Below the pieces are notes generated by a model, which saw only the letters and a program-made list of their open reading frames with translations, was not told where the DNA came from and did no database searches. A DNA stretch of 44,613 bases from Blastopirellula marina (lineage in GTDB: Bacteria > Planctomycetota > Planctomycetia > Pirellulales > Thermoguttaceae), in NCBI GenBank assembly GCA_020721965.1, contig DYLS01000001.1, forward strand, positions 1-44,613, given 5' to 3'. The number at the start of each line of letters is the position of its first letter. The first letter of the stretch is position 1. The translations under genes were made by a program, and so were the position numbers. Of the stretch, positions 1-44,613 are shown in pieces.

Positions 1-52
1 AATCCTCGTTGTCTCACAAATCTTTTCCGTTATAGCTCAGCCGTGAACGGGT
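1..52 (+). repeat. Tail of composite repeat family 4 (window-edge copy)
   Basis: This stretch matches the tail of the composite repeats at 16807-16866 and 31611-31668, and the fragment at 22958-22985. The shared signature is AATCCTCGTTGT, then AATCTTTTCCGTTATAGCTC and AGCCGTGAACGG. The copy starts at the window edge, so its left part is not visible. The match stops near position 52, inside the 3' end of the PP-loop gene on the minus strand, and the repeat provides that gene's last codons and its TAA stop. Confidence 0.75.
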
Positions 53-545
53 ACTCGAACAGTTTGTCCCGATCGACAATGCCTTGACGCTCGACCTTGG
101 TCGGCGGGAGACGCTTTGCGGAGAGCGGACGAAGGACGCTTTCCTCCAGTCCCGCCATGTGTGCAATGAGCATCAGATCCCGCCGCCGCTGCGAGAAAGG
201 GCGTTGGCCCAGGACCTCGCCGGTGACCACGAAATCCCCGCCGATTTCCGCCATCAACGCCTTGGCCATGCGATACATGTACGCGCGGCAATCGAGGCAG
301 GGATTGGCCCCGCGGCCAAAGCCATGCTTCGGCTCTCGCAATAGTTCGACATAGTCGTCGCGAATCTCGCGAGCGGTTACTGGTATCCCCAATGCTGCGG
401 CCCCGCGAAAGACCCGTGCTGTATGCGAGTAGAAGGGCATTCGCACGTGAAGCCCCAAGACCTCGCAGCCGTGCAACTGTACGATTCGCACGGCCAGCAG
501 GCTATCCAATCCGCCGGAGATCAAGGCCACCGCAGTCGCGCTCAT
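30..545 (-). CDS. C-terminally truncated MnmA/ThiI-like PP-loop protein
   Basis: This is the N-terminal half of a PP-loop ATPase of the MnmA/TrmU/ThiI-like type, a family linked to tRNA thiolation. The nucleotide-binding SGGLDS motif lies at residues 10-15. A GANPCLDCR motif near 79-87 holds the two Cys expected in this group, and TGEVLGQRP follows near 108-116. As I know the family, members run to about 300 residues or more and continue after VDRDKL with an ISGRSR-type segment. Here the frame ends about nine residues later (FEYPFTAEL). The last codons and the stop come from a dispersed repeat, so the gene appears cut by a repeat insertion. Its ATG overlaps the rnc stop (ATGA), so the two are probably translationally coupled. 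It is a likely pseudogene or a shortened protein. The missing half could lie left of the window. Confidence 0.75.
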   Translation of the reverse strand: MSATAVALISGGLDSLLAVRIVQLHGCEVLGLHVRMPFYSHTARVFRGAAALGIPVTAREIRDDYVELLREPKHGFGRGANPCLDCRAYMYRMAKALMAEIGGDFVVTGEVLGQRPFSQRRRDLMLIAHMAGLEESVLRPLSAKRLPPTKVERQGIVDRDKLFEYPFTAEL

Positions 546-1366
546 GCTTCTCCATCGCGATGAGCATTGGAATCCTCCGGGGAGAGGCTGGGAGCTTCGA
601 TCCGATGCTCGCCCTCTTCCGCTTGCGCGGCGTCCCGGGGATGAATCTGTTTCAGTTCCAGCAGGGCGTTATAAGCTGCTTTTTGCTCCGCCTCTTTTTT
701 GCTATGTCCCCAAGCGGGGTGATAGCGCGTGCCGCACAATTCCGCTGCCATGAGAAACATCTTTCCATGATCTGGCCCCCGCTCGTCGAGGAGGTGGTAG
801 ATCGGTGTGGTCCCCAAATTCTTCTGCGCGTATTGTTGCAGTAGCGACTTGTAGTTCTCTTCGACGGCGTTGCAGATGATGGAGCTGATGATTGGGCGTA
901 GATGCGCCTCGATAAGAGCCCGTGCTGCTGAGAGTCCACCGTCCAAATAAACCGCCCCGATGATCGCCTCTAAAGCCGCCGCCGTGACGGACTGGGGCAG
1001 ATGGCCCTGCGTCATCATGCCTTTTCCTAGCATCAGGAATTCGTGCAGCCCCAGACTTTTCGCGACCGTTGCGCACGTATGCCGGCTGACGGCGATAGAC
1101 TTGAGCCTCGTCAACTCTCCCTCCAAATACTCCGGATATGTCGCGAACAGCAGGTCGCAAACAATCAAACCCAGCACTGCATCGCCCAAGAACTCCAACC
1201 TCTCGTTGGAATTCTGCCGCCGATCTACCCCTGATGCGTGGGAAAGGGCAGTAACTAGCAACTGGGGATTGCGAAATTGATAGCCGATAGCCCTCTGACA
1301 TTCTGCCAACCGGAGGTCCAAAGGCTCCGGTGAGCTGAAAGCGTTTTCCGATTCCGCGGCGGACAT
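542..1366 (-). CDS. rnc: Ribonuclease III
   Basis: This is a double-strand-specific endoribonuclease that acts in rRNA and mRNA processing in the cytoplasm. The signature NERLEFLGDAVL lies at residues 54-65. The second catalytic helix, LEAIIGAVYLDGG, is at 132-144. A double-stranded RNA-binding domain spans about 170-240 and ends in KKEAEQKAAYNALL. The length of 274 residues includes a charged tail of about 30 residues, slightly longer than usual. In the second motif, the Asp normally found three residues before the catalytic Glu (E133 here) is Ala130, which removes one expected metal ligand. The gene is followed by the truncated PP-loop gene with a 4-bp ATGA overlap. Family assignment is secure; the consequence of the lost Asp is not known. 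Confidence 0.95.
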   Translation of the reverse strand: MSAAESENAFSSPEPLDLRLAECQRAIGYQFRNPQLLVTALSHASGVDRRQNSNERLEFLGDAVLGLIVCDLLFATYPEYLEGELTRLKSIAVSRHTCATVAKSLGLHEFLMLGKGMMTQGHLPQSVTAAALEAIIGAVYLDGGLSAARALIEAHLRPIISSIICNAVEENYKSLLQQYAQKNLGTTPIYHLLDERGPDHGKMFLMAAELCGTRYHPAWGHSKKEAEQKAAYNALLELKQIHPRDAAQAEEGEHRIEAPSLSPEDSNAHRDGEA

Positions 1367-1605
1367 GAACGTATCCCAACTCGCAAGGTCGTTGCATCAA
1401 TCGGAACAGGTATCCGATTTGCCAAATCGGTCTGAGATTGCCAGATTCCGACCAATCGAACGATCTTAGAACCAACTGGAACCAAACTGCGCAAAACCAA
1501 ACCGAAGTGGTTGGAACACGTCCCGAAAAGAGAGTCGCCACAAAGCGATCCCTCTTTTGGGGATGAGTCCCCATTCGCAGAGCGTCACCACCGCTCACAT
1601 TATAA

Positions 1606-1770
1606 ACTGGACTTTTGCAAACTGCTCCCCTCTCCCTCTGGGAGAGGGGAGGGGGGGGCTTGGTTAAATCAGGCAAACAAAGCAAACCGTTTTCGCAGCT
1701 AATTGCCCTCACGCTAACCCTCTCTTAGGGTGCTAGCGGGCCTTGTGCCCCCAATTTGCAAAAGTCCAGT
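1606..1770 (+). mobile_element. MITE-like element, family 1 copy 1
   Basis: The element has near-perfect terminal inverted repeats. ACTGGACTTTTGCAAA starts at 1606 and its complement ends at 1770. Each end is flanked by TTATAA (TATAA at 1601-1605 and 1771-1775), which may be a target-site duplication. Two related copies lie at 14619-14779 and 40611-40784. All three share an interior block near the middle with AAANCCGTTTTCGC and a following TGCC(C/T)TCACG-like run. At about 165 bp there is no room for a transposase, so it would depend on one encoded elsewhere. Confidence 0.75.
1625..1651. repeat. Perfect GC-rich palindrome inside family 1 copy 1
   Basis: A 12-bp perfect stem (CTCCCCTCTCCC pairing with GGGAGAGGGGAG) has a 3-nt TCT loop. 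It is followed by a run of G rather than T, so it is not a standard Rho-independent terminator. The other two family 1 copies lack it, so it may be a nested REP-like insertion. Confidence 0.6.
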
Positions 1771-1992
1771 TATAAATAGAGAATCGGGATACTGTAATCG
1801 TCGGGCTGAGCCATTTGACTTTTTGATTTTTGAATCAGATTTGCTCCGTCGTTACTGGCCAAATCCGGGGCCGTCGGACGGCAACCCGGCTAGGCTCCCT
1901 AATGTTCGTGACATACTGGAGTTGCCGCAGCGAACACGGGGGTATGGGCAAACTGCGCTGTATTTTTCTGGTCGCGATTGATTTACAGACCA

Positions 1993-2020
1993 TATCCGAC
2001 GTACACTTCATTGTCGGATA
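1993..2020. promoter_or_regulatory. Perfect 8-bp hairpin upstream of htrA
   Basis: TATCCGAC (1993-2000) and GTCGGATA (2013-2020) pair perfectly around a 12-nt loop, about 255 bp before the htrA start. There is no T-run, so it is not an intrinsic terminator. An operator site or a leader structure is possible; nothing else supports either role. Confidence 0.35.
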
Positions 2021-2276
2021 GCTTTCGGGGATGCTCTCTCCGACAAGGCCCTACTTCGAGACACAATCGCATGTGAGACAGGCCCGAGCGGTTCGGCGAC
2101 AAGCGTCGAAATTCGTTAAAATTCGGCACTCCGTTTGGTTTATCGTGGTGGGGAAACCGCCATTTTCAAGCTGCAATTTCGGTACCAGTCTGAAAGTTGG
2201 AAGTGACCGTCATTTTTTCCCGCCAGTTGGCTCCCCCTCACTAGGGAGGCTCCCGTTCATTGGGGAAAGGTTGGGT

Positions 2277-3752
2277 ATGTCGCGAATTTGGACGCTAACG
2301 AAGCTCAAGCCCGTGGCAATTGCACTCTTCATGGTGGTATTGATCCCATCCCTTGCTGGGGGTGACGAAGATCGTCAAGCCATTGAACAGGCCAAAAGTT
2401 TGTCTCGTGCTTTTCGCGCCGCATCACAAAGAGTGCTCCCAACCGTTGTCAAGGTTCAGACCGCATCGACAACGGAAACAGGACAGGTCGGCGAACGTGA
2501 GAATCGCAACCCGCTGGATGACTTTTTCGGGAATCCCACGCCGGGCTTTCGATTTCAGATTCCCCGCCCTGAGATGGGGCTGGGTTCGGGCGTGATTATC
2601 GACCCGAAGGGCATCGTTTTGACCAATCGGCACGTCATTGAGAACGCCAGCATTATCACGGTTCAGGTTTCCGACGGACGTGAGTTTCCGGTGGTGGATA
2701 AGAAGGTCGATGACAAAACAGATATCGCCGTGCTGAAGATCGAGCCGTCGGAACCGCTTCCGGCCGCTTCCCTTGGAGATTCAGACCAGTTGGAGATCGG
2801 AGATTGGGTTCTTGCTGTCGGCAATCCTTTCGAGCTGGAAGGGACGGTAAGTGCCGGAATTATCAGCGCAAAAGGGAGAACGCTCAACTCCCTTGGGAGG
2901 ACGCGACTGATTCAGACGGATGCTGCGATCAACCCTGGCAATTCCGGTGGAGCCTTGGCGGATTTGGATGGCGAGGTGGTGGGGATCAACACGGCAATCT
3001 TTTCGCGAACCGGCCGCAATGAGGGGATCGGTTTTGCCATTCCCATCAATCTGGCCAAGTGGATCTCCGACGAACTGCTTCGACATGGCCGAGTTCGGCG
3101 AGCGTACCTGGGCGTGGCACTAGAACAGGTTCTTGCCCCGGCAACGGCCTATCAGCAAAACGGCACAGCCAAAGGCGTTGTGATACGGCAAGTATTCAAG
3201 GACACCCCGGCTCATCAAGCGGGGCTGAGAAAGAACGACTTGATTACGTCGTTTGACGGCATTCCTGTGAGCGAGATGTCGGCCTTGCAGGAGCTGGTGG
3301 AACGCGCATCAATCGATAGTCCGCACCGTGTCTCGATTATTCGTAAGGGAGAACTCCTTGAAGTGGAACTGACCTTGCGGGAAATGCCGAGTGACGAAGA
3401 GTTGCAGGCCCATGAACCGGTCGAGGAACCACCGGCGGACGCGGCGCCCCGTCGCAAAACGTACGATAAGTCCCTGGGGCTGTTGTTGATGGATTTCGAT
3501 GCGGAACTGGCGTCCGAGCTGGGCGTTCGGGTTGGCGAGGGAGTGGTCGTCGTTCACGCAGATCGCGGTAAGCCGGGCGCGAAATGCGGGCTTAAGGCGG
3601 GAATGGTGATTGTTCGGGCAGGTAACAAATTGGTGCGAGGCCTCAACGATTTCCAAAATGCGCTCGACGAAAATGAGGATGCCGCTGCATTGGCTTTAGA
3701 AGTGGTCAGTCGTGCCGGTCGGCAGATTTTGATGTTGAAACGGCCCGAATAA
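2277..3752 (+). CDS. HtrA/DegP-family serine protease with two PDZ domains
   Basis: This is an exported trypsin-like serine protease/chaperone of the HtrA (Deg) family, which degrades misfolded envelope proteins. From the ATG at 2277 it has 491 residues. The signal or anchor segment is at about 9-28. The catalytic triad is His119 (TNRHVIENA), Asp149 (KTDIAVLKIE) and Ser223 (GNSGGAL). PDZ1 spans about 278-368 and PDZ2 about 400-490. I chose 2277 because GGGGAAAGG lies just upstream and the signal peptide follows directly; the longer frame from 2031 would bury that signal. The linker between the PDZ domains is acidic and proline-rich. The gene stands alone after the rnc-side intergenic region, and the next gene begins about 100 bp later. 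Confidence 0.93.
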   Translation: MSRIWTLTKLKPVAIALFMVVLIPSLAGGDEDRQAIEQAKSLSRAFRAASQRVLPTVVKVQTASTTETGQVGERENRNPLDDFFGNPTPGFRFQIPRPEMGLGSGVIIDPKGIVLTNRHVIENASIITVQVSDGREFPVVDKKVDDKTDIAVLKIEPSEPLPAASLGDSDQLEIGDWVLAVGNPFELEGTVSAGIISAKGRTLNSLGRTRLIQTDAAINPGNSGGALADLDGEVVGINTAIFSRTGRNEGIGFAIPINLAKWISDELLRHGRVRRAYLGVALEQVLAPATAYQQNGTAKGVVIRQVFKDTPAHQAGLRKNDLITSFDGIPVSEMSALQELVERASIDSPHRVSIIRKGELLEVELTLREMPSDEELQAHEPVEEPPADAAPRRKTYDKSLGLLLMDFDAELASELGVRVGEGVVVVHADRGKPGAKCGLKAGMVIVRAGNKLVRGLNDFQNALDENEDAAALALEVVSRAGRQILMLKRPE

Positions 3753-3855
3753 TCGTTTTCGCCGTCATAAACCTCGCAATTGCTGGAATATCCGCCGTTG
3801 ACTATCGCGCTGCTGCCGCGAAAAATGCCTATGTGCCGATTGTGGCCCAGTCAGA

Positions 3856-5346
3856 GTGGCTTTGACAGGTGATCCTCGCGATCCTCGATGGGGCCTGGAT
3901 TTTTACGGAGCGCTTTTAGGCATGTTATCGGTAGCTCGTCTGGCGATTGGGGGAATAGATACGGAGACGGATATCCGCCCCTTGCTCCGCGTCCTTCTTC
4001 GAAAATTTACGGAGAGGGACATGCACGTGCAGTGCTTCCTGGCTCACGCGGCGTTTACGGGGTTTCAAGAGCTTCGGTCATGGTCGGGTGCCATTCCGCG
4101 GCACTTGGATAGCTGGCTGATGACACCGCAGCACTGTCGCGACACGTTCGCCTCGGGCACTCGTGGCGCGGACGTTGCAGTGGTGGTGGGACGCTATCAG
4201 CGCCTCTTGCCCGCCTGGAACGGGGTTCGCCGCCGGATTGCCCCCTGCTCGCATCAGAGCCGCCTCGTGCATCGCTCCAGCTCTCGCCGATCGTCGGGCC
4301 AAACGTCGCCTCGACAACGCGGCCAGGAATGCGTGTGCAGCCTTTCCAGCGGAGGATATCTGGAATCTCTCTGCGATTGGCTGAACCTCACTCGCTTGGC
4401 TGTGTTGGACGCATCCTTCCTCAACGCTGGCACGGACGTTGTGCTGCCCGAGCGAGTGGATGGTTACCTGCTGGTGAACCTGCCGGAAAGCCGGGCTAGC
4501 CGTGCCGCCGTGGAGGTTGAAGCATTATGGGGAGCGCCGCTCTTCGCAGGGGTAGGTGCTCTCGTGGCTCAGCGGCCTGGCGAGTATCGCGCTGGCCGGG
4601 CTAACCTTGCCCTGACGTATTGGGACGAACGTCGATTCCTGAACGTGTTAGAGCACAGCCGTAGTCGGATGCTACCCGTCGCGTCGGGGAATATTGAGGA
4701 TTTTGGTGGCAGGATCACGGTAGCTCTGGCTCGGGATGAGGCATTTCACTGTTACTTCGCGGAGACACTGGATGCCTTGGAACGCCGCGGAGCTAGGTTG
4801 GTCGATTTTTCCCCACTCCACGATGAAGCCCTGCCTCGGGGTGTCGATTGTGTTTATTTGGGATGTGGGGATTGCTCGGCCTACGCCGCAATCCTGGCAC
4901 AAAACCACTGCATGAAAGAGTCCCTGCGGATTCACCTTCGCCGCGGCGGACGCATCTACGCGGAGGGCACCGGGGCAGCATATTTGTGCCGCTGGATCGA
5001 GGTCAAACCCGGCTGCTTCATTCCGGGCGTGGGATTGCTCCCTGCCTCCGCCCGGAGAATGCCGCGACATGGAGACCCCTCTGCCCTTCGTTTGCACTTG
5101 CGCAGAGGGACGTGGTTGGGACCGGCTGGTACAGAGGTCCGGGGCTATCGCAACTGGGAATGGTGGTTCGAACCGGAATCGCTCTCGTCGGGTTTAATTG
5201 CGGAATCGGGATTCGAGTATGATATGATGGGCGATGCGAACGTTTTGGGGAGCTTGCTGCACCTCGATTTCGCTGCCCAGGAACATCTCCTCTCGGCGTT
5301 CTTTCAGACGCGGCCGAATCGTACTCATTCTTTTACCGGCCACTGA
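3856..5346 (+). CDS. CobB/CbiA-like protein with degenerate active sites
   Basis: The fold and layout follow cobyrinate a,c-diamide synthase (CobB/CbiA). The N-terminal DTBS-like domain covers about 25-190, and the GATase_3 domain about 285-480 with FSPLHDEALP at 318-327, YLGCGDC at 334-340 and YAEGTGA at 369-374. The enzyme features are gone. The P-loop position reads GGIDTETDIR (32-41) instead of a GTSSGVGKT-like motif. The nucleophile position of the AECGG motif is Gly371. The GHxFHYS-type segment reads GYRNWEWW (430-437), and the final HLHF-type motif reads HLDF (469-472). The GTG start is the first possible one after an in-frame TGA at 3799. The frame is open throughout, so it is probably a maintained, non-catalytic paralogue. 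No cobalamin genes are nearby. Family is fairly secure; role unknown. Confidence 0.75.
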   Translation: MALTGDPRDPRWGLDFYGALLGMLSVARLAIGGIDTETDIRPLLRVLLRKFTERDMHVQCFLAHAAFTGFQELRSWSGAIPRHLDSWLMTPQHCRDTFASGTRGADVAVVVGRYQRLLPAWNGVRRRIAPCSHQSRLVHRSSSRRSSGQTSPRQRGQECVCSLSSGGYLESLCDWLNLTRLAVLDASFLNAGTDVVLPERVDGYLLVNLPESRASRAAVEVEALWGAPLFAGVGALVAQRPGEYRAGRANLALTYWDERRFLNVLEHSRSRMLPVASGNIEDFGGRITVALARDEAFHCYFAETLDALERRGARLVDFSPLHDEALPRGVDCVYLGCGDCSAYAAILAQNHCMKESLRIHLRRGGRIYAEGTGAAYLCRWIEVKPGCFIPGVGLLPASARRMPRHGDPSALRLHLRRGTWLGPAGTEVRGYRNWEWWFEPESLSSGLIAESGFEYDMMGDANVLGSLLHLDFAAQEHLLSAFFQTRPNRTHSFTGH

Positions 5347-5504
5347 TCGGCCTTTCGCTTCAACTCCTATTTCGTCGGCGTGTCGCCACCGCCTCTCCGT
5401 AGAGCCGCTCGACATTTCGGGGTTTCGTACCGGGTCGCAGCATTTTCCGTCATTTCGGTGGTTCTGGCTGTTCTGTGGATGTAAGGCCAGAAGAAGATTC
5501 TTAG

Positions 5505-5744
5505 CCCAAACTTCCCCCCGCGAACTAGGGGGATGCTAATTGCAAGTGGTTGCGAGACTGATGGTTTACGTCAGTTGAGGCCCCTGATTCTCCCACCGTT
5601 TTCTGAGTAAAAGGCGAATCGCGTAACTCATTACAGGACAAGAACTTACGAAAAACCATTACATGACTACGGTAAGCAGTGCAAATCAACAGAAAGTCGT
5701 TACGCAGTAATGATTTACGTAAAAATACGTCCAGGAAGTTTGGG
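5505..5744 (+). mobile_element. 240-bp TIR element, family 2 copy A
   Basis: CCCAAACTTCC (5505-5515) and GGAAGTTTGGG (5734-5744) form an 11-bp perfect terminal inverted repeat. The interior is unusually rich in TTACG/CGTAA and ATTAC words (for example TTTACGTAAA). A second copy lies inverted at 22730-22957, aligned over nearly its full length but missing one terminus. There is no transposase frame. The two copies differ at many positions, so the insertions are not recent. Confidence 0.75.
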
Positions 5745-5806
5745 TTGATGGGGGGCGTTTTGTCGCATGACGGCATGGGGTAGGGAGACCATGCCGGTCT
5801 TATGCG

Positions 5807-5835
5807 GTCACTTCGCCGCCGGAAAAAGGTATAAT
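5807..5835 (+). promoter_or_regulatory. Possible sigma-70-type promoter
   Basis: TATAAT sits at 5830-5835, about 54 bp before the start at 5889. The -35 position (GTCACT, 5807-5812) is weak. It fits a promoter for the exported proline-rich protein, but only the -10 box is convincing. Confidence 0.35.
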
Positions 5836-5888
5836 ACGGGCGAACTGGGCCACTTGCGAAGCAAAGCTCTAGGTTAAGGACAAGTGCC

Positions 5889-7034
5889 ATGTCATACCTC
5901 ATGTGGTGGTTGCTCATCGTGTTCGCATTAGCCGCCACCGGATTTCGTGAATGCCATGCGTCTGCGAGATCCGCCGGAATCGCAAGGCTTCAGGATTCTT
6001 CGGGAATCGCCGGAATGGCCCAAGGGCGAGTGCTGGGAGGTTGGCCTGGCAGCATTCCAGAGATGGGTAACGTTGTTTTAGTCGGCAATCCATCGGCGGA
6101 TCGCTCACGCGGACGTTTGCGTGAGCGTCTTCGCGAGCGCATCCAAGGGCTGCGTGGGGGGCCAACGGGGTCTGATTCGTCTTCGTTTGCACCGGGATTG
6201 CACCCCCTTCCAGCGCAAACTGGCGAGGTGTTACCCGCTCCGCAAGAATCAACCGATACCCGCCCGCTGTTGAATCGGCTGCGACGCGCCCTGCGTGACC
6301 TAGGAATTTCAGGCGGGGAGTCGGATACGTATCAGAGAAATCCCGAGTGGGGCTGGCCTGGGGTGTCCGAGTATCCGTGGGCGTCTCCCCAGCCAATCAT
6401 GCCGCAAGACGCGATCAGCCTGCGGCCCGCGGCTCCCGGCCCCTGGCTGAAACCAATGCCTGATATGGACACCAGCGGGGCCGCCACGGGGCTGCCAGAT
6501 CGGCAGTCCCCAGGGTTATCGTCCTCACTCCCGCAAGGCTTGCCAGTATCCCCGAGCAAACCCACCCTGCCCCTCCTCATGCCTCCCAACGCGGGCACCC
6601 ACTCCCAACAACCGGCGGGAGATCCCGAGCTTGATGGGCCGACTCTCGCTGATCCGACAACGGGCGGCAAGCCGACTGCGCTCGTGGAGCCACAAGGCAC
6701 GAATAGCCAGGCACCGCAGGATGCCGGAGCCAAGCCAACCGACCCCGGAAGCGCCGGTACACTGGGATCGTTTTTCGGCGGTGTCGCTCGCTTTCTGGGG
6801 TCCGCTTCCAAAACCGACGGCGCGAACGACAGCCAGAAATCCGAAGGTATCGGACAGGTTAAGGCAAGTGCGGGGGGCACGCCCCCTAGCTCGCCTTCGG
6901 TCAGCGGCAAGGGCAGCACGCCACCCGAGCAAAGCGAGCCAGCGATGCACGCGACTCCCTCCACCACCACTTCAAAAACCACCTTGGAAGGCATTAGAAA
7001 TAAGATTCTCAATCGGGTTCCGAAAGGAAACTGA
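5889..7034 (+). CDS. Exported proline/glycine/serine-rich protein of unknown function
   Basis: I do not recognise the family. The N-terminus (MSYLMWWLLIVFALAATGF) is a signal peptide or membrane anchor, and TTAAGGACAAGTGCC just before the ATG gives a good ribosome-binding site. The rest is low complexity: rich in Pro, Gly, Ser and Thr, with an Arg-rich patch near 70-90 (RGRLRERLRERIQG) and a second short basic stretch near 120-130. The C-terminus returns to a more ordered, basic segment (KTTLEGIRNKILNRVPKGN). Its minus strand is also open over long stretches, which is common in GC-rich low-complexity sequence. It is probably a secreted or surface-exposed, mostly unstructured protein. It sits between the CbiA-like gene and the MenC-like gene without clear functional link. 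Confidence 0.65.
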   Translation: MSYLMWWLLIVFALAATGFRECHASARSAGIARLQDSSGIAGMAQGRVLGGWPGSIPEMGNVVLVGNPSADRSRGRLRERLRERIQGLRGGPTGSDSSSFAPGLHPLPAQTGEVLPAPQESTDTRPLLNRLRRALRDLGISGGESDTYQRNPEWGWPGVSEYPWASPQPIMPQDAISLRPAAPGPWLKPMPDMDTSGAATGLPDRQSPGLSSSLPQGLPVSPSKPTLPLLMPPNAGTHSQQPAGDPELDGPTLADPTTGGKPTALVEPQGTNSQAPQDAGAKPTDPGSAGTLGSFFGGVARFLGSASKTDGANDSQKSEGIGQVKASAGGTPPSSPSVSGKGSTPPEQSEPAMHATPSTTTSKTTLEGIRNKILNRVPKGN

Positions 7035-7168
7035 GGGCACTCGATTTTTCCGCTAAAATGACCTGTTGTCGCCGCAAGGCAGGGTGAGGCAATCCCGCCT
7101 TCTTTATGTTTGATCCCGCTGGATCGCCCAGCCTTTCTCCCAGCGAACAGCCCAGTAGGCAAGACCGA

Positions 7169-8314
7169 ATGATTGTCGAATGCATCGATGCCTATTTGAT
7201 CGAGCTTCCTTTCCGCGAGCCGTTCTTGCCGGAGACGGTTCCCTACTCGGAAGGGTGGATTCCGTGGAGTTCGTTGAAGACCGTGGTCGTTCGCATCTGC
7301 ACACGCGGCGGTGTCGGTTGGGGGGAAGCCTCGCCGGGAAACGGTCCTTTGCTTGGTCCCGAATGGTGCGGCGCGACGTTCGCGTGCATTCGTGATTGGA
7401 TGGCCCCACGTCTGGTCGGGCGAGATATCGCGGATGCGGCTCAGTTGCAAGGGCTTTTAGCGGCCATCAAAGGGCATCGCTACGCTCGGGCTGCCTTAGA
7501 TATGGCCTGGTGGGATCTGCAATCGCGAACCAAAAAACAGCCGCTCCACCAGTTGCTGCAAGCCAAAACTACCCGCATCCCATTGGGGGGTTGGTTGGAT
7601 CGCATGGCATCCCAGGAAGACTTCCTAGCAGAGATCGCAGCGGCCTTTCAGGCAGGCTATTCTCGTGTGGGGCTAAAGTTGCGTCCCGGCTGGGATTTGG
7701 CCATGCTGAACGCCGTACGGCAAGAGTATCCCACTGAGAACATCATCGCAGATCTGGAAGGGGCGTTGGGATTGCACCACATGGATACCCTTTATCGTCT
7801 GGATGATTTTGGCTTGCGGCTGGTGGAACAACCGCTGCCGCCAGAGGATCTTGTCGGCCACGCCATGGTGCAAGAAACACTGCGGACCCCCATTTGTCTG
7901 GACGAGTCTATCACCACGCCGGAACTCGCCGATATGGCTTTGGAACTGCGGAGTGGAAAATACGTCAACATCAACGTGGGGCGGGTAGGTGGATTTACCC
8001 CCGCCATTGCCATCTATGATGCTTGCCACGCGGCTTGTACCCCCAATTACTTGGGATTGAATCTTCAAAGCAGCATTGGTACCCGCGCATCGCTTGCCCT
8101 GGCGGGGCGGGCCAATTTTTCTTATCCCGCCGACTTCTGGGACCTGTCACGCATTCTTACAGCCGACTTGACAGAACCCGTACCGCTCGAAAAGGAGGGG
8201 CAAAGCGGCGTGCTGCACGCCTGTTTGACGGATGCCGTCGGTTTGGGGGCCGAACCCAAGCCCGATGATTGGAAGGGCCTGATTTGCGATGCGGCACACG
8301 TCCAACGACAGTGA
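7169..8314 (+). CDS. MenC-like o-succinylbenzoate synthase/enolase-superfamily protein
   Basis: This is a muconate-lactonizing subgroup enolase-superfamily protein closest to o-succinylbenzoate synthase/N-acylamino acid racemase (menaquinone pathway). Numbered from the upstream ATG at 7106, I see YSRVGLKLRPGWD (185-197, Lys191), the three metal ligands Asp216, Glu241 and Asp266 (LDES), and the NINVGRVGG motif at 288-296. The second catalytic Lys, normally in an NIKxGRVGG motif, is Asn290. The first Lys of the KxK pair is Gly189. The domain proper begins at MIVECIDAYLIELPF (7169), so I start there; 7106 would add a 21-residue Pro/Ser-rich leader. Neither start has a strong ribosome-binding site. 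No other men genes are visible. Fold is secure; OSBS activity is doubtful. Confidence 0.8.
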   Translation: MIVECIDAYLIELPFREPFLPETVPYSEGWIPWSSLKTVVVRICTRGGVGWGEASPGNGPLLGPEWCGATFACIRDWMAPRLVGRDIADAAQLQGLLAAIKGHRYARAALDMAWWDLQSRTKKQPLHQLLQAKTTRIPLGGWLDRMASQEDFLAEIAAAFQAGYSRVGLKLRPGWDLAMLNAVRQEYPTENIIADLEGALGLHHMDTLYRLDDFGLRLVEQPLPPEDLVGHAMVQETLRTPICLDESITTPELADMALELRSGKYVNINVGRVGGFTPAIAIYDACHAACTPNYLGLNLQSSIGTRASLALAGRANFSYPADFWDLSRILTADLTEPVPLEKEGQSGVLHACLTDAVGLGAEPKPDDWKGLICDAAHVQRQ

Positions 8315-8443
8315 CGCCGCCACGACCGGATGACGCCAAGGAGGGTAACAGAGGGAGTTTGCCCCGCGATCCGCTAACTCCTATAACAAGCGATAAGCGG
8401 GAACAGGAATACGTGTTCTGACGGAAAGGAAAGGATCGAACTC

Positions 8444-8752
8444 ATGGTCCATGTCGTCGCCGAGATTACGGCAAAGGCCGGCTACCGGGACAAGGTGTTG
8501 GAGTTGTTTCGCGCCGCGGCAGAAAAGGTGCGGCAGGAACCAGGGTGCATCGAATACTTTGCCACCGTGGACACGGATTCCGGTTTGCCGGTCCAGCCTC
8601 CTGTTCGCCCCAACGTCATCACCGTGCTTGAGAAATGGGAATCCTTGGAGGCCCTCCAGTCGCACGCCTCCGGCGACGCGCTACACGAGTTTCTCGAACA
8701 GGCTGGGCCGATCATGGAAGGATTGACAGCACGAGTCATGGAGCCTGCGTGA
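8444..8752 (+). CDS. ABM-domain (YgiN-type) putative quinol monooxygenase
   Basis: This 102-residue protein matches the antibiotic-biosynthesis-monooxygenase fold, a dimeric ferredoxin-like barrel found in YgiN and in heme-degrading or quinol-oxidising enzymes. Typical segments are VAEITAKAGYRDKVLELF at the start, EPGCIEYFATVD in the middle, and EKWESLEALQSHASGD followed by the final helix. Length fits single-domain members. GGAAAGGAAAGG precedes the ATG by about 10 bases. It follows the MenC-like gene by 129 bp on the same strand, and a link to quinone chemistry is possible but only inferred. The substrate cannot be read from the sequence. Confidence 0.85.
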   Translation: MVHVVAEITAKAGYRDKVLELFRAAAEKVRQEPGCIEYFATVDTDSGLPVQPPVRPNVITVLEKWESLEALQSHASGDALHEFLEQAGPIMEGLTARVMEPA

Positions 8753-8909
8753 GACGCATTGGCTGCTCGGATCGCTCCCCCTTGCACAACCACCGGGGGG
8801 CGCTGGAAATATGTACCCGCGTTACCTCCCGCTCATTAGCGAGCGATCCCTAAAACCTTCCGCGATGTGCGCCGTGGCTTTGTAAATGATCTGGCGGTAG
8901 GTTTTTCAG

Positions 8910-9006
8910 TACTACAGCGCAAAGTCGACCTGATGACACGATGTGCCCAGCACATCTGGGGTGTGCTATGTGCCATCAGTACAAGCTGTTGAGCCAAAGA
9001 AACAAC
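8910..9006 (-). repeat. Dispersed 97-bp repeat, family 3 copy 1
   Basis: Read on the minus strand, this aligns without gaps to 25595-25691 and closely to 37853-37949. Shared words are TTTGGCTCAACA, GATGG.ACATA, TGCTGG.CA.ATC and GACTTTG. An internal imperfect hairpin pairs TGATG with CATCA and GCACA with TGTGC. It starts about 33 bp past the sufS stop, so it could be transcribed as part of the sufS 3' end. The rest of the 8753-9039 gap holds nothing I can support. Confidence 0.7.
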
Positions 9007-9039
9007 CCAGCCGTAACACTCGGCGTGAACTGCCAACAA

Positions 9040-10302
9040 CTACTTGCGGTGAGCCAACCGCCTGGCTCGCAAGATCGCGTCGATAAGGTGATCGATGTCC
9101 TCGGAGGTATTGTACAGGTAGAAACTTGCCCGTGCGCTCGTTGGGACACCGTATCGCCGATGCAGCGGCATGGCGCAATGATGCCCGGCTCGCACGGCAA
9201 CGCCGTAGCGGTCCAGGAGATGAGCCAAATCCTGGGCGTGCAAATCGTTGAGGACAAAGCTAACGATTCCCCCCCTCAGGGAAGGCTCGGTGCCAAGGAT
9301 GCGCACGCCTTCGATCTCCGCCAACGCAACGTACAGTTTCTGCGTAAGCCGTCGTTCGTGCGACTCGATGCGGCTCAGCCCCACGCTTGTCAGATAGTCG
9401 ATAGCCGCCCCCAATCCGATCGCGCCGACAATGGGGGGCGTTCCAGCCTCGAACCGTGCGGGGAGGTCGCCGGGAACGAACCCGTCCAGCGTCACTTCGT
9501 GGATCATGCTTCCTCCACCAAGGAAAGGCGGCATTGCTTCGAGGATTTCCCGTTTGCCGTACAACACTCCCACCCCCGTCGGCCCCAGCATCTTGTGACC
9601 ACTGAAAACGAGGAAGTCCGCATCGAGTCGCTGGACGTCCGTGCGGTGATGGGGCACGCTTTGAGCGCCATCGACCAGGACCTTCGCTCCGACGGCATGG
9701 GCGGCCGGAATCAGATCCTGAACCGGGTTGATCGTTCCCAGGACGTTCGATACCGCTGTCACGGCCAGGATCTTGGTCTTTTCCGTTAGCATGTGCGGCA
9801 AGGCACTTAGGTCCAGACGCCCATCGTCGGTGAGGGGCAAGTGCCGGACCACGGCCCCCGTCCTCTCGGCCAACTGATACCACGGCACCATGTTGGAGTG
9901 GTGCTCCATTTCGGTCAGCAGAATCTCATCTCCTGGTCGGAGATTGGCGTCGCCCCAGGCTCGGGCAACCAAATTGATTCCCGCCGTGGCGCCCGCCGTA
10001 AAAACAATTTCCTCCCGTTCCGCAGCGTTAAGAAACTCTCGTACGCGATCCCGAGCGCCCTCGTACAATTCCGTCGTTTCATCGGCCAGGGTGTGAATAC
10101 CCCGGTGCACATTGGAGTAGTGGTGCTCATAAATATCCACGATCGCGGCGATGACTTGCCGCGGACGCTGAGTGGTGGCGGCATTGTCCAGATAAACAAG
10201 GGGAATGCCATCGCGCAGGACTTTCCGCAGGATGGGGAAGTCTGGCCGGAACAGGGATGGATCTAATTCTTCATCACAAGACTTTGTCTTTATGGTTTCC
10301 AT
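9040..10302 (-). CDS. sufS: SufS-type cysteine desulfurase
   Basis: This is a PLP-dependent enzyme that takes sulfur from cysteine (or Se from selenocysteine) for Fe-S cluster assembly. The class V aminotransferase layout is clear: YLDNAATTQRP (38-47), MEHHSNMVPW (132-141), DGAQSVPH (211-218) and SGHKMLGPTGVG (234-245) with PLP Lys237. The catalytic Cys376 lies in RAGHHCAMPLH (371-381), the short-loop arrangement of SufS/CsdA type. Length of 420 fits. The ATG at 10302 lacks a clear Shine-Dalgarno, but no better start exists. No sufB, sufC, sufD or sufU gene is next to it, so partners must be elsewhere. The gene downstream is convergent, with a dispersed repeat in between. Confidence 0.93.
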   Translation of the reverse strand: METIKTKSCDEELDPSLFRPDFPILRKVLRDGIPLVYLDNAATTQRPRQVIAAIVDIYEHHYSNVHRGIHTLADETTELYEGARDRVREFLNAAEREEIVFTAGATAGINLVARAWGDANLRPGDEILLTEMEHHSNMVPWYQLAERTGAVVRHLPLTDDGRLDLSALPHMLTEKTKILAVTAVSNVLGTINPVQDLIPAAHAVGAKVLVDGAQSVPHHRTDVQRLDADFLVFSGHKMLGPTGVGVLYGKREILEAMPPFLGGGSMIHEVTLDGFVPGDLPARFEAGTPPIVGAIGLGAAIDYLTSVGLSRIESHERRLTQKLYVALAEIEGVRILGTEPSLRGGIVSFVLNDLHAQDLAHLLDRYGVAVRAGHHCAMPLHRRYGVPTSARASFYLYNTSEDIDHLIDAILRARRLAHRK

Positions 10303-10735
10303 GGCTATGTCAGTGTTTCAGTGTTGATGCCTGTCGTATGCTAAACCGAATTTGGATGGCAACCGCTCATGCCGCCGAGGTCCACTCTAAAACCTCCCCA
10401 TATTCCGCCTAGACTGCCCACATCTCCGCGTAACCAGCCATTTCCATCGCCGGCAGCGTTCCCTGGAGTCTTACGACCCCAAGCTGCCGATCCCCTGAAC
10501 GAACGTCATCCGCGTCGCCGACCTCCTTCTGAAGATACCGTTCCGCAACCGTAGGTTCGCCGTCGAGGCGAATGCTGGCAGGCGGCGATGATAAAACGGC
10601 CCAGGCCCTGCGGCTCAACTCCCCAATTCTATCATGGAGCCGCCCGTCCGGCGTTGGAATCGGTGACCGCAGTCCCGAAATGGAAGCCTGAACCTGGCTG
10701 CACACGAGGGGAAAATCGCCGTAAGTTCTCGCCTA
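10303..10735. other. Intergenic region between sixA and sufS
   Basis: This 433-bp gap should contain the sufS promoter. A 98-codon minus-strand frame (10409-10705) starts with GTG, has no ribosome-binding site and matches no family I recognise. A plus-strand 61-codon frame is proline/arginine-rich and looks spurious. I see no terminator or repeat here. Confidence 0.4.
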
Positions 10736-11227
10736 TTAACATTTGAGGAAAGCCGGTTTCACGAGGCGCACCAAGATGCCTCGCCCTGGCCCGACACTTT
10801 GCTCGAACATTATCGACGTTAGCCCGCCTTTGGGGCAATCCAGGTTGCCGCCCCCGATGAACCAGGTGGCCATTTGGGCGACTTGCGGCGCATGCCCTAC
10901 GATGGCCACCTCCTGTCCAGCGTCTGGCCATGACTGAAGCCAGCGTAAGACCTCCTCCAAATCGCCCTCTGGGCGCAAAGCATTCAGGACATCGATCGTC
11001 CGCGGGCAATGGAGCACATCCCCCAATATCTCCGCGGTTTGCATACATCGACGAAGTGGGCTGGTCGCAATGCCGTCACATCGGACTGCCCGCGCCGCGA
11101 GTTTTTGGGCAAACTTCCTGAATCGCGTTTTGCCCTCTGGCGTAAGCGGTCGCAAGCTGTCATCCGGCCAGCGATCGGGGTCGGCTTGTTCAGCCCAGGC
11201 ATGCCGGAAAATGTGTACTGTAAGCAT
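10736..11227 (-). CDS. sixA: SixA-like histidine phosphatase
   Basis: This is a 163-residue histidine-phosphatase (phosphoglycerate-mutase-like) protein of SixA type. The RHG-type motif is RHA at 8-10 (phospho-acceptor His9), the Arg pair is at 59-60 (SPLRRCMQT), and the second His is His112 (VGHAPQ). E. coli SixA removes phosphate from the HPt domain of ArcB. I place the start at 11227, where GAAGAGG lies about 8 bp upstream and the beta-strand MLTVHIFRHA follows. A start at 11317 would overlap the response-regulator gene. It lies 76 bp downstream of the response regulator in the same direction, so it may tune that two-component system. The kinase has no visible HPt domain, so the target is unclear. 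Confidence 0.82.
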   Translation of the reverse strand: MLTVHIFRHAWAEQADPDRWPDDSLRPLTPEGKTRFRKFAQKLAARAVRCDGIATSPLRRCMQTAEILGDVLHCPRTIDVLNALRPEGDLEEVLRWLQSWPDAGQEVAIVGHAPQVAQMATWFIGGGNLDCPKGGLTSIMFEQSVGPGRGILVRLVKPAFLKC

Positions 11228-11303
11228 GGTTTTGGCCTCTTCTACGGATACCTCTCTTGATTTCCGTTCAGTTGAACCAGTGTCCAAGTCCTTTCTGATG
11301 CGG

Positions 11304-12737
11304 TCAATTCTGAGCATTGGGCTGAGTGCGTTCCGTGCAATTGTATTGCTGCATCTTCCTTCGCAACGTGACGCGGTGCATGCCCAGGACCTTCGCAGCC
11401 GTCAAGTATCGGCCACGAGAATGCTGCAACACCGTTTTCAGGAGGGGAGGCTCAACCACCTCGAGAAATCGCTTGTACAAATTCCCGTCGGTGACATCCA
11501 CTGTCAAATTCGCCTCGGCCCAGCATCGGATAAGCTCGTGCAGAGTCATGAGGGGAGTCGGTGCATCGGCAGGGCTTGCGGGGAGCGGTGGGGGCAGCAT
11601 CTCGCGTCTCAGGGGACCGCCCCGGGCCAGAATCATAGCGTATTCCAACGCGCTGCGTAGCTCGCGCACGTTGCCCCGCCAGGGTCGCGCTCGCAATTCC
11701 TTCAAAAAAGCTCCGTTCCAAGTCGGGGGATCAAGGTTCATCCGCTGCGACAACTGCCGAACGAAGAAATGCACGAGCGGTTCCAAGTCGTCCTGCCGCT
11801 GCCGCAGGGGAGGGATGCGAATTTCGAATGTCACCAATCGGAAGTAAAGATCGTGTCGAAATTTGTCCTCCGCAACGAGTCGGGCAAGGTCTTGGTGCGA
11901 TGCAGAGATCAGACGAAAATCGGACTTCACAGCCCGCGTGCCACCGACAGGGAGGAACTCCCGATACTCCAACGCCCGCAGCAATTTCGCTTGCAGAATG
12001 AGGGGGATATCGGCTACCTCGTCAATGAAGAGGGTCCCGCCGTCCGCCCGCTCCAGAAGGCCAGGTCGGCTTTCTTCCGCACCCGTGAATGCCCCGCGCA
12101 CGTGGCCAAACAGTTCGCTCTCGGCCAAGCTGGGGCTGAGAGAAGCCAGGTGGGCGACGATGAATGGGCCGTTTCGTCGCCGGCTGAACCGATGGATGGC
12201 TCGGGCCACCAATTCCTTGCCTGTGCCGCTCTCGCCTTGGAGCAACACCGCGGCGTCGGTTGGCGAGACCATGGCGATTTGCTTGAATACCGCTTGCATC
12301 GCTGGTGATGTGCCCACGATGGGATATTCGTCATCCAGCCGATCCGACGTGGTCGCAACGATATCCGCATTTCGCACTTCAGGCTGTAGCGCCCTCTCGA
12401 TCACCTGCCGCACGGCGGCCAGGTCAAACGGCTTGACGAGATATTCGAAAGCCCCCTGGCGCATCGCCGCAACGGCAATCTCGAGATCCCCATAGGCTGT
12501 CATGATGACAATGGGAATCTGGGCATGACGCGATCGAATCTCTCGCATGATCTGAAGGCCGTCTCGTCCCGGCAAACGCACATCCAACAAAATCAGATCG
12601 GGGACATTCGAGGCGACGGCTTTCACGGCCGCATCGCCATCGGATGCCACGTCGGCGGAATGGCCTAGACGGTCTGCAAGCCGCCGCAGCCCCCAGCAGA
12701 TGTCAGGTTCATCGTCAACAATCAAAATCCGTGCCAT
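11304..12737 (-). CDS. NtrC-family sigma-54-dependent response regulator
   Basis: The protein has the full three-domain NtrC layout in 477 residues. The receiver domain (1-120) has acidic residues Asp8-Asp9, the phospho-acceptor Asp52 and Lys102. The AAA+ domain (about 135-370) has Walker A GESGTGKE (168-175), GAFTGA (215-220), which contacts sigma-54, and Walker B TLFIDE (235-240). The C-terminal Fis-type helix-turn-helix ends in AAKVLGMHRVTLRRKMQ. It therefore activates sigma-54 promoters when phosphorylated. Its cognate kinase is encoded just upstream with a 5-bp gap, and sixA lies downstream. Its targets are not visible; I found no clear -24/-12 promoter in the window. Confidence 0.95.
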   Translation of the reverse strand: MARILIVDDEPDICWGLRRLADRLGHSADVASDGDAAVKAVASNVPDLILLDVRLPGRDGLQIMREIRSRHAQIPIVIMTAYGDLEIAVAAMRQGAFEYLVKPFDLAAVRQVIERALQPEVRNADIVATTSDRLDDEYPIVGTSPAMQAVFKQIAMVSPTDAAVLLQGESGTGKELVARAIHRFSRRRNGPFIVAHLASLSPSLAESELFGHVRGAFTGAEESRPGLLERADGGTLFIDEVADIPLILQAKLLRALEYREFLPVGGTRAVKSDFRLISASHQDLARLVAEDKFRHDLYFRLVTFEIRIPPLRQRQDDLEPLVHFFVRQLSQRMNLDPPTWNGAFLKELRARPWRGNVRELRSALEYAMILARGGPLRREMLPPPLPASPADAPTPLMTLHELIRCWAEANLTVDVTDGNLYKRFLEVVEPPLLKTVLQHSRGRYLTAAKVLGMHRVTLRRKMQQYNCTERTQPNAQN

Positions 12738-12742
12738 CCCCG

Positions 12743-14203
12743 TTAGCTCCTGTCACAGCCTGTAGCACGCTGGAGCGGAAACCGGAACGTGAAGACGGTC
12801 TCACTTTGGCGTCTCTCCCACGACAGATTGCCACCCAGTTGAGCTGCAAGGCGGGCTGCGACGAGCAGACCCAATCCACAGCCATCGACCTTGGTAGTCA
12901 CGGGCGAGTGGAAGAGTTTGTCCCAGATGTGTTCTGGTACTCCGACGCCACTGTCGATTACTTCCAAACGGCCCCAATCGGAACTCTCCCCAACCGTCAA
13001 ATGGACGGTCACCTTTTTCCTGCCGGGGGCGTCTCTGGCGGCTTGAAGCGCGTTATGGATCAGGTTCGCAACGATCTGGCGGAGGGATCTATCACTGGCG
13101 GAAAGAAATGCCGGCTGATCGGGCAACATCAGCTCGAGCGCTACTCCGGCGTGGCGGAATCCCGGTTCGCTGAGTTCCACAGTTTCCTTGACTACGCTGG
13201 CCAGGTCCGCCCGTTCGCATAGCGAGGGCGGTGACGCGTCGAGGCACAGGAACTGCCGCAGAAGGCCATCCATCAAGTCGATCTGCCGCCGCACTACGGA
13301 CAATTCTTCGGGACTCGATTCCGAGGAGCATGACGACATGTGCAGTTCCAAAGCCATTTTGGCGGCCGTGGCATAGTTCCGCAATTGATGAGCCAAGGCA
13401 GAGGCCACTTGCTGGATAGAACGTCTCCTTTCTTCCTCACGAAGCGCGTTCTCGTAACTGCGGCGCTCGCGCAGCATGTCATTTACAGCGACAGCCAAGT
13501 CTCGGAGCTCGTCGTTGCGATTTGGCAAGTCCACAGAAAAGGCGGGGTCTCGGGCTGCGGCCACGGTCTGGACCGCTAAGGCTTGGAGCGGGCGGCTGAT
13601 GCGTCGCGATAACCAGGCGGCTGTGATCACCGAGAGCAAGGTAGCGCCAACAGCGGCCACCGCAGCCGGCCCGAGAGCTTGGAGAAACTCTTGCCACCAG
13701 GAGACCTCAGGCATGAGGATGATCAATTGTACGGCCCGATCACTTCCAAAATTCGCGGACCCCTTCAAAGGAACCGCTTGATAACGGTATTCCTTGCCCT
13801 TCAATTCCGTTGTCGATTCCATTCCAGATTTGGGAACAGTTCCGCCAGATTTTCGGATCGCCTGCAATAGGGTCTTGTACTCCAGGGTGGGGACGGGGCA
13901 CGTCGAATCAAGGACCTTGCCTTCGCGGTTGACAGCCAAAAATTCCGCACCTGTCAGTTCTTGCATCTGGATAAGCACTGGGTGAGAAAATGGGAAAGAT
14001 GTGGTTGCCAAAGTCCTCACCATTCGGTCCAAGGCGGTGGCACGCTGCCGACGCCCACGCTCGGCCCAGGCAAATGTCATGCAGAGAGATGCCGTAAAAG
14101 AGGCAACGAAACCGACCAGGGTAAAAGCCAACAAAAAACGAATGTGGAGCGAATAGCGAGGATGGTCTGAATCCGATGCCGATGGATGCATGGCACCACT
14201 CAA
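12743..14203 (-). CDS. Membrane sensor histidine kinase
   Basis: This is a transmembrane kinase, cognate to the downstream sigma-54 regulator. It has TM1 at about 21-45, an extracytoplasmic sensor region (about 46-170), TM2 at about 176-198, a HAMP domain (about 199-252), and a HisKA-type H-box ASALAHQLRN with phospho-acceptor His272. The ATPase domain has the N-box NLIHNA (380-385), G1 DSGVG (417-421) and G2 GCGLGLL (441-447). The H-box has Tyr278 where a Pro usually follows the HxxRN. Both ATG codons (residues 1 and 5) are possible starts. The signal sensed cannot be deduced. It is the first gene of the kinase-regulator-SixA cluster. Confidence 0.93.
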   Translation of the reverse strand: MSGAMHPSASDSDHPRYSLHIRFLLAFTLVGFVASFTASLCMTFAWAERGRRQRATALDRMVRTLATTSFPFSHPVLIQMQELTGAEFLAVNREGKVLDSTCPVPTLEYKTLLQAIRKSGGTVPKSGMESTTELKGKEYRYQAVPLKGSANFGSDRAVQLIILMPEVSWWQEFLQALGPAAVAAVGATLLSVITAAWLSRRISRPLQALAVQTVAAARDPAFSVDLPNRNDELRDLAVAVNDMLRERRSYENALREEERRRSIQQVASALAHQLRNYATAAKMALELHMSSCSSESSPEELSVVRRQIDLMDGLLRQFLCLDASPPSLCERADLASVVKETVELSEPGFRHAGVALELMLPDQPAFLSASDRSLRQIVANLIHNALQAARDAPGRKKVTVHLTVGESSDWGRLEVIDSGVGVPEHIWDKLFHSPVTTKVDGCGLGLLVAARLAAQLGGNLSWERRQSETVFTFRFPLQRATGCDRS

Positions 14204-14618
14204 AGATGATTTCCAGAAGTCTTGTCGTTTCTGCAGCGCCGATCACACTGTGTTCCGGACGAATCCTTTCCCCAAAATGACCGCAGGGGGGATCGCCCTC
14301 GCCACAACCAATCCGATGTTACACGTTTCGCCATTCTTGTCAATTGGCGCGACATTATGAACTGGCTCGATCCGTCGCTGGCTCGAATGGATAGCAGCCT
14401 GCCAGGGTCTGCCGTCAATTGTTGGCGACAGTATTGAATGCAAATTGGTCCGGGGTTACACTTGCCACGAGGCATTTCTAGGTCCGACTGCGTCCGGATG
14501 GGTGAGGGTGGAGTGCTTTTTTTGCGAGGTACCTCGCCTGAGCGCGAGTGGACGCCCGCCGCTTCACCCTTTGAAGTACGGATTTGTTGGACAGGATGTA
14601 TACGGGATGTATTAGTTA
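14204..14618. other. Intergenic region upstream of the kinase operon
   Basis: No believable gene lies here. A 153-codon minus-strand frame overlaps the kinase start and has no family features. Kinase-operon promoter elements should lie near 14204-14300, but none is clear. The right end adjoins the family 1 element at 14619. Confidence 0.4.
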
Positions 14619-14779
14619 ACTGGACTTTTGCAAACGAACTGCCCCATCTGAGAAAGGGCACAAAATCGGATCGTTGGATAATTTAGGAAACGTAGAAAAG
14701 TTGTTTTCACTAAAAACTGCCTTCTCCCTACAACTTTTTGGGGGGGTGAAGCTTGTGACCCCGAATTGCAATAGTCCGG
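14619..14779 (+). mobile_element. MITE-like element, family 1 copy 2
   Basis: ACTGGACTTTTGCAAAC opens the element, and TTGCAATAGTCCGG closes it as an imperfect inverted copy. Between them lie TTGGATAATTTAGGAAACG and a GTTTTC block followed by AACTGCCTTCTCCCT, matching the interiors of the copies at 1606 and 40611. It ends about 110 bp before the start at 14889, so it could carry or disturb that gene's promoter. No flanking direct repeat is clear. Confidence 0.65.
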
Positions 14780-14888
14780 GCGTAAGATGGCGCGTTCTTG
14801 CGAGGTTTTTTGTTGAACTTGCGCGAGGCCTGTTTACAATGAAAGAAGGAGACCTCGCCGTCCCAATCGAGTCACACGGAGGTGACCA

Positions 14889-15251
14889 GTGAAGTTACTG
14901 AAATTGCCGTTGATTTCCGCGGCCATTTGTGTGGCGGCGTTGACATTGGGCGCGGTTTGGGGAGCGAACGCTTATCAACCGACTCCATCGGCGGGTGGAT
15001 TCCACGGTCAAGTTCCGCCTGAGCGTGCCGTCTCGGGAATGATCGCTCTGGCGGCGGAAACGGACAAATACCAGCAAATTGTAGTGCTGGATCCTGGAGT
15101 TGGGGCACTTGCTGTTTACCACATCGATCTACTTTCCGGCCGCATCAGCTTGAAGAGCGTCCGGAATATTCAGTTCGATTTGGGGATGTTGGAGTACAAC
15201 GTAGATCGGCCGTCACCTGGAGAACTGGAATCGCTTTTGAAGTCGCCTTGA
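14889..15251 (+). CDS. Small exported protein of unknown function
   Basis: This 120-residue protein has a clear N-terminal signal peptide (MKLLKLPLISAAICVAALTLG). The mature part reads like a folded domain with the core IVVLDPGVGALAVYHIDLLSG followed by RISLKSVRNIQFDL. I cannot name the family. The GTG start at 14889 is preceded by GGAGGTGA with tight spacing, a near-ideal ribosome-binding site. The next gene starts 66 bp later on the same strand, so the two probably form an operon. Similar short proteins beside a HTH/membrane protein are, as far as I recall, common in planctomycetes. Confidence 0.8.
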   Translation: MKLLKLPLISAAICVAALTLGAVWGANAYQPTPSAGGFHGQVPPERAVSGMIALAAETDKYQQIVVLDPGVGALAVYHIDLLSGRISLKSVRNIQFDLGMLEYNVDRPSPGELESLLKSP

Positions 15252-15317
15252 CCCTTTCCGGCGGAGGTATCCCGAAGCCGGGGTTGGTGTGGCGACACGG
15301 TTCGGGAGAAGTCGGGA

Positions 15318-16487
15318 ATGGTCCAGAAGTACTATACCACGAAGGAAGCTGCGGAATATTTGGGCGTTTCACCCGCGGATGTCAATTCGATGCGGGAGAG
15401 AAACGAGCTCCGGGGCTACCGCGACGGCATGGATTGGAAATTCAAGGCGGAAGACATCGAGGAAATGGCCCGAAAGCGCCGTTCCGGCGAATCGGCTCCG
15501 CCTTCCTTTTCGGACGATGAAATTGTGCTTGGGATCGACGAGCTTTCCACCCCGGTTGGGAGCAGCGCTTCCGGCACGGCTATTGGTGGTGAAATCAAGT
15601 CCGAGAAAGACGCAGGCGACGAGATTGAGCTGGGCGGTAGTGATTTAGACCTCTTGAAGTCCGAATCGGTTTCGGAGACGGCACCGGGTACCGGTTCGAG
15701 TGTCCTCTCGGCCGGGGCTGGCCTGGAAGACGAATTGCTACCCTTGGACGAAGCGGAGGCCCCGCCGCCGTCAGCTCCCGCTCCAGCCGGGGACTCGGCG
15801 GTGAACCTTGCTGGCGGACTCGATGATGATGAAGTCGTCATCAGCGGTAGCGGTAGTGGCAGTGATATCACGCTTGGCGGCGATAGCGGAATCTCTCTTC
15901 TCGACACGAACGATAGTGGAATCTCGCTCGAGGAGCCTCTCGAACTGGCGACGGGGGACGAATCGCTCGAACTGAGCGAGGACGACATGCTGATGCTGGA
16001 CGAGAGCGCTGACGCTGACACAGAGGCGCCCACGCAGCTCAAGACCGATGAAGATTTTATGTTGACTCCCTTCGAAGAGGTCGAGGAAGGTGAGGAGACA
16101 GAAAGCGGCTCCCAGGTCATTGCTCTAGATACCGAACCAGGTACTGGTTCATCGCCTGGCATGGCGGGACTTCTCGGTGAAGCGCCCTTGGCCCCGTCGA
16201 TGACGCCTGCCACGGCAATTCCAGGAGGACCGATCCCCTCGGCAGGCCCTGGTATTGGGCTTGGGCCGGTAACCCCGGCTCCCGCCTACGCGCCAGCCGC
16301 GGCATTGGTAGGCGCCGAGGCCCCGTGGGGCACCTTGTGGAATGTCCTGCTCATCGTGAACGCGGTATTTCTGATGCTTTGTGGGATGATGACGTACGAT
16401 TTGGTGCGGAACATCTGGAGTTGGAGTGGGCCGTACACCTTCAACAGCTTTATTATGGACGCCATTCTCGGATTCTTGCCCAAATAG
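15318..16487 (+). CDS. Excisionase-like HTH protein with acidic linker and C-terminal membrane segments
   Basis: The 389-residue protein has three parts. Residues 1-55 (MVQKYYTTKEAAEYLGVSPA and on) match the MerR/excisionase-type helix-turn-helix. Residues 55-330 are a long acidic, Ser/Gly/Pro-rich, low-complexity linker with repeated SGISL and ELS motifs. Residues about 335-389 hold one transmembrane helix (NVLLIVNAVFLMLCGMMTY) and probably a second short hydrophobic segment near the end. The HTH may act as a protein- or DNA-binding module tethered to the membrane. It follows the small exported protein by 66 bp. Its function is unknown; I infer only a membrane-anchored regulator or scaffold. 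Confidence 0.8.
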   Translation: MVQKYYTTKEAAEYLGVSPADVNSMRERNELRGYRDGMDWKFKAEDIEEMARKRRSGESAPPSFSDDEIVLGIDELSTPVGSSASGTAIGGEIKSEKDAGDEIELGGSDLDLLKSESVSETAPGTGSSVLSAGAGLEDELLPLDEAEAPPPSAPAPAGDSAVNLAGGLDDDEVVISGSGSGSDITLGGDSGISLLDTNDSGISLEEPLELATGDESLELSEDDMLMLDESADADTEAPTQLKTDEDFMLTPFEEVEEGEETESGSQVIALDTEPGTGSSPGMAGLLGEAPLAPSMTPATAIPGGPIPSAGPGIGLGPVTPAPAYAPAAALVGAEAPWGTLWNVLLIVNAVFLMLCGMMTYDLVRNIWSWSGPYTFNSFIMDAILGFLPK

Positions 16488-16641
16488 CGTTTATCCCGGC
16501 CGATTGGCCCTCAACGCCGCGCCATTTTGTCGCTACGATCCGGTGTTGTTGCGGATCTAAGGTGCGCTGAATCCCAGTCAACGCGGCGATGTTAGCGAAA
16601 TCGGGGTGAGGTAATAGACGTTTACAAGGGTTCTCGTGACT
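16488..16641. other. Intergenic spacer before composite repeat
   Basis: No gene or regulatory signal is visible between the HTH/membrane gene and the composite repeat. The full gap to ccs1/resB runs to 17204. Beyond the repeat (16891-17204) I see only a weak TATAAT at 17028-17033 without a good -35. Confidence 0.35.
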
Positions 16642-16890
16642 GCAAAACGGCTCGTCCTCTTCTCATTTCGAGCGAAGCGAGAAGTCTTGCGAAGCGAGAG
16701 GTCTTTTGGGCAGGGGTGAAGATTTCTCCGCGCTGACGCTCGTCGAAATGACACTGCTAACGTTTGTCGCAATGACAATCCATTCCAGACCGAAGACACC
16801 TCCGAACAATCCTCGTTGTTTCGCAAATCTTTTCCGTCATAGCTCATCCGTAAACGGTTACGTGAGGCACAGCTCGTCCGTGGCCTCGTA
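16642..16890 (+). repeat. Composite repeat family 4, copy at 16642
   Basis: The left half is a palindromic block: TCATTTCGAGC (16662-16672) pairs with GCTCGTCGAAATGA (16738-16751), with internal GCGAAGCGAGA repeats. The right half carries AACAATCCTCGTTGT, AATCTTTTCCGTCATAGCTC and CGTAAACGGTTAC. The order and spacing match the copy at 31288-31672. Blocks like TCATTTCGAGCGAAGCGAGA occur, as I recall, as intergenic repeats in unrelated bacterial phyla, so this may be a widespread mobile palindrome. Confidence 0.75.
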
Positions 16891-17204
16891 GCGTGTAGGC
16901 CAAGTCGATGGGAATCGACCCCCGCGGCTGGGTACTACGGTATTTGTCGAGTTAAGGCCTGGACGCCATCGCTTGCCACCCCTCTGGGCTTGTCATTGGG
17001 GAAGCGTGCCTTTTACCTTGGCGGGCTGTATAATTCCAACAAATAAAGCCTCGGCCAGAATCCCGGCCAGAACGTTGAGACCGTGGCTTGGCGGCTGCGA
17101 GCTTATCGCCTCCCTACCCCGAGGCGTTGGTGTTTCGCCGCCACGAGTTTTGCTTTCCTTGGCGAAGAACTCCTTCGCGGCAACACGTTCCCACAAGTCA
17201 CCGA

Positions 17205-19481
17205 ATGCGCAACCCTCAATATTCCTCCGCTCGCTTGCTTCCCCACCGCCTCATCACCTCCGGCGTTCGCTTCCTCGCCTCTTTCCGATTAGCGGTGATA
17301 ACATTGACCGCCTTAATCATCGTTCTGGCTTGGGCGACATTCATCGAGCAGGCTTACGGTTCGGCCGCCTCGCGGTTCGGCGTTTACCGGACGGGATGGT
17401 TTGCGGGGCTGGGTACGTTGCTCGGAGTGAACGTCTTCTTTGCCGCAGCCGTACGTTTCCCCTGGAAGCGTCATCAAACGGGGTTCGTTATAACCCATGC
17501 CGGTATCCTGGTGATGCTCACCGGCTCGCTGCTTTCGGCGATGCACGGCATCGATGCACAAATGCGCATTTATGAAACCGATCGACCGAAGGCGGATCTT
17601 TTGGGTGGGCTGGCGTTCGAGGATACACTGCACTTCGAGCTGGCTTTATCGCAGAATAAGCCAACTTCCCCGCAAGGCTCCGCAGTTGGAGCCGCCTCAT
17701 CCAAAGTAGTTCAAATCCCTTTTCATTGCGGCCCGTTCAATTGGCGAGACTACCACGCTTTCAGTTTGACGCACCTCTTCGCTGCGGCTCCCGGGCGCCT
17801 GCCGTGGTTCCCGTGGGGGCTTCGTTCCGTCGGCAAGGGCGTATTGTACGATCAGGACCGCGTGCGTTTGGAAGTACTGGATTATTACAGCGATTCACGA
17901 GAGGTGACGGGCGGATATTTGGGGCTGTATGCGGAATCCTCTCGCAGCCCTGATGGCGGCGCGACGCGTGTTTGGGAACCCCTCGAGCTGGAGATCCAAT
18001 CGGCCAGAGCACCTCAAACTCAAGCCGTCGTCCCGGTCGGTTCCAGGGCCACGATGGCCGACGGCACGGGCATCACCTTCTCGGTCGCCGCTACAAAATC
18101 GACGGACGAAATACAGGCTTTTTTGAAATCGCAACCGCAGCAGAACGAAGAGTTTCAGGATCAACTGGTTCTGTTCTATCGCGGAGTTCGATATGTCGTC
18201 CCCGCTGCCGCCCTCAAAAGCGGCGACGAATTCGCACTGGGCGATAGCGGCCTGAACGTGATCCGCTTGCAACGCGAGGATCGCCTTTTGGCGATGGAAC
18301 TCGCAGTTCAGGACCAGGCAGGCAACATCGATGAAATGGTCCTTTTTGCGGACCGTCCCGAATTCAACCAGCAAGCTGGCAAGCTTCAAGTGTTTGGCAC
18401 CTATTGGGTCAATACTGCAGCCCTCCGGCGGGATGCTGCGCGTTTAGCAGGCATTCATCCCGATGCCCTGCCGGGCGGTGGGGGAGGTCGCGTGGACTTG
18501 CTTCAGTCCGCCGATGGCAAGCTCTACTATCGCTATTGGAAGGCCCCACGCTTCGTGGCTGCGGGCCAGGTGATCCTGAACGGGCGCCCGTTTCGCTTAG
18601 GTGCAGGGCTAGACTCGCTGCGGCTCGCGATCCGCACGCTCTTGCCCTACGATCTGGACCAGCCCGACCGAAAAGCCGTCGTGCCGCGGCCTTTCCGAAA
18701 ACGGCGGACGGGCATGGAGCAACCGCGGGCCCGTGTCCGACTTACCGTCGGATCGCAATCGAAGGAAGCATGGCTAGCGGTCCTACCGCAGGGGGCAACC
18801 GAGGCTTTTTCCTCGGGCGAACTGCTCAGGGTTTCGGACGATGTCGAGGCAGCCAGGCTCATCCTGCGATATGATGCCGTGGATGTCGGATTCCGATTAC
18901 GATTGGTCGAGTTCCAAAGGAAGATGGACCCCGGCACAACGCAACCATCGCATTACGCTAGCTTAGTCGACCTATACGTCCCCGTGGAAAGTGCGCATCG
19001 GCACCGCGGACCGACAACCCAAGGGGCCCAAGCCGGTGACCTCCAGGGCGAGGGACTGACGCTGGCACAGCCCCGGGTTTTGATCACCTTGAATCACCCG
19101 GTGAATATCTCCGATCCCCGCACCGGCCGCACTTACCGGCTTTACCAAGAGGCTTTCAACGGGCCGTTTCGCCCTGGCGATCCGGTTTTCGAACAAGTCC
19201 TAGGGGCGGGATCGACGAAAAGCGAGCTGTATGCCTCGATTCTAACGGTCAACTACGATCCGGGGAGAGGGCTGAAATACCTGGGCTCCCTCCTGATCGT
19301 AGGCGGAATTGTGGTCATGTACCGCATGCGGGCATATTTTTTCAAACGGCGATCACGCGATGACGCGACTCTGGCTTCGCCGGCCACGGACTCCAACAAG
19401 AGCGTGTTGCCTGTTGATGATTCAGAGTCGGCGGACAAGCGAATCCAAGATAACGAAATGACACGTGCATTCACAACCTAG
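17205..19481 (+). CDS. resB: ResB-like cytochrome c biogenesis protein
   Basis: This is the ResB/Ccs1 partner of system II cytochrome c maturation, which carries heme and reduced apocytochrome to the ligation site. The protein has 758 residues from the ATG at 17205. N-terminal helices are LAVITLTALIIVLAWATF, a second near GWFAGLGTLLGVNVFF and a third near TGFVITHAGILVMLTGSLL. A very large extracytoplasmic domain follows (about 120-690), then a final helix YLGSLLIVGGIVVMYRMRAYFF before a charged tail. I chose 17205 over 17088 because the hydrophobic N-terminus begins soon after; no strong ribosome-binding site decides it. The ccsA gene follows on the same strand. No ResA or CcdA is visible. 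Confidence 0.88.
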   Translation: MRNPQYSSARLLPHRLITSGVRFLASFRLAVITLTALIIVLAWATFIEQAYGSAASRFGVYRTGWFAGLGTLLGVNVFFAAAVRFPWKRHQTGFVITHAGILVMLTGSLLSAMHGIDAQMRIYETDRPKADLLGGLAFEDTLHFELALSQNKPTSPQGSAVGAASSKVVQIPFHCGPFNWRDYHAFSLTHLFAAAPGRLPWFPWGLRSVGKGVLYDQDRVRLEVLDYYSDSREVTGGYLGLYAESSRSPDGGATRVWEPLELEIQSARAPQTQAVVPVGSRATMADGTGITFSVAATKSTDEIQAFLKSQPQQNEEFQDQLVLFYRGVRYVVPAAALKSGDEFALGDSGLNVIRLQREDRLLAMELAVQDQAGNIDEMVLFADRPEFNQQAGKLQVFGTYWVNTAALRRDAARLAGIHPDALPGGGGGRVDLLQSADGKLYYRYWKAPRFVAAGQVILNGRPFRLGAGLDSLRLAIRTLLPYDLDQPDRKAVVPRPFRKRRTGMEQPRARVRLTVGSQSKEAWLAVLPQGATEAFSSGELLRVSDDVEAARLILRYDAVDVGFRLRLVEFQRKMDPGTTQPSHYASLVDLYVPVESAHRHRGPTTQGAQAGDLQGEGLTLAQPRVLITLNHPVNISDPRTGRTYRLYQEAFNGPFRPGDPVFEQVLGAGSTKSELYASILTVNYDPGRGLKYLGSLLIVGGIVVMYRMRAYFFKRRSRDDATLASPATDSNKSVLPVDDSESADKRIQDNEMTRAFTT

Positions 19482-19508
19482 CGAGGGTTAAGCCATCCGC
19501 TCCGATGG

Positions 19509-19640
19509 CTGCCTCGGGTTAGGAACGAGGCAGAGGCGGCAGTCCTAGCCCAAGCCGATATATTGCCCAAGCCAATATAATGGCTTTTGGGCTTTGGTTG
19601 ACGATCGGGCGAAGACCTGTTTCGCAGGTTGAAAAACCTG
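19509..19640 (+). promoter_or_regulatory. Structured spacer with nested and alternative hairpins between resB and ccsA
   Basis: First, CTGCCTCG (19509-19516) pairs with CGAGGCAG (19526-19533). Second, a nested hairpin covers 19547-19593: outer arms AGCCCAAGCC and GGCTTTTGGGCT surround inner arms TATATTG and CAATATA. Third, CAGGT at 19625-19629 can pair either with ACCTG upstream (19615-19619) or, extended to CAGGTT, with AACCTG downstream (19635-19640) around a GAAA loop. Those two pairings exclude each other. No T-run follows. The arrangement resembles an attenuator or an mRNA processing/stability element controlling ccsA. Confidence 0.5.
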
Positions 19641-19686
19641 CTGTTGGGGTGGCGATTGCCGTGTGGCGTCGGCAGAAAGGATGATG

Positions 19687-22600
19687 ATGGGGATGCCGCG
19701 AAGGTTTACTTGTTGCGATAGAGACCGTCTTCTGATATGGGCTGGGGTTGTCGGTATTGTTGTCAGTTTGAATGCCCTCGGCACGCAAGCGGCCGACAAA
19801 AGCGACCTCGATTTTTCCGCCTGGCAGGCGATTCCGCTGTGGGAAGACGGGCGCATCAAACCGATGGACACATTCGCTCGGCAAATCGTGACCGAGCTGT
19901 GCGGGCGTGAGTCGCCCACGTTATCACCGCCCCTGGATGCATCGGGACGTCCCCGAACGAATCACCCGCTTTTCCCTAAGGGCGAGCCGCGCCGCTGGCC
20001 GTCGCAGGAGTTGCTGTTTAGCTGGCTTGTAGAGCCGGAACTGTGGGAAGATGTCGCCTTTTTCGAGGCATCCCACGAGTCGATGCGTGCAGACATTCTC
20101 GGCGTGCCGCTGAAAGATGCGGAAGGTCACCGATTGAAGTATGTTTCCCCCCGAGATTTGGAGAGGTCGGGCAGGTTCGAACAGCATCTTAGGGACTTGG
20201 GTCGGCGGAGGCGAGAACTCCAAGCCCGCGGGGAACAATTCCGGCCACTGGGCATGGACCATAAGGTCTCGTCCCTCTGGAACGCCTACACCCGTTTCCG
20301 TTTACTCACATATCAGCCGCGGCCTGATGTAGCACCTGAATTTCCCCCGTCGGTACCGTTACAACACCCCGCAACGGCTGGGCTAAATGGGCTGATCGAT
20401 TCATGGGCCGCTGTCGAGCCGCAACTCCAACAGCTCGCGGAAGCCGGGGCCTTGGATGCGGCTGCTCGGGATGCCCATTCCCAGCCCACGCCCCGGATTC
20501 TGGAGATCATCGCCTCCGATTTTTCGTCATTGAAGACAGATGTCCAGAATCTAGCCAGTTTTGCCAAGCTGGAACGAGACTTGGCCTCGTTGGAAAAACC
20601 GCTCCGCGAATTGGCGATGACGATGGAGGGCCTCCGCAACCGGGCCTTGAAGGCCGAGATTCCGACGGGTTTAGCCCAGGGCCAGTTCGACCAACTCCGT
20701 GGGAACATCCGCCTGCTTACAGACCGTGTGCAAGACCTTGCGCTCAGTGTCGAGGCATCGCAAGTCGTGCTGTACGACGTGGGCGGCGGTCTCCACGTTC
20801 TTCCCGCTCCGTTTCTTTCGTGTATTGTTTCACAAGGAGATTCGAACGATCCCGTTTCACCGTGGCTGAGTTTACAGGCTGTCATTTATTCCGACTGGCG
20901 GCAACCCGACGGCGTTTTGGAACGCTTCGCCGTGCTATCTCCTGAACGTGGCGACTTGCTGGAAAAGGTCCGCGGTGCCTTCAAGAAGGCGGCCTCGGTC
21001 TATCGCGACCGCGATTTGCCGCAGCGGCGAGAGCGGCTGGCTCAAGCCTTGACTGAATTCGCCGGAGGACTTCGCGAACTGGGAACCAAAATCGAACCTA
21101 CCCGCCTGACTCTCCCCTTGGATGCCAGTCACCGCGGTATCCTCGCCCAGACAGCCTATCCAGCCCCACAGGCCCTCCGGACGGAGCTTTTCTATAACCG
21201 CTTCGATCCCTTCTTTTGGTCATGGGTTGTGAATATTTCTGCCTTTTTGGCGATCTTGTTCAGCCTGGGAAGAATCCGTGGCCCCGTGTTCTGGTTGGGG
21301 GTCAGTCTCTTGGTATTGGCTCAGGCAATAACGCTGTCGGGCTTCGGTCTGCGGGTAGCAATCACCGGCTGGGCTCCTGTCACCAACATGTTCGAGTCCA
21401 TCGTCTTCGTGTCTTTGGTGACGGGACTGCTGGCGATCTGGTTCGTCACACAGCCCGTCACGAGTGAGGGCTTGAAGGAAGCCTGGCGCTGGACGGCGTT
21501 TCCCCTGCGCATTCCAAGACGCGGAAAACACGCATCGGATTCTTCAGACACGCCTTCCAGGTTGGGCAGGCGCACTCTATCTTGGGGCTTGCTATCTTGG
21601 GGCTTGATTGTGCCGATCCGGATCATCCTGTCCGCCGCGCTTTTCGTGCTGCTGGCAGTCGTTCCCTATGATGTCGCCAAGAGCCGTGCCATTTTCGACC
21701 TGGTGCCCGAGTTCACGCGAGGGATTACGTCCCCGTCCGCCGGTGACGTTGTCATGATTCTTCTAGGCTGGCTGGTGGGCATTTGCATTTTGGCTTCCGT
21801 GGTCTGGGGAGTACCTCGGCTAATCCTTTCGGCCGTGCTAAGTCTTTATACCATTCCGGCGAGTTTCGACCGGGAAAAGTTGCGATCCGCACTACAGCAC
21901 GCCTACGCCCGGAAACCGTATGCCTTGGCTGGCGCGGCGCTGGCCTTTTCGGTAGCCATGATCGGCTACTTCACCCCAGTGTGGGATCGCGGGATCAATG
22001 CCCTCCAGCCTGTACTGCGTGACCGTATGTGGCTCTTTGCCCATGTATTGACGGTAACGGCCGGGTACGGAGCAGGCTTGCTGGCGTGGGGCTTGGGAAA
22101 TCTGGCTTTGGGATACTACCTGTTTGGCAAATACAGGTCTGTGCCCGTCGGTCCCGTGGTGGGTAGCGATGGCCTGCATCGTCCAGCCGCTGACCCGAAC
22201 GCCGGGGCGTCTCACGTGCAGTCGCCGGAACCGTGCGTGCAGCTTTCCAGCTTCATGTACAAGGCCATTCAAGTCGCTGTGGTTTTGCTGACGGCAGGAA
22301 CGATCCTAGGCGGGGTTTGGGCCGATCGCGCGTGGGGGCGTTTCTGGGGCTGGGACCCAAAGGAGGTTTGGGCCTTGGTCTCCATCCTGGTGTATATGGT
22401 CCTTCTTCATGGACGCTATGCTGGGTGGATTGGCAATTTCGGCATGGCAGCCGGTTCTGTGGTCGGCATGATCTCCGTGGTTTGGGCATGGTACGGAACG
22501 AACTACCTGATGCCCATCGGACTGCATTCCTACGCGGGAGAAGGTAGTGGCGGCGGCCTTTATGTTGCCCTGTTCTTCACCGCAAATTTGATCCTCGTAG

Positions 22601-22728
22601 GTGCGGCCCGCGCGCGATTCGTCAAAGAGTCTCGTTCCGCCCGGTGGTCTGTCAACCCATTAGAGCCGCAGCCCAAATGTCCCGCTAGCTCGCGGCAAGA
22701 ACTGGAGCCGGTCGGCGGCAAGATTTAA
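19687..22728 (+). CDS. ccsA: Large CcsA/ResC-type heme-ligation protein with extracytoplasmic N-terminal domain
   Basis: This is the heme-handling partner of ResB in system II cytochrome c maturation. The C-terminal third is a multi-pass membrane protein with the hallmark heme-binding WGWDPKE motif (FWGWDPKEVWALVSIL). A helix with FAHVLTVTAGYGAGLLAWG precedes it, and GLHSYAG follows it. The first ~490 residues after the N-terminal helix form a large extracytoplasmic domain with WQAIPLWEDGRIKPMDTFAR near the start, the region fused to CcsA in planctomycetes and some Bacteroidetes. At about 1013 residues it is some three times the size of a plain CcsA. The start at 19687 is chosen because AGAAAGG lies at 19674-19680; a GTG at 19663 is the longest option. 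A repeat begins directly after the stop. Confidence 0.9.
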   Translation: MGMPRRFTCCDRDRLLIWAGVVGIVVSLNALGTQAADKSDLDFSAWQAIPLWEDGRIKPMDTFARQIVTELCGRESPTLSPPLDASGRPRTNHPLFPKGEPRRWPSQELLFSWLVEPELWEDVAFFEASHESMRADILGVPLKDAEGHRLKYVSPRDLERSGRFEQHLRDLGRRRRELQARGEQFRPLGMDHKVSSLWNAYTRFRLLTYQPRPDVAPEFPPSVPLQHPATAGLNGLIDSWAAVEPQLQQLAEAGALDAAARDAHSQPTPRILEIIASDFSSLKTDVQNLASFAKLERDLASLEKPLRELAMTMEGLRNRALKAEIPTGLAQGQFDQLRGNIRLLTDRVQDLALSVEASQVVLYDVGGGLHVLPAPFLSCIVSQGDSNDPVSPWLSLQAVIYSDWRQPDGVLERFAVLSPERGDLLEKVRGAFKKAASVYRDRDLPQRRERLAQALTEFAGGLRELGTKIEPTRLTLPLDASHRGILAQTAYPAPQALRTELFYNRFDPFFWSWVVNISAFLAILFSLGRIRGPVFWLGVSLLVLAQAITLSGFGLRVAITGWAPVTNMFESIVFVSLVTGLLAIWFVTQPVTSEGLKEAWRWTAFPLRIPRRGKHASDSSDTPSRLGRRTLSWGLLSWGLIVPIRIILSAALFVLLAVVPYDVAKSRAIFDLVPEFTRGITSPSAGDVVMILLGWLVGICILASVVWGVPRLILSAVLSLYTIPASFDREKLRSALQHAYARKPYALAGAALAFSVAMIGYFTPVWDRGINALQPVLRDRMWLFAHVLTVTAGYGAGLLAWGLGNLALGYYLFGKYRSVPVGPVVGSDGLHRPAADPNAGASHVQSPEPCVQLSSFMYKAIQVAVVLLTAGTILGGVWADRAWGRFWGWDPKEVWALVSILVYMVLLHGRYAGWIGNFGMAAGSVVGMISVVWAWYGTNYLMPIGLHSYAGEGSGGGLYVALFFTANLILVGAARARFVKESRSARWSVNPLEPQPKCPASSRQELEPVGGKI

Positions 22729-22729
22729 T

Positions 22730-22957
22730 CCAAACTTCCTGGACGTATTTTTACGTAAATCATTACTGCGTAAAGACTTCGTGCTGATTTGTGCTGCTTG
22801 TCGTAGTTATGTAATGGTTTTTTGTAAGTTATTGCCCTGTAATGAGTTGCGCGATTCGCCTTGTACTCAGAAAGCGGGGGGAGAATCAGGGGGCAATTGA
22901 CGTAAGTCGTTTTCTTGAAATCACTTGCAAGTAGCATCCCCCTAGTTCGCGGGGGGG
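22730..22957 (-). mobile_element. Truncated family 2 element, copy B, fused to a family 4 tail
   Basis: This is the inverted copy of 5505-5744. It opens with CCAAACTTCCTGG one base after the ccsA stop and runs to GTTCGCGGGGG. The other terminus (GGAAGTTTGGG in copy A orientation) is missing. At that point the sequence joins the AGCTCAGCCGTGAACGG tail of family 4. The junction suggests one element inserted into, or recombined with, the other. Confidence 0.7.
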
Positions 22958-22985
22958 TATAGCTCAGCCGTGAACGGTTACGTTC
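22958..22985 (+). repeat. Family 4 tail fragment
   Basis: TATAGCTCAGCCGTGAACGG and the following TTACG match the ends of the copies at 1-52, 16860 and 31660. The upstream part of family 4 is absent. The remaining bases to 23137 hold a near-duplicate GGTTAC word at 22991-23002 and nothing else that I can support. Confidence 0.65.
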
Positions 22986-23137
22986 CACCCGAGAATGGTT
23001 ACCTCTTTCGAAACCGCTTTGGAGATGCTGACTGCCTGCCGAAGACGCTCCGCACTGGGTCTTCGCAAGCCGCGGTTCGCCCGGTGCAAGTACCGCTTGT
23101 GGCATCCTGGGCCATTCTCGTGAACTCGATACTCGTG

Positions 23138-25336
23138 CTACTGAATGATTTTCGCCTCAACCGTACCGATCTCGCGATTCGCGAAGTCATCCGTTAGATA
23201 CCACTCCTGGTACAGCCGCTCGATCTGCCTTAGGTACGTCTCGGCTTGGGATTTCTGCAACGTCGGTTTTACGTCCTTAGGGCGGAATTGATCCGGGATT
23301 GGCGGGCGAATGCGATCTGCCGGCGGTTGGTAGCCGGGGTCGAAGACCAATAGGGGAAGCGTGTCCGCCGGCAGCAAATGGCGCCACAAGAAGGCCTGCA
23401 TGCGGTCCTCGCTAGGCACCGCCTCGTGGATAACCTCTTGGTCACCAATCTTGGCCGTGCCGATCACCGTGACATTGACCGGCGATTCCATCTCCGTCAG
23501 AGTCGTTTTCACGCTCAAGGCTACAACTTCTTTGCCAGCCGGGATGGTTGCACCGGGAGACTCCAGCCCAGCGGGCAGATCCTTGAAGCTGAGAGCGATG
23601 GGGCCATCGAAACCATCCTTGCGAATTGCGTACACGGTGAGCGCAGCAGATGCCTTGCTGCGAAGGACAAGGCGGGACGGAACGGCTCGCAATTCGAAAT
23701 CGGGGCGCGGCGGGCTGATTCGTAGGCGATACGCGAATTCCTTGCCCGATTGCCGCCGCACGTCTCCCAAGTGAACGAAGTATTTCCCGTCCGCGGGGAG
23801 TTTGAGCTGAAGATAGGAATCCGCGTGATCCGTGTTCAAGCCCGAGGCCGTGTCGAAATGATCATCGTTGAAAGCCAAGACTTTGCCGTCGGCGTTGGTC
23901 ACCTTTACGAAGGAGTCCAGCGGCGAGCCGAGCCGACGTGCCAATACCTCCACGACGACCGTCTCGCCGGCATGTCCGTCGAATTCGAAGACGTCCCAGT
24001 CGCCCGGATGGTCCATCCGTCCGTTGATAATGATGGGTAGCGCCACTTTCTGGGGAGTAGGAGGGCCTTCCTTGTTTTCCTGGTCGAGGCACTCCGGCAA
24101 GGTATCCATCGCAAAGGGCAGGGAATTGGAGACATATGGGCCTTTGGTTGCGGCAAGGTAGTGAATGCCAGGAGTTGCGTCGGATGGCGGCGCAATGGCA
24201 GCATCTTCCAGGTTCCAGCCGTTCATTTCGATTGTAACCGGCTCGCCGACTCGCCCTCCCAGCGGAAAGATATCCGTCAGATAGGGAAGCTCGCCGATCG
24301 TGATCCGATAAACGAAACTCTCGCGTCCCCGAAACAGAGCATCTGTGATGCTCAGGACATATTCGCCATCTTCAGGGACCTCGAAGTAGATGACCGGGTC
24401 GGGATGAAAGCGGAAGTCGTCCGCGAAGGCCATCTCGCGCCCATTTGCGTCGCAGAGTCGAAGAATGGGTTGGAACCATCCCGGAACGGCATCCGCCACG
24501 TAGGGAATCAATTCCCGCGCCTTGACTGAAATCACCAGCCGTTGGCCCTTGGCGGCGAGGAATCGATAGCGATTGACTTCACCAGCGGCAACCTGGCCGT
24601 TCATCGTGCAAGGCAGCGTGATTTGTAACTCCTCCTCTTCGGGGGGACGCTTACGCTGCGCCTGCGATTCTTTCCCAAGTACCTGCTTTTCCGATGTCTT
24701 CATGGGTTTGCGAGCTACCTCGGGGACCTGGTCCACGAAGAACGGAAGGGCATTCGAGACGCCTCGTTTGGTGACGACTCGAATCTCGCGGCGGCCCGGC
24801 TTTGCGTCGGGGGCGATCGTGATTTCCGCGAACAGCAACTCGGTATGGGCTTGCACGGCTGGAAACCGTTGATCCTCGGCGAAGAGCCTTTCGATCCGCT
24901 CGATCAGCTTTTGTTTTGCAGCATCCTTTTCGGACACTGGCGCGGCGTCCTTGGAAGCAGGATCGACCAGGCCCGGCAAGGCGGCCGGACCGATCGAGGC
25001 GGGCAGCTCGAACCAAGTCATCTTGGCAGCCATGGCGTCGTCAATCGTAGTCTCTTTCTTTTTAAGTTCCGCCAACTGTCGGCGCAATAAATCCAGCTCT
25101 TGATTGTTGTACACTGGGTAGTAGTCGACGATGCGTACGCTCACGCCTTCTCCGCTGACCACGACTTGCGAAGGATACAGCAAGGCTTGGCCGCCCAAGC
25201 GGACGGGAAATGTGGTTCCCTGCTGGCCGCCCGCAGGGTACACGTAACCGATGTATTGGTTTTGCGCAAGGGCGGAAAGCCCGGTGAGGAGTATGATTGC
25301 GAGTCCTCCCGCCAGGTATGGGTGCAAACGCTTCAT
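23138..25336 (-). CDS. Exported protein with PPC (bacterial pre-peptidase C-terminal) domains
   Basis: This is a 732-residue secreted protein. The signal peptide is MKRLHPYLAGGLAIILLTG, ending near ALAQ. Two beta-sandwich segments of PPC type are visible: NGQVAAGEVNRYRFLAAKGQ... with YVLSITDALF, and NGRMDHPGDWDVFEFDGHAG with a GKYFVHLGDVRR end. A charged coiled stretch near the N-terminus (KKKETTIDDAMAA, KQKLIERIERLF) and an Ig-like C-terminal region complete it. The start at 25336 is chosen for its GGGAGAA ribosome-binding site and the signal peptide; 25402 would add 22 residues. It is the last gene of the operon with DUF1501 and DUF1549/1553. In planctomycetes such trios are common and are thought to act at the cell surface, possibly in polymer breakdown. 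Confidence 0.87.
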   Translation of the reverse strand: MKRLHPYLAGGLAIILLTGLSALAQNQYIGYVYPAGGQQGTTFPVRLGGQALLYPSQVVVSGEGVSVRIVDYYPVYNNQELDLLRRQLAELKKKETTIDDAMAAKMTWFELPASIGPAALPGLVDPASKDAAPVSEKDAAKQKLIERIERLFAEDQRFPAVQAHTELLFAEITIAPDAKPGRREIRVVTKRGVSNALPFFVDQVPEVARKPMKTSEKQVLGKESQAQRKRPPEEEELQITLPCTMNGQVAAGEVNRYRFLAAKGQRLVISVKARELIPYVADAVPGWFQPILRLCDANGREMAFADDFRFHPDPVIYFEVPEDGEYVLSITDALFRGRESFVYRITIGELPYLTDIFPLGGRVGEPVTIEMNGWNLEDAAIAPPSDATPGIHYLAATKGPYVSNSLPFAMDTLPECLDQENKEGPPTPQKVALPIIINGRMDHPGDWDVFEFDGHAGETVVVEVLARRLGSPLDSFVKVTNADGKVLAFNDDHFDTASGLNTDHADSYLQLKLPADGKYFVHLGDVRRQSGKEFAYRLRISPPRPDFELRAVPSRLVLRSKASAALTVYAIRKDGFDGPIALSFKDLPAGLESPGATIPAGKEVVALSVKTTLTEMESPVNVTVIGTAKIGDQEVIHEAVPSEDRMQAFLWRHLLPADTLPLLVFDPGYQPPADRIRPPIPDQFRPKDVKPTLQKSQAETYLRQIERLYQEWYLTDDFANREIGTVEAKIIQ

Positions 25337-25443
25337 GGAAGTTCTCCCAATAGCAAAACCGAGACGCCCGCCGCTATTCGAGGGCGCTTTGTGACTCCAC
25401 AAGCGGCCCGGCCTTTGTCAGCCCGGAATTCTCGCGCTTATTC

Positions 25444-25575
25444 GAGGGTATCCGGGAATTTGATAGTCGTAACCTCTTGTTTTCAATGTTGTTCGGACAT
25501 TTGGCCGCACGGTTTCGCGTATCTGTGCGGTTGAGAATCCGGGCGATCTGCGGAATCTAATTCCCGGAAACCCTC
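25444..25575. repeat. Long inverted repeat between PPC and DUF1501 genes
   Basis: GAGGGTATCCGGGAATT (25444-25460) is matched by AATTCCCGGAAACCCTC (25559-25575), a 17-bp arm with one mismatch and a ~98-bp interior. Further CCCGG/CCGGG words (25421-25430, 25539-25543) lie nearby. It may be the ends of another small element or a protein-binding site upstream of the PPC gene. Confidence 0.5.
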
Positions 25576-25594
25576 GCTTATTCAACAGCGTTGG

Positions 25595-25691
25595 GTTGCT
25601 TGTTTGGCTCAACAACTTGCGGTGATGGGACATAACGCCCGCAACAGATGCTGGACAAATCATGCCATCATGCGGACTTTGTACTACAGTA
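25595..25691 (+). repeat. Dispersed 97-bp repeat, family 3 copy 2
   Basis: It aligns base for base with the reverse complement of 8910-9006 and with 37853-37949. TGATGG (25623-25628) and CCATCA (25665-25670) form a hairpin base. It ends about 10 bp from the DUF1501 stop and lies antisense to that gene's transcript. Confidence 0.7.
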
Positions 25692-25700
25692 GCTACTTCC

Positions 25701-27125
25701 TCACAACAGCTCGTCCAGCAAGCCGGCCGCCTTCATCCCCTCGCTTTCCGCGTCCAGCACCCGCGCCTCGATGCCCAAGGGGTGAGGCAGGATCGCCTTG
25801 GTATCGATGCCGGCCAGCAGGTAGAACGTCCCCAGAAGATCGGTGGGATAGACAGGCCGTTCGGCAACCTTTTCGCCATTCTGGTCGGACTTGCCAAGGA
25901 CGCGGCCTCCCACGAACCCTCCGCCTGCCACAAGGACGGTAAACACATCCCCGTAATGGTGCCGCCCACCATTCCAGGGCGGTTCCCACGATACCTTCGG
26001 AGTTCGGCCAAATTCCCCCGTGCACCACACCAGCGTCGTCTCCAGCAAACCGCGTTCGTGCAAGTCCTGCAACAACGTTGCCAGCCCCCGGTCGAGTTGG
26101 GGGCACTGTTGCCGCATGGTGGCAAAGTGGTTGGAATGCGTATCCCAACCGCCTGGGAAACTGATGGTCACATAGGGTACGCCGGCCTGTACCATTCGTC
26201 TGGCGGCGAGGCACTCCTGCCCAAAGGTGTTGCGCCCATATCGGTCCCGCAATTCCGCAGGCTCGTTGCTGAGGTCGAAAACTTCTCTGCCTGGACCGAG
26301 GATGAGGGCGTAGGCCTTTTCCCGCGCGGCTTCCGCGGCCTCGATGTCGGTCACGCTGGCCAAGCCATGTCCCAGCAAGTTCACTTTGTCGAGCAGTTCC
26401 CGTCTTGCCTTTTGCCGCTGGTCGGTAACGCCGCGGTTGACAATGCCTTGCACTTCGAAGCGTTCCGCGTTGGGGTCGCCACCGGTCGCAAACGGCTTGA
26501 AGGCCGGGCCAAGGAACCCCTCTTCGGAGAACCGGCCCGCTGCCTGCAACATGACGATGTACGGCGGGAGAAGCCCTTGATATTCCTCTCGCTTGAAGAA
26601 GGTAAACACCGCGCCGACGCTGGGGTAGGCCAGCCGATCCCCTGGTTTGTGGCCCGTCTGCATCAAGTAAGCCGCTGTTTCGTGGCCATTGTTCCCATGC
26701 GTCATGCTGCGGATCAGGGAAAACTTATCCGCCTGCTTGGCCAAATAGGGAAACAGCGAACTGAGTTGAATCCCCTCGACATTGGTGGGAATGAATTTAT
26801 CGAAAGAGCCGAGATAGTCGTAGCCGGTGCCGGGTTTTGGATCCCAGGTATCGTTGTGCGACATCCCGCCCCACAGGAAGATCTGGATAACGGATTTGAT
26901 GCGTTTTTTGGCCTTGGCCTTTTCCTTGGCGGCGTTGTCATGGGCGGCTTTCTCATCGGCCAGTTGTTGTTCCGAATTCGGTTGGCTCTCGCTAGCGAAA
27001 GCAAGGTGGTGCAACGTTTGGAAATGAGTTGCCGCGAATATTCCCGCGGCGCCTGCCGCTCCCCGTTCCAAGATTCTCCGCCGTGAAATCCCCGATCGAC
27101 GGTTCGGTTCGTGATGCTGTGCCAT
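25701..27125 (-). CDS. DUF1501 protein (sulfatase-like, Tat signal)
   Basis: This is a DUF1501 family protein, related in fold to alkaline phosphatase/sulfatase enzymes and very common in planctomycetes. The N-terminus has a twin-arginine-like stretch SRRRILERGAAGAAG (residues 12-26), suggesting export by the Tat path. A Lys/Ala-rich segment follows (about 55-75), then conserved blocks IQIFLWGGMSHNDTWDPKPG, RSMTHGNNGHETAAYLMQTG, GGWDTHSNHF and GEFGRTPKV, and the C-terminal PHPLGIEARVL. Blocks with Asp, His and Arg residues such as these contain the expected active-site positions. The ATG at 27125 is preceded by GGGAGGA at good spacing; the longer TTG start at 27143 is less likely. It lies between the DUF1549/1553 gene and the PPC gene in one operon. 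Confidence 0.92.
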   Translation of the reverse strand: MAQHHEPNRRSGISRRRILERGAAGAAGIFAATHFQTLHHLAFASESQPNSEQQLADEKAAHDNAAKEKAKAKKRIKSVIQIFLWGGMSHNDTWDPKPGTGYDYLGSFDKFIPTNVEGIQLSSLFPYLAKQADKFSLIRSMTHGNNGHETAAYLMQTGHKPGDRLAYPSVGAVFTFFKREEYQGLLPPYIVMLQAAGRFSEEGFLGPAFKPFATGGDPNAERFEVQGIVNRGVTDQRQKARRELLDKVNLLGHGLASVTDIEAAEAAREKAYALILGPGREVFDLSNEPAELRDRYGRNTFGQECLAARRMVQAGVPYVTISFPGGWDTHSNHFATMRQQCPQLDRGLATLLQDLHERGLLETTLVWCTGEFGRTPKVSWEPPWNGGRHHYGDVFTVLVAGGGFVGGRVLGKSDQNGEKVAERPVYPTDLLGTFYLLAGIDTKAILPHPLGIEARVLDAESEGMKAAGLLDELL

Positions 27126-27217
27126 GACTTGGGTCCTCCCCAATACGCCTTTGCAAATGCGATAACACGACCACTCCGATGTTGACGGACGGCGCGACGA
27201 TCCATTCGTGCCGCAGC

Positions 27218-30200
27218 TTAGTGCCTCAGCAAGAACTCAAGACTATTCATGAGGGCCCAGGCCAAGTCGCTCCAGGCATCTTGACCTTTGGCGACCCCGA
27301 GCTTGATGTAGTCTTCCATGGCCTGCACCTCCTCATCCGTTGGCAGCCGGGAGAGGATGGTCAGGTAGAGCCGCTCCGTAATTTCCTTGTTGCTCCCCCC
27401 AGCCGCGACCAAGGCTCGCAATTTGGGGCTGGTTTGCAGTTTGAGCTGAATCTGGCCGGAGTTGAGCAAGTAGAGCCACTGAGGCGAAGCCAATTCGTTG
27501 ATGCGTTCGTTTTCCATGCCCGTGGCCCTTGCGGATCGACCGAACAGCGTCAAAAACGAGCTGCTGATGCTGCCGTCCGCGATCACTACGGCCCGCATAT
27601 CCTTGGGAATGTACGTAAATGGTTCAGGTACGGCGCTGGTGTACAGGTCCGAACTTGCGGTGATCTGATCCAAAGCGTCGGCCAGAACCTCGGCCTCCAC
27701 GCGGCGCATCATATAGGAGGCGAAATTGACCATGCCTTCTGGGCTTTGATAATGCGGAATAGGTGATAGCTGGTAAGTCGTGGACGTGAAAATCAATCGC
27801 TTGAGGTATTTGAGATCATAGCCGTGTGTCGTTAATTCTTTTTCCAAATAAGCGAGAAGGTCGGGATTGGCGGGAGGGTTATCGTCGCGGATGTCATCCG
27901 GCTCGTGGATGATCCCTCGACCCATTGCCCAGGCCCAAACACGATTGACGATGGCCTTGGCAAACCAGGGATTCTCGGGACGAATCAACCAGTCGGCGAA
28001 CACCTCCCGGGGATCGCGATCCGGTGGGATGACGGTCTTGCTGCCGTCCGGGAAGGAGACCTCTTGACCGCTATTCTCTGCCAGGGGTTCGGCCAATGCC
28101 TGAGGAATGGAATTCGTCGCCGTTACTGCCGCCGCGACGGAGTCGCAGCCAGCGGCCGTGCTGCCTGGCGCCGTGTTCGACCGAAGAGGATCCCAGAACA
28201 CGATTTCCTCTTTCCACTCGCTGGTCGGCTTGAACCCTATTTGAGAGAAAAATGGCGAAAGAGTCGCACGCCGCTGCTCTGGCCAAAAGTCGATGCGCGT
28301 TCCCATCAAGGCGAGCGCCACGCCCGAGGCAATACCTTCCGGTGTTCGATTGGGAATGGCGCGATAACAATTGACCGAACCGACACGAAAATTACTGCCG
28401 CTGGAAGTCAGTAGTTCCCGAGCGAAGCGGTCGTAGGGCTTGTTTTGAGCCAACGACTCCCAAATCCAACGGTGATAGGCCTGGGCCGCGTTGGGCCATA
28501 ATTTGACTGGAAATTCGGCTTTGACCTTGAGGATGTCGCTCCATCGCATGGCCCAGTAATCGGCATGGCGCGTGTCGTTCAGGAGCCGATCAACAAGAGC
28601 CGTCCGCTTGTTCTTGTCGGGGCTTTCGATGAAAGCCCTCGCTTCCTCGGCGGAAGGCAACTGGCCGATGATATCCAGATACGCCCTCCGCACAAACACG
28701 GCGTCGGAGCAAAGAACCGGCTGGATTCCGAGCGAGTGCAGCTTTGCGAAGACGATCTCGTCGATGTGATTCGTAGGAGTGGGCGGTTCAGGGCTTTCCA
28801 TGAGCCTTGCGATGCGCCGCGAAGCCGATAAGCGATAGAATTGAAGCCTGGCGTGATCGACGATGGCAGCCTTTTCATCGGCGACCTTTCGGGCGGCCAT
28901 GTACTCCGCGCGGCGTTGGTCGGCCTCCTGTTTCAAGGGTGGGACCAAGGCCTCCGCCTCTTGTGCCGCCTTTTCGTTCGCCTCGTAGGTCTGCTTCGCC
29001 TCCGCAATGCGCTTTTTGAGATCTTCCAGTTCGTTGATAGCGGCCTGATGTCGGGCCTCGGCTTGAGACAATCGCTGTGCGGCGGCGGAGGCCTTGCTGG
29101 CTGCGGCGTCCAAGGCTTGCTCGGCCGGGGCAAGCGCAGCCTTGGCCTCGTTCGCGGCCTTCCGCTTTGCCGCAGCCTCTTCCGCGGTGCGGAGAGCCGT
29201 TGCCTGCAATTCCACCAGCTCCTTGGCCGCGTCGCGAATATCTTGCGGGACGTTAGCATCGGCGGCTGGCTCTGCCTTTGCGGCCGCCTGAATCGCGTCG
29301 GCACGCTTTCTCTTTTCGTCGGCCTCTTGCGCGGCCTGCCCAGCGGCCGCCTCGGCAGTCTGAGCCGCAGTGCTCGCCGCTTCCAACTGTTTTGCCAGGT
29401 TTGCGAGGGTTGATTCGGCCATCGACTTTTGTTGAGTCGGACGGGCTAACTTTGGCGAGAAGGCATCCACTTGTTTTTGCGATTCACGCTGGGCTGCCTG
29501 GGCTTGATTGAGGGCCGCCTTGGCTTCTTCGGCTGCTTTACGCTTTTCCTGCGCCGCCGTGGCTGCCTGTTTTTTTTCGTCCTCCGACTTCGTTGCGTCT
29601 TCCGCGATCTGCTTCGCGGATTGCTCTGCCTCTTGGGCGGCCTTCTCCGCTTGAGCTGCGGCCTCATTCGCGGCGGTGAGCTGGTTGTTCGCCGCCGCCA
29701 GGGCCTCGTCCAGCGGTTTCTTTTCGGCCTCCAATTGTGTTAGCTGCGCTACGGCCAGATCGCGTTGTTTTTGAAAGTTTTGTTGCAATTGTTGGAGTCG
29801 GCGGAGTGACGTTTGTGCAGCATCGGCCGCCCGGCGAAGGGCATTAGCGCGATCGGCGGCCTGTTTGGCCGCAATCTCGTGCTTGTTGGCCGCATCTGCC
29901 GCCGCCTTGGCCGCGGCCTCTGCCTCGCGTGCGGCTTTTTCCGCCGCGTTGTACGCGTCTTGCAAGGGTTGGGCCGCAGCTCGGGCTTCCGCCAGCGCCT
30001 GATCCAATGGTGGTTTGGCCTCCCTCGCCGCCGCCAACTCTTGCTCGGCCGCGGTCAAGTTTTCCTCAGCCCGCTTCAACTCTTGCACGCCCTGCTCCCC
30101 GGCCAATCCTTTCGCCTCATTGGCTCGGCCCCGTTTCTCATTGGCAGTCTTGCTGGCGGCGGCTAGTGCAACGTCCGCCTTCTGCATGGCCTCGCGGAGG

Positions 30201-30391
30201 GGCACCAAAGCGGCTTCGGCCTCCCGGGCGGCTTGTACCGCGGCCTCGTAGGCAGCCTTGGCTTGGGCCAATTCGTCAGGTGGGGCGGCCGGTTCCTCCC
30301 CGCGAATCGGTAGAACGTTGGATATGAGCGCAATGAGGCACGTAGATACGAGAATCTTTGCAGTCCACCAGGTTACTCGGCCGTTCGTCAT
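27218..30391 (-). CDS. Coiled-coil protein fused to DUF1549 and DUF1553 domains
   Basis: This is the first gene of a planctomycete-type operon (followed by DUF1501 and PPC). It has 1057 residues. An N-terminal signal segment (TAKILVSTCLIALISN, 10-25) is followed by a very long Ala/Glu/Lys/Gln-rich coiled coil at about 33-520, with runs such as AAREAEAAAKAAADAANK. DUF1549 (PSCyt2) begins near 545 (IDEIVFAKLHSLGIQP) and includes RRAYLDIIGQLPSAEEARAF. DUF1553 (PSD1) begins near 775 (REVFADWLIRPENPWFAKA) and includes VNRVWAWAMGRGI and the PDLLAYLEKEL stretch. The CxxCH cytochrome c domain often found at the N-terminus of such proteins is absent; the coiled coil takes its place. AGAGGTGAT precedes the ATG. 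Function is unknown. Confidence 0.9.
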   Translation of the reverse strand: MTNGRVTWWTAKILVSTCLIALISNVLPIRGEEPAAPPDELAQAKAAYEAAVQAAREAEAALVPLREAMQKADVALAAASKTANEKRGRANEAKGLAGEQGVQELKRAEENLTAAEQELAAAREAKPPLDQALAEARAAAQPLQDAYNAAEKAAREAEAAAKAAADAANKHEIAAKQAADRANALRRAADAAQTSLRRLQQLQQNFQKQRDLAVAQLTQLEAEKKPLDEALAAANNQLTAANEAAAQAEKAAQEAEQSAKQIAEDATKSEDEKKQAATAAQEKRKAAEEAKAALNQAQAAQRESQKQVDAFSPKLARPTQQKSMAESTLANLAKQLEAASTAAQTAEAAAGQAAQEADEKRKRADAIQAAAKAEPAADANVPQDIRDAAKELVELQATALRTAEEAAAKRKAANEAKAALAPAEQALDAAASKASAAAQRLSQAEARHQAAINELEDLKKRIAEAKQTYEANEKAAQEAEALVPPLKQEADQRRAEYMAARKVADEKAAIVDHARLQFYRLSASRRIARLMESPEPPTPTNHIDEIVFAKLHSLGIQPVLCSDAVFVRRAYLDIIGQLPSAEEARAFIESPDKNKRTALVDRLLNDTRHADYWAMRWSDILKVKAEFPVKLWPNAAQAYHRWIWESLAQNKPYDRFARELLTSSGSNFRVGSVNCYRAIPNRTPEGIASGVALALMGTRIDFWPEQRRATLSPFFSQIGFKPTSEWKEEIVFWDPLRSNTAPGSTAAGCDSVAAAVTATNSIPQALAEPLAENSGQEVSFPDGSKTVIPPDRDPREVFADWLIRPENPWFAKAIVNRVWAWAMGRGIIHEPDDIRDDNPPANPDLLAYLEKELTTHGYDLKYLKRLIFTSTTYQLSPIPHYQSPEGMVNFASYMMRRVEAEVLADALDQITASSDLYTSAVPEPFTYIPKDMRAVVIADGSISSSFLTLFGRSARATGMENERINELASPQWLYLLNSGQIQLKLQTSPKLRALVAAGGSNKEITERLYLTILSRLPTDEEVQAMEDYIKLGVAKGQDAWSDLAWALMNSLEFLLRH

Positions 30392-31287
30392 GGATCACCT
30401 CTCAAGACCGCAAGCAAAAACACGAATGAAGAAGATGCGTCCCCATCCTCGTTCTGCGAGGCGCATCGATCCCTCGCCACAGGAAGCCAGAGACCCTCGC
30501 CATCAAGCGGGCAAAAACAAGGCTCTCCCGTGCAGCCTGCAAGTGAGCGGCAAGCTTGCATTTCCAAGCGAGGAAGACTTGCGTCGTCGTCATGGGGGGA
30601 CGACCAATCGTAGGGCAAGTAGGGGGGGCGAGAATTACAGGGGTCGTAACAACGCTTGCCTTAATAAGGCGTTATCTTTCTCCAAATCGCTCTGCCCGAC
30701 TGCGGGTGAATGTCGACACGGTACCATTCGGACCGTCTTGATTGCACGATCGCTCGGCGGTCACAGACGCTTTGCGTCGTGGGAAAGCCACTGGGTCAAC
30801 CCTGCTGTTGGCAGATTGAGAGGACCACCAGTTCACCTAGCATTATGCTCGGGCGCAATTCGGATTGCAACAGCGCGGCCCGATAAATTCCATTTTTCCT
30901 GCAAGGTGCCCCAACACGAAGCTGGCTCTGGAAAGTCGCAGGCAGGTGAGACCTGGATAGGCGTTCGCGACGGCGATTGGGCCGCGCTGTCCAGCACGCG
31001 TTGCCGGACGGCGAATCGCACCGAGCAACGTCACTTCTTGCATTGGAAAGAAAACGATCCGGAGGCAATACGTTTCGTGCGGAGTCGCGAACGGCGGAGT
31101 CCCGAACGATTGCCAACTTCAGCACGGTATTGGAACGAAACTTTCCCTTCTTATCGTGCCCCCCCAAAGATTCGCCAAGCCGCGCATACTCACAGGTATA
31201 GCTTACCCTCTCAGGGTGTCTATATTGACAGCTAGCTTTGCATGCGCGTAGTCGCTTCACGTCGTTTTCGGCAGGGATTTTCCTCAC
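30392..31287. other. Long intergenic region with no credible gene
   Basis: About 900 bp upstream of the DUF1549 operon contain only spurious frames on both strands, without ribosome-binding sites. One perfect palindrome, GCCTTAATAAGGC (30657-30669), is visible. The promoter of the minus-strand operon should be just right of 30391. I see nothing else. Confidence 0.4.
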
Positions 31288-31450
31288 CGCAAAACGGCTG
31301 GCGCTCGCCCTCCTGTCCTCACTCTCTTGTCATTTCAAGCGAAGCACCTGTCATTTCGAGCAAAGCGAGAAATCTTCCGAAGCGAGAAGTCTTGCGGAGT
31401 GAGAAGTCTTCTCCACAGGGTTAAGATTTCTCCTCGCTGGCGCTTGTCGA

Positions 31451-31507
31451 AATGACATTGCCGGCGCTCAATGACGTTGCCGGCGTTTAACGACATTGAC
31501 GGCGCTC
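31451..31507 (+). repeat. 19-bp tandem repeat, three units
   Basis: Three units of 19 bp with consensus AATGACATTGCCGGCGCTC run from 31451 to 31507. The units derive from the right arm of the TCATTTCGAGC palindrome and are absent from the copy at 16642, so this array expanded locally. Confidence 0.8.
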
Positions 31508-31544
31508 GTCGAAAGACACTCCAGGCCAGACTGAAGGAACCTGC

Positions 31545-31628
31545 GAACAACCCTACGGAATTCCTGAATAATCCTCAGGTACCTCTAAATAACCCTTTGG
31601 AATCTCTGAACAATCCTCGTTGTTTTAC
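31545..31628 (+). repeat. 21-bp tandem repeat, four units (heptad NNPxxxL)
   Basis: Four 21-bp units start at 31545, 31566, 31587 and 31608, each with AACAA(T/C)CCTC-like sequence. Because the period is a multiple of three, one frame reads NNPTEFL-NNPQVPL-NNPLESL-NNPRCFT. The copy at 16805 has only one unit. No ribosome-binding site or start supports translation. Confidence 0.8.
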
Positions 31629-31672
31629 GAATCTTTTACGCTATAGCTCAGCCATGAACGGTTACCCTTTCA

Positions 31673-32024
31673 CATTGACAGCGGACGGCAAAAGCTCTAC
31701 TATCCAAGACTCTTGGTTGAAAAATAGCCCGGAGCATGTCGTGACGGACCGGGTTGCCATTCGGGCAAGCTGAAAAAACGACTGCTACACTGGGTTTGGG
31801 AGGCACGACACGGTGGACCGGGACCTCGACGGGGATTCGGCAAGTTTGTGTGCAAAAGTGCCCAACTATCGGTTGCTCAGACGGACGAGTTTGCTACCCC
31901 AAAAAGCCGATATACCTTAGAGGACGAACGATTAATCCTTAGGCAAGGAACGATACGCGCGAAAGATTCCTTTGTCACGGCTTTCTCGCAAACGGCCAGT
32001 TTCTCCCGCAGGTAAGGGATTACC
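31673..32024. other. Leader region upstream of the lipoprotein gene
   Basis: The 350 bp between the composite repeat and the lipoprotein contain no gene. GGTAAGGGATTACC just before 32025 includes the ribosome-binding site and a short inverted repeat (GGTAA/TTACC). I see no clear promoter. Confidence 0.4.
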
Positions 32025-32669
32025 ATGCGATTCTGGATCAAAGCAAGTGGACGATTCGTCGCCCTGTTGAGTGTCGTCAGTCTGCTGTCGTTGACGGGTT
32101 GCACGTCCACGCACGCAGATCGGGGTGCGCTCCTGGGTGGATTGTTGGGGGCTGGAACCGGTGCCGTGATTGGAGATGCCGTGGGAAATACGGCAGCGGG
32201 GGCGCTCTTGGGTGCGGGAGTCGGAACCGTTGCCGGTGCGGCGATCGGCGATAGCCTTGATGAAATGGAGACGCAAAATCGTGCCTTCATCGCCCAGCAG
32301 TTGGGACGTGAGCTTCAACCCGGCAAGGTGAACTACGAAGATGTTATCGCGATGAGCAAGGCGGGCGTTGCGGAAGAGTTGATTCTCAATCACATTCGCA
32401 ACAACGGCATGGTCTATCCGCCGGGCGTGGATGAGATCATTCGATTGCAACAGGAGGGGGTTAGCACCGCCGTCATTAAGGCGATGCAGGAGCCGCCGCG
32501 TCGCCAGGCCAGCTCATCTTCATCTACCGTGGTGGTTCACGAGCCGCCTCCACCCCCCGTAGTGGTGCACGAGTACCACGATTACTGGTGGGGACCGCCG
32601 GTCTACCATCGCTATCACTATCGTCGCCCGCCGCCCGGAGTGAGATTTGGTTTCAGTTACTGGGATTGA
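32025..32669 (+). CDS. Glycine-zipper outer-membrane lipoprotein
   Basis: This is a 214-residue lipoprotein. The signal peptide ends in a lipobox LTGC with Cys at about residue 26. Residues 34-76 form a glycine-zipper (GALLGGLLGAGTGAVIG and GALLGAGVGTVAGAAIG), a motif of membrane-inserting proteins such as SlyB/OmpA-linked lipoproteins. The middle part has a helical region (VIAMSKAGVAEELILNHIRN) typical of short repeats following glycine zippers. The tail is Pro/Tyr/His-rich (PPPPPVVVHEYHDYWW... RYHYRRPPPG). AGGTAAGGG lies 7 bases upstream of the ATG. It stands alone between two minus-strand operons. Exact function unknown; an envelope role is likely. Confidence 0.88.
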   Translation: MRFWIKASGRFVALLSVVSLLSLTGCTSTHADRGALLGGLLGAGTGAVIGDAVGNTAAGALLGAGVGTVAGAAIGDSLDEMETQNRAFIAQQLGRELQPGKVNYEDVIAMSKAGVAEELILNHIRNNGMVYPPGVDEIIRLQQEGVSTAVIKAMQEPPRRQASSSSSTVVVHEPPPPPVVVHEYHDYWWGPPVYHRYHYRRPPPGVRFGFSYWD

Positions 32670-32798
32670 AACCGCTGAAACGTCCCGGATCCGTGCGGTA
32701 ATGGAATAGGGTTGGCACCGATCATCGCGAGACCGGGCATCTGTATGTGGAGCGGAAAGCGAGGGGCTTTTGGCACGCCCTGTCAGCTCACGAAGGCG

Positions 32799-34112
32799 TC
32801 ATTTGTCCGGGGCATCCTTTTCGTGATCGCCCGTTCCCCTTTCCGCCTCTTCTATTTCGCGGATGGTGACATCGCTTTCCATGGAACGTCGGGGGTCTTT
32901 CTTGCCTTCGCCAGGTGATGGCGGGATGACCTGTTTGATCACCACATCGTCGAACTCGACGGTTCCGGCCCCCAAATAGGCGTACAGCATCACGCGGCCC
33001 CACTGCGGCGTGTATTGCGTGTGCCTCGGCGTGAAGTCTTCCGTATGTACGTTCCAACTCCCGGTTGGGCCCTTCAGGTTTTGTTGGCTGCGATAGCACT
33101 CCCGCATCAGGTCCCAGTTGATGGATGCCGCCGAACCAGGCCGTGTGTTCGTTCGCGCGGGGGTATGCGAGCGGTCATTCCTTGAGCTGGGGAGCGTGCG
33201 GTTGCGTCTTTCGCCCGGCGAAATCGAGCCAGTACCTGCCCGGGCATATTCGCTGGGCATTTCATCGTAGCATTTGATGAATACCTTGACGTTCGGACCA
33301 GAGGTCCGCCAACGGCACTGAAATCGATACGTGGCCCCTTCCTGGACTTGAAAGGGCAGACTGTAATACATGACGCCGGTCGTGTCCCCCACACCCGCGT
33401 CAAAGGTGAATCGGATGACATGGTTTTTGGGGTCGGTGGAATCGACGGCCCAGGCAACCAGCCGCCCCAGCGGTTGACGGTCCTGACCGCCCGTCGGTTC
33501 CCAGCCTGCCGGAATCCCGCCAGTAGTTCGTTCAAAATCTCCGCCCAAGATCAGGTTGGGGTTGTTCTTCCAATTTTCTTCGGCGATCGGGTCGGGCGGT
33601 CGGGGTCCAGTAGCCGGCCGTTCGTAAAGGGCGTTCAACATCTCCTGCACGTAAAGGTGCGGGATTTCGGACACGGAGTTGGTCCTGGCCGTCTTTTCGT
33701 AGATCACCCGCGGCGTCTGACCAGCCGAGAAATCCACGCACTTGATCGCCAGATCGTAGATTTCTCCAGAGGCCCCAGACGCCCGCTCTACCGAACCCCA
33801 AATCGCGATATCGGCTTGGAAATCCTCGCGGACGATGCGGGCCATGCGATCGAGTGGGATATCGGGCGAGACCTTGATCGCGTTCATCTCGCAGAAGTCG
33901 CGGACATCCAGCATGGTACCCGGCAGGACAAAACCGCCTTCGCGCTTTAGCTTTTGCCATACCATGTCGCCAACCATCTGCCCGTATCGCCCGTGATCGA
34001 AGTTTGACACGAAGTCGAAGGGGACGACGACTTTTTGTGCCGAGGCCAACGGAGCGATAGCGAAGCACGCGATGGCGAAGCAAAACGTCATGCAATGGGT
34101 TGCGCGAAGCAT
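32799..34112 (-). CDS. Exported protein with CsgG/TolB-N-like and jelly-roll-like domains
   Basis: This is a 437-residue exported protein. The signal peptide (MTFCFAIACFAIAPLASAQ) is followed at about 27-165 by a domain resembling the N-terminal alpha/beta fold seen in CsgG- and TolB-like proteins (VVVPFDFVSN, YGQMVGDMVWQKLKREGGF, ARIVREDFQADIAIWGSV). Residues about 185-400 look like a carbohydrate-binding jelly roll: NLILGGDFERTTGGIPAGWE at the start, VRFTF-like strands and YLGAGTVEFDDVVIKQV at the end. The tail is charged. The start at 34112 gives a signal peptide after a few residues; a start at residue 8 (MTFCF, 34091) is also possible. It lies 114 bp downstream of the DUF4175-like gene and probably shares its operon. 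Domain calls are tentative. Confidence 0.72.
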   Translation of the reverse strand: MLRATHCMTFCFAIACFAIAPLASAQKVVVPFDFVSNFDHGRYGQMVGDMVWQKLKREGGFVLPGTMLDVRDFCEMNAIKVSPDIPLDRMARIVREDFQADIAIWGSVERASGASGEIYDLAIKCVDFSAGQTPRVIYEKTARTNSVSEIPHLYVQEMLNALYERPATGPRPPDPIAEENWKNNPNLILGGDFERTTGGIPAGWEPTGGQDRQPLGRLVAWAVDSTDPKNHVIRFTFDAGVGDTTGVMYYSLPFQVQEGATYRFQCRWRTSGPNVKVFIKCYDEMPSEYARAGTGSISPGERRNRTLPSSRNDRSHTPARTNTRPGSAASINWDLMRECYRSQQNLKGPTGSWNVHTEDFTPRHTQYTPQWGRVMLYAYLGAGTVEFDDVVIKQVIPPSPGEGKKDPRRSMESDVTIREIEEAERGTGDHEKDAPDK

Positions 34113-34226
34113 GGCATCCTCACAGCTAACGAGATGGAAAGAAGGTTGCAGGATCGTGACGATCCAACGGGTTCCATCGCGGGCGTAGTCTCGATCCTGA
34201 GAGGCGAGTGGTCGTCACTTGCCCAG

Positions 34227-37200
34227 TCAGGGTGACGCCGACGCGGGCGTTTCCTGCTGGTTTTCGCCGTGCATCAGGCGGCGGTAGTAACCGCGCACTA
34301 AATCTTCCCAGCCCGGAGGTGCAGGGTCTTGTACGCTGCCCAGAATCTCCTTTTGAACATCGGTGGGAAGATTGGCGGTCGTATCCTTCTTGACATCGAA
34401 TTCCCCGCCCACGTACTGCTTTTGCGAAGCCAAGGACTCCAGCACGACCTCGCGTTTTCGTAGGGCGTTCTGATATCGTCCAGCGAGCAGATCACGTTCC
34501 ACGTCGGCCATCAGGTCGATCAATCGCTGCATATCGGTGCGGTGATAGTTCAGGACCTGCATTTGTGCGTCAATCGCCTCGGCCTTATTTCGCAACTCGG
34601 CCTGTTTGCCGGCCAATCGTTGCAGATCTCGCGGTCCATGCCGGGGTGGCGCGGGGCCTTCCAGACCTTGCCCCCCCTGGCCGCTCTCTTTGCCGCCACC
34701 GGTGGCCCCGTCCGTTGGATCCTTGCTATGGTCCTTGATTTGCCCTTCCATATATGGATCCGCGGTGAGGCGGCTTGCAGTCTTGCGACCGCCCTTGCCT
34801 ACAGCCTCGTCGCTCACGAATTCGCCGCTGGACTTTCCGCTGCGTCCCTCGCCCGATCGGCCGCCGATTTCGCTGCTGTTCGGTAGCCGGTTGCCAGTCA
34901 CGCCTTTGGCGCTCATGTTGGAGATGGGGCCATCCGCTGCATCCCAGCCAGCTCCCTTATCCAACGAGTCGGCCGCGCTCGAGGAAACGTCCTCCATTTC
35001 GTCGAAGAGGTCTTCTTCCTCCTCCATCAGCTCGCCGATGAGGTCCTCCAATTGGCCGGGCAGTTCCGCCATGGGGGCCTCTTTATCGGCGTCGCTCAGC
35101 GATTCTTCCTGGCTCCAACGTTCCCGATCGGGGGTGTCGGGCAGCCATTTCTCCAGATTGCTCGTTATCTCCTCCGCCATCTCATAGCCCAACTGCTCGA
35201 GCGGCACGGCGATATCGGCCGACTTTTTCAACAAGGCGTCCTCGGCCATCTTCAGTTCGGTTTGAATCTCCACTAACTCCTGGCACATGCTGGCCGACGA
35301 GAAATCCTGCTCGGGCAGTTTGCTGAGATCGCTGTGAGCCTCCGTCATGAATCGCGACCAATCGTCTTCGACTTGAGCCAGCTCCTTGAGCTTTTGCTCG
35401 TCCTTTTCGGAGAAGTCTTCCACTGGTTTTTTTGCTAGCTCCTCCGACGCCTCAATGACCTTTTTTTGCTGTTCCAAGAACTCCTGGAGCTTGCTTTGGA
35501 TTTCGTCCAACTTCTTCTGAACGTCATTCGGCAAATCCCCGCCCGGACGCTTGGGCGACTCAGCCAGCAACTCCGCTTGCGCCTGGCGAGCTAGATCCAG
35601 CAACTTGCGGAGCGTTTCGATGATCCGGTCCTGTAAGGAAATCAAATCGCCAACAGGCAGGTGATCGGCTTCGCCGACGGAGCTGAGCAATCGGTCGGCG
35701 GCCTGGACTGCCCCCGTCATTTCGTTGACAGCCAGGTTGTTGAGCACGCGTTTGATGGCCAATCGCTCCTCAGAGTCTGTATCTCGGATCGTCGTTACCA
35801 CCTCCTGTGTTTCCGATTGCACGGCAAGCTGTTTTGTACGGATTTCCTTGAGGATGGCGAGCGTGCCTTGTCGGTCTGCCGGTACGGTCTGCCGCACCGT
35901 CCCCGTGGATGCGCGGGCGCGAAGCTGGGTCTCCAAGATACGGAAGATGGCCGATCGCAAACTCTCGAGATTCTTGAGGGCTGAGAGCGTCTTTTCCTCC
36001 TGCGAGATGACCTTCACGGCGTGCCAAGGGCCAACTACCTGTTGCGGGCCAAGGTCCAATCCCCACTTCGCGAGATTGCGTCCGTCCTCCGCCACTGCGC
36101 GGATCAAAACAGTTTGGCCAGGCCGAAACTTCTCCTGATCGAGAACGAGGGAATGTTCAACCAATACAGTCGTCTTGCTGTCGAATTCGGTCCAAGTATG
36201 CAATTTGACTAAGTCTTGGTCGGGAACCGTGTCGGGGGCGGGAACCGTGTTTGGGTTGCTGCCAGCAGCCTGTCCCGAAGAATCGTCGCTGCCGGAGGAA
36301 TTGTCCTCGGACTTGGGCGATTGGACGGCCAGCTCCAGCCGTACTTCGCCAATTCCGTAGTCGTCTGTTGCGCGGACCTTGATCGGGATGGTTTCTCCGG
36401 GAAAGGCGGAGGTTTGACGTACCGGTTTCAGAATCTCGACTGCGGGCGGCCGGTCCGGCACTACCGTCACGTGGTTGGTGCGCGGGTTGGGGTCGGTCAG
36501 TCCGGCAGCATTTTGCAGGGCGACCGTAAAATTGCCGTCTTTAAGCAACGGAATCTTGACGGTGAATGCCTGGCCCGCCTCTTCGACGGTTCCCACCAAG
36601 ACTTGACCATCGACCATTACCTTGCCCCCGGAGATGGGGGAACTCGTCTTCAGCCGTAATACCGCCTCGGTGTATTGCGGTGCGCGGAGGTCCATGGTCC
36701 GCTGACGATGGGTTTCGGATGCCCGCCCCATGTAGGGAGGGTAATCGTAAGTGACCTCTACTTTGCGTGGAGCGGGAACCTCTGTGACGCCGATGCGGTA
36801 CACGGGCGATTGCGTATCGCCAATCTCCAAGCGGTATTGCAGCGGTTTCAAGACGGCAGGAATGGTGCAGACATACTCTTCCCCTTCTTTTTCGGCCGCC
36901 ATGGGAATCCTTTGTTCCGCTTCACCATCCGCCGAGGTGAAAAGGATACCCGACACACTATCTTTATCTTTTCCCGGGGCGGACACCTTGGCAACCACTT
37001 TGACGGTTGAGCCGGCAAAGACCTCGCAGTTTCCCGGCTCGACGGCGAGAATACGAATCCGCCCCACCGACGGGACAAACTCCCAGGGCTGAAGGAGACG
37101 GCTTGCCGCGGAACTCCAATTGGGTAGCAGCATGCCCATCACAAGGCTAATCAAGATGAGGGTGATCAGAACCCCGCTCCATTCCAGAAAGTCGCGAGAC

Positions 37201-37667
37201 GTTTGCATGCAGTACCGAAAGCGTTCCCATCGCGTGTGGCGAAAGGGAGTCTCTTCCATTCGAATACCGCTCACCCGCGTGACCGCCTGACTCACGGCAG
37301 CCAGGCAAAACGCCGGGTTATCCTGCCGCGTGTCCTCCGCCAGTTGCAGGATGTTGATGAGACTGCTTTCTAGCTCCGGAAATTGCAGCTCGACTCGGCG
37401 CGCGGTCGCTTCGAGCGAGCGATAAGCCCGGGAGACACGCCGGACGGCCCAAGCACACACTGCGAGACTGGCAATGCCCCACACCAGAAACGCCCCGAGC
37501 AGCACCGATTGAGGAAATCGGAAGACCGCATCCGCGAGCATGAATAGCAGGAAAAGCCCCAAGGATAGGGACGCTGCTGCTGCGAGGCTGCTGAGCAGCG
37601 TGAAAATCCACCACTGCTGCCGCAATGAATCCAGCCGATGTACAACGCTCTCGGCGGCGGGCGACAT
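34227..37667 (-). CDS. DUF4175-like membrane protein with long coiled coil
   Basis: This 1146-residue membrane protein resembles the DUF4175 group seen in planctomycetes and Bacteroidetes. Two helices sit near the N-terminus (about 21-45 and 52-72). A third lies near 163-185 (FLEWSGVLITLILISLVMGM). Ig-like beta segments at about 200-430 follow (VEPGNCEVFAGSTVKVVAKV; PPAVEILKPVRQTSAFPGET; ATDDYGIGEVRLEL). Residues about 500-900 form long charged helices (coiled coil; KKLDEIQSKLQEFLEQQKK). A Gly/Ser/Lys-rich linker and a final helical region precede the C-terminus. In planctomycetes such proteins often sit near MoxR/DUF58 genes; none are visible here. The gene precedes the exported CsgG-like gene on the same strand. 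The start is supported by ATG at 37667 with GGGAG just upstream. Function unknown. Confidence 0.8.
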   Translation of the reverse strand: MSPAAESVVHRLDSLRQQWWIFTLLSSLAAAASLSLGLFLLFMLADAVFRFPQSVLLGAFLVWGIASLAVCAWAVRRVSRAYRSLEATARRVELQFPELESSLINILQLAEDTRQDNPAFCLAAVSQAVTRVSGIRMEETPFRHTRWERFRYCMQTSRDFLEWSGVLITLILISLVMGMLLPNWSSAASRLLQPWEFVPSVGRIRILAVEPGNCEVFAGSTVKVVAKVSAPGKDKDSVSGILFTSADGEAEQRIPMAAEKEGEEYVCTIPAVLKPLQYRLEIGDTQSPVYRIGVTEVPAPRKVEVTYDYPPYMGRASETHRQRTMDLRAPQYTEAVLRLKTSSPISGGKVMVDGQVLVGTVEEAGQAFTVKIPLLKDGNFTVALQNAAGLTDPNPRTNHVTVVPDRPPAVEILKPVRQTSAFPGETIPIKVRATDDYGIGEVRLELAVQSPKSEDNSSGSDDSSGQAAGSNPNTVPAPDTVPDQDLVKLHTWTEFDSKTTVLVEHSLVLDQEKFRPGQTVLIRAVAEDGRNLAKWGLDLGPQQVVGPWHAVKVISQEEKTLSALKNLESLRSAIFRILETQLRARASTGTVRQTVPADRQGTLAILKEIRTKQLAVQSETQEVVTTIRDTDSEERLAIKRVLNNLAVNEMTGAVQAADRLLSSVGEADHLPVGDLISLQDRIIETLRKLLDLARQAQAELLAESPKRPGGDLPNDVQKKLDEIQSKLQEFLEQQKKVIEASEELAKKPVEDFSEKDEQKLKELAQVEDDWSRFMTEAHSDLSKLPEQDFSSASMCQELVEIQTELKMAEDALLKKSADIAVPLEQLGYEMAEEITSNLEKWLPDTPDRERWSQEESLSDADKEAPMAELPGQLEDLIGELMEEEEDLFDEMEDVSSSAADSLDKGAGWDAADGPISNMSAKGVTGNRLPNSSEIGGRSGEGRSGKSSGEFVSDEAVGKGGRKTASRLTADPYMEGQIKDHSKDPTDGATGGGKESGQGGQGLEGPAPPRHGPRDLQRLAGKQAELRNKAEAIDAQMQVLNYHRTDMQRLIDLMADVERDLLAGRYQNALRKREVVLESLASQKQYVGGEFDVKKDTTANLPTDVQKEILGSVQDPAPPGWEDLVRGYYRRLMHGENQQETPASASP

Positions 37668-37762
37668 GGCACTCCCCTTCTGTTCCGGAAAAGGGTGAAC
37701 TTTGGGCTGCGTACTCTCACCACATAGTTATTTTCTCCCATTCCGGTAGGGCAAGTCAACTG

Positions 37763-37837
37763 ATTTTACCCGGACTTATTTTACCCGGAGCTATTCTGCC
37801 TGGACTTATTTTGTCCAGACCTATTTTGTCCAGACGT
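37763..37837 (+). repeat. 15-bp tandem repeat, five units
   Basis: Five 15-bp units start at 37763, 37778, 37793, 37808 and 37823 with consensus ATTTTGCCCGGACTT. In plus frame they encode LILPG/PILSR-type pentads. The array lies about 95 bp upstream of the DUF4175-like start and just left of a family 3 repeat. A tandem AT/GC pattern of this kind may act as a protein-binding or recombination site. Confidence 0.8.
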
Positions 37838-37852
37838 ATTATACAGCGGCGG

Positions 37853-37949
37853 ATTGTCTGCCTGGCCCAACACCGTGTGGTGATGTGGCATATCGCCTCG
37901 CAAGCTATGCTGGACACATCGTGCCAACAAGCGGGCTTTGCGCTGTAGG
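37853..37949 (+). repeat. Dispersed 97-bp repeat, family 3 copy 3
   Basis: It aligns to the other family 3 copies with about 70% identity, sharing TGGTGATG.G.CATA, TATGCTGGACACATCGTGCCA and GCGGGCTTTGCGCTGTAG. It lies between the tandem array and the cas6 region. Confidence 0.65.
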
Positions 37950-38442
37950 GCTGTGCTACGGTGTGACGAATCCCGGTTGTCTCCGAGGATGTGCGGATTC
38001 ACTCGGGGAGGTTCTAGCCGCAGGGTTACTCCTACGTCCCAACGAATGCACTGCGACCTGAGGGCGTGATAGCGATTCGTCTCGATGGGTGGTCCGCAAG
38101 GGCGGTTTTCCGTGGCCAGACGGAAAGGTTACCCAGTCTCGATGCCCCTCTTCCGCTGCCTTGCCGTGACGCCCCTGTCCCGCGAATGCAAGCTTGGAGT
38201 CCGCGAAAATGCCCTCAGCCATTGGGGAGTGGATGCGGGAAACTGCCTGGCCCCCTGCATGGCAAACCTGATGCTTATGGCGCAAAATGCCAGTATTTTG
38301 CAGCGCCGCAGGCCAGAGCGTTGTTAACACCTCCGCTGGGTAGATCTTCATTGGGCAGATCGAGCGACATCGCGCTTTTTTACCAAAAGCTGCGGATCTT
38401 GCTAGCTCGTGGTGGTCGCGCGGCGGGTTAGGGGTGGGGTAC
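37950..38442. other. Upstream region of cas6
   Basis: No gene, CRISPR repeat or leader is visible. A hairpin at 38279-38307 pairs GCAAAAT (38282-38288) with ATTTTGC (38295-38301), extended by GGC/GCC around an AG bulge. A minus-strand frame (37956-38639) overlaps cas6 and is spurious. Confidence 0.45.
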
Positions 38443-39414
38443 ATGACTTTCGGCGAGACATCTCCCATATCTTTTGCGATGCGGCTCTCGCTCGTCCGCG
38501 TCTTTTTTCGGGTCACGTTCTTGGGATCGGGGGTTGTATCTCGAAACTGGGGGCCAACCATCCGGGGCGGATTCGGTACTGCCCTCCGCGAATTGGTTTG
38601 CGCATATCCGAACCGGCCATGCCGCGAGTGCCCACTCAATGCCTCCTGCCCCTACGGATATATATTCGAGACACCTATTTCAGCATCGTCCGCCGTGATG
38701 CGGCGTTATTCCGAGGCTCCCCACCCATTCATATTTGATCCGGATCCCGACTGCCCGGTGCGTGTTCACGCGGGAAGCACGGCTACGCATGGGCTGGTCG
38801 TTGTGGGAGAGGCTGTACGGCACCTGCCGTATCTGCTTGTCGCCTTGCGCGAGCTTGGCAAAGGAGGCTTGGGTGGCGATCGTGTCCCGTACCGCATGGA
38901 TCGTGTCTTTACCGAAGACGGAACCGACGTGCTGGAATATCCCCGCCAGTCCTTTTTTACGGCTGTGCGGCCAACGCTACTGGAGGTGATGCCCGGTCGG
39001 TCGCGATGGGGGCGTTTCCGCGTGGATCTGGCGACGCCCACCCGGCTCATGATCGATGGACGGCTCTCCCGGAGGCCCTCGTTTTTCGATGTTATAGAGG
39101 CGTTGGCTAGACGCGTATTCCTATTAAGCTGCTTTCATTGCCAGGGATCGAGCGAACCGCAGTGGGATCCCTTTCTAGATGTGGCCCGCTGCGTGAAATG
39201 CCTCCACTCCGATTTGCGGTGGATGGATGCGGAACGCTTCAGCACGAGACAAAAGCGGCGGGTTCCCCTCGGCGGGGTCGTCGGCAGCATGACGTGTGAG
39301 GGGGACTTCGGATTGCTGGAAAACTTGCTGCGGGCGGGCGAATACGTGCACGTTGGAAAGAACGCCACCTTCGGCCTAGGCAAGCTGCGCGTCTTTACAG
39401 GAGGGCCGTCGTGA
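38443..39414 (+). CDS. cas6: Cas6-type CRISPR RNA endoribonuclease (RAMP)
   Basis: This is a Cas6-family RAMP protein of the type that processes precursor CRISPR RNA. The N-terminal block GPTIRGGFGTALRELVC and the Cys cluster CRECPLNASCPYGYIFETP match the Cas6 (PF10040-like) family. The C-terminal block RFSTRQKRRVPLGGVVGSM and the glycine-rich GEYVHVGKNATFGLGKLRV are typical. Between them lies a CFHC...CVKC insertion (about 227-255 from the ATG) that could bind zinc. The ATG at 38443 is preferred (GGGGTGGGGTAC upstream); a GTG at 38434 is also in frame. A short frame overlaps its stop with GTGA. No cas1, cas2, cas3, csm or cas10 gene and no repeat array lies in the window. It is an orphan within this view. 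Confidence 0.88.
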   Translation: MTFGETSPISFAMRLSLVRVFFRVTFLGSGVVSRNWGPTIRGGFGTALRELVCAYPNRPCRECPLNASCPYGYIFETPISASSAVMRRYSEAPHPFIFDPDPDCPVRVHAGSTATHGLVVVGEAVRHLPYLLVALRELGKGGLGGDRVPYRMDRVFTEDGTDVLEYPRQSFFTAVRPTLLEVMPGRSRWGRFRVDLATPTRLMIDGRLSRRPSFFDVIEALARRVFLLSCFHCQGSSEPQWDPFLDVARCVKCLHSDLRWMDAERFSTRQKRRVPLGGVVGSMTCEGDFGLLENLLRAGEYVHVGKNATFGLGKLRVFTGGPS

Positions 39415-39872
39415 ACGTCGCGGCCGTGTTCTGTGAGATCAAGCGTAGCGGAGTATCTCCGGTAATGGCGGCCCACATGCGGACGGTCAAGCGGCGTGCG
39501 GTGAGCGAAAGAAGGGCGACCTACGATTGCGGCTCCGAATCCTTCCAGATGCGCGCCACGTCGGACATTATTGCCTCCGAAATAGGGGGCTTCCTCGCGG
39601 CGGCGGGGGTGAGTTTGGTCGCATCCTGGCGAAGCACGAGCAATTTTCGTTCGCGTATCCGGATGGCTGGCAGTCGCCCGTCATCGATCGGCGAGGTATT
39701 GATCGGTTTGCCGCACGGAGTGATTCATCAGCCTCGCTGCCTTGGGGGCGGTCACGTACGGGCGAATATTCACAATCAGATACCGCAAAAAGTCGCGAGG
39801 ACGCGCAAATTCGCAATAAAAAAACAGCGTGCCGACTGCCAGACACGCTGCCCGATAACCAATACCCCCTAG
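39411..39872 (+). pseudogene. Overlapping frame after cas6, possible remnant gene
   Basis: A 153-codon frame begins with GTG inside the cas6 stop (GTGA overlap), the arrangement of translationally coupled genes. It ends inside the tRNA-Glu gene, so its 3' end cannot be a normal gene. I recognise no family. The C-terminal part is unlike a folded protein. A different frame (around 39590-39780) reads GRILAKHEQFSFAYPDGWQS, which looks more protein-like, so a frameshifted remnant of a second gene is possible. Equally it may be random open sequence. No function is proposed. Confidence 0.25.
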
Positions 39873-39935
39873 GGGAGTCGAACCCCTGTTTACGGACTGA
39901 GAATCCGACGTCCTGGGCCACTAGACGAAGGGGGC
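39863..39935 (-). tRNA. tRNA-Glu (CUC anticodon)
   Basis: The minus strand folds as a complete cloverleaf. The acceptor is GCCCCCT/AGGGGGT (first pair G-U). The D-arm is GTCT/GGAC with AGTGGCCCA loop. The anticodon loop TTCTCAG holds CTC, and the anticodon stem has one T-T mismatch. The T-arm is AGGGG-TTCGACT-CCCCT. CTC reads GAG, glutamate. The CCA end is not encoded. It stands alone, with no tRNA or rRNA neighbour. Confidence 0.92.
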
Positions 39936-40384
39936 CTGAGGAAAATCCCACTACCAAAGCAATTGAATTCGTATACCGCGCTGATGTGCTATATTTTTGC
40001 GGGTGCCGGGCGGTGCGTCAATCCACCCCATCGCGAAGGGCGGTAGCGAAAACCGTTTGATCGAGAATGGGCGGTCGCTCGGTACCACAGCGCTAAAGTC
40101 CGTGTGCCTGCACGATTCGCCCAGCATACGTTGCAATGCGTTATTTCCCATCGCCACGAAATGTTGTGTGGTGCCCCATCGCCATTGCACCCCACGATGT
40201 TGCATCGAGAAGTCGCTGTCAACGCTCTATGTGCCTCAATGGGTGTGTGCGATGAGCGCGATGAGCGTAGCCCACCGCGAAATGCCGAGTCACGCAAGCA
40301 ACTCAGCAGTGTAGCGCCAGGATCCGCGTTGCTCCCGGTCTGTTCGATCTGGGTGGCAATCGTTAAAATTCAAGGAAAGGGTAC
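39936..40384. other. Intergenic region right of tRNA-Glu
   Basis: This stretch has no credible gene. It contains repeated words (CCCATCGCCA at 40148-40157 and 40177-40186; GCGATGAGC at 40247-40255 and 40257-40265). No CRISPR-type spacing is present. The tRNA promoter should be just to the right of 39935 on the minus strand; only a weak GTATAC is seen there. Confidence 0.4.
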
Positions 40385-40606
40385 GTGGCTGGCTTTCTCC
40401 GGCTTTCTGCTGAGGGCATGGCCGGCTGGCTGCATGACCGGCGTGGTCGGCTGCGGGGCTGGTGGCAAAAGCGATTTTACACGCCGCGTTGGCGTCGGCT
40501 CAGGCTTGCGAGATCGGTTGCCGCGGCTTGCCGAGTGGGGCCTGCGGTTTGTGCTACCTTTGTGCGGTTTGCGACTTTTGAGGGAGGGGTTGATTTTGAG
40601 GTGTAG
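40385..40606 (+). CDS. Small Arg-rich protein, hypothetical
   Basis: A 73-residue frame starts with GTG at 40385, preceded by AAGGAAAGG at good spacing. Third codon positions are GC-rich, as in the surrounding genes. The protein is basic, with many Arg and Trp (RLRGWWQKRFYTPRWRRLRLAR) and a short hydrophobic stretch (AVCATFVRFA). I recognise no family. An overlapping frame (40104-40613) is longer but has no start signals. A family 1 element begins just after its stop. It may be real, but the evidence is only the ribosome-binding site and codon bias. Confidence 0.35.
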   Translation: MAGFLRLSAEGMAGWLHDRRGRLRGWWQKRFYTPRWRRLRLARSVAAACRVGPAVCATFVRFATFEGGVDFEV

Positions 40607-40610
40607 CTCG

Positions 40611-40784
40611 TAACGGGACTTTTACAAGCAGCTCGCTTACACCCTGAGAGATGGCGAAAAATTGGAGTGTTGGGCAATTTAGAAAAACAAGGAAATCCGT
40701 TTTCGCGGGGAACAGCCTTAGCCTCACCATGGCCCGAGGGAAGGCGGGAACTTGCGAACCAACTTGCAAAAGTCTTGTCCTAAC
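40611..40784 (+). mobile_element. MITE-like element, family 1 copy 3
   Basis: GTAACGGGACTTTTACAAG opens the element, and CTTGCAAAAGTCTTGTCC with TAAC closes it as an imperfect inverted copy. The interior has TTGGGCAATTTAGAAAAAC and AAATCCGTTTTCGCGGGG then AACAGCCTTAGCCTCACC, matching the other two copies. It ends about 48 bp before the aldolase start, so the aldolase promoter or leader must overlap or lie within the element. Confidence 0.65.
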
Positions 40785-40804
40785 AGATGATGTTTAGGGG
40801 GTGA

Positions 40805-41824
<1,020 letters not shown>

Positions 41825-41922
41825 AAAACGCGGCGCGGCAAGGCCTCAGGTGCTCTTGCAGCGTTTTCTCCCTGGAAGCCGTGCTGGCTCCCTAGGCGTT
41901 TCACCACTGGTGAACGAACATT

Positions 41923-41949
41923 GCCCGACCGGTTGGGTCGGGCTTTTTT
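41923..41949 (+). terminator. Rho-independent terminator after fba
   Basis: GCCCGACC (41923-41930) and GGTCGGGC (41936-41943) form a perfect 8-bp stem with a GGTTG loop, followed by six T. It is the clearest terminator in the window and ends the aldolase transcript. Confidence 0.9.
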
Positions 41950-42569
41950 GTTGTCTGAATTCGTCTTGTGCACGCGGTGGCTCCCAAGATCGCACTGTTC
42001 CCCGGCAGGTCAGCTCACTTTTCTGGTAACCGCTCACGGGACATTCGAGGTGTGACGCAGTGTCGAACACAACATTTTTGTGGTGGTCCCCTTGAACGGT
42101 CGGCGGTTACGAGCAGGGCGTTTTTCCGTCACCGTGAAAGCACCGGGCTTGCCGCATTGTTCCCCCGGTGCATGGTTGATTCTTCTGCGACTTGTCTGAT
42201 TCTTCTGGGGCTTGTCATTGCCAGCAACCCCATCACGGTGGTTTGACGCATGTTGCTTGGCTGCAACATCCGCTGCCTTGTGGCTCAACCATGTTTATTT
42301 GTGAAAACGCCGGGATTACCGCCGGAGCTTCCTGACCATCGCACTCATCCAACCTGGGGTGACGCCATAAGTCTTTATAAATGCGTTAGTTGTGGATGTG
42401 TATCTTTTTTGCGGGGCCGGACTATGGATTTTGGCACACCGCGTGCACGATGTGCTGACCGTTGGGTTCTCCCCGGATGGGAAACCTGCAACCACGTGGT
42501 TGTGCCGCCGGCTCGCGGTGGGCCGGGGCTTATCCGTTTCTCTTGTCCTCAGGGTAAAGGAGCGACAGA
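41950..42569. other. Leader region upstream of the prepilin cluster
   Basis: 620 bp separate the terminator from the first prepilin. It has a 20-bp tandem duplication (TGATTCTTCTG.G.CTTGTC at 42177-42196 and 42197-42216) and two hairpins: GCACCGGG/CCCGGTGC (42140-42147 with 42164-42171) and ATGTTGC/GCAACAT (42250-42256 with 42263-42269). I see no known riboswitch pattern. It may be a long regulated leader for the pilus genes. Confidence 0.45.
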
Positions 42570-42926
42570 GTGAAGAGTTTCATGTCTCGCGTGTGGCGGG
42601 AGGATGAAGGCGTGCTGACCTTCGAGTGGATCCTCCTTATCACGGTCCTCGTGATTGGTGTCGTTGGCGGTCTGAGCGCCGTTCGCGATGCGGTGATCAC
42701 GGAGTTGGGTGACGTCGTCGAAGCGATGATCTCGCTCGACCAGTCCTACTTCATCGCGCATCCTTGGGATGTCCAGACTCCTGATTGCGTGGTGGACGGC
42801 GCCTCCGACTCCTCGTACACCGATTCCGCCGGTATCGATCAAGGTCGTCTGGCGACCGGCGACATCGATCAGGATCAGGGCGCGATCGCTGCTTGCGGCG
42901 ACGACGTCGAGGATCCTAGCCTCTGA
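42570..42926 (+). CDS. Flp-like prepilin, paralogue 1
   Basis: This 118-residue protein is an Flp/Tad-type prepilin. After a short basic leader comes G-VLTFEW: Gly at -1 (residue 14), Glu at +5 and Trp at +6. A hydrophobic helix follows (ILLITVLVIGVVGGLSAV), then the shared block AVRDAVITELGDV. The usual Flp consensus has Glu-Tyr at +5/+6; here Trp replaces Tyr. The tail is acidic with two Cys (ACGDDVEDPSL end). GTG at 42570 is preceded by AAGGAG at ideal spacing; an ATG at 42582 would shorten the leader. It is the first of three tandem paralogues ahead of the peptidase. Confidence 0.8.
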   Translation: MKSFMSRVWREDEGVLTFEWILLITVLVIGVVGGLSAVRDAVITELGDVVEAMISLDQSYFIAHPWDVQTPDCVVDGASDSSYTDSAGIDQGRLATGDIDQDQGAIAACGDDVEDPSL

Positions 42927-43247
42927 TGCTGTGTGCTGACGGTCCAGTCGACCTCCGCGTCACTTAGACCGTCCCCGGATGGCGGCTCCGCGACGGAATA
43001 CCGACCGCTCGCGGAGCCGACTTGTCCGGTAAGAGGGAAGGGGTAGGGAGTATTACGGGCAGGATTGGCAATACCGGTTCGCATACCGCAATCATTGGCA
43101 GGTTCGACTCTTCGAGCGATTTCATTCTCATTCCCAGTACCTTTTTTGCTGAACCGGCCCGCAATCCCATTTGACAAGGCTTTTCCCGCGTCCCGCATAC
43201 CTGCGGTCGCACGACAGATAGTGAACAAAGGAACAGAAAGGCACGAC
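42927..43247. other. Spacer between prepilins 1 and 2
   Basis: No gene or terminator is seen. A frame upstream of 43248 is open but has no start signal; AGAAAGG before 43248 marks the real start. Confidence 0.4.
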
Positions 43248-43571
43248 ATGAAATCCACAAGCTCCGCGATCCTTCGCTGCCTTCGAAAGGATGAAGGCGT
43301 ACTGACCTTCGAGTGGATTCTGCTGTTGACGCTCTTGATCATCGGTATCGTTGGCGGCCTGTCCGCGGTGCGCGACGCCGTGATCTCGGAGTTGGGCGAT
43401 GTTACGGCGGCGGCGGTGCGGGTCGATCAATCCTACACCGTCAACGTGGACGGGACCGGCCTGGGCAACGCCTTCAGCTACGTCGATACGCTACCCACCT
43501 GCGCTGGCGAGCAGAATCGGCCTAGCTCGGGGACACCCGATCAAGGACCGGTCGGCCCGTGCACTCCGTGA
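43248..43571 (+). CDS. Flp-like prepilin, paralogue 2
   Basis: This is a 107-residue prepilin closely related to paralogue 1. The leader MKSTSSAILRCLRKDEG ends at Gly-1, followed by VLTFEWILLLTLLIIGIVGG with Glu at +5 and Trp at +6. The conserved block AVRDAVISELGDV follows. The C-terminal tail differs, with two Cys (TCAGEQN and the VGPCTP end). The ATG at 43248 is chosen for its AGAAAGG site and because the leader then fits the Flp pattern; the frame from 43065 adds about 60 residues without support. Confidence 0.8.
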   Translation: MKSTSSAILRCLRKDEGVLTFEWILLLTLLIIGIVGGLSAVRDAVISELGDVTAAAVRVDQSYTVNVDGTGLGNAFSYVDTLPTCAGEQNRPSSGTPDQGPVGPCTP

Positions 43572-43688
43572 GAGCACTCCGTGACAGCACTTCATGAGAG
43601 GCAAACCCTTTTCGAGAGGCGGGTAGCGCGGACTTTATCCGGCTTCGCTTCGAGACGAAAACCAACAGCACAGGAGCGGAAGGACACT

Positions 43689-43982
43689 ATGAAAAAGGCA
43701 TTGTCCGCATTGTGGCTGCGATTGCGGAAGGAAGACGACGGCCTGTTGACGCTAGAGTGGATCCTCCTTGCCAGCTTGATCGTGATCGGCCTGGTCGGGG
43801 CTTATACGGCTGTCCGCGATGGCTTTGTTGATGAGCTGGGGGACATTGCGGAGGCCACCATTCGCATCGATCAGAGTTTCGAGACGTCCCCTCCGCCCTG
43901 CCTTCCTTGTGCAGGGAGTTATGGGAGTTGGCATGACGACGATCCCTCGCCGTCGGTTACTCGCGGTCGAAACTTGCCGTGA
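43689..43982 (+). CDS. Flp-like prepilin, paralogue 3
   Basis: This is a 97-residue third paralogue. The basic leader MKKALSALWLRLRKEDDG ends at Gly-1 and is followed by LLTLEWILLASLIVIGLVGA, again Glu +5 and Trp +6. The block AVRDGFVDELGDIAEATIR follows, then a short tail with a CLPC pair. GGAAGGA lies about 6 bases before the ATG. It ends 75 bp before the peptidase gene. The three paralogues differ mainly in their tails, which suggests separate roles such as major and minor pilins. Confidence 0.8.
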   Translation: MKKALSALWLRLRKEDDGLLTLEWILLASLIVIGLVGAYTAVRDGFVDELGDIAEATIRIDQSFETSPPPCLPCAGSYGSWHDDDPSPSVTRGRNLP

Positions 43983-44057
43983 AGCGGGGATGGAACGTCG
44001 CGGAGTTGGGCTATTCCTGACGGGCAACAACCGAACGAGGTAGTGGTGAGGATCGAG

Positions 44058-44564
44058 ATGATGGGTTTTGTCGTGCTCGCGGTTGCCGTCCTCTTGGTGA
44101 GTGGTGCGGCTGCTGTGATGGACTGGAGGACGCGGCGGATTCCCAACGCAATCACCGTCCCAGCCGCCGTGACAGGCCTGCTTTACCACGCCTTGTTTCC
44201 AGGCGGGATGGGCATTCTCTTTGCGTTGGGTGGCTTTGCCGTGGGCTTTCTGCTGCTGCTTTTGCCGTATCTGCTGGGCGGCGGCGGGATGGGTGACGTG
44301 AAGCTGCTCGGTGCCCTGGGGAGTTGGCTGGGACCGTATTGGATCTTGGTCGCCCTGGCCGCTGGTACCGTGTGTGCCGCAGTTCTGGCGATTTTGATGC
44401 TGCTATTGGGTAAAAGCGTGGCTTGGCAGCCCAAGCCGGTGGTCCATTTGTCCTCGCGACGCACTCGGGCAACCGGCTCCAAGAAAGCCTTGCCATTTGC
44501 GATCCCGTTGGCTGTCGGCACCTGGGTCATGATGGGGCTGTTTATGATCCGCGGTGGGTTTTGA
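44058..44564 (+). CDS. TadV/CpaA-type prepilin peptidase
   Basis: This is a small membrane aspartic protease (type IV prepilin peptidase family A24, TadV/CpaA) that cleaves Flp prepilins after Gly. The two catalytic aspartates are expected in DWRTRRIPN (near residue 22 from this start) and in GGGGMGDVKLLGALG, the typical GxGDxK box. Several hydrophobic helices fit the family. ATG at 44058 has GAGG at 44048-44051 upstream; GTG at 44043 is an alternative. It follows three prepilin genes, so these are its likely substrates. Further tad genes (secretin, ATPase) should lie to the right of the window. Confidence 0.88.
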   Translation: MMGFVVLAVAVLLVSGAAAVMDWRTRRIPNAITVPAAVTGLLYHALFPGGMGILFALGGFAVGFLLLLLPYLLGGGGMGDVKLLGALGSWLGPYWILVALAAGTVCAAVLAILMLLLGKSVAWQPKPVVHLSSRRTRATGSKKALPFAIPLAVGTWVMMGLFMIRGGF

Positions 44565-44613
44565 AGTGGAGTTAGTTGGCAAAAGTTTGAAGTCGCGTTG
44601 CCAGGCAAAGGTT

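Follow-up and report, generated by a model that had tools for sequence, protein, structure and literature searches.

CobB/CbiA, the cobyrinic/hydrogenobyrinic acid a,c-diamide synthase, is a two-domain protein in which the aspartates of the GPDYID motif and the glutamate of the VIEGVMGLYDG motif have catalytic roles. The family is not restricted to this reaction. According to PMC10504309, CfbB (F430) and DsrN (siroheme amide) are amidating CobB homologues outside of cobalamin synthesis, and they thereby provide a precedent for CobB paralogues that do not take part in B12 synthesis. A further related protein is GatD of the MurT/GatD complex, for which PMC5871853 reports that the C94A and H189A variants are inactive in glutamine deamidation and that G60 is an oxyanion-hole residue.

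The gene described here, in the following referred to as pseudo-CobB, lies in a window of 44,613 nucleotides (the whole stretch of DNA that was analysed; coordinates refer to its + strand unless stated otherwise). Pseudo-CobB has in common with CobB/CbiA the two domains, the motifs R-x-L-D-x-W-x-M, D-x-A-F-x-x-Y and FSP, the glutamate before the nucleophile position and the C-terminal histidine. It differs, however, in the lack of the P-loop, of the GPDYID aspartates and of both histidines of the HEFH motif, in the replacement of the nucleophilic cysteine by glycine, in a GCG instead of a GGG loop, in a score below the NCBIfam cut-off and in B12 genes not adjoining it. The CfbB model also matches pseudo-CobB, yet CfbB and DsrN are described in PMC10504309 as amidating proteins, whereas pseudo-CobB lacks the residues needed and stays far below the CfbB cut-off. 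With GatD it shares the fold of the glutaminase domain and the position of the catalytic histidine, but where GatD has Cys94 and the oxyanion Gly60 (PMC5871853) pseudo-CobB has Gly349 and Cys315. A glycine at the nucleophile position also occurs in an archaeal CobB-like protein (L115, Methanomicrobia, 7287-8636; YAEGGGLAYL). Unlike pseudo-CobB, this protein retains a P-loop and an HEYH motif, reaches 345.6 bits with the CobB model (cut-off 254) and groups with the P-loop-bearing proteins; the loss of its nucleophile is apparently independent of that in the planctomycete proteins.

The best reading is an old planctomycete lineage of pseudo-amidases that has its relatives among the tetrapyrrole a,c-diamide synthases of the CobB type. 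Searches of open-licence papers in PubMed Central listed none that describes a CobB lineage of planctomycetes as catalytically dead, and the part consulted of the Thermogutta terrifontis paper (PMC5673643) does not discuss the gene.

Gene model and predicted fold

The original prediction was based on an open frame of 496 codons that starts with the GTG at position 3856 and extends over positions 3856-5346. The probable start of the gene is, however, the ATG at position 3922, because a methionine is present at the aligned position in L002, the homologue from the same-genus genome G003, and because a purine-rich stretch, ACGGAGCG, lies immediately 5′ of this ATG. The resulting coding sequence (3922-5346) encodes 474 amino acids. 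All residue numbers are counted from this ATG, by which the Gly371 of the original prediction becomes Gly349. In Pfam, GATase_3 was the sole domain matched, with 57.7 bits against a cut-off of 27; the CbiA domain gave no match. The NCBIfam models for CobB and CfbB gave 112 bits and 95 bits, respectively, and thus scores below their cut-offs of 254 and 560.

An AlphaFold2 model calculated from 55 aligned rows (pLDDT 87, pTM 0.86) retains both domains. The N-terminal part (residues 1-245, positions 3922-4656) is predicted to form a dethiobiotin-synthetase/CbiA-like domain from which the P-loop has been lost, with a VIA-align Z of 14.0 to the dethiobiotin synthetase 3fgn_A (184 aligned residues, rmsd 3.5). 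The second domain (residues 262-469, positions 4705-5328) is class I glutaminase-like according to Pfam GATase_3 and to VIA-align. In the latter, GatD chains matched the model with Z values of 16.3 to 18.6 (residues 257-469; 204 aligned residues and rmsd 3.9 for the top match). GatD also made up the best rows in Foldseek, and the structure searches taken together yielded matches to dethiobiotin synthetase and to GatD, HisH and PdxT. Full-length CobB was absent among the Foldseek and VIA-align matches listed, an absence that does not count as evidence. Sequence searches for solved relatives yielded none with the single protein and, with a profile, only GatD and cobyric-acid-synthase entries (E 0.02 to 0.14). 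The layout of CobB/CbiA, which had been predicted to be kept overall, is therefore recovered as two domains at the level of the predicted fold, while the Pfam search of the sequence recognises the glutaminase domain alone. Residues 97-138 (positions 4210-4335) form a low-confidence insert (pLDDT below 50 at residues 97-123 and 125-138), which is probably disordered and is also present in two other aligned homologues from the same genus.

Catalytic motifs and conserved core

The motif alignment comprised 117 rows, namely 35 with a P-loop, 77 without and five that do not cover the P-loop; rows that matched the model at fewer than 300 positions, or that did not differ from another row across a core stretch, were left out. 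The 82 rows without a P-loop or not covering it are referred to as clade rows, and two of them, the window row and L140, represent the same gene. Dropping L140 and L131, a near copy of L064, leaves 80 clade rows, and a further removal of the five partial rows leaves the 75 that were used for the tree, for parsimony and for the independent-pairs test.

At the former P-loop (residues 10-19 as derived from the alignment, positions 3949-3978) the window protein reads GIDTETDIRP, compared with GTHSGVGKTT in the canonical CobB L200, which bears out the predicted loss of this motif. None of the 77 clade rows covering the P-loop contains GK[TS], a count that is circular if taken alone, as the P-loop-less rows were filed by this very motif; the tree, built afterwards, nevertheless sets them apart from the P-loop-bearing rows by one branch. 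Further residues of the synthase domain are affected as well. Where L200 reads FKAGPDYID, the window has FLAHAAFTG and thereby none of the GPDYID aspartates, and VIEGVMGLYDG of L200 is matched by VVVGRYQRLLP; the glutamate of this motif is absent in the window and present in 60 of the 82 clade rows.

In the glutaminase domain, the nucleophile motif YGECGGMMYL of L200 is matched by YAEGTGAAYL. Gly349 (positions 4966-4968) thus takes the place of the nucleophilic cysteine, just as had been predicted. Glycine is also the prevailing residue at this position in the 82 clade rows (73 rows), followed by cysteine (four), serine and alanine (two each) and valine (one), while 34 of the 35 P-loop-bearing rows have cysteine and a single one, the archaeal L115, has glycine. 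The cysteine-bearing clade rows (L061, L072, L087 and L088; 4/80) all lack the P-loop.

The claim that the histidine of the GATase motifs is replaced turned out to be correct for one site and wrong for another. Both histidines of HEFH are gone (RGYRNWEW in the window, RAHEFHWS in L200), with Tyr409 (positions 5146-5148) standing in place of the first one, as does a tyrosine in 82 of 82 clade rows. The C-terminal histidine, the counterpart of the catalytic H189 of GatD, is by contrast retained as His447 (positions 5260-5262). It is present in 61 of the 82 clade rows, the window included, and in all 35 P-loop-bearing rows; within the set of 80 rows it is found in 59 of 79 and missing in 20. In a canonical CobB from a related genome (L026), the C-terminal histidine aligns with H189 and the GGG loop with G59-G61 of GatD, whose residue numbers were counted by hand on the printed alignment.

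Having lost its ATP site as well as its glutaminase nucleophile, pseudo-CobB should be unable to carry out the CobB reaction. Cysteine in 4/80 rows and histidine in 59/79 rows nevertheless limit the idea of a dead glutaminase insofar as erosion of the site does not extend to all members.

Apart from the catalytic residues, much of the core is shared. In total, 35 columns are at least 85% conserved in both the clade and the P-loop-bearing group, including R60, L62, D63, G90, D272, F275, Y278, F296, S297, P298, G314, G316, N328 and E348. RHLDSWLM (residues 60-67, positions 4099-4122) is, for example, the conserved counterpart of the canonical RNLDTWLM. Other columns are new or sharpened within the clade, namely Y409 (100%), W398 and R407 (98% each), W414 (96%) and C315 (90%). 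Cysteine is furthermore clade-enriched at columns 44, 151, 170, 277, 330, 340 and 356, where canonical CobB seldom or never has it, as well as at one further column for which the window has a gap. The seven numbered columns span positions 4051-4989 (residues 44-356). The cysteines of the window protein itself are residues 72, 151, 277, 315, 330 and 356.

Descent, selection and genomic setting

In a tree of 110 rows, one branch with an SH-aLRT of 100 parts the 75 P-loop-less rows from the 35 P-loop-bearing CobB-like rows; as this tree was calculated by a quick method and drawn with midpoint rooting, the P-loop-less rows form a clade only if the root falls among the others. Alignment and tree together show that the motif substitutions recur in one clade. 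Among its members are sequences from records labelled Pirellulales or Isosphaeraceae as well as from the named strains Paludisphaera soli JC670, Aquisphaera insulae JC669 and Tautonia sociabilis GM2012. According to the original prediction, close relatives that keep the cysteine and the P-loop would have pointed to a recent pseudogene. Orthologues were present in all three same-genus genomes searched and lack both features in each case, with the copy in G001 being in two fragments. Parsimony reconstructs four changes of the cysteine state within the clade and a root without cysteine. The four cysteine-bearing members may accordingly be reversals, with repeated loss as the alternative; such members may also be under-counted, as profile A1 was built from 19 cysteine-less members and the pattern used to scan the named genomes required a glycine at this position.

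Within the order, the family profile matched 65 of 296 genomes. Approximately 57 of these were judged to contain pseudo-CobB and eight a canonical CobB, the latter on the basis of score and motif, although the motif reading of the carriers did not extend to G268 or to all of G071 and G080. The NCBIfam CobB model matched 137 of the 296 genomes at an E-value of 0.001, mostly through the pseudo-CobB family and weak matches, and exceeded its cut-off in nine; CobQ was above cut-off in 13. Such a patchy distribution (about 57/296 genomes) suggests that the function of pseudo-CobB is dispensable or replaceable. Only one of the approximately 57 carriers, many of the genomes being incomplete bins, also contains a canonical CobB (G040, which has CobQ as well). 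A role as inactive partner of canonical CobB is thereby ruled out for most carriers. In a sample of the phylum, matches were obtained in 65 of 392 genomes, 61 of them outside of the class, and the best 26 of these 61 (L200-L225) all possess both P-loop and cysteine.

Pseudo-CobB is under purifying selection. Over 12 homologue pairs, dN/dS (Nei-Gojobori) ranged from 0.044 to 0.269, with those values being rough for which dS exceeds 1, as is the case in several pairs. The comparison of the window with G003 gave 0.128 (0.098 for the neighbouring htrA in the same pair), and that of G002 with a G001 fragment gave 0.251. A thirteenth pair, L053 and L108, consists of fragments without overlap and yielded no value. 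Long open frames were present in nearly all members read, with the frame in G021 being split beside a run of N. The view that the open frame reflects selection rather than decay is thus supported by dN/dS values well below 1 in all 12 pairs. It hardly appears conceivable that the gene is a recently decayed CobB pseudogene or a sequencing artefact, as the lost catalytic motifs and the degenerate-looking, low-confidence insert of Thermogutta (residues 97-138) might suggest, because the long open frames, the low dN/dS values and identical substitutions in Pirellulales and Isosphaeraceae rule out a recent pseudogene.

As had been assumed, pseudo-CobB does not lie in a cobalamin cluster. Directly upstream, sequence matches identify a frame for an htrA/degQ-type serine protease (positions 2031-3752), the true start of which is probably located further downstream than 2031, and a divergent neighbour is the ribonuclease III gene rnc (positions 542-1366, - strand). 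A ThiI-like frame of 171 amino acids (positions 30-545) is situated upstream on the opposite strand to pseudo-CobB; as its relatives comprise 327-361 amino acids, it may have been cut by the assembly at the start of the contig. Downstream, a frame of 381 amino acids without any Pfam or NCBIfam match (positions 5889-7034) adjoins an enolase-superfamily gene (positions 7106-8314), which is close to o-succinylbenzoate synthase, although its 168.8 bits stay below the cut-off of 200.65. Several of these neighbours recur. Among 41 named loci with 4 kb or more of upstream sequence, rnc was found upstream in 20, htrA in 15 and a ThiI-like gene in up to 13, and among 47 with 4 kb or more of downstream sequence, mgtE was found downstream in 12, pdxJ in nine and dapA in eight. 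The names were confirmed for 23/23 (rnc), 17/17 (htrA), 14/14 (mgtE), 10/10 (pdxJ), 9/9 (dapA) and 12/16 (ThiI-like) cluster loci. A tblastn search at 1e-10 found no mgtE, pdxJ or dapA in the window. The recurrence of these neighbours is in favour of vertical inheritance; a clear functional theme does not emerge from them.

The source genome, which is 97% complete, contains neither a canonical CobB nor CobQ, but four B12-binding domains above cut-off. This gene content suggests that the host probably uses corrinoids without making them. In addition, three proteins of the broad tetrapyrrole-methylase family are encoded, a family that also includes enzymes unrelated to tetrapyrroles.

Possible functions of pseudo-CobB

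That pseudo-CobB is a pseudoenzyme of the CobB/CbiA fold, as originally proposed, is highly probable. Clade-wide substitutions, dN/dS values and the predicted fold all support this status, with the corrections that the C-terminal histidine is kept and that cysteine is found in 4/80 rows. What such a protein does is a more tentative matter. In the CobB ancestor, the tetrapyrrole presumably sat in the cleft between the two domains. As the most likely mode of action, this cleft may still bind a tetrapyrrole-like or another carboxylate ligand without catalysing any reaction, so that pseudo-CobB would serve to sense or carry this ligand or as a scaffold. The ligand-binding role is proposed here with some reserve, and the same reserve applies to the combined picture of a pseudoenzyme with a ligand-binding role.

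The main rival, which is possible although rather unlikely, is a scaffold or regulatory subunit in which the surface at the domain junction binds another protein instead of a small ligand. The linkage to htrA (15/41 loci) and mgtE (12/47 loci) and the newly fixed aromatic residues W398, Y409 and W414 would fit such a surface, but no neighbour is constant, the window is without mgtE, and canonical CobB, as a heteromeric partner, almost never occurs in carriers (1/~57).

A relocated active site appears improbable. In this case, the nucleophile would have moved from the elbow, where cysteine became Gly349, to the oxyanion loop, where glycine became Cys315 (positions 4864-4866), and Cys315 and His447 would form a new dyad for ATP-free glutaminase or thiol chemistry. 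Cys315 stands at the position of the oxyanion-hole residue G60 of GatD according to our own reading and count of the alignment. It is shared by 72 of the 80 clade rows, whereas none of the 34 canonical rows has it and all of them show the middle glycine of GGG there. Cys315 and His447 are also associated in raw counts (58/13/1/7), with a Fisher p of 1.8e-4 that ranks second among the 132 columns tested. When relatedness is allowed for, however, this association rests on three independent pairs on supported branches with a median p of 0.5, which is too few for significance. Coevolution of both residues is therefore not upheld and is kept as a suggestion only. Moreover, His447 is missing in 20/79 rows and the ATP site is gone.

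Even less probable is a more specific version, in which an ancestral swap throughout the clade (nucleophile cysteine to glycine, oxyanion glycine to cysteine) would have given rise to an ATP-independent thiol or glutamine chemistry of Cys315 and His447 that either acts on a bound tetrapyrrole or is under the control of one. If this were true, the members with both cysteines (L061, L072, L087 and L088) would be intermediates or reversals, and pseudo-CobB would be, to our knowledge, the first catalytically re-wired CobB lineage.

That pseudo-CobB is a true CobB, or a DsrN- or CfbB-like amidase using unusual motifs, is very improbable, for although the matching NCBIfam models are those of CobB and CfbB, both catalytic centres are lost, the scores are far below the cut-offs and the genome is without CobQ.

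The preferred reading as a pseudo-amidase has consequences for annotation, as all 55 family members scanned match CobB models at an E-value of 1e-10 or better. Similarity-based annotation may thus credit carriers with a step of B12 synthesis which they lack. The family represents a clear case of a scaffold that is kept under selection across Pirellulales and Isosphaeraceae while its ATP site has been lost throughout the clade and its glutaminase nucleophile nearly so. A conserved role of the tetrapyrrole-amidase fold apart from cobalamin would be directly testable, because the carriers include named strains besides metagenome bins.
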